From Hyaloraphidium curvatum (taxonomy: Eukaryota; Monoblepharomycota; Hyaloraphidiomycetes; Hyaloraphidiales; Hyaloraphidiaceae), in NCBI GenBank assembly GCA_025558095.1, contig JAIVFI010000020.1, positions 310,001 to 374,000 on the forward strand: 64,000 nucleotides of DNA, written 5' to 3'. Shown here piece after piece: positions 1 to 64,000 of this stretch. Under the pieces are notes generated by a model. That model was not told the origin of the DNA. It worked only from the letters and a program-made list of their open reading frames with translations, and searched no databases. Positions within the stretch are counted from its first letter, which is position 1; each line of letters opens with the position of its first letter. The translations under genes and the position numbers were made by a program.

Positions 1-1
1 T

Positions 2-271
2 TCGCACAACCTGAGGCAGCTGGCCAAAACGTGCGACCAGATTTCGGTTCTGCTGGCCAAGCACGAATTTGCCACGGAGCCGATTGGGGCTTGGACCGAC
101 GTGGTTGCCATGTACGAAAAGCGACTTCGCCTTGCGGACGAGGCCAACCCGGGGTTTCGGCGGACAAAGCTTAGGGACATGTCGCAGAGGACGGCGGAGA
201 TTGTTGCGTGGGTCGACAGTGTTGCCGCTCAAGCGGCCGCCGGCGCAGGACCGAATGTGGGTGCCACTTAG
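2..271 (+). CDS. 3' end of an unidentified gene (partial)
   Basis: An open frame runs from the left edge to a TAG at 269-271 and gives the last 89 residues of a protein whose start lies outside the window. The sequence is charged and looks helical, with a Lys/Arg-rich middle and an Ala/Gly-rich tail. I do not recognise the family and see no catalytic motif. Its stop lies about 115 bases from the stop of the convergent pirin gene. The call rests on the open frame and on protein-like composition only. Confidence 0.4.
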   Translation, partial: SHNLRQLAKTCDQISVLLAKHEFATEPIGAWTDVVAMYEKRLRLADEANPGFRRTKLRDMSQRTAEIVAWVDSVAAQAAAGAGPNVGAT

Positions 272-387
272 GTTGAGATCAGAGTTATCAGATTGTACGA
301 GATCTAGCTACAAGAGGCATATGCAATGCAAAGTCTATCATGCTTCAATCAAGATCCAGAACCACGGAGCATTCCAGCATTCCTTGT

Positions 388-1243
388 TCACTCCAGATCG
401 AGAACGACCACCTCTGCCCTCACGTCGCCGACGTTCTCGATCCTGAGCTTGCCGTTGAAGTCCGTCACGAAGGCGCCGTCTCCCTTGGCGAGCGTGAGGG
501 TCTGGCCGGAATCGTGCTCGATCTTGACCTTTGAGTCCCCGGTCATGACGTTGTGCACGTACAACCGGCGGCCGGCGTCGCCGAATGCCTGGTGCTCGAC
601 CGCCTTGCCGGGATCGAGGAGCGTCGCTTCCATGTAGAGGTCGGCATGGATCTTGATGGGCGCCTCCTGGCCCGCGGGAGCTTTGGCGGGATCAAAGTCG
701 TCGGGAGCCACGATCAGCGCAAGTTTGTTCTCCTTGACCGAGTCCGGGAAGTGGCCGGTCTGGTAGCCAGGCTTGGGGACCTTGATCCTGGGTTCGGCCC
801 AGCTATTTGCAAGTGTCAGAGAAGGCCAAAAGTAGGTCAGCGAACAAAACTCACAGCTGAAGGAACCTGACCGGCGTCGAAGGTGAGACGTTGTATTCGG
901 AGTGCCGAATTCCTGTCGAAGTGTGCGTCATCTGGACGCCGCCGCGGGGAATGATCTCCCGAGTACCCAAGGAATCCCGATGCTCGAGCTCCCCGGAATA
1001 CACGTAGGAAAAGATATCGAACCGGGAATGCCCGTGGGTCCCGAAACCCTCCATCGGCTCGACGTGGTCCTCGTTCAAGACCCGGAGGCTTCCGAAGGAG
1101 GTGTAGGCCTTATCGTAATAGTTCGCAAATGAAAAGGTGTGGTAGGTGTCGAGCCAGCCGTGGTTGGCGTGGCCCCTGGTCGCCGAAGGGCGGAGCGTGA
1201 AGGTGGGTGTGCGGGTCATGGTCTTTCCGATGCGAGAGAGCAT
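388..1243 (-). CDS. Pirin family protein (bicupin)
   Basis: This is a pirin, an iron-binding bicupin protein; family members act as quercetin dioxygenases or as nuclear transcription cofactors. Exons are 1243-855 and 802-388, joined by a 52-nt GT-AG intron (phase 2), giving 267 residues. The first cupin carries the usual metal-ligand signatures: HGHSRFDIFSY, then EHRDSLG, then TGIRHSE. The exon junction restores the family run QLWAEPRI. The second exon supplies the C-terminal cupin. A second in-frame ATG at 1219 starts at MTRTPTF and is an equally good start (259 residues). The gene is divergent from YOS1 with about 230 bases between the two starts. Which reaction it performs cannot be read from the sequence. 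Confidence 0.88.
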
Positions 1244-1475
1244 GTGTGTCTCGATGAGTCTGTGATGACCAGAGTCCGAGCGGGGCTCCATCCTTTTATA
1301 CTCGAGAGGCTGTTTGTAAACGAATCGGCGAATCGGAATCGGAGGTCGGATCCGGGATTCCGGGGGGTTGCCGGTTTCGTTGTTGGTGCTGTGATCGATC
1401 GACCCGCAGCTCCGATTTTCCGATCGGTGATCGGCGGCCACATCCACGAGCGTCGCGCTTGGCAACTCGGAGAAC
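1244..1475. promoter_or_regulatory. Shared upstream region of pirin and YOS1
   Basis: These 232 bases lie between the divergent start codons of the pirin gene and YOS1 and must hold both promoters unless one start is misplaced. I see no clear TATA box or known binding site. Confidence 0.35.
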
Positions 1476-1945
1476 ATGGTGTTCTCGCTCGGCCAGCTCC
1501 TTTATGCCACCGTGCTGTTCGTGAACGCAATTGCCATTCTCCACGAGGAGCGTTTCCTGGCGCGAAGTGGGACCCAGCGCCGGCGGACCCCGACGCGTCT
1601 CTCATTGGCTCCTCTCGGCAACGGCATGACTTTTCCAGTCGGCTGGTCAACCTCGCAAGCCTTCCAACAACAGGATCGATTTGGGAATGACGGAGGAGGG
1701 CCCTCGATAAAGGCCAGACTAGTCGCCCTCATCAGCGCGGTCCGGACACTGCTTCGATGTGGGTGGACCGAACGCTTCGCCCGTCCTGGCACGAGGTCTT
1801 ACCGAGCTCAATCACTTTGTGCTGTTGGCGTGAATGTGCTCCTGACTCCGCACCTTCGGACCCTCTTTTCCCCCTGCCACGCGACCCAGTTCCCCTAATC
1901 GCCCTGAACATTCTCATAATTGTCTACGAGCTGATTCTGGGTTAA
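1476..1945 (+). CDS. YOS1: Yos1 / IER3IP1-like ER-Golgi transport protein
   Basis: This small two-helix membrane protein belongs to the Yos1/IER3IP1 family, which forms a complex with Yip1 and Yif1 at the ER and Golgi and is needed for COPII transport. Exons are 1476-1566, 1639-1758 and 1890-1945 (introns of 72 and 131 nt, both phase 1), giving 88 residues, the usual family size. The N-terminal helix is followed by the diagnostic HEERFLAR, the joined ARIGW, and the C-terminal part ends in NILIIVYELILG, as in yeast and human members. The splice choice is supported because it restores IGW after the ERFL motif and PLI before the last helix. No single open frame shows the gene. Confidence 0.9.
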
Positions 1946-2340
1946 TGATGGTCTGCCGCTCTCGTAGAGCGACAGGGGGTGGTGGGAATATGGTTGAACG
2001 TGCGGATGGGGAGTGAGGGCCCGACTCCTGGAAGGTCGGCGATACCCGCGGGGCACGGCTCTCCGCAAATGACAGCGAATGATCCATTGCATGAGTTAAG
2101 TACAGCAGACACTGCATCTGAGGCATCGATCCTGGAGATGCCCAACCGTCATCCATGGAAATCAGCACGGTCTTCTCCGCCCGTGACGTTGCCTCTCTTC
2201 CCGATCCGCTTCGGGATGCGAGGCAGCCGTGGGCAGCGAACGACCAAAACTCAACCAGCGTGCCGAAAGCAGCGCAAAAGCGTCCTCCCTCCGAACCAGC
2301 AGGATGTCGTGGGCGCGCAAAGACGTCCATGACAGCCCCC
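1946..2340. other. Intergenic, YOS1 to MTHFR
   Basis: Between the convergent stops of YOS1 and MTHFR. The reading frames here are short and have no recognisable domain. I see no gene. Confidence 0.5.
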
Positions 2341-4652
<2,312 letters not shown>

Positions 4653-4850
4653 GTTTGCCGAAGCGCGGCCTCGAGCTGCGGCTCCGCTGGCGGCTCAAAG
4701 GCGAATGGGAAGGGGGAGGACAAACAACTTCTGGGGGCGTTCGGTAACGGGCTGGGGCGCGTGGCTGCGCCCTCAGGACGACGGTTCACGAGAGTCGCTC
4801 AGCCTGGGCCTACCGTTCAATAGGAAGATTGTCGCGTATATCACTGAGCA

Positions 4851-5373
4851 ATGGCTTCGACGGCGGCCTCGGCGACGTCGACGGCGCAGGTGCAGCAGGA
4901 GCTGGAAGGTTGTGCCTGCCTTCGCACCAACTCGGGTCCCCCGACTTACCGTCCGCGGACGTGGTTGCGGACCGGATACCGGACGGACTGGGCAATCCCG
5001 CGGTCTTTGACCTCAAAGAGGTCAAGGTGATCATGCAGGATAACTTAAACAAAGCCATAGAGCGCGGCGAGAACCTCCAGGACCTGCAGCTCAAGACCGA
5101 GGAGCTGCAGGAGTCGAGCCAGCAATTCCAAAAGACCGCGAAGGAGGTGGGTCCTCCGGGGGACGTAACCGTCGCGTCGAGGCTGACACTTTACAGGTGA
5201 AACGTCAGATGTGGTGTGGGGCTCTCTTCCTTACAGCTCGTACGGGAAGCTTGATTGACCTTCGATCTCACGCCACAGGGAAGGACACGAAGATGCAGAT
5301 CATTATTGGAGTTGTCGTCGTCTGCGTTTTGGCCCTGATCATAGGACTTTCCGTTGGACTGTCAAAGAAGTGA
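4851..5373 (+). CDS. Synaptobrevin-like R-SNARE (Snc-type), copy 1
   Basis: This is a short R-SNARE of the synaptobrevin/Snc family, the v-SNARE of post-Golgi vesicles. Four exons: 4851-4908, 5019-5146, 5197-5215 and 5279-5373, giving 99 residues. The SNARE motif runs from VKVIMQDN through the zero-layer Arg in IERGENL to KTAKEVKRQMWW, and one C-terminal membrane helix follows. The third exon is only 19 nt and is needed to join the SNARE motif to the WWKD juxtamembrane signature. The N-terminal extension is short, with no longin domain. It converges on a second synaptobrevin gene 142 bases away. The two proteins resemble each other but have different intron positions. Confidence 0.88.
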
Positions 5374-5515
5374 CAGCCTCGGGCCGCCGTACGGGAATCG
5401 TTGGTATTCGTCCCCGAAGAACACTGCTGACTAGACCATGAATGAGCTATACTTAATGTGCCGATTTGCTGCTGTTGCTGATTCACTTGTTGACGCTCTT
5501 CGAATAAATGTACGA

Positions 5516-6277
5516 TCAGGGAGCGTTCGCGGCGCGAGAGGCGGTCCGGAAACGTACCGTGACGATGACAACAATGACAATGATGAGGATGATCGCGATG
5601 ACGACGCCAAGAATAATCTTGAGCTGTGGGAACGGGCCCCGAAACGACGGCGGTACTTCGGCGTCAGTGCTCGCGCAAAGACCCGGCGGCAACCGACCCA
5701 CCTTCATGTCCCTGTGAGAATGGCGAGGAAAGAGCGACCCAACAACAGAGGCAGACGTCCGCAAGGGTCAGCGGGGCTCCACGGCACACGGGGGACCCGC
5801 CACCGACCTCCACCACATCTCCTTCCGCACGGCGTTGGCCCCGCGCTTGAACTGCAGCGAGCTCTGCTGCAGATCGTCCGTCTTTGTCTGCAGCGACTCG
5901 AGGGCCTCGCCGCGCTGGACGACCTTGTTCACGTTCTGCTGCATAATCTGGACCACCTCATCTGGGGATCCGGGGAGCGAGCGTGGGCGAGGGAGGGCCC
6001 AAGGCAGCATGCATTGCAGCGCAGGATTCGTCCGGAACGGGTAGCAAGAGTCGGAGGTCCAGGAGGGCGGGGCGGTGTCAGATGCCAGAGCAGGGGCCCA
6101 CGTCCGGCGACGGCGGACGCACCGACTTGCGCCTGCACCTCCGCGGTCTTGGAGCTGCCTGCGGCGGACGAGCCGCCGGCCTCGATGTCGTCGTCCCGGT
6201 AGGACTGTGGGCGGGAGGGCACCGCCGCGGAGTTGAGCGCGGGGCCCGCGGGCGGCGCGCGGGGGAGCCCGCACCAT
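5516..6277 (-). CDS. Synaptobrevin-like R-SNARE (Snc-type), copy 2
   Basis: A second R-SNARE, 118 residues by the model 6277-6275, 6204-6123, 5961-5808, 5711-5702 and 5623-5516. The joined protein reads MSYRDDDIEAGG at the start, then QAQVDEVVQIM, the zero-layer Arg in VVQRGEAL, KRGANAVRKEMWWRDMK, and a strongly hydrophobic C-terminal helix. Exon 1 is proposed to be the ATG alone, because no other in-frame ATG precedes the coding region and a GTGCGG donor follows that ATG directly. Exon 4 is only 10 nt and encodes the juxtamembrane DMK. Its tail is longer (after the helix) than in the facing copy. It is divergent from COG3. The main body is certain; the ATG-only first exon is inference. Confidence 0.82.
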
Positions 6278-6429
6278 TGGAGCTGTGCGATGGGTGCGGA
6301 GAGCGGGGCGCGGAGGGGTCGGCGGCACGGGCGCGGCGTGGAGTTTCGGTGCTGTGGGCGGAGTGGGATGGGGCGCTGGCTGACGACGCGCGGGAGCAGG
6401 AGAGCGAGGGCGCACCGCCGCACGCGTCA
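6278..6429. promoter_or_regulatory. Shared upstream region of synaptobrevin copy 2 and COG3
   Basis: These 152 GC-rich bases separate two divergent starts, both membrane-traffic genes, so joint regulation is possible. No specific site was recognised. Confidence 0.3.
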
Positions 6430-9400
6430 ATGTCGTCCACGCCGCCGCTCGGCCGCGTCAATGGCGGCGGCGGGTCGGCGCCGTCGCCGCAGAGCACCGC
6501 GCGCGGCGTCAAGCTGCTGGAGGACTGGGAGAACAACGTGCGGCTGAGCGAGGTGCAGCGCGAGGCGATCCTGGCCATTCAGGCCGCGTGCGCGGACCTG
6601 CCGTTCCCGGAGCACGTGCGTGGGCTGCTGTGGACGTCTGGAATGGAGTGGTGACCCCGGAGCGCCCGCTGCAGCTGCTGGCCACGTCGGCGGCCCCGGT
6701 GCGGGCCGAGTCGGCCTTCAGCACCGCCGGGGACTCGGAGCGGGACGAGGGCGGCCCGAATGGGACGCTGACGCGCAAATCGACGATCCTGGAGAGCATG
6801 GATCCGGTCGAGACCACGCAGCAGTTCCTGTCGTGGTTCGAAGGCATCGAACAGAACATGGAGAAGGGCCAGGAGGACATCTACAGGTGGGGACGGCCAT
6901 TTGTTCGGCCGGAAAGCGAATCCTTGACGCGGCGGCACAGGGCCTACCTGGATACGGTCACCGTCTACCGCGACACGTGCGACCTGATCGTCCAGAGGAT
7001 GGACGAGACGGCCGTGCTCTTCAAGGACCTCAACACCAACTTCACCTTCGTGGAGGAACGGACGCGGGCCCTCCAGACCGCATGTGAGAAGCTGCTGGAA
7101 GAGCAAAACCAGCTGGTGCTCCTGGAGGAGGAAATCAACCGGCGGCTCGCCTACTTCAACGAGCTCGAGAACATCACGCGGCAGCTCAACGCGCCCGGCG
7201 ATGCCTGCACGAGGAGCACCTTTATCCCGATGCTGGGACGCCTGGACGAGTGTATCACCTTCATTGAGCGCAACGTGGGTCGCGCCTTGCGTTTGGCTGC
7301 CCGGTGTCCTTGAAGCGGCGCCGCTTCGCAGCCCAAGTACCTCGACGCGGAGCTCTACGGGATGCGTTTCCGCCAGTGCATGACCCGCTCGATGACCCTG
7401 GTCAAGATGCACGTCGTCGGCGAGTTCAAGCACCTCTCCTGGGAGGCCACGCAGAAGCCGCCGAAATCGGACACGTCGGCCGCCACCCAGCTGTTCCTCA
7501 AGTTCCGGACGCTGGCCACCCGCGTGCGCCCGCTCATTGGCGAGCTCGAGCGCCGCGCCCCGGCGAACCGCGAGTTTTTGGTGCTGTTGAAGGAGTGCTT
7601 CCGCTCGTACATCGCGGTCCGCAAGCAGGTCATGCTCCCGCTTGTTAAGGAGGCCGTGACCAAGGAGGGCAACGACGTCATCCGCATCATTCGCGAAGGT
7701 TGCGCGTACCTGAGCCAGGTGTGCCAGGACGAGGTTGGCCTGTTTCGGCAGTTCTTTGACACGGGCAGCGAGGACCTGCAGTAAGCAATTTGGTTCGCCG
7801 TGCCGGTGTCACGCCGCTTACGGACTCGACGGCAGAAACTACCTTGATTCCCTCAATTCCATGCTCTACGAGGCCGTCCGGCCGCTCGTCATCCACCTCC
7901 AATCCATCGATACCCTTTCCGAAATCTGCCAGATCCTCTACGCCAACCTGGGCGGCTGGGAGATCGAGCTCTCGCGCCAGGACGATGACGACGAGGAGGA
8001 GAACGAGAGCGTGCGCAACATGCAGCGCCGCATCCTCGCGGACGCGCAGGGCCGCTTCGTCTTCCGCGCCGAGCAGTTCATGCGCGAGGAGGTCGAGCGG
8101 TTCCCGTCGCTCAAGACCTCGGAGATCGAGGCGCTCGGCAACATGCGGAGGGCGGCGTCGCAGGCAGCCGGACTCGGGAGCCCGACGCCGGCAGCGCTGG
8201 CAACCGCCTCGGCCCTGGCGCGGTCGGCGGAGGCTCCCGCGACGCTGGCCGTCGAGGAGCAGGAGACCGTCGCGGACTCTACCGCAGCCAAACCCGCGGA
8301 GGTCTCCGAGGGCGTTGTGGAAGGGTTCCAGACGGCGGCCGTTGCCGACGGGAGCGAGTCGTTGCCGGCTTCGGGGCTGGAGGGGCCGAAACGCACCCCG
8401 TTCGGTCTGGGCAAAATGGTCTACGGCGGTGGAGAGTACTACCCGACCATTCAGCGGACACTTTACCTTCTCGGGAAGCTGTATCGGGCCGTCACGCCAC
8501 CCGTGTTCGAGGATCTTGCCCAGGAAGCCGTCGACATGTGCCGGCGAATCATTGTTGGCATTTCCGAAAAGGCAGATCCGAACCAGGTCAGTTCATGTTG
8601 CTTTCTCTCCCGCTGACCATGCTGACGGCTCGTTGCAGAGCAAGGTCGACGTGCAGCTTTTCCTCATGAAGAACCTGCTTGCCCTCCGCGAACAGATCGC
8701 CGCTTTCGACGGTTACTTCGTTCACAACGAGCAGAACCTGGCCTTCACTGGACTCACCGACATTCTCCTGACGCTCGTCAACCCGACTACGTTCATCTCT
8801 TTCGGCGCCAACATCAAGGTCGTCGAGTCCTACGCCGATGCGAAAGAGAATCTGGACGCGGAGGTCAAGCGGGTCTGCGAGGAGTACATTGCCGACGCCA
8901 CGAAGGCTGTCGTGGAGCCCTTGTCCTCTTTCATGCTCAAGGTCCGTGGTTCACTCTGCTCTTTTCTCTTACGATTAACCAACGATTCTTTTCAGGCGTC
9001 GGCGTTCCGGCTACGCGGCCCAGCCGCAGGCGGACAGCTTCGGGATCAGGCATTCGCCCGTCCGGACCAGATCCCGACGCTCCACGCCGCCTTCCTCGAC
9101 GCGCTGTCCTCGCGGCTCAAGTCGTACGTCGAGCGACTCGACGACTACCTCGGCGACCGGAAAACCGAGGTCGTCCTGATCAGAGTCATCCGGGCCAACA
9201 TCGTGGACTCCTACCGCAACTTCTTCGACCTGGTTCGGAAGGAGTACGATCCCGCCGTCGGGTTGGCGCTCTCGAGCGTGCCCGACGTCGAGAAGAGGAT
9301 CCTGGATCTGTTGCCGATCGCGCTGCGGGCCGAAATCGCGAAACCGGACGATGCACCGCCAGGAACGGAGGGTCCTTTGGCGCCTCCTGACTCGGACGCG

Positions 9401-9430
9401 GTTATTGGTGCAACGGACGGCGAAAGCTAG
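6430..9430 (+). CDS. COG3: Conserved oligomeric Golgi complex subunit 3 (Sec34-like)
   Basis: COG3 is a core lobe-A subunit of the COG tethering complex, which captures vesicles recycling within the Golgi. Seven exons: 6430-6615, 6663-6886, 6941-7274, 7332-7780, 7836-8586, 8639-8941 and 8996-9430, giving 893 residues, close to animal and fungal COG3. The N-terminal third matches the Sec34 domain, with QQFLSWFEGIEQNMEKG, a coiled coil through FVEERTRALQTACEKL and the QLVLLEEEINRRLAYFNEL block. An Ala/Glu-rich insert near residues 460-560 is probably a disordered loop. The last intron is 54 nt and leaves an open frame if retained, so retention is possible there. Confidence 0.9.
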
Positions 9431-9867
9431 AGCTCGGTGCCCCTCTTTGTATACCCCTAGACATTCCGACGTTCCAACAGACTGATTGACATCATGGATA
9501 TAAATCTCGCCGTCGCGTATAGCGCAGCTGCCCAGAAACCGGCAGGACGCAAAAGAAGACGGCTTCCGAGGAGGACGATCAAGGGTCGGGGGCCGGGGGC
9601 CGGCTCCAAGAGGCCTTCGGCAAATGCAGCAGGTACACACTGAATCTGAGCATATCGGAACGTATAGCAGGGCAGGAGCGGAGAGCGCCTTTACTCTGCC
9701 TAGCACCATCGAACAGATTGGAGACCGCGCGGCCGCGGTGCGGTGGCGACCATAGCGAGATGTCGTCATGCGGAGCGGAAAAGCTCGCTCGCGACCGTCC
9801 AGAATCGCGTGGATCGGTAATCAGCGGTATTCCACGCAAGAATCCGAAACTCTCGCCCCATAGCGCG
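9431..9867. other. Intergenic, downstream of COG3
   Basis: These 437 bases separate the convergent COG3 gene and the small membrane protein gene at 9868. I see only short unmatched frames. Confidence 0.45.
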
Positions 9868-10157
9868 TCAATCCGGGGCCAATGGTGCCGCTGTCTTCCC
9901 AATCGCTCCGACCGCGTCTGGCACAATGTCCGCCTCCTCCGGCCCCGGAAACGCGTTCCGTTTCGCGATTGACATGATCAGGATGATGAGTACGAAGCCG
10001 GCGAACTTGAAGACGGCTTGATTCTGTTTCGTCGCGGATGTGGTGCTGTCAGAACCCGTGAACCACTAGATTCGAGAACGACACCCACGGAGAGAGACTT
10101 TTCCTCGTCAGGAGAGCGAAACTGGCTGTAAATCTTCCTGAAGTTGGGGATGGCCAT
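9868..10157 (-). CDS. Small single-pass membrane protein (unidentified)
   Basis: A two-exon model (10157-10099 and 10045-9868, intron 53 nt with donor GTCTCT, phase 2) gives 78 residues. It starts MAIPNFRKIYSQFRSP, has one membrane helix around VFKFAGFVLIILIM, and a short tail rich in Pro, Glu and Ala. The size and layout recall small mitochondrial or ER membrane subunits, but I cannot name the family. An in-frame ATG at 10250 would add 31 residues but would overlap the upstream region of the kinase remnant on the other strand. The weak donor keeps confidence low. Confidence 0.4.
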
Positions 10158-10237
10158 TCTCCGTAGACAACACGAAGGGACGCCGCAGTGGAGTCCCGGT
10201 TCGCCGCCGGAGGCCGGAGACGCGGCCGGAGTCTGAG

Positions 10238-10666
10238 ATGGGTTTGCCATCGTCAACTCATCTCTATACGCTCTTCCTACAAGCACCCCACTTCCCAATC
10301 AACGTTCTTAACGCCATCAAGGTTGGATTCACAGCCGGGGACTAGTCCGCTTGATCTCATGTTCCTTACTTGACATCTGCCCCGCTCATGTTCCTTACTT
10401 GACATCTGCCCCGCTCAGGCCGTTCCGGAAGTGTGCACGATCTTCGCGGCCACGGCAAATCCGCTCAAGGTGATCGTCGCACAAGACGAAGACGGAAACA
10501 GGGGCGTCATGGGCGTCATTGACGGTAGATCTTTCGCTTTGCACAACCTGAGTTCACCCGGCGTGATCGATTCGCATGGTCAGGTCTGCCGCCGAAAGGC
10601 GTCGAAACCGAGGCCGACAAGAAGGAGAGGAGAGATTTCGTTCGTATGATTGGCTACAAACGATGA
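10238..10666 (+). pseudogene. 5'-truncated adenosine-specific kinase (DUF355/AdSK) domain
   Basis: Three exons (10238-10321, 10419-10524 and 10584-10666) encode the C-terminal half of an adenosine-specific kinase, a small family best known from archaea and bacteria. The joined protein shows FPINVLNAIK, AVPEV, IFAATANPLKVIVA, GVMGVIDG, PKGVETEADK and the terminal RMIGYKR, all in family order. The expected N-terminal half (roughly 70-80 residues) is not found in any frame for at least 700 bases upstream. It is therefore either a truncated remnant or a gene with a distant first exon. The ATG at 10238 could start a 90-residue product. The first intron carries a 29-bp tandem duplication next to its acceptor. 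Confidence 0.6.
10356..10417. repeat. 29-bp tandem duplication inside an intron
   Basis: Two perfect 29-bp copies (10356-10384 and 10385-10413) are followed by the first four bases of a third. They occupy the 3' end of the first intron of the adenosine-specific kinase remnant. Only the last copy runs into CAG, so the acceptor itself is unique, but the presumed branch region is doubled. Confidence 0.9.
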
Positions 10667-10894
10667 TGACATGCACTAGCTCTGATGACATGGGCTTTCC
10701 CTCGTTATCCCGCGTGGGGTGCTTTAAAGATGATAGTCCGAAGGTCCGCAAGGTGCGCGGGGGAAGCGCGCGACCCAAGACACAACTCCTCCGCTTGACC
10801 AGCAGCACAGGTTGCTTCGTCCTCGGCCACACCGCAAACGCATTGCTTTCCAATCTCTTGCAGCCCTGCGGGGCGAGCGAGTGCCTGCGCGCCC

Positions 10895-11986
10895 ATGGAG
10901 GGCAGCCACGGGACTCCGACGGGACGCGTCCCAGAATCCACCACGGCGCGGCTGCTCAGCGCGCACGTGGCGCCGCTCTTTGCCCATCAGACGATAGCAT
11001 TTGGAATTGCCACGCTCGTCCCGCTGCTTCTGTCAGCTTACGAGGGAGTCGCGGCCGGAGTGTTGGCGGTGCTTCTCATCGAACTCCTCCGTGCCTTTGT
11101 GGAACGAGAAGCTGAATGGCGGGCGTACGTGGCAGCAGAGATGGCAGATGCTACCTCGGTCGGACATTCTGGGGAGAAGCACCGCGGCCGGAGCCCGCCC
11201 AAAACGCCGGGCGGTCTTCGCCAGGCAGTTCGGACTCAGTCGGGCACCTCCTACGGTTTCTTCAAGCTGGACCCGGACTCGCCCCGCTTTGCGAAACCTC
11301 AGTCGCCGTCGCCGCCGCGCAAGCGCGCACGACGTCTTTCGGCGGGCTTCGGTCTCGGAATCGATGGGCTTGCGACTCCGCCAGAGACGCCGGACGTCCG
11401 CCGCCCGTCCCACATGGATCTGGAGAGCAATCGCCGAGGAGATCCGGTTTCGGCGCACGATGACAATCCCCCGCCGCCTTACGATCCGTCGGATTCAAGT
11501 CTGAACGTGGGATCACACGCTTCGGAGCCTGCGTCACTCCACTCTTCCTCGACAAGCACACCTACGAAACGAACGGCAAGCTTCGGCCGTCGCAATGCCC
11601 CTGTCTTGACGACCCTCGACACAACATCCCTGACTCCCTTGCCGATGGTGTTCTCGGCCGTCTCCGAACCCTCATTGCAGTCGCTCGTACCAGGTGCCTT
11701 CTCACCCACGTTCCTACCTTCCCCGTCGCCGTCTCTCCCCGCGACAAACACGCGCTTGCTCCGTGAGAACGGTCATTTGCGGAAGCTCCTGACTAAGGCG
11801 AGGGCGGAGATCGTTTCTTTAGAGGATGCGCTGCTCCAAAAGGGCCTTGAGCTCGGGCGGCGCGTCCTGTTCGAGCAGGAGAACAACCGCAAAGCGTCCC
11901 CCGCCGCTGAAGAACGTGCAAAACCGGTTACCACTGGAGAGACAGATTTTCAAATCGCGGATGTGGATTTCGACCTTGGACCTTGA
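10895..11986 (+). CDS. Unidentified protein with hydrophobic N-terminus and C-terminal coiled coil
   Basis: A single open frame of 363 residues from an ATG. After about 30 residues there is a hydrophobic stretch (roughly 33-65: IAFGIATLVPLLLSAYEG and LAVLLIELL) that could be one long or two short membrane helices. The middle 200 residues are Ser/Pro/Thr-rich and look disordered, with the possible adaptor motif PPPPYDPS. Residues about 290-330 form a heptad-like segment (LLRENGHLRKLLTKARAEI). This layout fits a membrane-anchored scaffold, but I recognise no family. Confidence 0.6.
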   Translation: MEGSHGTPTGRVPESTTARLLSAHVAPLFAHQTIAFGIATLVPLLLSAYEGVAAGVLAVLLIELLRAFVEREAEWRAYVAAEMADATSVGHSGEKHRGRSPPKTPGGLRQAVRTQSGTSYGFFKLDPDSPRFAKPQSPSPPRKRARRLSAGFGLGIDGLATPPETPDVRRPSHMDLESNRRGDPVSAHDDNPPPPYDPSDSSLNVGSHASEPASLHSSSTSTPTKRTASFGRRNAPVLTTLDTTSLTPLPMVFSAVSEPSLQSLVPGAFSPTFLPSPSPSLPATNTRLLRENGHLRKLLTKARAEIVSLEDALLQKGLELGRRVLFEQENNRKASPAAEERAKPVTTGETDFQIADVDFDLGP

Positions 11987-12104
11987 GACTCTGGATCGAA
12001 AACGTCGGCGCCTCTTACCTCCCTCTGGACTTTGGTCATTATCCGAACAAACAGCGCCCAGATACCCAATCTACTGTAGCTTGTGTTGTAGCTGCTAGTG
12101 TGAA

Positions 12105-13080
12105 TCAAACCTTGGACTTGACTTCCGCCGCCGCCTTCGCTTCCGCCTCGGCTTTCGTCAGTGCCTCGATCAGCGGCGTGACTTGTTTGAACATGATCGA
12201 CGCATCGCCGACGTCAATCAGCTCCTCGGTCCCGGGCGTCCTCGTCGCACTCGGTGGGATCCAGCCCTTCCACGGGAGGTCGAGGAAGTCCGCGACGTGC
12301 TGCAAGGGAGCGTGTTCATGCCCTGAACGATAATCGCGGAGAATGCAGCGCACCTCCATCCTGTCGGTCCCGAAAAAGCCTTCCACCTTGGGCTTCCCGC
12401 CCGGCACGGGTTTCACGACGTTGAAGAAAGGGGTGCCTATGGCATAGCTTTCTGACGCCTCCTTCGCGTGAGCCTCCAGGAGATCTGTCACTTCCTTGCT
12501 GTCCATCTTGGAGGCGTCCGCGTACAGCGCACGGAGAGCCTCGACGCCCTCGGGGTACACCGGTCCGACGTACTTGGCCACGACGTCCGGTTCCGAAGGC
12601 ACGAGTTCGTCCCGCCAGTACGCCTCGAACAACGCGAGAGTGGCAGGAGCCACGAGCTCGGGGCGGTTGATGTGGAACCAAGCCAGAAGCTTGTTTGCCC
12701 CCCCAGCGTTCGCCGGAAAGACCTTGTTGATCGGCGCAATCGGAATGCCGTCTTCGAACGAACGGAAAAATCAGAATGCCGGATCATAGGAGGGGGAGAA
12801 GTTACCCACAAAGCTTCCTCATCCGTGCGGTATCACGCATCAGCGTCCGCATCCGAAAATCGTTCCCCGGAGGACCCGGCCAGTTGCCGGCCCACAACCT
12901 GATGTGGTAAAGCGAGCATGGTCGCAGCTCGAGCTTGACCTCCGGCCATTCCTTCGGGATGTAGCGATTGAGGAGCTCCAGCGCGAGGTAGGAGAACGGT
13001 GAGGCAATGTCGTAGTAGAAGTAGATGGCAGGGGATGTCGTGTCGAGGGAGGCAGGAGGCGGGAGACGTTCAGCGGCCAT
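12105..13080 (-). CDS. DSBA-like thioredoxin protein, GST kappa / HCCA isomerase type
   Basis: Two exons (13080-12810 and 12751-12105, 58-nt intron, phase 1) give 305 residues. The N-terminus YFYYDIASPFSYLALE is the strand and active-site Ser region of the kappa glutathione transferase and 2-hydroxychromene-2-carboxylate isomerase family. The exon junction restores RKLYGIPIAPINKVFP, and LFEAYWRDE and AIGTPFFNV follow as expected. Kappa enzymes are typically mitochondrial or peroxisomal; here the protein is about 80 residues longer than usual, with an Ala/Glu/Lys-rich C-terminal tail and no PTS1. The substrate is unknown. Confidence 0.82.
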
Positions 13081-13639
13081 CTTGCGAGACTGGCGACATT
13101 TAGGGGATTCGAGTCAAATCTTCGATCTGACAAGGACAAGCACGAGGAAGCGTCTGTATCGTGCTCACCCTTGCGATGGGACTCGTTCGAGGGCGAGAGA
13201 GATTCGGGTGAGCTCGGTTGTGGCCACTGCCGCCAGTGAGTGGTTCCCGCTTGGGAGGTTCTCCGCCCATCCCTTTCTTCCCTTTCGGCTGCCTGCTGTC
13301 AACGTAGAGCGCTCTACGATTCCATTTGATAGCACAGTTATTCTTCCGGCCACGTACCGTACCCGCTTGAAAGCTGCAGCTACCAAATCTTTCTTCGAAG
13401 ATGAAGAAGCCTCGCAAAGTCGGCTCCCTTCGAACTGCAGTCCTAGCTATTGGCATCGAGCATCCATGAAATGGGAGGCAGAGGCGCTGGGCATCGGTCG
13501 GGGAGCGCAGCGTGCCGTCGTCCGATTTCGTCCGGCTAGGGTCTTCGAGGGAGCGGAGCACCCTGACCTGCGCCGACAACTGTTTTTCGACTTCCACGCA
13601 CAGCCCTCTTTCTCGCCACTTCGCCCCACCTGCATCGCC
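13081..13639. promoter_or_regulatory. Divergent upstream region, GST-kappa-like and LEA-like genes
   Basis: A 559-base gene-free stretch lies between two divergent genes that both plausibly belong to stress responses. One AGGGG element of the fungal stress-response type lies near 13104, but a 5-base match is weak evidence. The reading frames here look like chance GC-rich frames. Confidence 0.3.
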
Positions 13640-14471
13640 ATGGTGAGCATCGTTGAGGTCCCATCGGAGGCGTGCCGGCGCCCGGTCGGTCGATTGGTCG
13701 GGTAACGGCGAGCTGGGCGGTTTCGTTTCACGCCTGCTGGCCGACGCGCGACCCAGCGGCTTTCGCGTTGCTCGGCAGTGCAGAGCTGGCTTGTTCGAAG
13801 CCCTCCACGATGGCGCCGCCTCGCTGGACGTGGAGAGCCGCGTGCGATGTGGCCGCCGGGCGTCCCCCTCGACCATCACGTGTCACTCGCCGCTGGCGTG
13901 ATTCGCCATGATGCGCCGAAACGGAGCCGCTGATTGATTATCCTCCCGTTCCTGCAGGCTGACGAGGTCAAGAAGGCTGCCGCCGAGGTCGAGAAGGCCG
14001 CCGACTCCGCCGCTGCCTCTACCCAGAGCACGGCCCAGTCCCTGTACGACCAGGCTGCCGGCGCCCTCAGCGCCGTGACGGAGAAGGCTTCCGAGCTGTA
14101 CCACTCGACCGGCGCCGACAAGGTCGTCGCCCAGGCCTCCGAGGCTGCGTCGGGCGCGTACAAGACCGTGGCCGACACCGTCTCGTCGACCCTCGAGAAG
14201 ACCGGCGCCGACAAGGTCGTCGCCCAGGCTTCCGAGGCTGCGTCGGGCGCGTACAACGCCGCCGCCGGTGCCGCCGCGTCCGCGTACGAGAAGGCCAAGG
14301 ACGTGATCGAGGACCTCGCCGACGACGGCCAGCTCAACCAGTCGAACAAGAAGGGCGTTGCCGCTGCCGTCGACGCTGGTGCGTGGCTTCATCTTCTGCA
14401 TCTGATCGCGTTTGACCAGTTGTTCTGCTCTGCTCGCAGCCGCCGATGCCGTCAAGGATGCCACCAAGTAA
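13640..14471 (+). CDS. LEA-like alanine/lysine-rich repeat protein
   Basis: Model: ATG alone at 13640-13642, then 13958-14378 and 14440-14471, giving 151 residues that begin MADEVKKAAAEVEKAADS. The 315-nt first intron has a strong GTGAGC donor directly after the ATG and a CTGCAG acceptor. The protein is made of Ala/Lys/Glu/Ser-rich amphipathic repeats, including two nearly identical copies of GADKVVAQASEAASGAY. That composition is typical of group-3 LEA and hydrophilic stress proteins, which protect membranes and proteins during drying or heat. There is no signal peptide or membrane helix. The repeats could also reflect an apolipoprotein-like lipid-surface protein. Confidence 0.75.
14108..14256 (+). 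repeat. Internal 56-bp repeat in the LEA-like gene
   Basis: Two copies (14108-14163 and 14201-14256) differ at a single position. They are spaced by 93 bp, a multiple of three, so the protein repeat period is 31 residues. The near identity at the DNA level points to a recent in-frame duplication or to gene conversion. Confidence 0.85.
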
Positions 14472-14629
14472 ATTGGCGATCGGCTCGGTGCTATCCATTA
14501 CGTTACAATAGATTGAGTTTCGAAAACGCATTGCTACGCGATGTCCTCGAGTTATGGGCGGAATCAGAGCAAAGATCTGTGGGTGGGAGTTGGAAAGGGA
14601 GGACGCCACGTCATCCGTGACAAACAACA

Positions 14630-16822
14630 ATGGACCGCACGAATCACGCCGTCGTTCCAGCTTCGCAGTCGCTGGCATACTTGACGGTCCCGGGGGCGGA
14701 CGCTCATGACCACCCCAGACCGAAGTCGCCGTCGAGGGACCGGGTCAGGACTGTGGAGGAGCGCCGGACGTCCGACGTCTCGTCGGTCCCGCCCTCAGTC
14801 ACTTCCGGCGCCACATCGCGGACGGAAATCGTCTTTGGTCTGCAGCAAGCAGCTGCGTTCATCGATGAGACGGACGAAGTGGCGTTCGCTTCGGCGGCCA
14901 GCGGCTCGGAAAGCCCCGTCCCTGCGGCGCGGGCTTCACATGCGCCGGCTGTCGACACAGCTTCATCGCCGGCCCTCGACACACCTTTGATGCCACCGCT
15001 AGGCACGGCGGTGCCTTCTCTAGACACGGTTGTGCCGTCCGCCCCGGCTTCGCCGACCGTCTCGACCGAGTCGATCGGCGAGCATCAGTTCCTCCCGCTT
15101 CCGACTCGATATGTCTTCATATTTGTCAATCCGAGAAGTGGACCGCAGCAGGGACGAACGCTGCTCGACAACGTGGAAGTGCAGCACTTCCGGCTCCGTC
15201 ATTTTCCTCAGGTTCAAGTGCAGTTGTACGACATCACGGACGAGACGGATAGGCGCGCCGGGGAGAACTACCTCCGCTGGATCTGGGAGGAAAGCCCCGT
15301 TTTCCGCGCAGCGCACCAGGAGCTTCATTGCTGGAGCGCCGGCGGCGACGGCACCTTCAAGAGCGTCATTGAAGTCTGCATCGGGCTGGGGATCGACATT
15401 ACGAGCCCCGTCGTCTTCTTCAGCGCCATTCCCTGTGGGTCAGCGGTGTGCGAGCCACTATCGCTTGTGCTGACGTCTCCGCAGTCGGCACCGGCAACGA
15501 TCTGAGCCAGGTCATGGGCTGGGGCCGAACGATCCCGGGGCAAGACGTCGCGGGGCACCGTCTTGAGAGGCTCAACAGCCTCGTGATCGAGCGGTTGAAC
15601 GGGGTCGGGGCGAGGCTGGACGTGTGGGAAGTCGAGATCGAGGTCGGTGAGGGCGGGTTCATCAAGAAGGCAAAGTGGGTACCGCTCGCCGATTTCTTCC
15701 AAGGTCTCCTCACATCGTGCCATGTGATCAGGAAGCTGCCAAAGGGCCAACAAGAAGAATGCCAGACCCATCTCAAGACGATGATGTCGAACTGTTGGTC
15801 GACTTCCCGCTCTCCGCTTCGTAGCTCATTGCGGCCGGCAGACTTCTCCCTTGGCATCCAGGGCATGATCGGCTCCTTCTTCGAGCGCCGCCGCACCTCG
15901 TCCCGGATCGGCAACGTTTTCTCGTACATGCATGCCGCCCTGCACTACCTTGTCCGGGGCTTCCCGCACGTCATCGACACGCTGCGGTCGATCGAGGTGG
16001 ACGGCGAGCCCGCGGTCGCCATCGGTAGGCTAGAGAAGGAGGCGGCACAGAAGAGGAGGAGTAGCGTCGACAGCCTGGAGGGGATGCCGGTTGGGACGCC
16101 GCTGCTGAACCAGAACGCGGTCGAGCTAATCAGTAGGTTGCATGCTTGTCTGCTGCTGATCTCCGCTCAATGCTGGCTCCAGTTGGCAACATTCCCGGCT
16201 TGTGGGGCCGCCAGGTACTTCCAGCGCAGTGTTCCATGCCGAGGCGTGCCGCTGATTGGTCCCGACCGCAGGTGGATCTGTGGTCCACGGCCCGGACGAC
16301 ATATTCGGCCGTCGAGGGCGCCAAGGGCCCGACCGACTACCGCACCTGGAACCCCAACACGGCCAACGACCAGAAGATGGAGATCTTCCTGATCAGGAGC
16401 GTGGGCGAGTACTTCCTCAAGCAGGCGGGTCCAACGTTGCCCTCGGCAAGACCGCCGCTGACTTCCGATCGTAGCTGCCGTGGCACCGGGGCAACCTTAC
16501 CAAAGTGGGGCAGTTCCCCTCCGTGACCAAGCTGCGCTTCCGGGAGGGCGTCAACACGCACTGCAACATCGACGGGGAGTTCTACGAGCTCATGGTGCGT
16601 GGCTTCAGCCATCGGCGTTGTTCGACGCTGACGATTTTGAACTCCTAGAACCCCAAATGCATAACGTTTAAGCTGCTATCGACCGTCACCGTCGTCTGCC
16701 CGTCGGATCCGATGCGGAGCAGGCTGGCGAGGGATGAGGAGAAGATCCCGGGCCGGCCGCGCGGGGACGTGGCGCCGGTGGAGGAGGATTTCGCAAACGG
16801 TGTCTTCGGGGATGCGGTGTAA
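14630..16822 (+). CDS. ATP-type diacylglycerol kinase
   Basis: Eight exons (14630-15434, 15485-15674, 15732-15793, 15842-16132, 16183-16214, 16272-16400, 16475-16594 and 16649-16822) give about 600 residues. After a disordered Ser/Pro-rich N-terminus of 150 residues, the catalytic domain starts at FVNPRSGPQQG, has the ATP-site GGDGTFKSVIE and the rejoined FGTGNDLSQVMGWG. The accessory domain has the rejoined NYFSLGIQG and NIPGLWG motifs. The enzyme phosphorylates diacylglycerol to phosphatidate. There are no C1, EF-hand or PH domains, so it is a minimal form. Two introns (15675-15731 and 16401-16474) were chosen by frame and family fit and could be wrong. Confidence 0.85.
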
Positions 16823-16924
16823 CCCTCTTGAAGAGAAAGCCAGGCGTCCTCGGGCACGAAGCACGGTAGAGTGCCGTGCGACGTTCTATAGACCATAGAT
16901 TAGTGGGTTTCAGCACGGGGGCGC

Positions 16925-18156
16925 CTACAAGATCTCGTCCGGGTCCACGCTGCTGATGGTCGCCCACACCGACGTCCGGTCGCACGTGTCGTCCCTCTTG
17001 GGGTCGATCTGCACTTCGACCTCCGTGCCCACGGCGACCGTGAAGTGGACGTCCCACGTGATGGTCACCTTCTCCTTGTCCGGCGGCACGTCCCGCTCGT
17101 ACACGGTCTCGTTGCCGCACAGCACGCGGATCACGATCCCGTCCCCGCACGCGCCGTCGCGCATCACCTTGCCCGAAAGCTCCAGCTCTCCTTCGTAGTC
17201 TGACTTCCACATCCTGATGGCGGTGAAGGTGTGCAGCGACGTCCCCGAGGTCAGCCTGCGCGCGACGGCGGGGTGCTGCGTCGTGTTGCCGACCGCCAGC
17301 CACTTGGGGAAGCGGTGGCCCTGCGTCCAGTGCTCGATCTCGAAGCGCGTGGCGTTGGCGAAGATCTCCTCCTGGCTGAGGGGGCTGTCCTTGACCTCGA
17401 CCTCGACGCTGCGCGTCATGTTGAAGAGGGCAAAGGGCTCGATCTCGCCCGTGTGCCAGTTTTTCCGGCGGTAGCCGTAGTGCCAGTGCTTGTAGCCCTG
17501 GAAGAGATGCGGGCGCCGTGAGCGTCGCCGACGGCAAGACGCCATTGTCGGCCCACCTGCCACTGCCCAAACTGCTTGTACGAGTCGGCCTGCAGCGGCG
17601 GCGGCTTGTCCGGCGCCGTCAGCTTGTCGGCAAAGTACGACCACGCGATGGCCAGGTCCATCCGCACGTGCTCGGGCGCCGTCCGCGGAACCTGCAGCAT
17701 CGGCACCACGCCCTCCTCCTCGGGCGTGGTGCCGGCAAAGTCCTGCAGCAGCGTCATCGGAAGATTGCGCAGGATGAACTTCCATTCCTCCTGGCCCGAC
17801 GAAAAGTTCCTCGCGTCCAGATCCGGGCACGACGGCGGCCGCGGGATGCGCCGCTTCAGGTCCGCGAGCTGCTCCGCGCTGCCGTCCCCGGGCCGCAGGA
17901 TGGGCGCAAACACCGCGTCCAGCCGGCGCTCGGCGATGCGCGCGGCGCGGCACTCGGCCTCGGTCTGGTCCGGCGTGCGCGGCGGCAGCGGCGGCAGGGA
18001 GGGCAGCACGACCGGCGCGAAGAAGGCGGCCTCGCGGCGGCGCTCGCCCCACCGCTCGATGGCGCGCACGGCCGCCCACGTGACGAGGAAGAGCGTGAAG
18101 AGCGGGAACGCCTGCCGCCGCACAGAGCGGAAGAGCGCCGACACCCCCACCGCCAT
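16925..18156 (-). CDS. Unidentified type II membrane glycoprotein
   Basis: Two exons (18156-17557 and 17497-16925, 59-nt intron, phase 0) give 390 residues. One membrane helix near residues 16-36 (PLFTLFLVTWAAVRAIE) follows a basic N-terminus, so the bulk should be lumenal or extracellular. Possible N-glycosylation sequons are NFSS, NMTR, NATR, NTTQ and NETV, all on that side. The middle has many aromatic residues (YKHWHYGYRRKNWHTGE). The C-terminal 120 residues look like a beta sandwich (IRMWKSDYEGELELSG, VTITWDVHFTV), perhaps a carbohydrate-binding fold. I cannot name the family. It converges on the diacylglycerol kinase gene 102 bases away. Confidence 0.72.
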
Positions 18157-18592
18157 CGGCGAGGCAGGCGAAAGAACGCCGGGATTCCTGTCCCGTCGAG
18201 TGACGCGCCGCGCCGCCAGAAGCGGTTGACGACACCAGCGCCTGCATTCAAGTGGAAGCTACTCAATTGCACCTCATATCCTGCGATCGCCTTGGATCGG
18301 TTCCTCTCCGATCGACGTGGAGCCTCGTCGTGGCAGCTCACAGCTGCACGGACGAGGCGTTGGCATGGAACGGAGAGACGATCCCTGGCTCACTCAGGAT
18401 CGGATCGAACAATAGCAAACATGCTGTTACGGGGCAGTTCGTGTGCTCGGAGGCTCGGATGAGGCCGGATGCTTAGGTCCCGTGTCCAATCCATCCCCTT
18501 TAAAGTTCGCGCGTGGTTCGCGCCGACGAGTGACTCGGGACTTAAGTCACCAAACTCCCCTCCGAATCTCCCCCTCCGCAGTGCCTCCCGCC

Positions 18593-19733
18593 ATGGACTA
18601 CGAAGCGGCGCGGCAGTTGCGGGTCGCGGAAAACCGCGCGGTGCTCGCCCGGCTCGGGATCAAGCCCGCGGAGGTCCCGGGCTACCTGCCCCCGCCCCAG
18701 CCGGTGAAGAAGAAGGCCAAGCAGGTGGCCAAGAGGCGGGAGAAAAGGGCGGCGCAGGCGGCGGTGCAGGAGACGCGGAAGGAGGAGGCGGAGGGGGGGC
18801 CGAGGAGGTCCGCCCGCGTTTCGAGGAAGGTGCGTTGCGGGAGCGTGGAAAGAGGAGGGGCACGCGCTGAACCCCCCCCAGCCCGTGCTCTATGAAGCGC
18901 TCCCCGCCGAAGGCGCGGGCGCCATGCTCCGCGAGACGCCGAGGAAGAAGGCCCCCGCCGGCCGGCCCTTCGACAGGAACGTGGTCGGACCGATCCCCGG
19001 CGTGCCCGTCGGGGCGTGGTACGAGTACCGGGCGGACGCCTGCCGCGCCGGCGTGCACAGGTGTGTGTCCCTTCCTGCTCCGCCAGGGACGGACGGGCCG
19101 GCACGAGCGGCTGACGTCGTCCCGCAGGCGCACGATCCATGGGATAGCCGCGGACAAGCACTGTGCCTACTCGGTCGCCCTCTCTGCGGGCTTCGAGGAC
19201 GACTGCGACTTTGGCGAGGGTTTCACGTACACCGGCTCCGGGGGACGGGACCTCAAGGGCACCAAGGCCAACCCCAAGAACCTGCGGACGGCGCCGCAGA
19301 CCAAGGACCAAGTGTGGGAGGGGGACAATGCGGCGTTGAAGTTGTCCTTCGAGAAGAAGCTGCCGGTGCGGGTGATCAGGGGCTACTTCAAGAAATCGCC
19401 CGGTGGGGCGCACGAGCGGTCGCCCTACGCCCCGCTTTATGGATACCGCTACGACGGCCTGTACAAGATCGACAAGGTGTGGCAGGAGGTCGGGGCGTCG
19501 GGCTTCAAGGTGTGCAAGGTGCGAACGTGCGCCTCCGGCGGCCCGGCGTATTGCTCATTCCCACGCTGCGTCTTCCCGCGCCCCGCGTGCAGTTTGCCTT
19601 TACCAGGCTTCCCGGCCAGGCGCCCCTGCCCCTGCACGTCACGGGCGTGGAGGTCCCCGTGGAGGCCGAGGACGGCGACGAGGAGATGGAGGAGGGCGGC
19701 AGCGACTCGGGCTTCTCGGGGTCCGAGGTGTGA
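18593..19733 (+). CDS. Stand-alone SRA-YDG domain protein (UHRF1-like methyl-CpG reader)
   Basis: Four exons (18593-18829, 18882-19060, 19128-19518 and 19593-19733) give 315 residues. The SRA domain spans about residues 115-270: VVGPIPGVPVGAWYEYR, GVHR, YSVALSAGFEDDCDFGEGF, TYTGSGGRDLKGTK, LPVRVIRGYFK, YGYRYDGLYKI and KVWQEVGASGFKV. In UHRF1 this domain flips out 5-methylcytosine in hemimethylated DNA and recruits DNMT1. Here no RING, PHD, Tudor or SET domain accompanies it. A basic N-terminal region of about 80 residues (KKKAKQVAKRREKRAAQ) could bind DNA or act as a nuclear signal. The C-terminus is acidic. Its presence suggests cytosine methylation in this genome. Confidence 0.9.
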
Positions 19734-20111
19734 GTGGCTGGGGATAATGGCAGGCATGGACCCTCGGGGTCTTACCGGCGAACTGGCTGCCGGCAAGCAG
19801 CAGGGACCTGGCCTGGCAGTAGGCTGGGTCCGACGAGTGGAGAAGCGCAGGGCAAGATGGGAGATCGCTGCACGGGTCCGTCTGGTGGAGATCGATGCGG
19901 TGCCCAGCGGCGCGGTGCGACCGATGCGCCCAGCCGCCTGCGGCAGCGATCTCGAATACGCGAGGAAGGAATAACTCTAGTATTCGAGATATTGCATGTA
20001 TTTTTCGATTGCATTCGCCGTGGGAAGGGAGAAGGATCCACCGCTGCCGTTTTGCGTCGGTACGTCCACGCCGGGCCCGCCATTTTCGTCCACTGCGGGT
20101 GGCAACCGCCG

Positions 20112-23100
20112 ATGGCGCCGGGGCGTGCGCGGCACGGCCGGCGGCCCTCCGCGGCGCTCAGCGTGCCCGACAGCGGCGGCGGGTCGTCTCAGGGCGACGA
20201 GGATGCGTCGACGCTGGGCAACGAGGCCGAGGGGGGGGGAGGGGCTGCCCACCCCGTGCCCGCGCAGCCCGCCCCTCCGCCGCCGCCGCGCGGGCCGGCC
20301 GTGCGGACTTACAAGATCGACCGCGGCGGCTACCCGGCCGGCGCGGTGCCGCGCGCGGGCCGCGTGCACCCGCTGCTCACGCTGCCGGGCCTGCCGTTCC
20401 CCGGGGCCGCGCAGCCGCCGCCGCCCGCGCCGCTGCGATGGCTGCGCGCCGCATCGCGCGGCGTCGTGGCCGCGGTGCTCTCGCTCGGCACGGCCGACCT
20501 GCTGCTGCTGCACCTCGGCTGCGCGCTGGGCCCGCTGCGCGCGGACAGGCTCGCCTTCGCGTTCCTCGCGCTGGCCGCCGCGGTCGATCGCGTCGCCGCG
20601 CTCGTGGGCGCCCGCCAGTTCGTCGCCGCCGCCGCCACGCTGCTGCTGCTCGCCGCGCTCGACTGGCTGGCCCTGGCGTGGCTGCGCGACTCGGCCCTGC
20701 TGCCCACGCTGGCGGACGTCGTCGTCTACTCGTCGTTCGCCGCCCACCTGACCGCGCCGCCGCCCGACCCGGACCCCGGCCAGCAAGCGGACAGGGAGGC
20801 CGCGGCGGCCGACCAGCAGGCAAGGGCCAAGGAGGCCGCCCCGGAGGGCGGCCCGCCCTCGCCAGAGACCGCCGCCGCCGCGCTGGGCTCGCTCGTCAAC
20901 CCGCACTTCACCATCCTCGGCATGACTCTCCCGCACCTCGCAGTCTCGCTGCTCTGGACATCCGTGCTGCTCGCTTCGGTCTCGCTGCCCCCGTCAACCT
21001 CGCCGTGGGCGCTCCTGCTGCAGGCGCACATCGTCGCCACCTCGATGCAGAACGGCCTGCGCGACACGGTGCAGCGCTACGCTGAAATGAAGACGGAGCT
21101 GGCCGCGCGCGTCGACCGCGTGCGCGGCGAGCGCTGGAAGGACTACTTTGGCCGCGTCGCCGACGAGACGCGCGGCGACACCGCGGCCAAGGCGCCGGCC
21201 GCCAAGCCCGCCGCCCCAGCGAAAGCCAAGCCGGGCACGGGCGACCGCGGCGCCGGCCCGCCCGTCGCGCCAGACAAGAAGGTCGAGCAAGGTGCGCACC
21301 ACCGCCACACCTCGTCGTCCTCCTCCGGCCCGCTGGCGCTCCCCGACGGCTCGGTCGCCTCGCCTCGTCCGGGATCGCGCCTGGCCGCGCCGGCGGGCAC
21401 GCTGCACCGCCGCAAGGTCTCGCGCACCGGCTCCTCCAGCTCCGTCGCCACCGCCAGCACCGCCGCCAACCCGCCCCCCGGGCAGGAAGCGGCCAAGCCC
21501 GACGCCGCCGCCAAATCCGACACCCCTGCCAAGCCCGACGCCGACGCCCTCCCGCTTGCCCGCATCCCGGGCCAGCCCGTGGGCGCCAAGCTCCTCGGCG
21601 GCCGCGCGCTCCACGCGCGCCGGATCGCCGCCATGGAAGACCCCAAATCCACGGACCCCGCCGCCCTGTACGCCAACTTCTACGAGGCCGAGGACCGGTT
21701 CGAGCTCGCCTTTTTCCGCTTCGCCAACGACCCCGTCGGCCGCCCCGGCGACTCCTCGTGCGAGCTCGGCTGGATCGTCCCCGCGAGCCTCAAGGCAAGC
21801 CTGTACATCGCCCTCAAAATCGACGCCGAGCTGCGCAAGCTCCGCGCCGAGCGGGAGCGCGAGCCCGCGCCCGGCCCGCGCGGGCGGAGGAAGCCCCCGC
21901 CGACGACCAACCCCGCCATGGAGGAGCTCCTGCGCACCATGGACCCCGAGTCGCGGGGCGGCGACGGCAATTCGGCCACGGTGCGCGTGTCGGCGGGCCT
22001 GTCGGTCCCCGTCTCCCGCATCTCGGTGCGGATCGACGGGGACCCCTGGCCCCGCGAAAAATGGTCCGTGGCCGAGGACGCCGACAGGATGCCCGGGCCG
22101 CGGGGCGACGTCTCGGGGTACGCGTGGTGGGATGCCGATGGGGACGAGGACGACGTGTGGACGCCCGCGCCGGTGCGGATGAGCCTGGACGTGGCGGGGC
22201 TGGAGGGGGGGAGGGAGCACACGGTCAGGGTGGGGATACTGGGGTTCTGGAGCGTGCCCGCGAGGGTGTTTATCCGCCAGGGTGCGTTCGCATTGCCGCC
22301 ACATCGCGTTGCAAGGGAGATTGCTCACGCACCGTGCTTTTTCGCAGGCCCGGCTGGAAGCACCGCGCCGTCGCCCCCGCTCACGTACGAGCAGCAGACC
22401 AACCAGCTCATCTCGGAAGCCTTTGGACACGCCCGCCCCGCGGCCGCCCCCGGCGACGCCGACGCCGCGCCCGCGGGCCCCTACGCCGGCATGTCCGCCC
22501 CCGCCCTGCGCGCGCAGATGGAAAGCGACCAGGAGGCCATCCGCGCCGCGGGCCAGGCGCTCAAGCGCCTGCGGCGGGAATGGCACCGCACGTCGTCGGC
22601 CGCGCGGGAGGAGATCGCCTCCCTCAAAAAGGGCATGGCGCGCGAGGAGGCCTCGGACGAGCGCAACCGCCGGCGGATGCAGGTCCTGGGCGAGCAGATG
22701 GAGAGCCTGCGGCTGGCGGCCGAGTCGGCCGAGGACGAGCTGGCGGGCCTGCGGAGCCAGCTCGCGGTCGAGGAGGCGCGGCGGGACGCGATCGGACGGG
22801 AGCTCAGGGAGCAGCGGCGCAAGAAGGAGCGCATGGAGAGGCTCGCGGCCTCGGGGGGCGGGCAGAAGCAGCAGGCCGAGTTTGCCGAGCTCGAGGCGCA
22901 GATCGCGCAGCAGGAAAAGAACAGCCGGCACGCGCAGCAGGCCGCCGCCAAGCTGTCGGCCAAGCTGGTGCAGCTCCGCGTGAGCAAGGAGGAGCTGGCG
23001 GCGAGGATCGCGCAGGAGAGGGAAAAGCAGGCGGCGGCGGCGCTCGAGCGCAGGCAACACGAGGCGCTCAGCGAGAGCTACGGGCCGCTCATCGAGCAGC

Positions 23101-23261
23101 TGCGCGAGCAGTGCGAGACCCTGCGGCTGCAGAACGAAGGGTCCGAGGACATTCTGAGGCAGGAGAGGGCCTTCAACGAGACGATCCGCGCCGAGATGAG
23201 GAAGCTGGCCCTGCTGCCGCGGACGCCGACGCCGCCGAGTGCCGTGACACCGGAGATCTAA
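20112..23261 (+). CDS. Large multi-pass and coiled-coil protein, acrB-like (ubiquitination network signalling type)
   Basis: Two exons (20112-22281 and 22348-23261, 66-nt intron, phase 1) give 1027 residues. The N-terminus is Pro/Gly-rich, followed by VHPLLTLPGLPFPG and three or four hydrophobic segments between about residues 115 and 300. A long Ala/Pro/Lys-rich linker follows. Residues about 800-1010 form a strong coiled coil (ALKRLRREWHRTSSAAREE and onward). This order (membrane segments, linker, then a coiled coil with an RLRREW-type opening) resembles the fungal acrB proteins linked to ubiquitin signalling and drug resistance. The match is by layout and one motif, so it is tentative. The ATG at 20112 is the first plausible in-frame start. 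Confidence 0.65.
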   Translation: MAPGRARHGRRPSAALSVPDSGGGSSQGDEDASTLGNEAEGGGGAAHPVPAQPAPPPPPRGPAVRTYKIDRGGYPAGAVPRAGRVHPLLTLPGLPFPGAAQPPPPAPLRWLRAASRGVVAAVLSLGTADLLLLHLGCALGPLRADRLAFAFLALAAAVDRVAALVGARQFVAAAATLLLLAALDWLALAWLRDSALLPTLADVVVYSSFAAHLTAPPPDPDPGQQADREAAAADQQARAKEAAPEGGPPSPETAAAALGSLVNPHFTILGMTLPHLAVSLLWTSVLLASVSLPPSTSPWALLLQAHIVATSMQNGLRDTVQRYAEMKTELAARVDRVRGERWKDYFGRVADETRGDTAAKAPAAKPAAPAKAKPGTGDRGAGPPVAPDKKVEQGAHHRHTSSSSSGPLALPDGSVASPRPGSRLAAPAGTLHRRKVSRTGSSSSVATASTAANPPPGQEAAKPDAAAKSDTPAKPDADALPLARIPGQPVGAKLLGGRALHARRIAAMEDPKSTDPAALYANFYEAEDRFELAFFRFANDPVGRPGDSSCELGWIVPASLKASLYIALKIDAELRKLRAEREREPAPGPRGRRKPPPTTNPAMEELLRTMDPESRGGDGNSATVRVSAGLSVPVSRISVRIDGDPWPREKWSVAEDADRMPGPRGDVSGYAWWDADGDEDDVWTPAPVRMSLDVAGLEGGREHTVRVGILGFWSVPARVFIRQGAFALPPHRVAREIAHAPCFFAGPAGSTAPSPPLTYEQQTNQLISEAFGHARPAAAPGDADAAPAGPYAGMSAPALRAQMESDQEAIRAAGQALKRLRREWHRTSSAAREEIASLKKGMAREEASDERNRRRMQVLGEQMESLRLAAESAEDELAGLRSQLAVEEARRDAIGRELREQRRKKERMERLAASGGGQKQQAEFAELEAQIAQQEKNSRHAQQAAAKLSAKLVQLRVSKEELAARIAQEREKQAAAALERRQHEALSESYGPLIEQLREQCETLRLQNEGSEDILRQERAFNETIRAEMRKLALLPRTPTPPSAVTPEI

Positions 23262-23489
23262 ATGTAGCGCGTTTCGCGCGGGTGTCGCAATCGACTTTCG
23301 TTTCCGGGACGCCTTGGCCCGATCTTGGTTTTCTCGTTCATCCGGTCGGTCCGAAGATGGAATCATGGGGAAATGATCATTCATACAGCAGAGAAGAGAA
23401 GGTGCCATCTTTGTACATGTGAGTGGGATATCGTGTGACCAATCAATGGAACAGCCTCGTTGGCCGGAATCTCATACCCCCCCCCTTTC

Positions 23490-25654
23490 TCAGGCATCGA
23501 AGAGCAGGTCCCTGCTCGTCGATCCCTGCCTCCGCAGCCCCGCCTCGCGCGCGAGCTTCTCTCCGTCGTTCCTGCGGAACGTGAAGCCCACAAAGCCCCT
23601 CCTGATCCCCCTGGCCTCCTCCTCCCCGGCCCCTTTGCCGGCCTTGCTGGCCTGCTGCTCCGTCTCGGCCCGCTTCTCGTGCACCTCGGCGTAGATGGCC
23701 ATGGACGCGGGGTCCGTGAAGTCGTCAAAGTGCCGGGTGTCGAACGCGTCCGCGAGGTCCGGGACAAAAGGCGGCCGTGGGCCGGCGCTGGTGCCCAGCA
23801 GGCCGAATGCGAGCGGCTTCATGAAAGGGTGACACTGCAGCGCGTTGATCGAAGAGAGGCGATTGGGTTTGTGTGCAATGAGCCTTGAACCCGGCACGTC
23901 AGCATTCGGCATTTGGATGGAACGCAGAAACCGAACTCACGCAGTGATCATGCTCCAGGCGTTGTCCGAGATTAGGACCTCGGTCGGACGCACCAAGATC
24001 TTGGTCCATTGGAGAACATTGTTCCAGACCTCGTCCGCATTCGCACCCTGGAACGGCGGGTAGCCTGGTGCAGTACACGAAGGGTAAGCACAGAACACGC
24101 AGTGTCAACTGGCAGGCAAGAACACAAACCGACGAGGAACTCGAAAAGGATGGTTCCGAGCGACCAGTAGTCGACGAGCTTGTCGTACCCTCCCGCGGGC
24201 GTGTTAAGGATCTCCGGCGCCATGTAGTCCGGGCTCCCGACCAGGCTCGTCGCGCGGACCTCCCGCCTGCGGTTCTCGTTGCGCAGAACCTGGTTTTCCT
24301 TGAAGGAGCGGGCGACGACGTCGGCCTGTGCGCGGCCGAGACGGAGCTTCATGGATTCGATTCGGGAATATGAGATGCGACCCTTGGCCAGCCCAAAGTC
24401 GGTCAGCTTGACGTGACCGCGGGTGTCGATGAGGAAATTCTCGGGCTTGAGGTCGCTGTTCAAGCACACGGTTAGCCGCGGCAAGACCTTTAGAGGACTA
24501 TCCCACCGATGGATGTAGCCCATCTCGTGCAACGCATTTACCCCGAGGGCCATCTCCGCGAGGTAGAACCTGCAGTGGCTCTCCGCAATGGGCCCGGGGT
24601 TGACGTTGAGGAGGGTCCGGATGTCGCCACCTGGGACGTACTCCATCGCGAGGTAGACGTTCTCGGTATCTTGGAAGGAGTACAGGAGCTTCACGAGCCA
24701 GGGGGACCGAGACTGGGTGAGGATGTCCCGCTCCGTCAGGATGTGGTCAACCTGGTGAATGAAGTGGTCAGGCTTCGCGAGTCCGTCGCCGATGAAGATG
24801 CGCACCTCGCCAAGCCGGTGGAGCAAGGTCTTGCTCATTTTCTTGAGCGCAACGACCTCCTCGGTCGCCTTCTTCTTGGCCAGGAAGACGCTGCCGTACC
24901 CGCCCTGCCCGATCTGGGAGAGGATGACAAAGTCGACGGCCTTGGTTCTCGTCCGGCGCTCCCGCATGGCCGCCCCCTCCTTCTCGAGGAACCGGTTCCA
25001 CCGCGCCTTGTACTCCACGGACATTTCCGCGAAGCCCATGCCATGCATTTGCTCCTTGAACCGAGCAGTCCGCTTCTTTCGGTCGCCGAGGAAGGTGTAG
25101 AGGTTCATGTACTGGTCGTACATGTCTGGCGCGCAGGTTGAGGGCCAAGACGGAGGCAAAGGCCGTCAGAGACTCACAGACTTCCAGCGCCGCACACTTC
25201 CGCAGAGTCCGCGCGCTCGGGTCGATGGTTTTCATGTCGTCGTCGTATTCTTCGTCGTCCTCCTCCTCGAGCAGGGCGGCGGAGGAGATGTTCAGGTTGG
25301 CGAGCGACCCCTGGAGGGAGTCGCGCCCGGGCAGCGGCGGCGGAACGCGGGCAGCCACATCGGTGCTCCTTTCTCCGCTCCTGCGGGGGCTCTCCGCCTC
25401 GGCGTGGGCCCGCGATGGCCGGGGAGCTACGCCTGCCGGTCCGTCAGTGCCGTCAAACACGCACGCGCTGCGGCCCCACCGTTCGCCGTCTGCGCCCTGT
25501 CTGCCGGTGCGCGCGGCGGGCGGCCCGAGCCCGAGCCCGCCGACCCGATCGACTCCGAGGATGTGGTTTTCGAGGGCGGCGCGGGCAGCGTGGCCGCCGA
25601 GTCGGCCGACGCCGCTGTTTTCGGCGGGTGCGCCGCGCCGCGGGACCCGTACAT
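23490..25654 (-). CDS. NDR-family AGC kinase, Dbf2/Sid2-like
   Basis: Seven exons (25654-25480, 25432-25178, 25125-24806, 24751-24507, 24455-24130, 24064-23941 and 23883-23490) give 612 residues. Ahead of the kinase domain lies the Mob1-binding helix region (DQYMNLYTFLGDRKKR). The kinase has the Gly loop IGQGGYGSVFLA, the ALKKM lysine, rejoined HRDLKPENF, TDFGLAKG and the activation segment TSLVGSPDYMAPEIL. The C-terminal hydrophobic motif is FVGFTFRR, as in Dbf2 and Sid2. This class acts at the end of the mitotic exit or septation pathway with a Mob1 partner. The N-terminal 100 residues are disordered and Ser/Ala-rich. All catalytic residues are present. Confidence 0.92.
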
Positions 25655-25857
25655 GGTGGGCACCGCGCCGCGCTTCGTCCCTCGATGAATGAAGGGGCGA
25701 TGCGCCGGGGAAACCGCCGGCTGATGGGAGGGATGGGCGTGAGCGCCGAGAATTGAGCACGACTTGGGGGATTCGAGCGCGGCGTGTGTTTGCCTGGGCG
25801 GATCGGCACGGCCACCAGCACGACCACGAGACGATGCCCGTTGGAAAATCTATTCCA

Positions 25858-27889
25858 TCACGAATACTTGGATCCAAAGTAGCTTGCCGCCCCATCCGCT
25901 CTCCGGGGGCCTTTGGACAGGAAACCGATCGCGGTCGGCTTGCCGTGCTTCGAAAACTGCTTCCTCGCCGCGGTGACAGAGTCCATACGCGGCACGCGGC
26001 GGCCGAAGAAGTGGCGGTGGAGCAGATCTGCAGCCATATCGTTCGGTGCCGGAGGCAGATTGCCGCGGGGATCCGTCTTGGTGGCGAGGGGCACGACAGC
26101 CGTCGACCTAAACCGACCACGTCAGACAGAGAAGAGGTAAACCGAGCTGAAAAGACGGTACGTACCCAACGATCTTGCCCCCACTGTGCTCGATTGCGTC
26201 GAGCCGCCTCCGTTTCCTCTCCTCCTCCGTCTCCTTGATAGGCCGTCTGCGCTTCTTGTCCCGAGCCTTTTCCTTCTCCGTCCGCTTTCTCTCCTCTTCA
26301 ACCAGCCGATCGAAATCGGTCCCAAATTCGACGGCATCCAACATCCCGTTGCCGCGCTTCGCCGGGGCTTCCAAATCCAACCTATCAAGATCGGCGAGCT
26401 CCGGAGCGTCCTCGTCGTCAGAGCCAAATGTCAGGTGCTTCCTTAGCTCGCCCTTGACCTTGACGGGCGCCTGACGTTCCGCATCAGACTCGTCCGTGTC
26501 GAAAAGCTGCGCAGCAGCAGCTTCCAGGTCAAACAGTTCTGGTGCAGGAGCTTTGCCTGCCGCTGGAGCCTTGGCCGCGACCACGTGCTGCTCCTCGTCG
26601 GAGGCCTCGACATGCTTTTGCTTCTTGACCTTCTTCGAAGCAGCTTTCGCGGCCTTCTCGCGCTCCGCCCTGCGACGCTCCTCCTTCTCCTGTCGCTTCT
26701 GCTTCTCTCTTTGCTCAACGCTGGCAAGGTGCTTCCGGCGCTGGCGCTCCGCAGACAGGACGGCAGCTTTGGAAGCCGAGGTCGAAATGTCCTCCGGCGC
26801 CGAATCCGAGTCCGAATCTGATTCGTCCGATGGCGACTCGTCCTTCGCGGCTGCCTCGCTTTGCTCGTCGCCGGAGTGGCCTTCCGAGACTTCGGCGGCC
26901 TCATCCACCGACGCCTCCCCGTCTGCGCCATGATCCTCCGCGCGAGGAGCTTCCAGAACTACACCGGCGCCCTCATCCTCGCTTTCCTCGGATGACGACG
27001 ACGAAGAAGCGTTTTTGCTCGCGGCTGCGGGCTTGGGCTTTGCAGGGGACGAAACCCCAACTTCTTCCTGGATGTCCTCCTCGAGATCTGTGTCCTCCTT
27101 GGCGACAGCTGCGGCAGCCGGCTTCCCATCGTCCGATTCGGCATCAGTAGCTGCTTGAAGCGCCTTTGGCTGCTTGGACTTCTTCCCCGAAGTGCGTTTT
27201 GGAGGAGGAGATCGTACGTCGAGATCGGCCGCGGGGACCGCCAGGCCCTCGACTTCGGGTACCCCAGTCTCTGCGGCTTCGCGGCCGCGCCGCTGCTTTG
27301 CGGGACTCGGGTCCTGCTCCTCCACCTCTTCTTCGGGCGCATCCGCATCATCAGCAGTCGATGCAGTCTTCTTTCCTCTCTTTGCCGTAGCTGGCGTAGC
27401 TTTCTTTGCGGCAGCGGCTTTCCGGCCGGTGCGGGGCGGACTCGGCACCTCGAGTTTCACCGCTTCCTCCTCCGGGTCCTCCACCTCATTTGTCTTATTT
27501 CTGCCGCGCCGCCCCGGTGTCTTGGCCGGGGTCTTTGACGGTTTCGGCGGGCTAGGCAGCGGTTCTGGCTGCGGCGTCGCGCTTCGTGCCCTCGTCGACC
27601 GTCGCAGCGCCGGTTTCTCGTCCGCTTCGCCCTCGTCATGGTTCTCGTCCGCGGAAGGCTCAGGTGTTTTCGATCGAGCGCGAGTTCTCAGGGCGATTGG
27701 AGCATCGCTGTCTTCGACATCGCTCCCAGCGTCCGCAGCGGGCGTGGGCGGCTCGAGGGTCACCCGCGGCACCCGGGGGGCCGCGGGAGTCGCCTCATCG
27801 GGCGGCGAGGCGCGTCGAGCTCGGCGCCGCGCCGTAGGGGGCGCTGCAGGCGTCGGCGGCGCCAGCCGGGAGGAAGAGCGAGGGGGCAT
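25858..27889 (-). CDS. Disordered, highly charged nuclear-type protein (unidentified)
   Basis: Two exons (27889-26166 and 26107-25858, 58-nt intron, phase 2) give 657 residues; an ATG at 27949 would add 20. Most of the protein is low complexity: Pro/Ala/Arg-rich near the start, then alternating acidic Ser/Glu/Asp and basic Lys/Arg blocks, with several KRGKK-like nuclear signals and a long charged helix (QREKQKRQEKEERRRAEREK). Only the C-terminus looks folded: IEHSGGKIVGST, then LATKTDPRGNLP, LLHRHFFGRRVPRMDS and GKPTAIGFLSKG. That block should be the informative part for a search. A chromatin or nucleolar role is a guess from composition. Confidence 0.65.
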
Positions 27890-28024
27890 TGGAATGTGAA
27901 AGCAGTGTTTACCACGCGCGGCGTCGGCTCCATCAAACCATTCCTGCATCGTCGTGTCTCCGCAAGTTCAAAAGCCAGCATTCAAATGCATTTGTAGCCC
28001 TAAACAACAAGTAATGTTCCATGC

Positions 28025-29945
28025 TCACAGCTCGACCCGCTCGACTTCGGCCTTGGCTTCCTCCCACGACTGGGCCGCCTTGCGGCTCCACTCCCTCATC
28101 TCCCTGGCAAAGCCTAGCATGATGGACTTGAGTTCCGCCATCTTCTCGCGCTGGTACCGGTCCAGATCCCGCTGGATCGCGACACCCGACTCGGCCAGCT
28201 CGGCCTGCAGGCCGTCGCGCTTCTCCGACAGCGAGAGGATCTTTTCGCGGGTGCGGGCGATCGAGCTCCGGCGCGTGGCGGCCGGATCGTTGTCGATAAG
28301 CGAGTTGAGCGTCGATAGGATGGTGTTTGTGCGCGAAGGCACAGGTGCCGGCGGCAGGGCGGGGAGAGGGTGCTCCGAGGGATCGTCCGACGAGCTCGAA
28401 GCCGTCGCGGTGGGCGGAAACGCGGGCGGAGGGAAAGTTGCCGCCGCGGCCTCAGGGTCCGCTGGTGCCGCCGGTGCCGCGAACGCGGTGGAGCCCCGCT
28501 GGAGGCCCTGCTGGACCCGCGTTGCCTCCTGCTCCGTCCGCTCCAGGCTTTGCAACTGGCTCCGCTTTCCTTCGATCTCCGCCAAGACGCCTTCCCACTC
28601 CACGTTCCGGGCACGGCGCCACTGGAGTACCTTGTCCACCGATTGGGCCAGCTGGGCTTGCTCCTGCAGCGGCTCCGCAAACGAAGATTCCAGCCCCTGC
28701 CGCAGTCGCGCCGTCGCGCGGCCGGTGGCCTCCTGCGCCTGGCCGATGCGTTCCAGTGCCGCGCCCAGCGGCGGTTCGGAGAGAGACCACGCGTTGTACT
28801 GGGCCGCGATGTCCGAGAGGACCTGCTGCGTGCCGTCGAGGTTCGTGAGGATGGCCCGCGAAGTGCGGTGCGCGTGGGAGATCGACGCGTGGAACTGCGA
28901 GGTGTAGGATTCCGCGTTGATCCAGTGCGGGTCTGTCAGGTGACGTTCAGCGAACGAAGCAACCATCGCAAGAGTCTTCCCACCAGGGCTTATGAGCGTC
29001 CCTTTGCCGAGAACCTTCTTCAGGGGCCCTCCGCTGCTGCTCTTCGGCACGACGGCCTTTGCCAGCACCTCGTTCCAGCTGCCGGGCTCAAGGAAGCCGT
29101 GGACCATGTGGTCAGCACCCAGGATGGGGTGCCTGACCACGCGGTTCAGGAAAGACGCGAGCATCCGCTTCCGCTTCGCAATCACGGTCGGATCGTCCTT
29201 TGTGCGCGACTGCTTGGTCGCGTAGTCGGCCAGGGTGTGCTTCTCCGGGATGGGCGGGACCACGACGGTAGGGTGGATCCGCTGCAGCGACTTGCGCAAC
29301 GACTCGAATTCCGAGTACCTCCGGAGCACGGTGTGGAGAGGGGTGGAGGAGCTGGGGTTGAGGGCGACGATCTGGTAGACGATGAAGGAGGTGCCGGTCA
29401 TGTCGGTCGACTGCGGAGTCTGGAAGTCAGCATGCAATGCGGGCGTAGTCGTGCCCGAAAGCAAAGGAGGATAAATCGCTCTGCCTTCAACGCGAATGCC
29501 GCCGGTTGCCCACGACGACGCGTCGACCCCGGGGCATGGGGTTTCCACGGTTTCACCGATTCGAACCATGCTTCCACGACCCGGTCCCAAAGTTCACCTT
29601 TTGCGAGTCTGCGATCGCAATCATGTTGCGCCTCTCCGACTCCGCGTCCGCCCCGGACGCGGGGTACATCTGCAGCCACTTGAGGATCGCCGCATGGGTC
29701 GGGCAGCACGGTGCCGCCGGCTTCTGCGGCGCGGGGTCGGCCGGCGGCGCCGTCTCCGGCAGCGCGTACGCGGCGGACGTCATCGGCGGCTCCGGCGGCT
29801 CGTCGTCGAGGGGCACGACGGCGGCTGCAGGCGGCGGCGCGTCGAACGCGTCCTCGTCGTCTGCGGCGGTCCGAGCGAGCGGGTTGAACGCGTTGCCGCC
29901 GAACGACTCCAACTCGTCATCGGACGAAGTCGCCGAGAGCGCCAT
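28025..29945 (-). CDS. PX-BAR sorting nexin, Snx41/Atg20-like
   Basis: Two exons (29945-29598 and 29419-28025, intron 178 nt, phase 0) give 580 residues. The PX domain begins near residue 106: MIAIADSQK is joined to TPQSTDMTGTSFIVYQI, followed by LRRYSEFESLRK, the PxxP loop VVPPIPEKHTLADY, and RKRMLASFLNRVVRHP. A coiled BAR domain fills residues about 270-580. These proteins bind PI3P on endosomes and in yeast work with Snx4 in recycling and selective autophagy. A Ser/Pro-rich insert splits the BAR region (about residues 450-520), as in Atg20 relatives. Snx4/Atg24 is the alternative; the long acidic N-terminus favours Snx41/Atg20. Confidence 0.82.
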
Positions 29946-30049
29946 GTCGAGTTGGCCGGGACTTGCGCGTCGAGCTGCGTCCGTCCAAGGCGGCGGTGCA
30001 TGATCGTTCGAGGGCACGCGCGCGGTTCGCGCGGCCCCCACTGGACGCG
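29946..30049. promoter_or_regulatory. Shared upstream region of the nexin and SETD genes
   Basis: Only 104 bases lie between the two divergent start codons, so the promoters must overlap. No known binding site was identified. Confidence 0.35.
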
Positions 30050-31480
30050 ATGGAGGCCTTCCAATCCTTCGTGGAGGCCCACATCGCGCCTCGTGCTCCT
30101 TTGGCAGTGGCCCTAGACGGCGTCGAGGGCCGAGGCTACGCGCTCCGGCTCTCTCGGGACGCCAACGCCGGCGATCTCCTCTTCCGGATTCCAGCGGACG
30201 CTCTTCTGCGGGCGCCACCGCTCGGAGGTCCCGAATTGAATCGCAGTGAGGGCGGCCTCGTGAGCCCTGCCGCGCTGGGGTTCTTTGCCCGCGCCGTTCA
30301 GGATCGGACAGGGGAGAGCATCGGCCTCTCGAACGAAGAGCTTCCTTTCGACGACCTGAGGCTCATACTGGAACTGATTCACCAGCGCTCGCTAGGGACA
30401 GCGTCGCCTTGGTACGGATACATTGCAATGCTGCCCAAAGACTTCCCGACCTGCCCACTTTACTGGAGCGACGAGGACACGGAGAGGAGGCTGACCGGAG
30501 CCCCACTTTATGGCCTGGCCGAGGAACTTCGCGCGCAATTAAGGCTTGCATGGGAGTGGACTCTGGATCTGCTGTCGCAGCATCTCCCTCGGAACCAGCT
30601 GGAGAGCTACGATTGGGGAGCTTTCGTTTGGGCGTACATGGTGGTGCAATCCCGCGCCTTCAAGGTCCGTTTTCCGGGAATCGAGGGCACGGAGACCGTC
30701 CTGGTTCCGTTTGGAGACATGGCCAACCACGCAATTGTGTCCGAGGATGCGGTCGTGCGGAATCTGCATGCGCTGGATGCCGGGACGGGCTGCCTCGAGG
30801 TCGTTTGCTCGCGTGCGGTGAATGCGGGGGACGAAATGACCATACACTGTCGGTTTCCTCCGTTCTGGTTTTCGATCTTACGTGTACTAATGCCCGATGC
30901 AGACAACGACCTTGCTCCGTGGCAGACTCTGCTTCATTACGGATTTTCAGTCCCCACCAGCTCCCCGAATCCCTACGATCGTATCAACCTCGCCCTGGCT
31001 TTCCCTGACGAAGATTCTTTCGAGCTGGAATCTCGAAAGCTCCTGTTGTTTTCCACCGTTTCGGACCTGTCGGAGGAGCACTCGCTGACCGCGGAGCCGG
31101 CCGACAACTTCCTCGCGAGCGTCAGGGTGGCATTGGCGGTGGAAGAAGAACTCAACGGCCTCGATATCGAGGATGTCGCGGACAGGTGTTTCAGATCGTC
31201 GGGGCTCGGGGAGGCGAACGAGCGGAGGGCCGTTCGCGCGGCGATCCGGATGGTGCGATCCCTGGATTCTCTCTATCCTCGTCCGTTCGAGGAAGATGAA
31301 GAGGCGCTGGAAGCTTTGGAGATGGAGCTAAAGCTGGACGGAGAGCGCCTTGCCGATAGGGAGGCGCTACGCTATGCTGTCGGTCAGAGGCGCCTCCTTC
31401 GGAGCGTCCGAGCCTGGGCCGAGCGCCTGTACGCGGCACTCGGACCCGGCGATTCAGATGTAGACAGTGAAGATGAGTAG
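30050..31480 (+). CDS. SET-domain lysine methyltransferase, SETD3/SETD6/Rubisco-LSMT type
   Basis: Two exons (30050-30848 and 30903-31480, 54-nt intron, phase 1) give 458 residues. The protein starts with the usual N-SET strand (VALDGVEGRGYALRL, GDLLFRIP). It has the SET signature VPFGDMANH and the rejoined MTIHYNDLAPWQTLLHYGF, equivalent to the GYG/NxxLLxxYGF motif, followed by a helical substrate-binding C-terminal domain. Fungal relatives (Rkm1-4) methylate ribosomal proteins or elongation factors in the cytosol. The intron was chosen because it restores this motif; read through, the frame would carry an insertion. Its stop is 95 bases from the convergent small gene. Confidence 0.88.
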   Translation: MEAFQSFVEAHIAPRAPLAVALDGVEGRGYALRLSRDANAGDLLFRIPADALLRAPPLGGPELNRSEGGLVSPAALGFFARAVQDRTGESIGLSNEELPFDDLRLILELIHQRSLGTASPWYGYIAMLPKDFPTCPLYWSDEDTERRLTGAPLYGLAEELRAQLRLAWEWTLDLLSQHLPRNQLESYDWGAFVWAYMVVQSRAFKVRFPGIEGTETVLVPFGDMANHAIVSEDAVVRNLHALDAGTGCLEVVCSRAVNAGDEMTIHCRFPPFWFSILRVLMPDADNDLAPWQTLLHYGFSVPTSSPNPYDRINLALAFPDEDSFELESRKLLLFSTVSDLSEEHSLTAEPADNFLASVRVALAVEEELNGLDIEDVADRCFRSSGLGEANERRAVRAAIRMVRSLDSLYPRPFEEDEEALEALEMELKLDGERLADREALRYAVGQRRLLRSVRAWAERLYAALGPGDSDVDSEDE

Positions 31481-31575
31481 CGCAGTAGATTCTCCGGCCC
31501 ATTACAACCGTGAAAAAGCCAGACGCGTCCAGTTCCGAGTCGCCCCGTCCTCGGCTTCCAATCCTGGAGCCCCCT

Positions 31576-31956
31576 TCAATCCACAATGTCCACCTTCAGC
31601 TTGATGCCCACGAGCGGCAGCATCAGCTTCTGTTCAAACTCGACGAGCTTTTGCCTATCGCGTTCCGTGCTGTACCCCTTCTTCGCGTCCTCGAACCCCC
31701 GCGACAGCTCGACCAGGATCGTGTTGGTCGCCCCGGACCGGTAGTCCCCCGTCGGATTGTTGCTCTCCTCCGCGACGTTGTCGATCGACCAGAAGGTCGG
31801 CAGCGTTGACGCCAGTTGCGTTATCAGCTTGATGTCCTCGGCAAGCTGCCTCGTCCCGGTCGGTGCCGGGCCCTCGCCATCCTTGCCCGCGGGATCGGCA
31901 GGATCGGCTGCATCATTCTGCGACTCGATGGCCGGTGGTTTGCCCTCTTCCGACAT
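31576..31956 (-). CDS. Small unidentified protein, 126 aa
   Basis: An intronless frame starting MSEEGKPPAIESQ. The first 35 residues are disordered. The remainder looks folded, with TFWSIDNVAEES, ATNTILVELSRGFEDAKKG and a charged C-terminal helix ending LPLVGIKLKVDIVD. An upstream in-frame ATG (32007) would add 17 residues. There is no signal peptide or membrane helix. It is divergent from the aminotransferase fusion, with about 150 bases between starts. I do not recognise the family. Confidence 0.55.
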   Translation of the reverse strand: MSEEGKPPAIESQNDAADPADPAGKDGEGPAPTGTRQLAEDIKLITQLASTLPTFWSIDNVAEESNNPTGDYRSGATNTILVELSRGFEDAKKGYSTERDRQKLVEFEQKLMLPLVGIKLKVDIVD

Positions 31957-32109
31957 TAGGGATCGCAGGGGACGATTGGGGGATGGGTCGAGGCTGATGA
32001 TTCGCATCGCGCCGGCCGCGGAGGGACGAAGAGGGATACTCGCCCCTTTCTCGCCAGCAAACCGACATTCGCCGCCGCAGCAGACGCCCATCGTCATCGT
32101 CATAAGAGG

Positions 32110-33996
32110 ATGCCGGGCAGTCCTGGTCCGTCGGTCGACAGGGTGGTGGTCATTCGTTGCGGCGGGGCCCAGGCCGCGTGCACCTGGGAGGCCGTCAGCA
32201 CCAACTACGAAGCCGAGCGCCGTGCCGGCAAGGTGGCCATCTGGGACGATGCCGACCACGAGCCCCATGTTACGCTGCGCGACCTGGTCCGCCTGAGGGA
32301 TGCCGCCCAGGCGGCTCGCTTCGCGGCGGGGAAGACTGTTGACTGTTTCGTCTGTGTTGGGAACCCACTCACGAGGGAGAAACTGGCTTGCGCGGTGCGG
32401 AAGGAGCTCCAGGGTACTTTCGTGAGGTTCCCGGCCGTCGTGCACCCCGCGGCATTCGTCTCGCCCACGGCAACGGTTAAGGAAGGCACCTACGTCGGTC
32501 CCTTTGCCCTGGTGCACACCAATGCCACCGTGGGCTCCTTCTGTATCGTCAACAGCCACGCAACGGTGGAGCACGATTGCGTCCTGGAGGACTTCTGCCA
32601 GCTGAACCCGCACGCGACCGTCGGGGGTTGCGCCAGGATCGGCCGCTACAGCGTGCTCGGTCTGGGTTCATCGGTCAGGGACAAGGCGACAATTGCTCCG
32701 CGATCCTTGATTGGGATGCAGGCGGCCGTCGTGCGGAACATCGCAGAGGTCGGTCGGACCTGGATCGGGGTGCCCGCGAAGCAGCTGCTTCCACCGCCCG
32801 TTGCCACCGGAAAGCCGGGACCAGGCGTGCTCAGGGGACTCCGGTGGTGCGGCATCAAGCCGCTGTCGTTTGAGTCCATGAAGCGGTACCTGGAAGAGAG
32901 CTTGAGGCTGAACCAGCTCACCAATGGCGGGCCGCTGCAGACCGTGCTCGGACAGAAGCTGGCCAGCATCACGGGCTCGTCCCGCGCAATCATCCCTTGT
33001 GCAAACGGGACCGCGGCGCTCCATGCCCTCGCTGCGGCCTGGTCGCTTAAGCTGGGCAAGCCCATCAGATGGGCAACTCAGGCTTTCACCTTCCCGCCGG
33101 CAATCCAGGGCTCCCTCTCTGGTTCTCTGGTTTTGGACAACGATCTTGAGCTCGGGGGCCCGTGCATGGCCTCCCTGGAGCGCTTTAAGGACGCGATCGA
33201 CGGCGTTGTGGTAACCAACGTGTTTGGCCTGCAGACCCGAATCCTCGAGTACGAGGCGTGGTGCAATCGGCACGGCAAGGTCCTGATCTTTGACGACGCG
33301 GCCACGCCCGTCGGGTTCCTGCCCGACGGCCGCAGCATCCTCGACGCCGGCAACGGATCCATCATCAGCCTGCACGAGACAAAACCGCTCGGCCGGGGCG
33401 AGGGCGGGGCGGTGTTTGTCGACGCCGAGATCGCGCCGTTCGTTTCGCGTGTGATCAACTTCGGCTTCGACACCGCCGCCGTCGTCCGCGTCGGCCTGCC
33501 GCTCGCCAGCAACTGGAGGATGTCGGACATTGCCGCCGCGGCCATCTGCGACCACCTGGACACGATCCTCAACCCCGCATGGATGTCGCACCACCAGGCC
33601 CTCGTGCGAAAGGTGCCCGGCCTGCTTCGGGCCCGGGGCCTCGACTTCGACACCTGCTTTTCCATTCAAGGGCCTACCATCCTGCCGTGTCTGCTTATCC
33701 GGGTCCCGGATCCCCTGATCGGGCGCGTCGACGAACTTTGCCGCTGGCTCTATTCGCAGGATCGGGAGATGCCCGTCGAGGCCAAGCATTACTACGTCCC
33801 GCTGGCCGATCGGCAGGCGGTGCCCAACGCCTGGGCCGTCTTCGATCGCAACATCTGCATCCCGTTCCATTCAGATCTCAGCCTCTCGGACATCGAGTGC
33901 GCGATGGACTCCGTCCTGGCAGGGATGCGGGCCAACATGCCTCAAGTTGGGCGAGCCCGGCCCGCGTCAGTAGAAGGGGCCGTTCATGTACAGTAA
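32110..33996 (+). CDS. Fusion: PglD/NeuD-like acyltransferase + DegT/DnrJ/EryC1/StrS aminotransferase
   Basis: One intronless frame of 628 residues with two domains. Residues about 10-225 resemble PglD/NeuD sugar N/O-acyltransferases: a Rossmann-like start (VVVIRCGGAQAA) and a left-handed beta helix with hexapeptide repeats, including the catalytic-type His in VEHDCVLEDF and a trimer-end TWIGVPAKQLL. Residues about 245-610 are a PLP-dependent sugar aminotransferase: CANGTAALHALAAAW, the cofactor Asp in IFDDAATPVGFLP (395-396) and the Schiff-base Lys 425 in LHETKPLGRGEGGAVF. Together they could aminate a 4-keto (or 3-keto) nucleotide sugar and acylate the amine. The families are mainly bacterial, so transfer is likely. 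A paralogue of the first domain lies at 52882-53691. Confidence 0.9.
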   Translation: MPGSPGPSVDRVVVIRCGGAQAACTWEAVSTNYEAERRAGKVAIWDDADHEPHVTLRDLVRLRDAAQAARFAAGKTVDCFVCVGNPLTREKLACAVRKELQGTFVRFPAVVHPAAFVSPTATVKEGTYVGPFALVHTNATVGSFCIVNSHATVEHDCVLEDFCQLNPHATVGGCARIGRYSVLGLGSSVRDKATIAPRSLIGMQAAVVRNIAEVGRTWIGVPAKQLLPPPVATGKPGPGVLRGLRWCGIKPLSFESMKRYLEESLRLNQLTNGGPLQTVLGQKLASITGSSRAIIPCANGTAALHALAAAWSLKLGKPIRWATQAFTFPPAIQGSLSGSLVLDNDLELGGPCMASLERFKDAIDGVVVTNVFGLQTRILEYEAWCNRHGKVLIFDDAATPVGFLPDGRSILDAGNGSIISLHETKPLGRGEGGAVFVDAEIAPFVSRVINFGFDTAAVVRVGLPLASNWRMSDIAAAAICDHLDTILNPAWMSHHQALVRKVPGLLRARGLDFDTCFSIQGPTILPCLLIRVPDPLIGRVDELCRWLYSQDREMPVEAKHYYVPLADRQAVPNAWAVFDRNICIPFHSDLSLSDIECAMDSVLAGMRANMPQVGRARPASVEGAVHVQ

Positions 33997-34209
33997 GATT
34001 TATGCCCTCGTTGGGCCTTCAGAAATTAGAAAGTGACGATTCGGAGGACTTCCGCCTTTCGCCTTCGACTTGGTTGTTTGATCGGGCGTCAGTCATTCCT
34101 TCCGTCCCACAACCGAGGCGGCAGACCTGCGCCCAGAGCAGGGGCCGCGACCTTTATAGGAGTCAGATAGCGGTCTCCTGGCCAACACTCGGGACAGCGG
34201 ACCGCGGAG

Positions 34210-35016
34210 ATGGCCTTGCCCGACCAGCAGGACTCGACGGCCTCGCCGGCCCCGCGGATGCCGCCGAAGCCGTTGAAACCGCCCTGGATCCGCCACCTTT
34301 GGTTCCTTGTGGCTCACGTGGTGTTTCCCGCCCTTCTCTCCTTCGGGATCAATTTCGGAATATCCTATCCTTTGTACGCCACAAGGCCGGACCCCGTCAA
34401 TGTGTGGTGGTTTCCCGCTACGCTCGCAGGGGACCTTGCCGTCACCATCTTCGTGACCGTGGGCCTGACATACGTCTTGGACTCGGTCGCCGTGCACGGG
34501 GATGTGGCCAATGGGCTGCTGCGCGCGCAGCCCGTGCCGGACTGGCTCTCTGCTACGGGAGCGGACGCCGCAGGCCGCGGCCGGACATCTGGGCTCTGCG
34601 GGCACGCATTTGCCCGCCTCGTGCTGTTTTTCATCTCCCTGCCCCGGCCGAGATCAGTTCCGATTGTGCGGCTGCTCTTTGCCATCGTAGTCAGGGCCGT
34701 GGCGCTCGGCGCCGCCTTCTTCCCCTTCTTCTGGGCCCTGGGAATCGGCGTGCTGTACGCCCTGCCCCGGATTGGCAACGACAACGGCTCGCCGGTCTTC
34801 GAGAACTGGCCGCTGCCTTGCATCTTCAAGGGCTTCTTCGGGATGGTCCTCGCGGGTGGCACGACCCCCTGCATCGCCTGGTTCGCGCTCGTGCGCTGCA
34901 CGCTGTGGTCGCAGATGGAGGCATGCGACGCGAACGGGCTCGAGGTGTCGAGCTTGGACAGCGGGCCGGCGGAGGCGCCCAAGGCGGAGTCTAAGCCCGA
35001 GGCAGCGGTGGTATGA
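34210..35016 (+). CDS. Multi-pass membrane protein (unidentified)
   Basis: An intronless frame of 268 residues beginning MALPDQQDSTASP. Hydrophobic segments lie near residues 29-53, 70-92, 155-185 and 205-230, suggesting four membrane helices. Both ends are polar and the C-terminal 30 residues are Ser/Pro/Glu-rich and disordered. Motifs that may be conserved include YATRPDPVNVWWFPATLAGD and FKGFFGMVLAGGTTPCIAW. The second motif has the look of a re-entrant loop. I cannot name the family. The gene is about 200 bases downstream of the aminotransferase fusion on the same strand. Confidence 0.65.
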   Translation: MALPDQQDSTASPAPRMPPKPLKPPWIRHLWFLVAHVVFPALLSFGINFGISYPLYATRPDPVNVWWFPATLAGDLAVTIFVTVGLTYVLDSVAVHGDVANGLLRAQPVPDWLSATGADAAGRGRTSGLCGHAFARLVLFFISLPRPRSVPIVRLLFAIVVRAVALGAAFFPFFWALGIGVLYALPRIGNDNGSPVFENWPLPCIFKGFFGMVLAGGTTPCIAWFALVRCTLWSQMEACDANGLEVSSLDSGPAEAPKAESKPEAAVV

Positions 35017-35253
35017 TCCATCCCCAGTTCTCCCATTCAATGGCATGGTGGTAGTGTACAGGTGGCGAACTACTCCGCTGTCCAAGGTATAGAATCTGTC
35101 TAAGGCTTCCCGCGCTTCTCCCATCTCCCGGCCAATTCCGACTTCCGTGCTCGAATGGTCCCCGCCCCCCGCCCATTCCCCGATGCCCAAGAGCAGCAAA
35201 AACAAAGCAGCAATACTCCAGACTACGATATCGTGTGCGGTTCCTCTAGGTGA

Positions 35254-36182
35254 TCAGAAGCTACCAACGCGCACCCGGCTTGTTGTTGCCGGGCGCACAA
35301 AGCTCCTCGACGGAGCATCGTCCTCGTCCTCGTCCTCGGAATGGAGCTCACCGCTCCTGGCGTACAGATTCAAGGTGACCGAGCGCGTGCCCGTAGCGAC
35401 GCCTGGGCCGCGGAACACAATTTCCCGCTTGGTCGATGGCGCATCGCCGGCGATCCGGATGGGTTCCGAATGGGGGAGGGAAGCGGGCTCGCGGGGGCTG
35501 AAATCGAGTTCGAGCTCGTCAATGTCCGACACCGAGGCGTAGGATGCGAAGGAGAGGGTGGGGGAGGGTTGGGGGGCTAGATCCTCGTCCGAAAAAGCAA
35601 AAGCGACGCCCGAGTCGCTGCGTTCCAGAGTGACCTGGGGCAGGTCCGGGTCGCCCGAGGCGACCGAGATGCCCAGATCGGCGAGGGCGAGGGCGGTCAC
35701 GTCCTCGGAGACGCTGAAGCTCGTGTACCGTTGTATCCGGAAGGACTCGTCGTCGGCGAGCTCGTCCGTGTCCTCCTCGAAGAGGTCCTCGGGCGGCTCC
35801 GGCCCGTCGGACGACGCAAGCATGCCGGCGTCTTCGCCGGCCCGCATCGCCGATCGCAGCTCCTCGTCGTCCTCGGCTGTGGGGAAGTAGCCGGGGTCGG
35901 GCTCGGGGATCGGGTCCCCCGAGCCCAGGAAGTGCTCGACGGCCTCGGTCATCTCCGGCGACAGCTGCGCCACCTTGTCGAGCAGGTGGTTTGTGAGGAG
36001 CGAGCGGCAGAGCGAAACGCTCTTGGGCGACCGCTGTGCCAGGGTGACCTGCGGGGGCGTCAGCGGCGGCGGGGGCGGCGGGCGGGGGCGGCGCCGCGGC
36101 GAGCGCGCACCTTCTTCGAGCATGCGATTGCGAGGCGCAGCAGCCCGCGCTGCTGCGGCTCCATCGGCGGCCGCGGGTTCAT
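35254..36182 (-). CDS. Acidic, mostly disordered protein (unidentified)
   Basis: Two exons (36182-36111 and 36048-35254, 62-nt intron, phase 0) give 288 residues. Residues 1-60 look helical and conserved: EPQQRGLLRLAIACSKK joined to VTLAQRSPKSVSLCRSLL. This N-terminal helical block loosely recalls animal IER2/IER5, but the likeness is weak. The rest is acidic and Ser-rich (LFEEDTDELADDESF and the tail HSEDEDEDD) and probably disordered. A start at 36164 is also possible. Read without the intron, the frame runs through a Pro-repeat that looks non-coding. Confidence 0.6.
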
Positions 36183-36783
36183 CGGCGCGGTGGGGCGCGC
36201 TGCGGCGGCGGCAAAGTCGCCGCTGTCCCCACCCGTTCCGGCGGGGATCGCCGAGGGCGCGCGGCGGGCGAGGTGCCGCCACCCGCGCGTAAAGCGGAAT
36301 GAGCGGGCCGCTAAGGGGCACCGCCCGCGCTCCAACGGCCGTGATGCGGCCGGCCGTCGGCAGCCGCAAGAAATCGCGAACAGAACGGCCGGCCCGACCC
36401 GACCGCCGATCACACCCGCACTGATCCCCGTCCGTTTGCAGCAATGCTGCGTGATTCATCCTCATTCTAACGCAACCGCATGCTCATTGTCGTTCCGTAC
36501 CTCGGGGCGTGCATTGGACATGCAGTGACACCATCTTGATGGCAACGTCCGTTCCGCAGATCACATGCTCGAAAGGCCGGCCAACTGGGCCGCGCCAGAT
36601 GGTCCGGTCATAAAACCGATCGATGAATGCATGGATCCTCGACACCTCCAACCGCTTGTGTTTGCCTCCAAAAAGTGCAAAAGCGGGCGGTCCGGACGGT
36701 CTGCTCCAGCCGCCACCTCGAGTGACGTCGATCGTCTGACTCCCAACCCAACATCAAGCTAGACACTCGCCTCTCTAGACAAA
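36183..36783. other. Intergenic, upstream of two divergent genes
   Basis: A 601-base gene-free region between the acidic protein gene and the Cys-rich SH3 gene. It should hold both promoters. I recognised no coding segment, tRNA or repeat. Confidence 0.45.
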
Positions 36784-38448
36784 ATGAAGGCTGCACTAGC
36801 GGCATCGATGCTCGCGCTCGCGCTCCTCAACGACTCCTCGGACCCCGCATCGGGGCCGCGGCTCTTGCCCCCGCTCGCCGACGTGGGCTTCCAACTCCCA
36901 TCCTCCCGTCTCGCGCCCCGGCAGAGCTGCCCGGATGGCCAAAAGGCATGCGACGGAACATTCTGTATAGTGAGCACGGCCTGTGCATTTTCACACGGCG
37001 GCATTGACCTAGGAGCACCGCATCGGTCCCCGCGCCCCGCCCACCGGTCGTGCATGTCGCACTTTCGCCTCGCCACGCTGCACGTCGCTCTCTACCCCTT
37101 CCCAGCCCTCCGACTCATCCTGCTGTGGCACGAACAACGGATTGTTTTGCTACTCTCCCTCTACCTGCAAATGGGACACGCTCGTTTCGACAATCAAGTG
37201 CCTCCTTCCATGCGCGAATGGGGTGTGCGCTTCCGACACGGCCTGCCATGCGGAGGACGGTCTCTGCTACCCTGCATGTCCGGGCTCCCGGAGCTATTGC
37301 CTGAACGGCAAGTGCTCCGCGGACGGACGGTGCCTGCTCCCCTGCAGCAGGCAGGTCCCCTGCACCGCGGCGGGGACCGTCTGCGGCCTCGACGGGACCT
37401 GCCACGAGGAATGCCCGGGGAAGCCCGGGATCTACTGCACCTCAGGGATCTGCGGCAAGGACAACGAGTGCCACGCTCTCTGCCCCGACAAGCTGCATTA
37501 CTGCGAGGTTGGTGTCTGCGGGAGCGACAACAGGTGCACCGTGTCCTCTTCGCCGACTCCGACGACGACCGTCCCGCCGGTCGTCACGACTCCGGCAGTG
37601 CAATCCACCACCACGGTGCCCAACCTGATCTCTCCCACCCCGCCGGCAAGAACCACGACAATACCGACGCCTGCAGCGTAGGCAGCCCCCATGTCCTACG
37701 AATGCAGTCCCTGCAGTTCCTGACCCTTTTCCGGCAGCACATCCCCGGTGAACCGCAACGGCACCACCGACGGCGACAGCGGCGGCAGCTCCGCAAACAT
37801 GGCCGCCATCATCGGAGGCGTCGTCGGCGGGGTCGCCGCACTGGGCCTGATCGCCGCTGCGGCGTACTACCTCATGCGCCGGGCCAAGCACGACGACATG
37901 CGCCACCGTCCGATCCAGGTCGCCGGGCCCACGCCCAAGGAGATGCAGGCGATCCCCAAGCACCCCGGCCCAACGCCCACCGTCGCCGCCGTGGCCGAGA
38001 CGGCCTACCACGACCCGTACTACGACTCCGCGGTGCTGATCGCGGAGGATGCGCCGCCCGAACCGAGGATCCCGATGCCGGTGGTCACCCTGCCATCGCC
38101 CGCCGAGCTGGCAGCCGCCGAATCCGCATGGGCACAACCGACGTCCGAAGATCCTTCCGAAGTGCCCACGAACGGGCCGACGTTCGCCGCGCCGGCTGCG
38201 GTCGTCCTTCCGGAGGATACGGAGCAGTGCGTCGCCGCGGTCAACTTCCGCGCCGAGCTGTCGGACGAGCTGGATCTCTTCGCGGGCGACGTGGTGTGCC
38301 TGGTGCGGAAACACGACGGTGAGTATCTCGCCAGTGCGAAACAGCGCGCACTCACCGACGTCGCCATGCAGATGGCTGGGCCCTGGTTTGCAGAGTCAGA
38401 GACGGCAAGGAGGGGATGGTGCCGCTGACGGTGCTCAGGGCCAAGTGA
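36784..38448 (+). CDS. Secreted-Cys-rich / transmembrane / SH3 protein (surface sensor type)
   Basis: Four exons (36784-36969, 37106-37677, 37738-38318 and 38372-38448) give 471 residues. A signal peptide (residues 1-17) precedes an ectodomain of repeated short Cys units (CLLPCANGVC, CYPACPGSRSYC, CHEECPGKPGIYC, CGKDNECHALCP), then a Thr/Pro-rich stalk. A membrane helix lies near 265-287 (IIGGVVGGVAALGLIAAAAYYL). A cytoplasmic tail of about 130 residues leads to a C-terminal SH3 domain: CVAAVNFRAELSDELDLFAGD, the rejoined KHDDGWALVC and GMVPLTVL. The layout resembles Fus1- and Sho1-like signalling proteins that sense the wall or a partner cell. The last exon was placed because it completes the SH3 fold. 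Confidence 0.85.
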
Positions 38449-38500
38449 AAGCGTGCCATTGTTTATGTATGCCATCATGGAATTGTGCCGACCGTCGTGC

Positions 38501-39484
38501 CTAGTCGCCCTGCCCGATCGGCCGAAAGCCGTTGGCGTACATGTACCGGCTGGCCCAGACGTAGATTCTTCGGAACCAGACCAGCTGGCTTCGGTGCTGA
38601 AGCATGGCGGCCTGCGGAATGACCGGCGTCGCCACGAAGGAAGGACCGGCAGCATCCCCGAGGAAGCGCGACATGGCGACGTCCGCGAACGCACTGTACT
38701 TGCGCAAGAGCGAAACGGAACGGAGCGCGAATGCTTTTGGCGCCTTGGGAGGCTGCGTGGAAACTACGAGTGATCTGCGGAGCGAGGAATGAGCCAATGC
38801 GCGGATAACGAGCAGCACGTCAACCAACCTGACGCCAGCATAACATGCGCGGTGATTCGGATGTCCGGATACCCCGTGACCGTCGAAAGTCAGGACCTGA
38901 GGTCTATGTAAGTCGACCATCCGTGGCGAGCTATGCTCCGTGCCCACGGTGTCGATGCGGTGCTTCTCCACTTCCCGAGCGACAATCCGACCGACGAGCT
39001 CGGGGTCCCAAGTCAGATTCATGCCGTCCTGCAGCTCGCTGTAACCGATGTGAGCGGCAGGTTCGAACTCGGACACAGTTGGCCAGTCCTCACGGGTGGT
39101 CGAGCACTTCAACGTGATCCAGTGGAATGCCAAACGTCTTGCAGCTCTCCACCAGCTCCTTGGTCCGAATATAGCCCAAACTGTCCCCGTTGCCTGCCGC
39201 CATAGTACGTAAAGCAAGGTTCCAATGTGCCCACTCCAGACCGACCGACCTGTCGACAGACAAAGCACGCGGACCGTCCTCTCCTTTCCCGGCCCGCTCT
39301 CTGCCGCTGCTCGTCCGGCCAGCCGCACCAACGTCGGCCCGAAGAACATGCATTCGTCGTCCGGGTGCGCGGTCACGAGCAGCACGCGGTTCCAGCCCGG
39401 CGGGACCGCGTCCGGCCCCCTCGCGAGGTAAATGTAGTAGAGAAGAGCGGGAATCAAAAAGGCGAGGACTATTTGGAGGAGCAT
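38501..39484 (-). CDS. GPI12: N-acetylglucosaminyl-phosphatidylinositol de-N-acetylase (PIG-L/Gpi12)
   Basis: PIG-L removes the acetyl group from GlcNAc-PI, the second step of GPI-anchor synthesis, on the cytosolic face of the ER. Five exons (39484-39250, 39193-39094, 39038-38948, 38896-38829 and 38774-38501) give 255 residues, the usual size. An N-terminal membrane helix (VLAFLIPALLYYIYLA) precedes the zinc and catalytic motif TAHPDDECMFFGPTL. Rejoined segments give LSTGNGDSLGYIRTKEL, PELQDGMNLTWD and TFDGHGVSGHPNHRACY, which holds the second metal-binding HxxH. It is divergent from CNS1 with 78 bases between starts. Confidence 0.93.
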   Translation of the reverse strand: MLLQIVLAFLIPALLYYIYLARGPDAVPPGWNRVLLVTAHPDDECMFFGPTLVRLAGRAAAESGPGKERTVRVLCLSTGRSVWSGHIGTLLYVLWRQATGTVWAIFGPRSWWRAARRLAFHWITLKCSTTREDWPTVSEFEPAAHIGYSELQDGMNLTWDPELVGRIVAREVEKHRIDTVGTEHSSPRMVDLHRPQVLTFDGHGVSGHPNHRACYAGVRLVDVLLVIRALAHSSLRRSLVVSTQPPKAPKAFALRSVSLLRKYSAFADVAMSRFLGDAAGPSFVATPVIPQAAMLQHRSQLVWFRRIYVWASRYMYANGFRPIGQGD

Positions 39485-39562
39485 TGCGCCCGGCTTCGAG
39501 GGGCCGCTGCCTGGGCCGCTGGTGATGATCGACGCGACCGCAACAACCAACTCGTCGGAGCA
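39485..39562. promoter_or_regulatory. Shared upstream region of GPI12 and CNS1
   Basis: Only 78 bases separate the two start codons. This is the shortest divergent spacer between firmly identified genes in the window except the one before Vam7 (75 bases). Confidence 0.35.
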
Positions 39563-40745
39563 ATGGAGCTGACTCCGGAGGCCAGGGCCCTCGTGACGGG
39601 CGACGACGACGACGAATCGAACGAGCTCCCCGATACCTCGGCGCATTCGCAGTTCAAGGGCCTCGATGCGGGCGACATCGTGGCCCAGCTCCAGAACCAT
39701 CCGTTCTTCATGAACGACCTCCCGGGGGGCTTGGAGGAGAACGACATGCTCGAGGCGATGAGGGAGCTGGTCTATGAAGGCCCACCGGAAGGTCGGTTGG
39801 CGGCTTTCGGGACCCCTGAGGCACGAGAACGTGCTGAATGCTCGTCGGCAAATAGAGGTCGCGGCCAACTTCAAGAACCAGGGCAACGAGGCTTTCAAGC
39901 GGGGAAAGGCGGGCTATCGGGACGCACTGGAGTTTTACACGAGCGGCCTGGCGGTCAAGGCCGGGGACCCTTTGCTCGACGCCGTCCTGCACGCGAACCG
40001 CGCCGCGGTCAACCTGGAGCTGAAGAACTACCGCGCCGTGCTGAACGACTGCGCCGAGGCAATCAAACTGGACCCGTCGAACGTCAAGGCGTACTACCGC
40101 GCGGCCAGGGCGTGCCTCGCGCTCGGGAGGCTGAAGGAGGCGCTCGACGCCGCGGAGCGGGGCCTCGCGATCGACGCGGAGAATGCCCCGCTCAGGGCCG
40201 AGAAGGACAAGATCGAGGCGAAGCTCCGGGAGGAGAAGCGGAAGGAGGACGAGAAGAAGGCGCGGCAGCGGCAGGAGAAGATGGCGGAGCTGCGCCTCGC
40301 GCAGGCGCTGCGGATGCGCGGGCTGCGGATGCGGGGTGCGCCGAAAGTGGAGGACGCCCGGGTCAAGCTGGATCCGGAAACGAACAGGCTCTTCTGGCCA
40401 GTGTTTTTCCTCTATCCGGAGCACAAGGAGTCTGATTTCGTCAAGGCCTTCGATGAGGCCGACACGCTGGACGACCAGCTGGAGACAATGTTCGAGGAGT
40501 TGGCGCCGTGGGACTCGGCGGGCGAGTACCGCGCAGACTCGGTCGACGTGTTTGTCGAGGATGCCGATTCGGACGGCAAGCGGCTGTTCCGCGTGCCCAG
40601 CGCCAAGACTCTGGGCGAGATCCTGCAGAGCCGGGGCTTTGTCGTCAAGAATGGCATCCCGAGCTTCTTTGTCGTGCCCAGGACGGGCGCCTCGCGGGAA
40701 CGATTCCTCGGCAGGTACGAGCAGGTCGTCGACCTGCCGGGCTAG
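39563..40745 (+). CDS. CNS1: TPR cochaperone Cns1/TTC4
   Basis: Cns1/TTC4 binds Hsp90 and Hsp70 and helps fold eEF2. Two exons (39563-39791 and 39856-40745, 64-nt intron, phase 1) give 372 residues. The N-terminus has the NHPFFMNDLP motif. The TPR domain follows (residues about 78-195): FKNQGNEAFKRG, YTSGLAVKAGD, HANRAAVNLELKNYRAVLND, VKAYYRAARACLALGRLKEA. A charged helix then leads to the C-terminal wheel domain (RLFWPVFFLYPEHKESDFV, GIPSFFVVPRTG). Its TAG stop sits only 11 bases from the stop of the convergent DUF1294 gene. Confidence 0.93.
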
Positions 40746-40768
40746 GTGGCCACAAACTAAGTGGCCAC
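40742..40768. repeat. 12-bp direct repeat carrying both convergent stop codons
   Basis: Two copies of CTAxGTGGCCAC (40742-40753 and 40757-40768) differ at one base and are separated by AAA. Each contains the palindrome GTGGCCAC. The first copy holds the CNS1 stop (TAG, 40743-40745) and the second holds the complement of the DUF1294 stop (40757-40759). Confidence 0.85.
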
Positions 40769-41153
40769 GAATGCCCACATGACTAGTCCATGGGCGATTG
40801 AGCAGAGTCTATAGAGGTTTCTGAACGAGGTCTTTCGCGTCTGTCGAGGAGTTACAGTCAAGGACGCGTCTCGGCCATTGCGCGGCGCAGGCCACCTTGT
40901 GGCGAAAGACAGCCATTCCGAGCCATGCTCCGATGATGCCCCCGCACAGCGTGGCCATGTGGAGGGCGGCCTCGGGCACCCTCAGGAGTCCGGCGCGCCC
41001 GAGAAATTTGTCAAACGCGAACAAGAAAAGCGTGAACACGTTGATGTAGACGTAGTAGGAATACCATGCCCGGAGGAATACGACGATTCGATACGGCACG
41101 AGGAGGTATTCCATTTGGTCTGTATGCCGGACGGCCGTTGATGGGACGTGCAT
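40757..41153 (-). CDS. DUF1294 membrane protein
   Basis: Two exons (41153-40896 and 40840-40757, 55-nt intron, phase 0) give 113 residues; a second ATG at 41114 would give 100. The protein has the DUF1294 pattern: FTLFLFAFDKFLGR, the RVPEAALHMATLCGG block, GAWLGMAVFRHKT and RKTSF after splicing. DUF1294 proteins are small integral membrane proteins, common in bacteria and scattered in fungi, of unknown function. Three or four membrane helices are likely. The intron is supported because it restores the family ending FRHKTRKTSF; unspliced, the frame ends in unrelated sequence. The start is 31 bases from the start of the divergent Sae2-like gene. Confidence 0.85.
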
Positions 41154-41184
41154 CCCAAACCTCAGTCGTAACGTCGGTCCCGGG

Positions 41185-43590
41185 ATGGAGGACGAGCCGG
41201 GGGAGGCGGACGAGCAGGCGGCGCTGGCCGCGGTGGTCGACGAGCATCACCGGCGAGGTGCGCGGGCCGCCGCTTGCCCCGCCGGCGTCTCACACGCCGC
41301 AGGGAAAGCCGCGGTGCTCGAGGTGTTCGACGCCCTCCGCGCCTCCAACGCCGCCAAGGTGGCCGAGCTCGAGCGGCAGCTGGCGGAGGCGCGCGACGAG
41401 GCGCGGGCGCTGGGCGACCGGGTGCGCGCGCTGGAGGCTCGGCCGGCCACGGCGAGGTGCGCGGTTCGCACGGCAACGCGGCCGGAGCTCACCCGCCCCG
41501 CGCAGCGCATCGGTGCAGACGGAGCCGGACGATACGGCAGAGAACGAGATCAAGCGCCTCACGGCGGCGCTGGAGGAGGAGACGGCAAAGTACCAGGCTT
41601 CGTACACGCGCGCACTGACGTGGGCTCCAACGTCGCCGCTTCCCGTGGTTGGACTGTGCTGACCGGCTGTCCAGACTGAGCGAGACGGCTAAAGAGTGGC
41701 TCAAGGCAGGGAGGTACCTCAAGCAGCTCAACAACCGTTTCCAGGCCAACTTCGATGCGGTGGTGCAGTTCGCCATTGCCCAAGGGGTGCCCAAGGACCT
41801 GCTCGCGCCCTTCGCATACGAGCACGAGCGGACCAAGGTTGCGACCGTTCGCCTCATCGAGGATGTCGGGGACGACGAGTTCGAGTCGTTGTTCAAGCCG
41901 CGCGGTGGTGTGTGTCGCATCCTTGCCCGTCGGTTCCCAGTGCTGACGAGCGCACCAGACGACAACTCGACCAAGTCCACCCCCAAATCCGGCGTCTCCT
42001 CCCTCGCCAGCTCCTCGCGCAAGCGCACTCCGCGCGCCGCGGACACGGGACCCGGCGCCAAGGCAGCGCGCATTTCTCTGCATCAAGCGTCGCCCAGCCC
42101 GCTAGGGCGCTCTGCGACGGTTAGCGGCGCCGCGGGCCCCGTGCAACCCGCGGTGCAGATGGACGGCGGTTCCGGTGTGGGGAAGGAGGACGTCGCGCCG
42201 GAACCGGAGGCGGACTCGCTCAGCCAGACGCAGCCGCTGTCGGGGGTCAGGCGGATCCTCGGCCGAGCGGCCGCTCCGCCGCAGCCCGCATCGCCGCCGC
42301 CGCGGAGAGCATCGCCGGAACCCAGCCTGCCTCGCGCTGCGCCGTCTCCGGAGCCGATCTTGCGCCGTGCATCCTCGGAGCCGACCCCGCGCGTGCTTGG
42401 AGCTGGATCTCCCAGTCCGTCAAAGCTGCCCGCCGACGCAACTCGTACCTCGCCGACCGCAGTCGCTTCTGCCCACAAACCCTCAGCCCCACGGGCAATC
42501 GCCTCTCCTCAAAAATCGTCGCCGCCAAGGCCTGCGAGCCCCGCGAGGGAACCGCTGCAGGAACGCTCCAACTCCCAACCTCCTTCAGCCGACCCGCCCA
42601 CGGACGAGATGGAAGGTTGCTGCCCTTCTCCTCCCCCCTCGCCGCCCGCGGAGCTCGGTCGCTCCTTCTCGCCCGACTCCCCGACGCAGCCGCTCCCCTC
42701 CCGCCGCGTGCGGATCGGCGGCGTGGTCCCGATCCCCACCGACGCCCCGCCGTTGCACGACACCGACGCCTCCACCGTCCCGCTCGACCTCCCCATGTCG
42801 CCGCGCTTCCTCCGGCAGGAACCCGACAGCCTGCCCTACGAGTTCTACGATGCCATGGAGGTTCCTGAGGAGGAGGAGAGCCTGAGGGTGCTGGAGGAGA
42901 GCCCGGGGAGCGAGCTGAACAGCATGTTCCTGCCGCAACCACACGAGGGGGATGCAGGGGGGGACAGCGACGGCGACGAGAGGCGCGGGCTTCCTGCGGC
43001 GGGGATGGGCGGGGCGCGCGGGGGCTACGGAGCCTGGGAGGACCGGGACAGATGGAGGCGGTCGAGGAGCGAGGGCGAAGAGGAAGGGGAGAGGCTGAGG
43101 TTCGATTCGCCGCGCAAGCGGGGGCCCGGCGGCGTCCGGCCTGTTGCAGGCGGGCAGCAGTACAGGAGGAAGACCGACATCGGCCTGCCCGTGCGGGAGG
43201 GTAGGCCCGGAGGGCTCGCGGGGCGGCGGTCAAGCGACCCGCCCCCGCTGGCTTACAACGAGACGGTGCGCAAGAAGGAGGAGAGGAGGAAGCTGCACGG
43301 GACCACCTGCGCGTGCTGCCAGGACGTGGGTGTTGCGCGCCCTGACCAGCTTTGCTCTCGCTGACCTGCACATGCACATCCAGTACGCCTTCAAGACCTT
43401 CATCGACCCCAGCGTGCTTCCGGACCCCAACGCGCCCGGGCTGAACCTGCCCCGCACGGTGGACGAGCGGCTGCAGCAGCTGAGCAAGCACAGGCAGACG
43501 TTCGTACGTTCGGGCACGCCGGAGGGGTACTGGGACATGGACTTTCCGTCGACGCAGCAGCTGGAGGAGCGCAACGGGAGGCGGCGGTGA
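41185..43590 (+). CDS. Sae2/CtIP/Ctp1-like DNA end-resection factor
   Basis: Five exons (41185-41257, 41303-41456, 41506-41619, 41675-43325 and 43384-43590) give 732 residues. The family stimulates the Mre11 nuclease to start resection of double-strand breaks. The N-terminal coiled coil (ALRASNAAKVAELERQLAEA) fits the CtIP tetramerisation helix. The C-terminus has CACCQD followed after splicing by YAFKTF, then KHRQTFVRSGTPEGYWDMDFP, the conserved Sae2 domain with the CxxC and the RHR-like block. Residues about 180-600 are Pro/Ser-rich and disordered, with many SP/TP sites for kinase control. It is twice the size of yeast Sae2 and nearer to animal CtIP. Identification rests on the C-terminal motif. 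Confidence 0.82.
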
Positions 43591-43666
43591 TGCGGATCTG
43601 GGGGCAATCGATATCTGTTGGCACTCGACTTATGTTTTTCGATCTCTGTCTATTCAATTGAGACGC

Positions 43667-45729
43667 TTAACCGCTGCGTGGATGAGCTTGCGGTTCCGGG
43701 GGCTTCGGGGTCCGCCTCTGGATCGACACAAATTGGATCACCATCGCAGCCATGATGCCGATGTCCAATCCTGTTGCGTCGCCGAGGTTGCTCCGCGCAA
43801 TGAACTTGCGGCTCTTCTCCTCGGCCACACTCAGTCGAGGGCCCGTGAAGTACTTCATGGTGTCGAAAAGAACAATGATGAGACCCGGCTCCGGCGTCGG
43901 TGGCTTCACCCCGACGAGCGGCATGCTCCGCCAGGCGGCGGGCATGGAATAGGCATTAAGCGGGGTGGAATCCAGCACGGCGGAGTAGTTGAAAAGGGGG
44001 GATGATGATGGAACTCCAGACCTCCGAGCTCGAAAGCAGCTCAACGGGCACAGTTCGTAGATAGTCCATCATTTCGGGGACGGTTCCAAAGCGAGAAAAT
44101 TCGTTCACGACGGTGCCGACGTGAACCCGGTTGGGCGCAAAGGGCACATCATCCTTCACGAGCGATTTCACGCTGTACAGGTCCCCGAGCTCCGCAAAAT
44201 GTTTGATCACCTTGCTCCAATGCTGCAGATTCACAGGAATTCCAGGCTCCGCAAAGACCGCGAATGCTTGCTTTGCCCGTTCCGGGTCTGTTGGGCGACT
44301 CAAGACGGCATCAAGCAGCACCGAGCCAATGCCGGGGCTGAGCGGGATCCCGGACGCAACCATCTTCTCGAACGTCGCGATGGCCTGATCATGTCGCTGG
44401 GTGGCAAGGTAGAAAGAAACTTCTGTCGAAGCAAAGGCATCTGATGGCGCCTTTCCCCCCGCCCTCTGCAGCTCGATCATTTTCTCTCCCGCTTTCCAGT
44501 CACCACGATCGATCGCGCCGTCCAGAAGCACCGCAATCGTTCCATCATCGTACTTGACGCGGAACGGATCGCCGCTAAAGCACTCGACGTGGCATGGGCA
44601 AGCCGGGGATGGCCCCAACGCACAAAGGCGGTCAGCATGGCGCACATTACGTGGTTGTCCACGAGTTGGCGGTCGGATGCAGCATAAACCACGATCTGTA
44701 TTATCTTGCGCACCGGAGTCCGCGAACCGGAAAGCCGTGCTGGTCGGCAAAGGTCACTCAAGGTCGGGGGGTCCGGAGCGGCAAGGAGGGCCCGCAAGGC
44801 TTCGGCAAGGTTGGGCTCCAGTTCCAAAGCATCGAGATCATCCTCCCTCGGTGAACCAGCGCGGAAAATCCGGCTCCCTTTCATTTCGGCAAACTTCGAT
44901 CCTCAGAATGCGAGACTGTGGCCTCGGCGACGGCCTGCAGGAACAGCGGCACGAAGAACGGGGAAGTTTGAAGCTTCGGAACTCTCCCGAGAACGTGGTG
45001 TAGTAGCCCATTGAACCCACCCTGCGCACCAGGGCTGCAATGTGCCTCACGTCCAGGCGCAGGCCGTACGTGGACTGCAGTTGGTCCATCAGTTTCCTAC
45101 ACTCCCCATATGTGCTGGCGGAGCGAGAGTCAGAATGCGTGTGCGCCGCGAAGTCTGTCGCTCGCACCTGAGACGCGGATCGCGGAGCTGTATCAGGAAA
45201 GTGAAAGCAGACGGATGAAATTTGACGCCGTTGGTCGTGGCATCTTTGAAGAGCAGGCCCAGCCTCTCGGCCGCTTGGCCGGCTCGTTCTCAGACGGGGG
45301 GATCGGCGTTGTGCTCTAAGCTCCGAGATGGAATTGCGCCGAAATCAGCCTGGCGGCGACCACAACGTCGTTGTTTCTCAGGCCCTTGGTCGACCCGAGC
45401 TCTCTGAACGCCTCCCAGGCCTCGGCCGCATTTTGCTGGCTCGGGACGGCCTTCTTGGCCTTGTCGCCTTCCAGGCGATTAAGAGTAGCGCGGAATCACG
45501 CAACCGGTTCGGGATCCCGCGACATCGTGGACTCGGATCGGCGTGCCGGGTGCCGTCCACGGGAGGAGAGAGGAGACAAGCGAAAGGCGTGGGACGCGTC
45601 GGTGCGGAAAGCCCGGGGGGCGGGCAGCAACGTCGCTGCCCGGGCTGCGGAATACAACAACAGGGCATCATGTTGCTGCCTAGCAATGGCAGAGAGCCGC
45701 CTCTGGAGGCGTTGCAGCGGCGTCGCCAT
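43667..45729 (-). pseudogene. Decayed mitochondrial PPR-like gene (paralogue A)
   Basis: This is a broken copy of the gene at 46600-48781. It starts like that copy (MATPLQRLQRRLSAIA, then AFRTDASHAF), but a TGA at 45496-45498 replaces an Arg or Trp-type codon just after RDPEPVA. A TAG follows at 45316-45318, and the frame changes near 44550 and again near 44000, where the copy also lacks about 20 codons present in the other. Recognisable PPR-like segments remain: NLQHWSKVIKHFAELGDLYSVKSL and SRFGTVPEMMDYLRTVP in one frame, and GLIIVLFDTMKYFTGP in another. The Arg-rich N-terminus suggests a former mitochondrial protein. An unrecognised set of introns is the alternative, but several lesions make decay more likely. 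Confidence 0.7.
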
Positions 45730-45783
45730 TCAAGAACCTGGCAAATGATCGACGCGGCTTGTCAACACGATCTGTCTCCCACT

Positions 45784-46443
45784 ATGCACGCGCTGACGCT
45801 CCCCGCCGCCGAAATGGCGGCCGCCAAATCCGAGTTCGAGCGGTTCTTCTTTGAGCGTTACATCGCTGGCTTCGTCGCCTTTGCGCGGGGAAGCGATGCG
45901 TCGGCACTGGACCTTTCCCAGTTCTACAATATCCCGATTTGTCTGTCTAGACCTGAGAATCCGTGGGCTTTTCGCAAGTGCATTCTCCGTGAGCACATGT
46001 TTACAGCACGATCCTGCTGCATGCGGGGCGCGCACATCGAAAAGCTGGTTCTTCAAAGCAGCTGCAGAGGCGAATCGCATGTTCAAGGTCATGCACGAGC
46101 GATTCCTCCGTCCCTCCGACTTTGCCGATCTCGTTGTGCTCGATAAGCGTCTCGACGTGCTCAACACCAACTACGCAACGGTGCAGGTCTTTTGGCAGTT
46201 TGTTGATTCAAAGGGGAAGGAGTTCTTTCGAGAGGGTGGGTGTTCCTCCCTTCAAGGGCGAGCTGTTGTTGTTTACTTCCCGACACTGAAACCCTTCCAG
46301 CGGTGGTGTACACGATCCAGCGACTGCCGCAGGGGCTTCGAGTGACTGCGATCTGTCCGGCGTTTCCGACAAGGGAGGCAAGGACAGTGGAGGAGGCTTG
46401 GAAGAGCGCGGGGGCGCTCTTCGACGAGAAGGCAAAGTTGTGA
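45784..46443 (+). CDS. Small protein of possible SnoaL/NTF2-like fold (unidentified)
   Basis: Three exons (45784-45988, 46062-46235 and 46301-46443) give 173 residues. The start MHALTLPAAEMAAAKSEF leads to FERFFFERYIAGFVAFARG, then SQFYNIPICLSRPEN, and after splicing NRMFKVMHERF, TVQVFWQFVDSKGKEF and VYTIQRLPQGLRVTAI. The pattern of an N-terminal helix, a short loop and mixed strands recalls NTF2-like proteins, but no family was named. The second acceptor could be 46059 instead of 46062, adding one residue. The gene sits between the two PPR-like paralogues on the opposite strand. Confidence 0.65.
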
Positions 46444-46599
46444 TCTTCTGCATCGGCGTGGATAGACAAAGTTCCGACGGCTGCGAAACGGCAGAAGCGT
46501 CGTAGTATGCGTTACAGACCCGTAGCCGACAGCAACCTCGCCAGGCGGGGGCCTCGACGGATCCGCAGAGCGATCACCGCCGTCCCGGCGCCCGCGCCG

Positions 46600-48781
46600 C
46601 TAATCACTGCGGGGATGCTTAACGCGCTCCAATACCAACGACCGCTGCACCAGCTCGAGCATCCCCAAGGCATCCAGGCCCGTCGCCTCGCCGTACCCGT
46701 TCTGCGCCAGGAACTTGCGTCCCTTACCCTCCAGGACGGCGAGCTGAGGGCCCGTGGCGTACCGCATGGTGTCGAAGAGGATGATGACGAGCCCCATCTG
46801 AGGTTTCGGCGGAGGCATCCCGGCGAGCGGCACGTCCCGTAGACCGGCGGGCATGGAGTACGGATGCAGGGGCACGGCATCCAAGACGGCGCACGCAAGG
46901 GCAAAGAGCGTGTCCGCGTAGTCCTTCTTGTCCGTCGCCCGCACATGCCGGATCAGACAGACAAATACCGCAGCCCACAGCTCCGAGGACGTCAGGCGAT
47001 CGCGGGGCAGCGTCTTGAGGTACCTTACGAACTGGCCAAACTCCCCGCAACGGGCGTACGTGTGGACGACGAGGGAGATGAGCACGTCGTCGAGGGGAAA
47101 GGGAAACGCCTCCAGCAGCTCGTCGACGCTCCGTAGATCCCCCTGGTCCGCAAAGTGCTGGATTGTTTTCGTCCAATGCTGCAGGTCCACCGCGATGCCC
47201 AGCTCTGCAAAGGCTCCGAAGATCCGCTTCGCCCGCTCCACGGCGGATTCGCTGTCGGCGCCGCTGCCATGCCCGAGAATGGCGTCCATGAGTACAGAGC
47301 CCAAGACGCTGCTTATCTCCTTATCCTTGACCATCTTCCGAAGTATCTCAATCGCCCGGTCGTACTGTCGCGTCCGCAAGAAGTAACCAACGAGAGTGGT
47401 CCTGAGTTCCTTCGAAGATTTGGCACCCAGCCGCTCCTGCAAGGCAATCAGCCCCTGCACCTCGGTCCAGTCCTCGCGGTACTCGGCGTCCTTCAGGAAC
47501 AAGTTGATCGCCCTGTTTCCCCGGCTTGATGTTGTAGGGCGGAGACGAGATGCACTCCATCACGGCACGGGCGAGGCGGTGGTGCCTCCAAGCCAACAGG
47601 GACTGCACCACGGTATCCCAGGCGTAATGTTTCGAGTCCAACCCCGTGCTCGAGGAGCGCAGGCCCACGAGGGACATGGCAAGGATCTGCAGGACCTTGC
47701 GGGTGGGAGGGTTGCACCCCGGCGGCTGGTCCGGGCGGTACGTGTCGGCCAGGGAGGGCGCGGTCTGGGAGGACACGAGCCCGCGGACGGCTTCGACGGG
47801 GTCCTCGGCCGATTCCAGGGGGTCCAGGTCGGATTCGCGGAGGTCGCGGGATCGAATGAGCTTGTGGTCCTTGAGGTCAGCCCAGAGGGGCACCGCGAGG
47901 TCGGCCACGAAAGTTGTGCTCCGCGGGTGGCCGGGTAGGTCCTCGGACGCGGCTGGAGCGGCCTCGGTTACGGCCGCAACATACAGGTTCATGAGGTAAG
48001 CCTCGTTGCCGAACGGAGTCGATAGCCAGCACCATGGCCTCGTGCAGGAGCTTGCAAAAGGCGGTGTAGTTGCCGTCGAATGCGACCTTCCTCAGGAGCG
48101 CCGAGACCGTCTTGGCGGTCACGCACAGGGCCGTCGGGTACATGGACAGCAGGAGGTCCACCATCTCCCTGCACGCTGCGTACGTGCCTAAGCGGTCGTC
48201 GTTGAGCTGGATAAACCAAGTGATCGCCATGGGGTACATCTCCACCCCGGCGGCGCGGGCATCCTGGAGCACGCGAAACACTCTGGACGAGGCCTCGGCC
48301 GCGCGTTCGGCTATGCCAGGGTCGAGCTTGAAGTGCTTGGTGCGGCGGGCCTCGACGAGCTCTCCGATCGAGAAAAACGATATGTGCTTGACGGTGAGCT
48401 CGAAGTCCCTGCGCGTGAACCCTTGGCGGAGCCGAGGGCAAGGTATGCTTGCCACGTTTTCGCGGGGTCTTCGGCACGAGCCTTCTTGCCTCGCTCAAGG
48501 TCCCCGAGGACGGCCCGGAACCGCTCCAAAGGTTCAGAATCCGGCGGCATCGTGGATTCTGATCGGCGTGCGGGATCCCATTTGGCAGGAGAGGAAGCGG
48601 CGGGGCCGCGGGAGGAGGGAGGAGAGCGGGGCAAGGCGTGGGACGCGTCGGTGCGGAAACTCCGGGGCGAGGGGGGGACCACTGAGGCCCGGGCTGCAGA
48701 GCACAACAGCAGAGCATTATGTTGCTGCCCAGCAATGGCGGGGAACCGCCTCGCAAGGCGCCGCAGCGATGAGATCGCCAT
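46600..48781 (-). CDS. Mitochondrial PPR-like protein (paralogue B) with one apparent frameshift
   Basis: A model of 48781-48015, 47962-47556 and 47512-46600 gives about 695 residues, provided that one base is missing near 48421. There the frame changes inside the run SAKGFTRRDF, and comparison with paralogue A shows a codon short of one base. The N-terminus is Arg-rich and hydrophobic (SLRRLARRFPAIAG), as in a mitochondrial presequence. The body shows degenerate PPR-like helical pairs (DLQHWTKTIQHFADQGDLRS, LVVHTYARCGEFGQFVRYL). Such proteins usually bind organelle RNA. Both introns (52 and 43 nt) are inferred from frame and from alignment to the paralogue. It may be a young pseudogene or a sequence error in a live gene. 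Confidence 0.6.
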
Positions 48782-48856
48782 TTGCGTTCGTTGCGCGATC
48801 GACGCCGGCCCCGTTCCTCAAACACCGATCTGCTGGACCCACTTCCCCGGCCAGCG

Positions 48857-50017
48857 ATGACGTCGGAGCCGATTACGACGATCACGGTCCCGCGGTACGC
48901 GCTGACGCAGACGCCCGAGGAGCCGCGCGGGTTCTACGCGTACCACATCGCGTGCGCGGGGCCCGTGCGGCAGTGGACGGTGCGCAAGCGCTACTCGGAG
49001 CTGCACGCGCTGCGCGACGCGCTGCTCGCCGCACAGCCGGCCGCCGACCCGGGCACGCCGTTCCCGCCGAAGGACGGCGTCGGCGCGTGGCTCGGGCTGC
49101 TTGGCGGCGCGGACGAGCGGGCGGAGAAGCGGGCGCGCGCGCTCGAGGAGTGGCTGCGCGCCGTCGTCTCGGCCAGCGACCCGCGGTGGCGGCGGTCCGA
49201 CGCGTGGCTCGATTTTTTCGGGCTGCCGCGGGCCGGGACAGGGGGTGCGGCCCAGGACCCGGGGGCGTCGCCGGTGCTGGACGCGCGCGCGTGGCTCGAC
49301 GAGCTGGACGCGCTGAGGGTCACCGCGGGAGACGTCAGGAACCTTGCCGCGAAGCGCAATGCGACCGGCACTCCCCGCGGCGAGGCGCTGCAGGCCGGCT
49401 TCGACGGGAAGCGGCTGCACTCTTCGCTATCTTCGGGGCTGAGCCGGCTCGAGGCCTCGTTGAAGGCCGACGAGCGCGATCGCTCCGCGGCCCTGTCGCG
49501 CATGGAGCTGGAGCGGCGCTGGGACATGCTGGAGCGGCTCAGGACGGACCGCGACGACCTCGGCAAGATGCTTGCGCAGCCCATGACGGGCCGCGGTGGC
49601 GGAGGCTCGGAAACCCCGCCACCGGGTGCCGCACCTTCTTCGGGCAATGCAGGAACAATAGGCAGCGGAGGCGCCCCCTCGGAACGGACCTCTCTCCTGG
49701 GCGCCGCCGCCAATCCGCGCTCGAACCGGCGGTTCGGCAACTCGACCTTTGTGCCGCAGACCCTCGAGACGGACGAGACGCGGCAGCTCGACAACGGCGG
49801 CCTGGTGCAGCTGCAGAAGCAGCAGATGGAGGCGCAGGACGGCGCGCTGGACCAGCTGACGGACGTGGTGCGGAGGCAGAAGCAGATTGCGGGGCTCATC
49901 TCGGACGAGCTGGACCACCAGAACGAGCTGCTGGACGAGCTGGACGCGGGCGTTGACAGGACGGGGGACAGGATGAAGCGGGCGGGGAAGCAGTTGGACA
50001 AGGTGTTGAAGGGTTGA
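48857..50017 (+). CDS. VAM7: Vam7-like PX-domain Qc-SNARE
   Basis: Vam7 is the vacuolar Qc-SNARE, held on membranes by a PX domain that binds PI3P and used in homotypic vacuole fusion with HOPS. An intronless frame gives 386 residues. The PX domain covers about residues 8-125 (QWTVRKRYSELHALRDAL, FPPKDG, WLDFFGLP). A long helical linker with a Gly/Ser-rich break follows. The Qc-SNARE motif ends the protein (ALDQLTDVVRRQKQIAGLI and HQNELLDELDAGVDR), with no membrane helix, as expected for Vam7. The ATG at 48857 is chosen because the PX domain begins just after it. Divergent from the PPR-like gene with 75 bases between starts. Confidence 0.9.
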   Translation: MTSEPITTITVPRYALTQTPEEPRGFYAYHIACAGPVRQWTVRKRYSELHALRDALLAAQPAADPGTPFPPKDGVGAWLGLLGGADERAEKRARALEEWLRAVVSASDPRWRRSDAWLDFFGLPRAGTGGAAQDPGASPVLDARAWLDELDALRVTAGDVRNLAAKRNATGTPRGEALQAGFDGKRLHSSLSSGLSRLEASLKADERDRSAALSRMELERRWDMLERLRTDRDDLGKMLAQPMTGRGGGGSETPPPGAAPSSGNAGTIGSGGAPSERTSLLGAAANPRSNRRFGNSTFVPQTLETDETRQLDNGGLVQLQKQQMEAQDGALDQLTDVVRRQKQIAGLISDELDHQNELLDELDAGVDRTGDRMKRAGKQLDKVLKG

Positions 50018-50164
50018 GTGCATTCTGTTGTTTTTCCGTGTAGGACGTTGTTGTTCTGCAATGTCCAGCTTCCTCTTATGCATTACGAACGGCTTATCTC
50101 CACATTGAACTGCAGTGCGAAAACATCTCCAAAACGCCATGCTGCAGACCGGCTTCCAAACGGC

Positions 50165-51151
50165 TCACTTTTGCGCGGTTACGGCAAGCAGCTCGACCGC
50201 GTCCCCCTGCTTCGCCGGCGCCGGCTGCACCGGTGCCTGTTGCCCCGCCCCGTTCGCCGCGGCCCCCGCCTCCCCGGATCCGGGCACCACGATCGTTTTC
50301 CTCCGCACCATCCGGCGTTTGGACTCCTGGCTCTCCTCCGCGTCCTCTTCGGTGATGATCACCCCGGCGACGCGGGCAGAGTCCATGGTGATTACGGCGA
50401 CGAGAGTCAGGACGCCGCCGGCGAGGAAGTACCACCTGTAGAGGCGGGCGATCAGCGATCGCGGGCAAGAAGATGTGGAACAGCACTGCGCAACGCACCC
50501 GCTGAAGAACCAGAGCAGCAGCGGGAACGAAAAGTAGAACGCCCTCGTGCCCCACGTGTAGTGCGCCGACCCGCTGTTCATCATCTTCGCGATGTCGGAC
50601 GGGTGCACGCCCTCGAGCAGCTTGTAATCGTCCGGGAACCAGTCGTCCGGCCCGGGCCCCTGGTCCGCCGCCGGGTCCGCCTTGATCTTGGCCGCCGCCG
50701 AGAGCATCGTCGCCTTTGTCTCGAGCAGGAACGCGACGTGCGACCACATGCGCATGCTCTGGCCGAACAGGAAGAAGGACATGAACAGGCCCGCCATGAC
50801 GAGGCACAGCTTCCACCCGGCGAACTGGATCACGATCGACTGCGAGCCCGACGACGACGCGGAGGTGATGCCGAACCCGGTGATGAAGGCGAACATGCCG
50901 AACGCCGTCGAGATTGCCGTCGTGCTCATGGTGCTCGCTGTGTTGAGCAGGTTGCGCAGGGCCTGGAAGACCATCGTGTGGTCGTTCCGGCGGATCTGGA
51001 GGAGGATCCAGTTGGTCCGCGCCGCGCGCGAGATGCCCATGACGGTCGTTTCGGGGGCGACGCGGGAGCGCCACCAGAGGAGGATATGGTACCCGATGAA
51101 GGCGGCCGAATATCCGACTCCAAGGCCGATATCGGCGGCCGTTGAGTTCAT
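50165..51151 (-). CDS. DUF599 multi-pass membrane protein
   Basis: Two exons (51151-50499 and 50435-50165, 63-nt intron, phase 2) give 307 residues. Four membrane helices are visible: GVGYSAAFIGYHILLWW near the N-terminus, two in the middle (FGMFAFITGFGIT and KLCLVMAGLFMSFFLFG), and a last one that the splice completes (LLLWFFSGWYFLAGGVL). The RNDHTMVFQALRNLLNTAS segment is typical of DUF599 proteins, which occur in bacteria, plants and fungi and have no assigned function. The cytoplasmic tail is basic and disordered. The unspliced frame is open but interrupts the last helix with a Cys-rich insert. Confidence 0.82.
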   Translation of the reverse strand: MNSTAADIGLGVGYSAAFIGYHILLWWRSRVAPETTVMGISRAARTNWILLQIRRNDHTMVFQALRNLLNTASTMSTTAISTAFGMFAFITGFGITSASSSGSQSIVIQFAGWKLCLVMAGLFMSFFLFGQSMRMWSHVAFLLETKATMLSAAAKIKADPAADQGPGPDDWFPDDYKLLEGVHPSDIAKMMNSGSAHYTWGTRAFYFSFPLLLWFFSGCVAQCCSTSSCPRSLIARLYRWYFLAGGVLTLVAVITMDSARVAGVIITEEDAEESQESKRRMVRRKTIVVPGSGEAGAAANGAGQQAPVQPAPAKQGDAVELLAVTAQK

Positions 51152-51572
51152 TGCGATTAGTGAAGGGAAACGCGGGATCCGCGGTCGGTGCCCCAGACAA
51201 CGGTGTGTCTCGTGTTCGCTGTCTGTGGGCCTTCGTAAAGCGGTGTTTGTTGGCAGGAAACAGGCCGGGGGATTCGTCGGTTGGGGTCCGAGGGAGGGTG
51301 CTTCCGGGACAGTTCAGGAGCGGCTAGAGGCTCCCGAAGGGACAAAGGCGCCGTCAAAGCGACAGGCCGTTGTGCTGCATCATCGTCGACGTGTCCGAAT
51401 AGCTTCCATTGCTGCGGGACCCCGAGGTCCGACCGGCCGACGCAGACCCGCAGCTGCGCGCTCTCCCCGGCTTCTGAGAGGTTTTGTCTCGCGCCGCTCC
51501 ACTCTTTCTTTCCTTGTCGCTAGCGGCTCATCCGAGCCCGGAGGCGGCGCCTTAGACGCGGCAGTGGACACG
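51152..51572. promoter_or_regulatory. Divergent upstream region of the DUF599 gene and ILV6
   Basis: 421 bases between divergent starts. I looked for a Gcn4-type TGACTCA site, expected for an amino-acid gene in many fungi, and did not see one. Confidence 0.35.
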
Positions 51573-52630
51573 ATGGCGGCACCGTTCGCCCGCGCGCTGG
51601 CCTTTGCGCCGCGCTTGGCCCTGGGTGCGCCCGCCGCCGCCCGCGCCACCGCGGCGTCGCCCGCACCAGCTGCTCTCCTGCTCGCGGCCCGCACGCAGTC
51701 CGCCGCGGCCACATTCCCGCGCCGCCGTCGGCGCCGGCTGTACCCCGCGTCGGGCCCGCCCACCGCCGAGCAGGCCGTCAACAACATCCTCTACAACACG
51801 CCCCCGCCCAACCCGGAAAAGGCAAAGCGCCACATCCTCAACTGCCTCGTGTCCAACGAGCCCGGCGTGCTCTCGCGCGTGTCGGGCATCCTCGCCGGCC
51901 GCGGCTTCAACATCGACTCGCTCGTGGTGGCCAAGACCGAGGTGCCGGACCTGTCGCGCATGACCATCGTGCTGCAGGGCCAGGACTCGCAGATCGAGCA
52001 GGCCAGGCGCCAGCTCGAGGACCTGGTGCCCGTGTGGGCCGTGCTGGACTACACCAACACCTCGATCCTCGAGAGGGAGATGCTGATGGTCAAGGTGTCG
52101 ACCGTGCCCGGCAACTTCCCGGAGGAGCTGACGGAGGAGGAGGCGGAGCAGCTCGAGGAGCACGGGACGCTCAACACCGAGGTGCGTTTTCGCTCATGCG
52201 GGGCAAATTGGCCCTCTGCTGCTGGTCCCGCTTTCCCGGAATCACATGCTCACGCTCCCCCTTCCCTCCAGTCCCCCGGCATCTCTCCCCTCCTCTCCTC
52301 GGCCGTGCAGCGCGACGCCATCGTCCGCGTGGCCCGCCTGTTTGGCGGCGCCGTGGCCGACGTGACCCACGAGTCGGTAATCATCGAGCTCTGCGCAAAG
52401 AGCTCCCGCGTGGACGCCTTCCTCAAGCTGCTCAAGCCGTACGGGATCATCGAGGCCGCGCGGAGCGGTTGGTTTTCTCGATCCCCCGGACGCCGTCCTG
52501 ATTGCTGATCGTTGCTGTCCATCCAGGCGTGATGACGATGCCCAGGTCCATGATGGACGACCTCTACGACATCGAGGCCGAGGACGAAAAGGGTCCGGCC
52601 GTGGATGCCACCATGCTTCCCCCCGGGTAA
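51573..52630 (+). CDS. ILV6: Acetolactate synthase regulatory (small) subunit
   Basis: Ilv6 activates acetolactate synthase in mitochondria and gives valine feedback control of branched-chain amino-acid synthesis. Three exons (51573-52181, 52272-52467 and 52527-52630) give 302 residues. An Arg/Ala-rich presequence of about 50 residues precedes the ACT domain: LNCLVSNEPGVLSRVSGIL, RGFNIDSLVV, LSRMTIVLQGQDSQIEQ. The second half has the conserved LFGGAVADVTHESVIIEL and KPYGIIEAARS, joined by splicing to GVMTMPRS. The acidic loop FPEELTEEEAEQLEEHG is also seen in fungal Ilv6. Both introns restore family sequence. Confidence 0.95.
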
Positions 52631-52881
52631 TGCTGGATGGCGCGTTGGGGCTTTGGCGAATGTATGACGCGAGAACTGGAAAAAGAGATGAAATATCCGG
52701 CACCGCCGCACCCGTTCGGTCCGCATGGAAGCTCTTGCTAAGCCGTCTCATCTTGTTGGTGAAAGGATGGCGGGAAGCTTCGTGGCCGTACGGGCGGACG
52801 TGTCGGGGCTTCGGTGGCCGTTGCGGATCTTCGGGTCCACCCCGGGCCGGCGACTCCGCCCGCAAAGCAACTACCGATGCA

Positions 52882-53691
52882 ATGGCCGCCCCTCTCCCTC
52901 CCGTAAAGGCCGCCGGCTCCGCGGATTCCAATGCCGCCGGTTCCCCGCATTCCGCGTCGCGTCATGACCCCGGCCGACTCGCGATCCTCCTGCGGTGCGG
53001 CGGCGCGCAAGCGGCGGTGATGTGGGAGGTCCTGCGCGACAAGTACGCCGCGGAAACATCGGCCGGCCGCGTAGCATCCTGGGACGACGGCCCGCGGATC
53101 CACCGCACGCTCGGGGGGGTGGCACACCTGCGGAACGCGGAGGAAGTGCGCGCCTGGCTCGCATCCCGCGCGCCGGACGGCGTGCACGCGTTCGTCTGCC
53201 ACGGGGAACCCAAGGCGAGGAAGAAGCTCGTGCCCGAGCTGGAAGCCGCGCTGGAGGGCTACAGAGTGGAGTTCCCCGTGGTCGTGAGCCCCTGGGCCCT
53301 CGTGACGCGCACGTCGGTGATCGGCCGGGGGACGTACGTCGGATCTTTCGCCAACGTCGGCAACGCCTGCGTTGTGGGCGAGTTTGCCCGCGTCGCGGGG
53401 TCCTCGGTGCTCGGACACGACTGCGTGCTCGCCCCGTACGCGCAGCTCAACGGGAAACTTGCCGTCGGCGGAGGATGCGAGCTCGGGGAGGGGTGCCTGA
53501 TCGGGATGGGATGCGTGGTGCGGGACCACGTCAGGGTGGCGCCCTGGACGACGCTCGGGATGGGGGCGGTGCTCGCGAGGAGCATCGAGGAGCCCGGGCA
53601 GACGTGGGTGGGGATCCCGGCGAAGCCGTTGGCGCGAAAGCGGGCTGCGGGAGCCGTGGTGGGAGGCGAGGAGAAGGAGAGCCGGCTGTAA
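52882..53691 (+). CDS. PglD/NeuD-like sugar acyltransferase (stand-alone paralogue)
   Basis: An intronless frame of 269 residues, paralogous to the first domain of the fusion at 32110-33996. Shared signatures include RCGGAQAAVMWEVL against RCGGAQAACTWEAV, VASWDD against VAIWDD, GTYVGSFA against GTYVGPFA, and the end TWVGIPAKPL. The left-handed beta helix keeps the catalytic-type His in LGHDCVLAPYAQL and the hexapeptide turns GCELGEGCLIGMGCV. There is a 30-residue disordered N-terminus and no aminotransferase domain. In PglD the Rossmann strand has a GxGGHA loop; here the loop is RCGGAQA in both copies. It could acylate the same amino sugar or a different one. Confidence 0.85.
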   Translation: MAAPLPPVKAAGSADSNAAGSPHSASRHDPGRLAILLRCGGAQAAVMWEVLRDKYAAETSAGRVASWDDGPRIHRTLGGVAHLRNAEEVRAWLASRAPDGVHAFVCHGEPKARKKLVPELEAALEGYRVEFPVVVSPWALVTRTSVIGRGTYVGSFANVGNACVVGEFARVAGSSVLGHDCVLAPYAQLNGKLAVGGGCELGEGCLIGMGCVVRDHVRVAPWTTLGMGAVLARSIEEPGQTWVGIPAKPLARKRAAGAVVGGEEKESRL

Positions 53692-55017
53692 TGTATTCGT
53701 TTGTTACGTCCGATAGTCGAGATGTATGCTTGGTTGATGGCGCGTTGGTTGATAGAGGAAGGGGTGCACGCGGAAGGCTTCATTCTGGTGCGACCGGTGA
53801 CGCGCTGTCACTCCTCAGTCAAACGGCGCCCTCCCGCGTCGCCGCCGCCTTTCGTGGTCACGCGGAAGACGCCTACGCATCTTCCGATAGTTCTCGGGGT
53901 TGCGGCGGCCCGAACCGGCGAGCGAACGGTCCGAGGACCGCGCACCGCGCACAGGACGAGGAAGCGGCCACAGCATGCCGCCGCGGCAGAACTGCCGGCA
54001 AAAAAAGCTCCACAGCATTTTCCGTCGTTTGGAGAGTCGGTCCGCGGCAGCAGCTTGCAGTGGCAGCCGACCGAGGACGTCGTCTCGCTCCCTGCACTCA
54101 GTCTCCGCGCCGTGCCGCCGCCAGCCGAGCGCTCGAGGCGCCGCACGCAGTGTTGTGCTTCTTGCTCTGCAGGGAAAACCCCTGCCGCGCAGCGGAGAAC
54201 TTCGTGCTACCTGCCGGACGCCACCCTCGGATTAAAGGACAACCTCTTCGGATGGCTCGGTGCGTTACCACCGGCTCGGTCCTGCTCGCATCTATCTGCA
54301 AAGTGTTACCGGCATCCATCCGAGCCCCGCAGAAGCCGGATCGGCGGACGCACGCGCATTGGGGAAGTGGGGACTCGGCAGCTGATTAGGCTCCGCTGAG
54401 GGACAGGGACACACGACTGCTGTCGTCCTCGGCGGCCTCGGATCCGCCGAAATCAGTCGGATCAAACGTCTGGCTGCTCGGCGGACCCGCGTGGGCTCTG
54501 GATGGCGCCCCGCGGCGGCGCCGCCTCGATCTTCCCAAAGCGGAGGAGGGGTCGTCGGGTCAAGCCAGGACTATGGATGGCTGAACCCGCAGTTCGATGG
54601 AATCGATACTTGGGAGGGCGTCCCGGGGACCGGCGGGACACTTCAGGCGCCACGGAGTGTCGCGTGGAACGGCTGTCGTCGGCCAGCAGCCGGGGTCTCT
54701 CCTGGCATCTGGCTGTGGCGGCGGTCTGGGACGAGAGACATCTGACATCAGAGCTGCGCCCGCGGTCGTCACCAGCCCCTTCCGCTTCAGACTTCAGTCT
54801 TTTCAGGATTCGCAACGCCGTCCCCATAACCGCCCGGCGCTCGCTACACAAAGCGGCGCCACCTGAAACCCGCCGGCGCGCTCATCGCATCGGTGCCTAG
54901 CAGCACCGAGCCGGCCGTGCCGACCGCGGCGAGCAGGAGGGCAGGCGGTGCCGCCCCAGTCACCCCTGCCGCAGCGAGTCACCCCCCTTCCCCCCCGCCC
55001 ATCGCACTCCGGACGCC
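53692..55017. other. Long intergenic region
   Basis: At 1326 bases this is the longest gene-free stretch in the window. All frames are short, use alternative starts or lack any motif. It lies upstream of the cyclin gene and may hold a long promoter and leader. I found no tRNA, repeat or convincing small gene. Confidence 0.45.
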
Positions 55018-56202
55018 ATGGCGCAGCGGCCGACGCCGCTCTACGCCGTGTACGTCGCGGGTGCGGCCGCCGGGACCGGCGCCGGGCCGAGCGAGCCCGC
55101 GGCGGGCCATCCCTGCGGACCCGCGGGACAGGGACAGCCCCCGCCGGGGACTGCCCAGCTGCCGTCGCCGCCGCCCGAGCCCGACGAGCTGGCCGACTTT
55201 GCCGCGCACCTCGCGCACCACGTGTGGACCGACGTGCCGCTGGCGGCGCTGGTCGACGCGCACGGCGAGGACGACGACGGCGCGTGCGCGCCGCCGGGCT
55301 CGGTCGCCGAGCTGCAGGCCGCGTGCCGCCGCGCGTTCCCGATCACAAAGCTCGGCATCGTCGAGCTGGCCGTCGCCGCCGCGCTGCTCCAGCGGCTGCG
55401 CGCCCACGCCGCCGCCCGCGCCGCAAACGCACTGCGCGTGCTCTTCTTCACCGCGCTCATGCTGGCAAACAAGACGCTGTCCGACTCGCCGTACAACGCG
55501 CGCTCGTGGGCGAAGCTGACCGGCGTGCCAGTGGCGGACATCGTGGCCGCGGAGCGCCGCGTGCTCGAGCGCGCCGATTGGGACGTGCTGGACAGGGGCC
55601 CGGGCGGGGCCTGGGCCGAGCCCGCCTGGGTGCGCGCCCTGTTCGACGACTTTGGCCGGCTGCGGCGGGCCGCCCGCGAGCGCAAATACCAGAAGCGCCG
55701 CGCCGCCCGCGACGCCGAGCAGAGAAGGCTGGCCGCGCTCATGGCGCCCCCCTCGCCGGTGCCTTCGACGCCGCGCCTGCCGCCGTCGCCCCCCCTGCAG
55801 CTCGCCACCCTGCACCTGGCGACGCCTCAGCCGGCTTCTGTGCCGCACCTGGGCGCCGGGAGCCTCGCCACACCGCCCCGCACTCCCGCCGCCTCGCGGT
55901 CGTGGGGCACCTCCCCCGCCTCCTCGCCCGCCTGGTCGACCGCATCCCCCGCCGTCGCCACGGGCCACGCATCCTTCCGCTGCCGCAGCGACTCGGGGCC
56001 GATCCGGCCGAGCATCTCGCCGCTCTCGCTGCCCGCCTCGACGCCCTCGCCGGCATACTATACGCTTCTCCCCACGACGCCGTCCGCCTCGCCTTCGGAC
56101 CCGCCGCGCTGGCCGTCGGCGGGCGATGCGACCAGCTACGTACTCTACCCGGGGATCGTGTCGATTGCGCCGGCGTGGTCGTCGTACGCGACCTACCGGT
56201 GA
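55018..56202 (+). CDS. Pho80/PCL-type cyclin
   Basis: An intronless frame of 394 residues. The cyclin box covers about residues 50-205: ADFAAHLAHHVWTDVPL, KLGIVELAVAAALLQRL, VLFFTALMLANKTLSDSPYN, SWAKLTGVPVADIVAAERRV and LERADWDVL. The LANKTLSDSPYNARSWAKLTG block is typical of the Pho80/Pcl cyclins, which partner a Pho85-type CDK in nutrient and polarity control. The C-terminal half is Ser/Pro-rich, with many SP/TP motifs, and probably disordered. It could equally be called a fungal PCL-like cyclin; the partner cannot be told from sequence. Confidence 0.85.
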   Translation: MAQRPTPLYAVYVAGAAAGTGAGPSEPAAGHPCGPAGQGQPPPGTAQLPSPPPEPDELADFAAHLAHHVWTDVPLAALVDAHGEDDDGACAPPGSVAELQAACRRAFPITKLGIVELAVAAALLQRLRAHAAARAANALRVLFFTALMLANKTLSDSPYNARSWAKLTGVPVADIVAAERRVLERADWDVLDRGPGGAWAEPAWVRALFDDFGRLRRAARERKYQKRRAARDAEQRRLAALMAPPSPVPSTPRLPPSPPLQLATLHLATPQPASVPHLGAGSLATPPRTPAASRSWGTSPASSPAWSTASPAVATGHASFRCRSDSGPIRPSISPLSLPASTPSPAYYTLLPTTPSASPSDPPRWPSAGDATSYVLYPGIVSIAPAWSSYATYR

Positions 56203-56410
56203 GGCGCATGCGAAACGGACGCCGGGGTCACTACTCTCGCGCATGGATGCGCACGAACAAACTAGAATGCTTGCTGTAGGAACTGCTAGAGAAGAAAATC
56301 GTGTCTGCTTCACCTTTGTTTCCGGGTCGTCCAATGGGAGTTTGGCTCTCGTCAAGCCGAGTCCGCGGCCGCGCAAGAGATCGCTGTGCACCCTGGACAA
56401 CCCACGCACG

Positions 56411-58058
56411 ATGTCCCGACCCGCTCGCGGTTACGGCCGCCTCGACGATGAGACCGGCGCGCACCGCTCGCTGCTCCCGTCGGGCGCGCCGCCGCCGGCC
56501 TATGGCGAGGACGGCGACCTGCCGCCGAAGTACTCCCCGTTCCCGGACGAGCAGATGTTCGAGCCCGCGCCGCGCTACCACGACGTCTGGGCGACCGTGC
56601 TCTTTGCCCTGCACCTCGTGGTCTTCTTCACGATCCTGGGCTTCGGCGTGCCGTCGCTCGACTTTGGGTCCGGGCCGACCGAGAGCCTGCCCCAGGGAAC
56701 CCTGGCGACGCTGCTCTCCGCCATCGCCGCCGGCGCCGGCGTCAGCCTGCTCTTCTTCGTGTTCATGATGAAGTTTGCGAGGGCGCTCATCACCACGAGC
56801 TTCATTTTCAACCTGAGCTACAACTTCATCATCTGTAAGTTTCTTCTGCTACGTTCCTCCGGTTCCCCGGCATCCCCTAACCGGATCCGCCCTCTTCCAG
56901 CCATGTTCTTCTTCGCCTCTGGCCAGATCGGCGTCGGCGTCATGATGCTGTTCTTCGCGTGCATCTTCGGAATGATCTGGTGGTCGTGGCGCAGCCGCAT
57001 CCCGTTCGCGACGGTCATGCTCGAGTCCACGACGCAGATCCTGTCGCAGTTCTGGGGCACCTCGGTCGCCGCCGTCGGCGGGTTGCTCGTCAACGTGGCC
57101 TGGATCTGCCTCTGGGTCGTCGCGCTCTTCGGCGTCGTGGTCAAGTACGCCGACCAGGGCCCCGAGGTGCAGGCCGCCCTGTACGTCTTCCTCGCCTTTT
57201 CGTTCTACTGGACGACCCAGGTCATCTCCAACCTCGTGCATGTGACCATCGCCGGCACCGTGGCCACGTACTACTTCCTCGGCACCTCGGACGGCTCCGG
57301 CGCCGTCACGGTGCCCGTCTCCAACCCCACCGCGGCCAGCTTCTCCCGCGGCGTCACCACCAGCTTCGGACCCGTGGCCTTTGCCTCGCTCCTGGTCAGC
57401 CTGCTGGAGCTGGCGCGCGGCACCGTCCATGCGGCCGCGCAGAAGGCCGCCGACGACAACAACGCGGCGCTGGCCTTTGTCCTCATGTGCCTCCGCGCGC
57501 TGCTGGACCTCATGGACGACCTGCTGCGGTACTTCAACCGCTACGCCCTGTCGACCGTCGCCGTCTACGGGGAATCCTTCTGCTCCGCGGCCCGCATGAC
57601 CTGGGAGATGATCAAGCGCCGCGGGATCGACGCCATCGTCAACGACGCCCTCGTCTCGTCCGTGCTGGGCATCGGCAGCCTCGCGTGCGGGCTGATCACT
57701 GCCTCGGTCACGGTGGCCGTGGCGTCGGCGCAGCCCGACCTGGGTCCGCAGTGGTGCAAGTTCCTGGACCAGGACGGGGACCCGGCGCAGTGCCAGGCCG
57801 CCGTGCTCGGCGTCTCGGGGACCCTGGCGTTCTTCATCGGCGTCGTCGAGTTTGCCGTGCTCTCCAACGTACGTCGTCCGCAGTGTGCCCGCTCACCCGC
57901 ATTCTGACCCCCTCCTCCTTCAGGCGGTGCAATCGGCTGTTTCGACCACGTTCGTCTGCCTTGCCCAGGACCCCGCCGCGCTCATGCGCACCAAGCCCCT
58001 GCTCTTCCAGAAGATTAGGGAGACGTACCCGCAGATCGACTTTTACAGCTCGTGGTGA
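56411..58058 (+). CDS. PNS1: Choline transporter-like protein (PNS1/CTL family)
   Basis: CTL/PNS1 proteins are plasma-membrane multi-pass proteins with about ten helices, some of which carry choline. Three exons (56411-56834, 56901-57868 and 57924-58058) give 508 residues. The cytoplasmic N-terminus has PPPAYGEDGDLPPKYSPF. Helices begin at WATVLFALHLVVFFTILG. The family segments FAFSFYWTTQVISNLVHVT-like (here LAFSFYWTTQVISNLVHVTI), TSFGPVAFASLLV and KRRGIDAIVNDAL are present. The last exon gives the C-terminal DFYSSW. The first intron, with a canonical GTAAGT donor, is 66 nt and leaves an open frame if retained. Confidence 0.92.
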
Positions 58059-58184
58059 GCTGGCGCGGGAGTTGCTGGGATTGCCAGAATTTGCAAGAGC
58101 ATGTCTGCCTGGGCGGTGTATTCTCGGAACAAAATCGATACACGGCGCTCATTGGTAGAGCGCAAGAAACAACGCCCCGGGAGA

Positions 58185-60699
58185 TCACAGTCCGATCTTC
58201 ATCAGGACTTGCTTCGACTTCTTCTTGGACTTTTTGCCCTCTCCGTCCGCCGGTCCTTGGTCCGATTCGCCCGATTCGGGCGCCTGGGCCGACCATGCGT
58301 TGGAGGGCGTCCCCGGCCTCGCGATCTTGGGCGGCTTGGACGCCGCCGGGAGCGAGGGGAAGTCCTGTGCCGACCGCACCGACGGCTCTTTGCGCCAGGA
58401 GGCCGAGGGCGCCGAGGCCATCCTCGCGCTCTCGGCGATCGCCCGCTGCTCCGCAAACTCCTCCCTGCTCATAACCTTGACCCTGCTTTGAGGCGCCGAG
58501 GAGCCCTCCCCTGCCGCGCGCTGGAGCAGCTCCCGCTCCTCGCGCTCCTCCTCCGCCCGCTCGTCGCGCGCCATGCGCTTTTCCGCCTCCTCGGCGATCC
58601 GGTCGTACACGGACCGCTTGGGCTGCGATGGCACCGCGGGGAAGGTGTGCTTCCTCGCGTTGGACTTGATGACGAGCACCCGCGCGCGGTCCGCGGCGGC
58701 GGCCGAGTTGGCCGTCGCCACGCGCGGGTTGGCGGTGCTCGAGTAGGAAGTCCGGTTGTCCGACCCCGACGATCCCGGCCCCGAGGGGGCAGGCAGGTCG
58801 GGGAAGTGCGTCCGCGAGACCTTGTAGTCCTTCCAGGCCCGCAGCATCTCCTCCTTGCGGCCGACACCGCCGCGCCCCGGCGGACCGTCCGGCGCGGTTT
58901 CGGCCATCCGGATCCACACCCTGCCCACCTCGGCCTCCTTCTCCTTCAGAGCCCGCTCGTCCGACAGTCCTTCGGTCGCCAAACCAACGACCGACCGCAC
59001 AAACTCGTCCGCCGAGACGAGGGAGCCCTTGTAGGCCTGAGCGAGCGAGCGGAACTCGGTGTACTTGCGCGGGTCGTTGCCAAAGATGCGCTGCAGCGCG
59101 GCGGGGATCTCGGCCGCAGCGGCAGCTTGCGCCGCGGGCTGAACCTGAGCTGAGGGGGTGAGCTGCGAGCCGAAGCCCGGCGGGGGTCGGAGGCGGCGTT
59201 GCCGCTCGTCGTCCTGGGCAGCCGAGGCTGCCGGAGCGGATCCGCTCAAGGGAGGGAAGGCGCTCTGCGGCGATGGCTGCGGCGCGCTTTGCGGTTGGTA
59301 CAGAGGCCCAGGCGATGGCCGCCGCTCCTGCGAGGGCGGCCTCCGCGGCGCGAGGTCCAGCTCGACTTTGCGGAAGCCGGGCTTCTTCTTTTCCGCAGCC
59401 CCGTGGACCTCCACCTCGTGTGCCTTGAGGTCGATCTCGTTCTCGAAGACGACAAACTTCTGCTCGAGGCACGTGGCGTTGCGACAGGCGTAGTGCTCGG
59501 CGCCAAAGTGCTCCGCGAGTCGCGTGTAGTCCAGGTAGTAGCGGTGCCGGATTCCCCGGCGCACGCAGATAAAGCACTCTTCGTGCCGGTCGCGGCAATG
59601 TTCCCAGAGCTCATCGTCGCCGTAGAAGCGAGAATGGCAGAAGCCGCATTCGGGGTGGCCGCGGAAGGAGGGATCCGCGGGATCGGTGCCGCGATAGTGC
59701 TGCTGGAGGGATGAGGCGGTAAAGAGCTGGTGTTCGTGGGTGAAGATCTTCTTGTGTCTAGCGCAGATATCGCTGGAAGAAGCAAGTCAGATCGCTAGCC
59801 CAACAAAGAGTCGACAAAACTGCCCACCAAAGCATCATGGAGTGCGCGTCCTTGACGTGCTTCTTCAGCTCCCTCCATCCACCCGGGCAGGCCACGTCGC
59901 ACGTCGGTTCGGGACAATTGAAACGCAGCAGGACCATGGTGTCCTCGAACACCTCGCGGTCCTCGAACCGGATGGCAAGCTTCCGGTCCTCGAAGGGAGC
60001 CTCCTTCCGGTTCGAGAAGGATTTGAACGGGCGATCGGAGCTCCGTGTGAAAATGACTTTGTCCAGCTCCCGCTTGCAGTAGGCGCATGAGCGGACCTTG
60101 TAGAGGGCCCGGAGGCGGAGGGAGCAGACGTGGCAGACCCGATGGTTGCACGAGCCAAGGGCGTGGAACTGAATCGGTTCCGTGCAGATGAAGCAGTCTG
60201 CAAAAATATCAGCGTCAGATTGCTATTCTCAATGACGCAACGGACCGCTCCCACTCGTCGGATTGAGGAAGTCGTCGATGATCTCGTTCGAGTCCTCGGC
60301 GTCCGCGCCGGCGGCCGCCTCGTCGTCGCTGCCGCTCTTGGCGCCATCCTCCCCGTTGTTGCCGTCAAATGGCATCCCGTCAATGTCCTCGATGGCCTCC
60401 ATGAGGTCCGACAGACCGTCCCGGCCGCCCAGAGGTCCCGCGTTTGCAGCTTGGTCGTCTTCCGCCGGCGAAACGCCTTGCAGCACCACCTCGCCGGCGG
60501 CAGTAACCATGACAGGATCATTCGGGTAGCCGTCGCCGGCCTGCCATTGTCCCGGCATGCCCTTCGAGGGCTCCAGTTGTGTTGTCCGTCGGGATGGGGA
60601 TGCAGCTCCTCGAGCGTTCGAGCCGCCCCGCGTCAGTCCAGGCGGCGCCGTCAAGCCCGGCGGCGGTCTGCTTGGCGATCCCGTGCCTCCGGACGCCAT
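58185..60699 (-). CDS. HEL2: RING E3 ubiquitin ligase Hel2/ZNF598
   Basis: Hel2/ZNF598 senses collided ribosomes, ubiquitinates small-subunit proteins and starts ribosome-associated quality control. Three exons (60699-60246, 60197-59828 and 59772-58185) give 803 residues. After a disordered 150-residue N-terminus comes the RING (CFICTEPIQFHALGSC, NHRVCHVC, SCAYCKREL). The zinc-finger array follows: FNCPEPTCD with HVKDAH, CDICARHKKIFTHEH, CGFCHSRFYGDDELWEHCR, CFICVRRG and the C2H2-like ACRNATC. The C-terminal half holds Pro-rich, basic and KKSKKKSK segments. Both introns restore zinc-ligand spacing. Confidence 0.93.
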
Positions 60700-61034
60700 A
60701 GCGGCCCGCGACCTTTCGACGTGCAGACAAAGTTTGTGGATCAGTCGCGCGGGCGTCGATCAGGCACGCAGCAGGGCCATTGCTGCTCTGGCGGAGGCCG
60801 TCCCTTCGGCCCCTCGAACCTGTGCGGCGAGGAGCGCCGCGCAGGGTTCCTCGGACATCAATCTCCGACGACGACTCTGTGGAGGACGGTCTGAGGCAGC
60901 TTCGGGGCCCCCGCGGTGGCCGAACCTGGAGGACGTTCCACGGCCACGCCCCATGGCCAAGCCAAGCCGATAGCGCTCCGTGCGCTTCGCCAACGCGAAG
61001 TCGCGTGAATTCTCTTTCACTTTTGGCGGGCGGC
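60700..61034. promoter_or_regulatory. Divergent upstream region of HEL2 and the phosphatase gene
   Basis: 335 bases between divergent starts. Open frames here lack an ATG-based start or any motif. No binding site was recognised. Confidence 0.3.
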
Positions 61035-62009
61035 ATGGTTGGCGAGGGAGGACAGGCCGCGATGGCCGGAAAGCCGCCTACCGCAAGGACTACGGAACTT
61101 GCCGAGACTCTCTTTACACCTGGACCCCTCTCGGCGAACGGTCTGGAGCCGCCCGACGCGGACCATGACGGCAATGCCTCGGATGGCGACGGAGATGCCG
61201 TCTTCAGGCAAGACCCGAACGGAACCGGAGCGATTACCCGTCACGTCGTCCACCCCGAGGACCACGGGGAGGACGAGAAGTGGAGCGTCAAGAACGTGGA
61301 GAAATGGCGCGCGACACCTGTTATTTCGGAGCCGGTCGGCGGCTCGCTGTTTCGCGCCATGAAGATCCTTCGCGAGACGGATCCGGAGCATTCCCCACGT
61401 GTCTTCGCCGCCAAGTACCCGGAAATCGGCATGGTCATCGATATTTCTGGCGACACGCCATCGTACATGCGTTCCTCATTGGAGGCTGCCGGAATCGAGT
61501 ACCGAAAAGTGGCCACAGTCTCCAAGATCCCGCCGCCGCCCGCCAAGGTGGCCGAGTTCATCGCCGTGGCGTCCGAATACTGGGAACGGCACCCGGGAAA
61601 GCACGTAGCTCTTCATTGCCACTACGGATGGAACAGGAGCGGCTACATGATCGTCTCCTATCTCACCGAGGTGCTCGGTATGCCGGTCGACGAAGCCATC
61701 GCGGCGTTTGCCGCGGCGCGCCCGCCCAAAGGCATCAAGCACTCGTCGTTCAAGCAGGAGCTTCGCGCGCGCTACGGCGGCTCTTCTGTGGACAGTCCTG
61801 CGACCGCTTTCAGCTTTACAGACGGCGGGAGCGAGTACAGCCCGATGCCGATGCCCCCGCGACTGAATTTGGGACTTGATGGATCTAGTGCCGAAAGCGG
61901 CGGCGACGATACTGCGGTCGCATCGGCGGATGAGCTGGATATCAAGCTGTCTCTGCTCGTCATCGACGCCGAAGTCCCTGCTTCGGACGCTTCTGCACGG
62001 CCCTCCTGA
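61035..62009 (+). CDS. Dual-specificity / RNA triphosphatase-like phosphatase (DUSP11-like)
   Basis: An intronless frame of 324 residues. The cysteine phosphatase core spans about residues 85-255. The catalytic loop is HCHYGWNRSG with Cys 195 and Arg 201, preceded by IGMVIDISGDTPSY and IEYRKVATVSKIPPPP. After it comes GYMIVSYLTEVLGMPVDEAI and a PPKGIKHSSF block. The loop and the GxNR(S/T)G signature resemble mRNA-capping triphosphatases and PIR1/DUSP11, which remove 5' phosphates from RNA. A protein or lipid phosphatase is the alternative. There is no guanylyltransferase domain. N- and C-terminal flanks are disordered. The ATG at 61062 is another possible start. Confidence 0.82.
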   Translation: MVGEGGQAAMAGKPPTARTTELAETLFTPGPLSANGLEPPDADHDGNASDGDGDAVFRQDPNGTGAITRHVVHPEDHGEDEKWSVKNVEKWRATPVISEPVGGSLFRAMKILRETDPEHSPRVFAAKYPEIGMVIDISGDTPSYMRSSLEAAGIEYRKVATVSKIPPPPAKVAEFIAVASEYWERHPGKHVALHCHYGWNRSGYMIVSYLTEVLGMPVDEAIAAFAAARPPKGIKHSSFKQELRARYGGSSVDSPATAFSFTDGGSEYSPMPMPPRLNLGLDGSSAESGGDDTAVASADELDIKLSLLVIDAEVPASDASARPS

Positions 62010-62157
62010 TAGATCCTTGGTGAACGATCGCGAGACTGCAAAAGGCGCCTGCTAGATCCATTTTGGACTGGACGATCATGAGACGTCGAATGAAGCAATG
62101 TAGCTGTTGTAAATTTAGAGCCAAAAGAGGACACGAAAAGTAGCGTCAAAATCACTT

Positions 62158-63756
62158 CTACCGCTTGCTACAGTGTGGAAGCTGGCAATGAGCCTCCCTA
62201 GCAATGGCCAACGTCCGTGGGTGATCCCGCCCGAACACAATCGTGCTTATGTCGATCGCGCGTTCCCAAGCCTCCACCGCCTCCTCCATCAGAGCCGCAG
62301 CATCATGCCCTTCCCTTGCCGACACCAGCTCTGCCTCCATCTCGCCGAATTGCGCGAGCTGCACAAGCAGGCCGATCATGTCCGGCCACGCAGCGGGGAG
62401 CACGTTGGAGGACTTCAGTCGCTCCACTGCCGACCGGAGGTAGCGCAGCGCATCGGCAAAGTTCAAGTCCGTGTGTGAGTGGGCAACGGCGAGCTTGTGC
62501 AGGGTTGAGTAAATCAGGTGGTGTGCATGACTAGCACGAGCCGCGTGGCGTTCTAGAAGCTGGGTCAGAGCGGTGCGGGCAAACTGGTGGCGTCCGCCCT
62601 CAAACAGCTCCACCGCTCTGTCGTAATCGTCCGAAAGGCGCTTTGCGAAAGCTCGGTAATCCGAAATCGTGACCGTCGACGGGCACGATGGGCACGACAG
62701 GATCGAGTCGGGCGAAGCCCGATCAAAGTCCAGCCCGACGTCCTCCGACGGTTCGTAAATGGCCCCGCATCCGCAGCGCATCCCTTCGATATCGAGATCC
62801 CGCCTCCACCACTCGCTTCCGCGCGGCGCGGAGCACCTTTCGCATTCGCACAGGAAGGACTTTGAGGCAAGCAGGTCCGCCTGCCGAGCCTCGCGCGGCT
62901 GCACGAGGTTGATGTAGCTCACGCACAGCTCCTCGCCATGTTGGACGTCGCGCACCGTCCGGAAGAGCACCTCGCCGCCTGCCTCGCGTTGCGGCCCAGC
63001 GACGTACACGGTGTTGGGAGCGCACGAGTGGTTGAAAATGCAGCCCAGGGGAAACAGATTGACAATGAGAGCATTGAGCGCACCCTCCGGATCGCCCAAA
63101 GCATGAGCATTGGCGTTGATCCGGCAGGCCAGGCCGACGAGGTCCGAGGTCTCAAGGCCCTCCGTCAAGTGAGCAGGGAGGCGTTCCAGGAGAAGCTCAG
63201 AGCCCTTCGTGACCGCATTGAGCCACTCCTCGGAAGCCATGCGCTCATGCGCCACGACGTCGTCTACCAATCGAAACGGCGTCGGTACGAGACCGGTCCG
63301 AGCCTCGCTGGTCTCCTCCAAGTGTCGCGCAAACACCAGCCGGGCAACCAATCGGACCAGGTCGAGCGCCATATCGCTGTCCAGGGCAACGTCCACGAGC
63401 ACCCGACCGGCGACGAGGGGACATTCCTGGGCATGAAACCTGTCTTGCCGAGCGCATTCCTCCGAGCAGTGCCGAGCCTTGCACGCCCCGCAGACCAGCG
63501 ATTCGGCCACCGTCTCCCGCAGATCAGAGAGACACACTTGGCAGTAATCCCGAGAGAACTCGTCGCGGACAACGTAGGCCGTGGCCGCCTCCCGCAGGAC
63601 TGTGGTGCCGGCAGGCAGGTCTGCCGCGGCGAAGACCCCGCGGCCGGCCGACTTGGAGATACGGAGCTCCACGGGGAACGGTGCAAAAAGGCGCTGCCGT
63701 TCCAGAAAGCGCTCTTTGCGGCGCCTCGCCCGCGCGGCTTTGTCTAGGGAGGTCAT
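62158..63756 (-). CDS. SET-MYND protein (SMYD type)
   Basis: An intronless frame of 532 residues starting MTSLDKAARARRRKERF. The SET domain is split by a MYND zinc finger, as in SMYD proteins. SET-N is ISKSAGRGVFAAADLPAG. MYND is CQVCLSDLRE, LVCGACKARHCSEECARQD and HAQEC. SET continues with FNHSCAPNTVYVAG and GEELCVSYINL, and post-SET Cys follow (SFLCECERCSAP). A TPR-like helical C-terminal domain ends the protein. Family members methylate histone and non-histone lysines. An upstream in-frame ATG (63855) would add 33 residues and overlap the divergent gene's start region, so 63756 is preferred. Confidence 0.92.
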   Translation of the reverse strand: MTSLDKAARARRRKERFLERQRLFAPFPVELRISKSAGRGVFAAADLPAGTTVLREAATAYVVRDEFSRDYCQVCLSDLRETVAESLVCGACKARHCSEECARQDRFHAQECPLVAGRVLVDVALDSDMALDLVRLVARLVFARHLEETSEARTGLVPTPFRLVDDVVAHERMASEEWLNAVTKGSELLLERLPAHLTEGLETSDLVGLACRINANAHALGDPEGALNALIVNLFPLGCIFNHSCAPNTVYVAGPQREAGGEVLFRTVRDVQHGEELCVSYINLVQPREARQADLLASKSFLCECERCSAPRGSEWWRRDLDIEGMRCGCGAIYEPSEDVGLDFDRASPDSILSCPSCPSTVTISDYRAFAKRLSDDYDRAVELFEGGRHQFARTALTQLLERHAARASHAHHLIYSTLHKLAVAHSHTDLNFADALRYLRSAVERLKSSNVLPAAWPDMIGLLVQLAQFGEMEAELVSAREGHDAAALMEEAVEAWERAIDISTIVFGRDHPRTLAIAREAHCQLPHCSKR

Positions 63757-63829
63757 GTTTGCTTCTTCGCGCAAGCGTCGATCGCGCCACGCGCAGACCG
63801 TTGGGACGCTTCGGGGATTCGACGAATGA

Positions 63830-64000
63830 ATGGGGTTCCTGCCACGACGCCTCATACTCTACGGGACTTTTGCATGGCTGTCGGTGCTCCTTGCCACCGG
63901 CTCGCTGCGCCTCCCCGGTGGTCGGACCGAATCCTGGGACGCACTCGGCAGCGCCCCTTTGCGACCGCCGCCGGCCCGCCTCGGCGAGCTGTCGGTCGCC
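63830..64000 (+). CDS. N-terminus of a type II membrane or secreted protein (partial)
   Basis: A frame opens at an ATG (63830) and runs off the right edge after 57 codons. It begins with a basic MGFLPRRL and a hydrophobic stretch (ILYGTFAWLSVLLATGSL), then a Pro/Gly/Arg-rich stem. That is the pattern of a Golgi glycosyltransferase anchor or a signal peptide. The product cannot be named from this fragment. It is divergent from the SMYD gene, with only 73 bases between starts. Confidence 0.5.
   Translation, partial: MGFLPRRLILYGTFAWLSVLLATGSLRLPGGRTESWDALGSAPLRPPPARLGELSVA

Follow-up and report, generated by a model that had tools for sequence, protein, structure and literature searches.

The window that we analyzed, a 64,000-nucleotide stretch of Hyaloraphidium curvatum DNA, sits in a 709-kb contig of a genome of 31.9 Mb in 55 contigs (G000), and it contains a single frame that opens with ATG, runs without an internal stop, and was correctly delimited in the initial annotation (Table 1). 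Pfam recognized both halves of the product above its curated cut-offs, with Hexapep at residues 121-154 (2.6e-10) and DegT_DnrJ_EryC1 at residues 257-601 (9e-22). A 400-aa antisense open reading frame overlaps the gene, and in DNA of 65% GC long frames are common by chance; we therefore regard the frame as coding because homology spans both of its halves, and not because of its length. The catalytic residues that had been proposed from the sequence also proved correct, with His155 in the motif VEHDC, Asp395 and Asp396 in FDDAA, and Lys425 in HETKPLGRGEGG. The fusion is real, and it represents a new joining of known enzyme types in an unexpected host.

Table 1. Features of the fused gene and of a related gene in the window (positions are those of the window).
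Feature	Position	Strand	Details
Fusion gene, NeuD/PglD/VioB-like N-acyltransferase + L136-type DegT aminotransferase	32110..33996	+	628 aa, no intron
N-acyltransferase (AcT) domain, residues 10-228	32137..32793	+	Rossmann-like N-terminal part + left-handed beta-helix
His155 codon, predicted general base of AcT	32572..32574	+	invariance; alignment with the His of PglB, PglD and VioB
Pro/Gly-rich linker, residues 229-240 (PPPVATGKPGPG)	32794..32829	+	sequence; low model confidence
Aminotransferase (AT) domain, residues 241-612, L136 type	32830..33945	+	L136 match, tree, model
Asp395 codon, predicted PLP ring-nitrogen binder	33292..33294	+	invariance
Lys425 codon, predicted internal-aldimine lysine	33382..33384	+	invariance, L136 alignment
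Second AcT, same family, unfused	52630..53691	+	homologous part 52981-53640

That the host is a fungus, as had been assumed, was borne out by a Lys2 aminoadipate reductase encoded in two exons (684 and 747 bits), an Ilv6 whose best match is the yeast-type Ilv6, and a DUF2456 gene, identified with Pfam, that neighbours the fusion gene; the presence of the flagellar gene PACRG (144 bits) suggests a flagellated, early-branching fungal lineage. The neighbourhood had been described as ordinary, which holds for the fungal genes on both sides but not for the unfused acyltransferase of the same family further along the window. The two halves of the fusion gene have GC contents of 0.66 and 0.645 and GC3 values of 0.80 and 0.83, close to those of the DUF2456 gene (0.66 and 0.84), so that composition shows no sign of recent arrival. 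Elsewhere in the assembly, an epimerase-like gene gives identical scores at C33:155086-156118 and at C53:1017-2049, which suggests that C53, a 20-kb contig, is duplicated or redundant; an rDNA pattern had no match in the assembly.

The NCBIfam model for NeuD/PglB/VioB acetyltransferases (TIGR03570) matched residues 37-224 of the N-terminal half with an E-value of 2.4e-42, and given that the score of 144.8 bits lies under the cut-off of 160.8 we term the domain NeuD/PglD-like and do not assign it to TIGR03570. Its nearest solved relatives are VioB (7txp; 1.3e-18), PglB (1.7e-18) and PglD (5e-18), and a profile of the domain and its kin placed VioB first (6.8e-44); VioB, whose structure was solved with TDP-4-amino-4,6-dideoxyglucose, acetylates viosamine. 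The AcT and AT domains were modelled separately, each with its own alignment rows. The AcT model, of medium quality (pLDDT 74.5, pTM 0.49), combines a beta-helix with an alpha/beta region at its N-terminus, and it aligned with PerB, PglD (Z 13), PglB, WeeI and VioB at Z 12-14, against about 8 or less for unrelated chains, at an overall rmsd of 11-13 Å, so that how the two parts sit against each other cannot be trusted. The top match was shared by PerB, a GDP-perosamine acetyltransferase. With VIA-align the top 15 structure matches were sugar N-acetyltransferase entries, and Foldseek alone gave weak matches (best E 2.4e-3). Pfam reported no match to PglD_N (PF17836) in the domain; an alpha/beta part is predicted there, and residues 8-212 align with those of PglD and PerB. 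His155 is invariant across 12 relatives, and an H-D or H-H motif near its position is kept in all 18 homologue translations from the genome. An assignment to the LpxA/LpxD type gave lower scores and was rejected.

The acyltransferase belongs to a family with at least 16 members in this genome, which form one group with 99/99 support. The window copy is on the shortest branch, is placed next to the 15 remaining members (91/82, not starred), and lies nearest the outgroups, while the unfused copy in the window (42% identity to it, Hexapep 2.2e-13) falls in the same 99/99 clade. Given this grouping, and the short branch of the window copy and its closeness to the outgroups, the family has probably expanded within this fungal lineage, the fused copy having changed least. 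Three of the copies (L071, L074 and L077) match in two or three frames separated by tiny gaps, which may reflect gene decay or errors in the sequence.

For the aminotransferase half, the best solved relative was Mimivirus L136 (2.6e-39), the best bacterial enzyme being DesI (2.4e-14), and a profile of its clade scored 336 bits to L136 versus 122 to the next solved aminotransferase. Identity to L136 (7mfo, 7mfp, 7mfq) is 36-37% over 248 aligned residues, and the model of residues 241-609 superposed on 7mfo with Z 41.1 and an rmsd of 2.0 Å over 343 residues; the next match had Z 33.9, and GDP-perosamine synthase tied with DesI for second place. Lys425 and Asp395 are invariant across 22 relatives, every invariant column of the alignment is retained, and Lys425 lines up with the lysine replaced in the L136 variant of 7mfp (K185A). 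By its clade, its lysine and aspartate, and its fold type I structure near that of L136, the domain is of the L136 type. Unlike L136, which is a separate protein, it is fused behind an acyltransferase and encoded on a fungal chromosome.

In a tree of 43 rows, in which bacterial chromosomes are sparsely covered, the domain grouped with L136, 28 viral and three bacterial rows with 100/100 support, and within that clade in a smaller set with a huge-phage pair (95/90), on a long branch of 1.48; like the E-values given here, this result depends on the sequences sampled. The seven other DegT genes of the fungus, all above the cut-off with strong scores, fell in the other clade. The tree placement led us to reject a VioA- or WecE-like assignment, and the annotated VioA of Burkholderia glumae indeed belongs to the other DegT clade, scoring 62 bits with the window domain versus 224 for the phage enzyme. 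Relatives occur in a 735-kb phage (LR756501; 37% identity over 93%) and at 33 loci of viral contigs (L033-L065), these phage and viral enzymes reaching at most 37-38% identity and sharing the signature H-(H/E)-T-K-x-x-G-x-GEGG, and on three bacterial plasmids (28-29% identity). Two scans of 84,980 prokaryote species with strict patterns returned no confirmed relative, which we do not take to mean that none exist, given the clade members on plasmids of Desulfolutivibrio and Ruegeria. The Desulfolutivibrio plasmid encodes a 635-aa protein (L078:2095-4002, +) whose L136-type aminotransferase follows some 290 N-terminal residues without a Pfam match, with a WbqC gene nearby.

Given that the domain lies in a clade of virus, phage and few bacterial enzymes, apart from the seven other DegT enzymes of the fungus, it was probably acquired by transfer, which the initial annotation had raised as a possibility, and it was probably drawn from a pool of such enzymes in viruses and bacteria.

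Gene order around these relatives bears on function. At 26 viral loci with an L136-type aminotransferase, the fetched DNA held a 4,6-dehydratase in 21 and a NeuD-like acyltransferase in 15 (raw counts without a random control and with near relatives included), and in some loci the NeuD-like gene directly adjoins that of the aminotransferase. On a Peribacillus plasmid the two are likewise separate and adjacent, beside RfbA and RfbB. The huge-phage aminotransferase, among the closest full-length relatives, lies beside a GDP-mannose 4,6-dehydratase (GMD) and a formyltransferase. Unlike the fungal protein, the phage and viral enzymes are unfused and adjoin dehydratase and NeuD-like genes; none of the 26 viral aminotransferase frames examined was an AcT-AT fusion. 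Each enzyme type is known, and their fusion was not met elsewhere in the sequences searched. A WbqC-family gene often directly follows the aminotransferase in viral contigs (L034, L036, L037, L043, L045, L046 and L055), an order that hints that WbqC may modify the amino sugar.

The initial annotation had proposed searching the genome for a 4,6-dehydratase, and two such genes are present, with exons at C21:552601-553485 and C1:1122889-1123755; the best solved relative of the C21 exon is Mimivirus R141 (6vlo), at 130 versus 98 bits. RmlA was not found above its cut-off in the genome (39.6 versus 360.65 bits), which favours a UDP over a dTDP sugar. In a search for UDP-GlcNAc 4,6-dehydratase (PglF/Polysacc_synt_2) the highest score was 53 bits, reached by SDR genes to which PF16363 matches as well, and no clear member emerged; no dedicated glycosyltransferase was identified. 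The genome has, in addition, two GMD-like genes, on C18 and C24.

In Mimivirus, UDP-Vio4NAc is produced by R141, then L136, then the N-terminal half of L142, and L136 accepts both UDP and dTDP sugars with glutamate as the amino donor (PMC9614988). The N-terminal domain of L142 resembles the window acyltransferase in being PglB-like with a catalytic histidine and in acting after L136 (PMC9614988), a likeness by description and not by sequence, but it is fused to a glycosyltransferase and not to an aminotransferase; the bacterial VioA and VioB differ in being two separate proteins. Because the aminotransferase is nearest L136, the acyltransferase nearest VioB, and the C21 dehydratase nearest R141, we propose, with a probability of roughly 0.6, that the fusion aminates UDP-4-keto-6-deoxyglucose and N-acylates the product within one polypeptide to give UDP-Vio4NAc. 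UDP-glucose would first be converted to UDP-4-keto-6-deoxyglucose by a 4,6-dehydratase whose gene lies elsewhere in the genome. The C-terminal domain, carrying PLP on Lys425, would then replace the 4-keto group with an amine, probably taken from glutamate, yielding UDP-4-amino-4,6-dideoxyglucose (viosamine). Acylation of the 4-amine would fall to the N-terminal domain, in which His155 would serve as the base and acetyl-CoA or another acyl-CoA as the donor, and UDP-Vio4NAc would go into a surface glycan.

A two-activity role in nucleotide amino sugar synthesis, as first suggested for this frame, is thus the best reading on the relationships to L136, VioB and R141 and on the other sugar-enzyme fusions described below. 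The bacillosamine enzymes PglE and PglD had been offered as the parallel, and the reaction types are indeed the same; L136 with the N-terminal half of L142 (or VioB), and with them 4-acetamido-4,6-dideoxyglucose, fit better, since the aminotransferase is far nearer L136 than any bacterial enzyme (TM to target 0.89, versus 0.73 for PglE) and no clear PglF-type dehydratase was found.

The fusion is one of a set. Two genes, L012:295-2475 (+) and L013:667-2622 (+), on C39 and C21, place behind a WecD-like GNAT a WecE whose match passes an NCBIfam cut-off; the GC content of L013 is 0.553, against 0.65 for the window, and it is perhaps a later arrival. In L009:895-2574 (+; C24:606464) an FdtA-type 3,4-ketoisomerase precedes a DesV/QdtB-like aminotransferase. 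In an 846-aa frame at L014:436-2976 (-; C5:903220-905274), an RfbH/ColD-like DegT protein whose lysine is replaced by His precedes a GDP-fucose-synthase-like reductase, a pairing that would suit a GDP-dideoxy sugar such as colitose. The domains of these fusions also lack introns, and each fusion joins what we take, from known family biochemistry, to be enzymes of neighbouring steps. That the window gene belongs to a set of at least four other nucleotide-sugar fusions and 16 acyltransferases strengthens the amino-sugar reading.

Sugar aminotransferases of this fold act on several sugars, and the same chemistry might therefore be directed at GDP-4-keto-6-deoxymannose, giving N-acylated perosamine, or at mixed 4-keto sugars. 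The GMD beside the nearest homologues, in the 735-kb phage and a viral contig, the formyltransferase of the phage locus and the two GMD-like genes of the fungus count against viosamine, and the structural ties of PerB and of GDP-perosamine synthase lean the same way. On the other hand, the aminotransferase is nearer L136 and the best sequence match of the acyltransferase is VioB, both viosamine enzymes, and GMD is also required for GDP-fucose and for the ColD-like L014, so that we judge perosamine unlikely, if a serious contender. It is also conceivable that the two domains do not catalyse successive steps, the acyltransferase serving other amines or transferring another acyl group and the fusion only coupling expression, given that the other members of its family carry no aminotransferase and must obtain their amines elsewhere; we think this rather improbable, since separate aminotransferase and NeuD-like genes are adjacent in many viral loci and on the Peribacillus plasmid, and the four other fusions of the genome also link related steps.

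Two further explanations concern the history of the gene and not its chemistry. The gene might be old in fungi and vertically inherited, its odd position in the tree arising from missing eukaryote sequences, and its neighbour-like GC and GC3, the long aminotransferase branch, and a comparison set of viral, phage and bacterial enzymes beside those of the fungus itself all agree with this. Yet the 100/100 grouping is with viral and few bacterial enzymes and not with the other DegT genes of the host, and the fusions have no intron whereas the dehydratase and GMD matches are divided among exons, which leaves vertical descent improbable. Finally, adjacent genes might have been joined by chance through mis-assembly, or the gene might be a pseudogene, as the broken frames of three related acyltransferase copies could lead one to suspect; an unbroken frame over both domains, the retention of the catalytic residues and of the invariant aminotransferase columns, and a long contig with fungal genes flanking on both sides make this very improbable.

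Searches of the open-access literature turned up no fungal pathway for viosamine or perosamine. Viosamine is described as encountered only in bacteria, the amoeba that Mimivirus infects not producing it (PMC10117803), and neither viosamine nor aminotransferases come up in a survey that covers 491 fungal taxa (PMC8092308). The fusions that share this genome suggest a fungus able to make "bacterial" sugars undescribed for fungi in the literature surveyed, and the set is of more interest than a single stray gene would be. A broader proposal, which we advance tentatively and as a doubtful one, is that purpose-built fusions let the fungus produce a full range of nucleotide amino and dideoxy sugars of bacterial type, and that 16 acyltransferases derived from one acquired gene supply different N-acyl caps to a surface glycan; if true, the sugars and their varied caps would parallel, in a eukaryote, the diversity of O-antigens or of giant-virus fibrils.

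A fungus with the complete set of steps would widen the known chemistry of the fungal wall, and gene removal in it would allow the use of such sugars to be tested in a cellular eukaryote. The fused enzyme would itself be a tractable one-pot route to Vio4NAc, and a fungal gene tied to giant-virus and huge-phage enzymes bears on the movement of genes among viruses, bacteria and eukaryotes.
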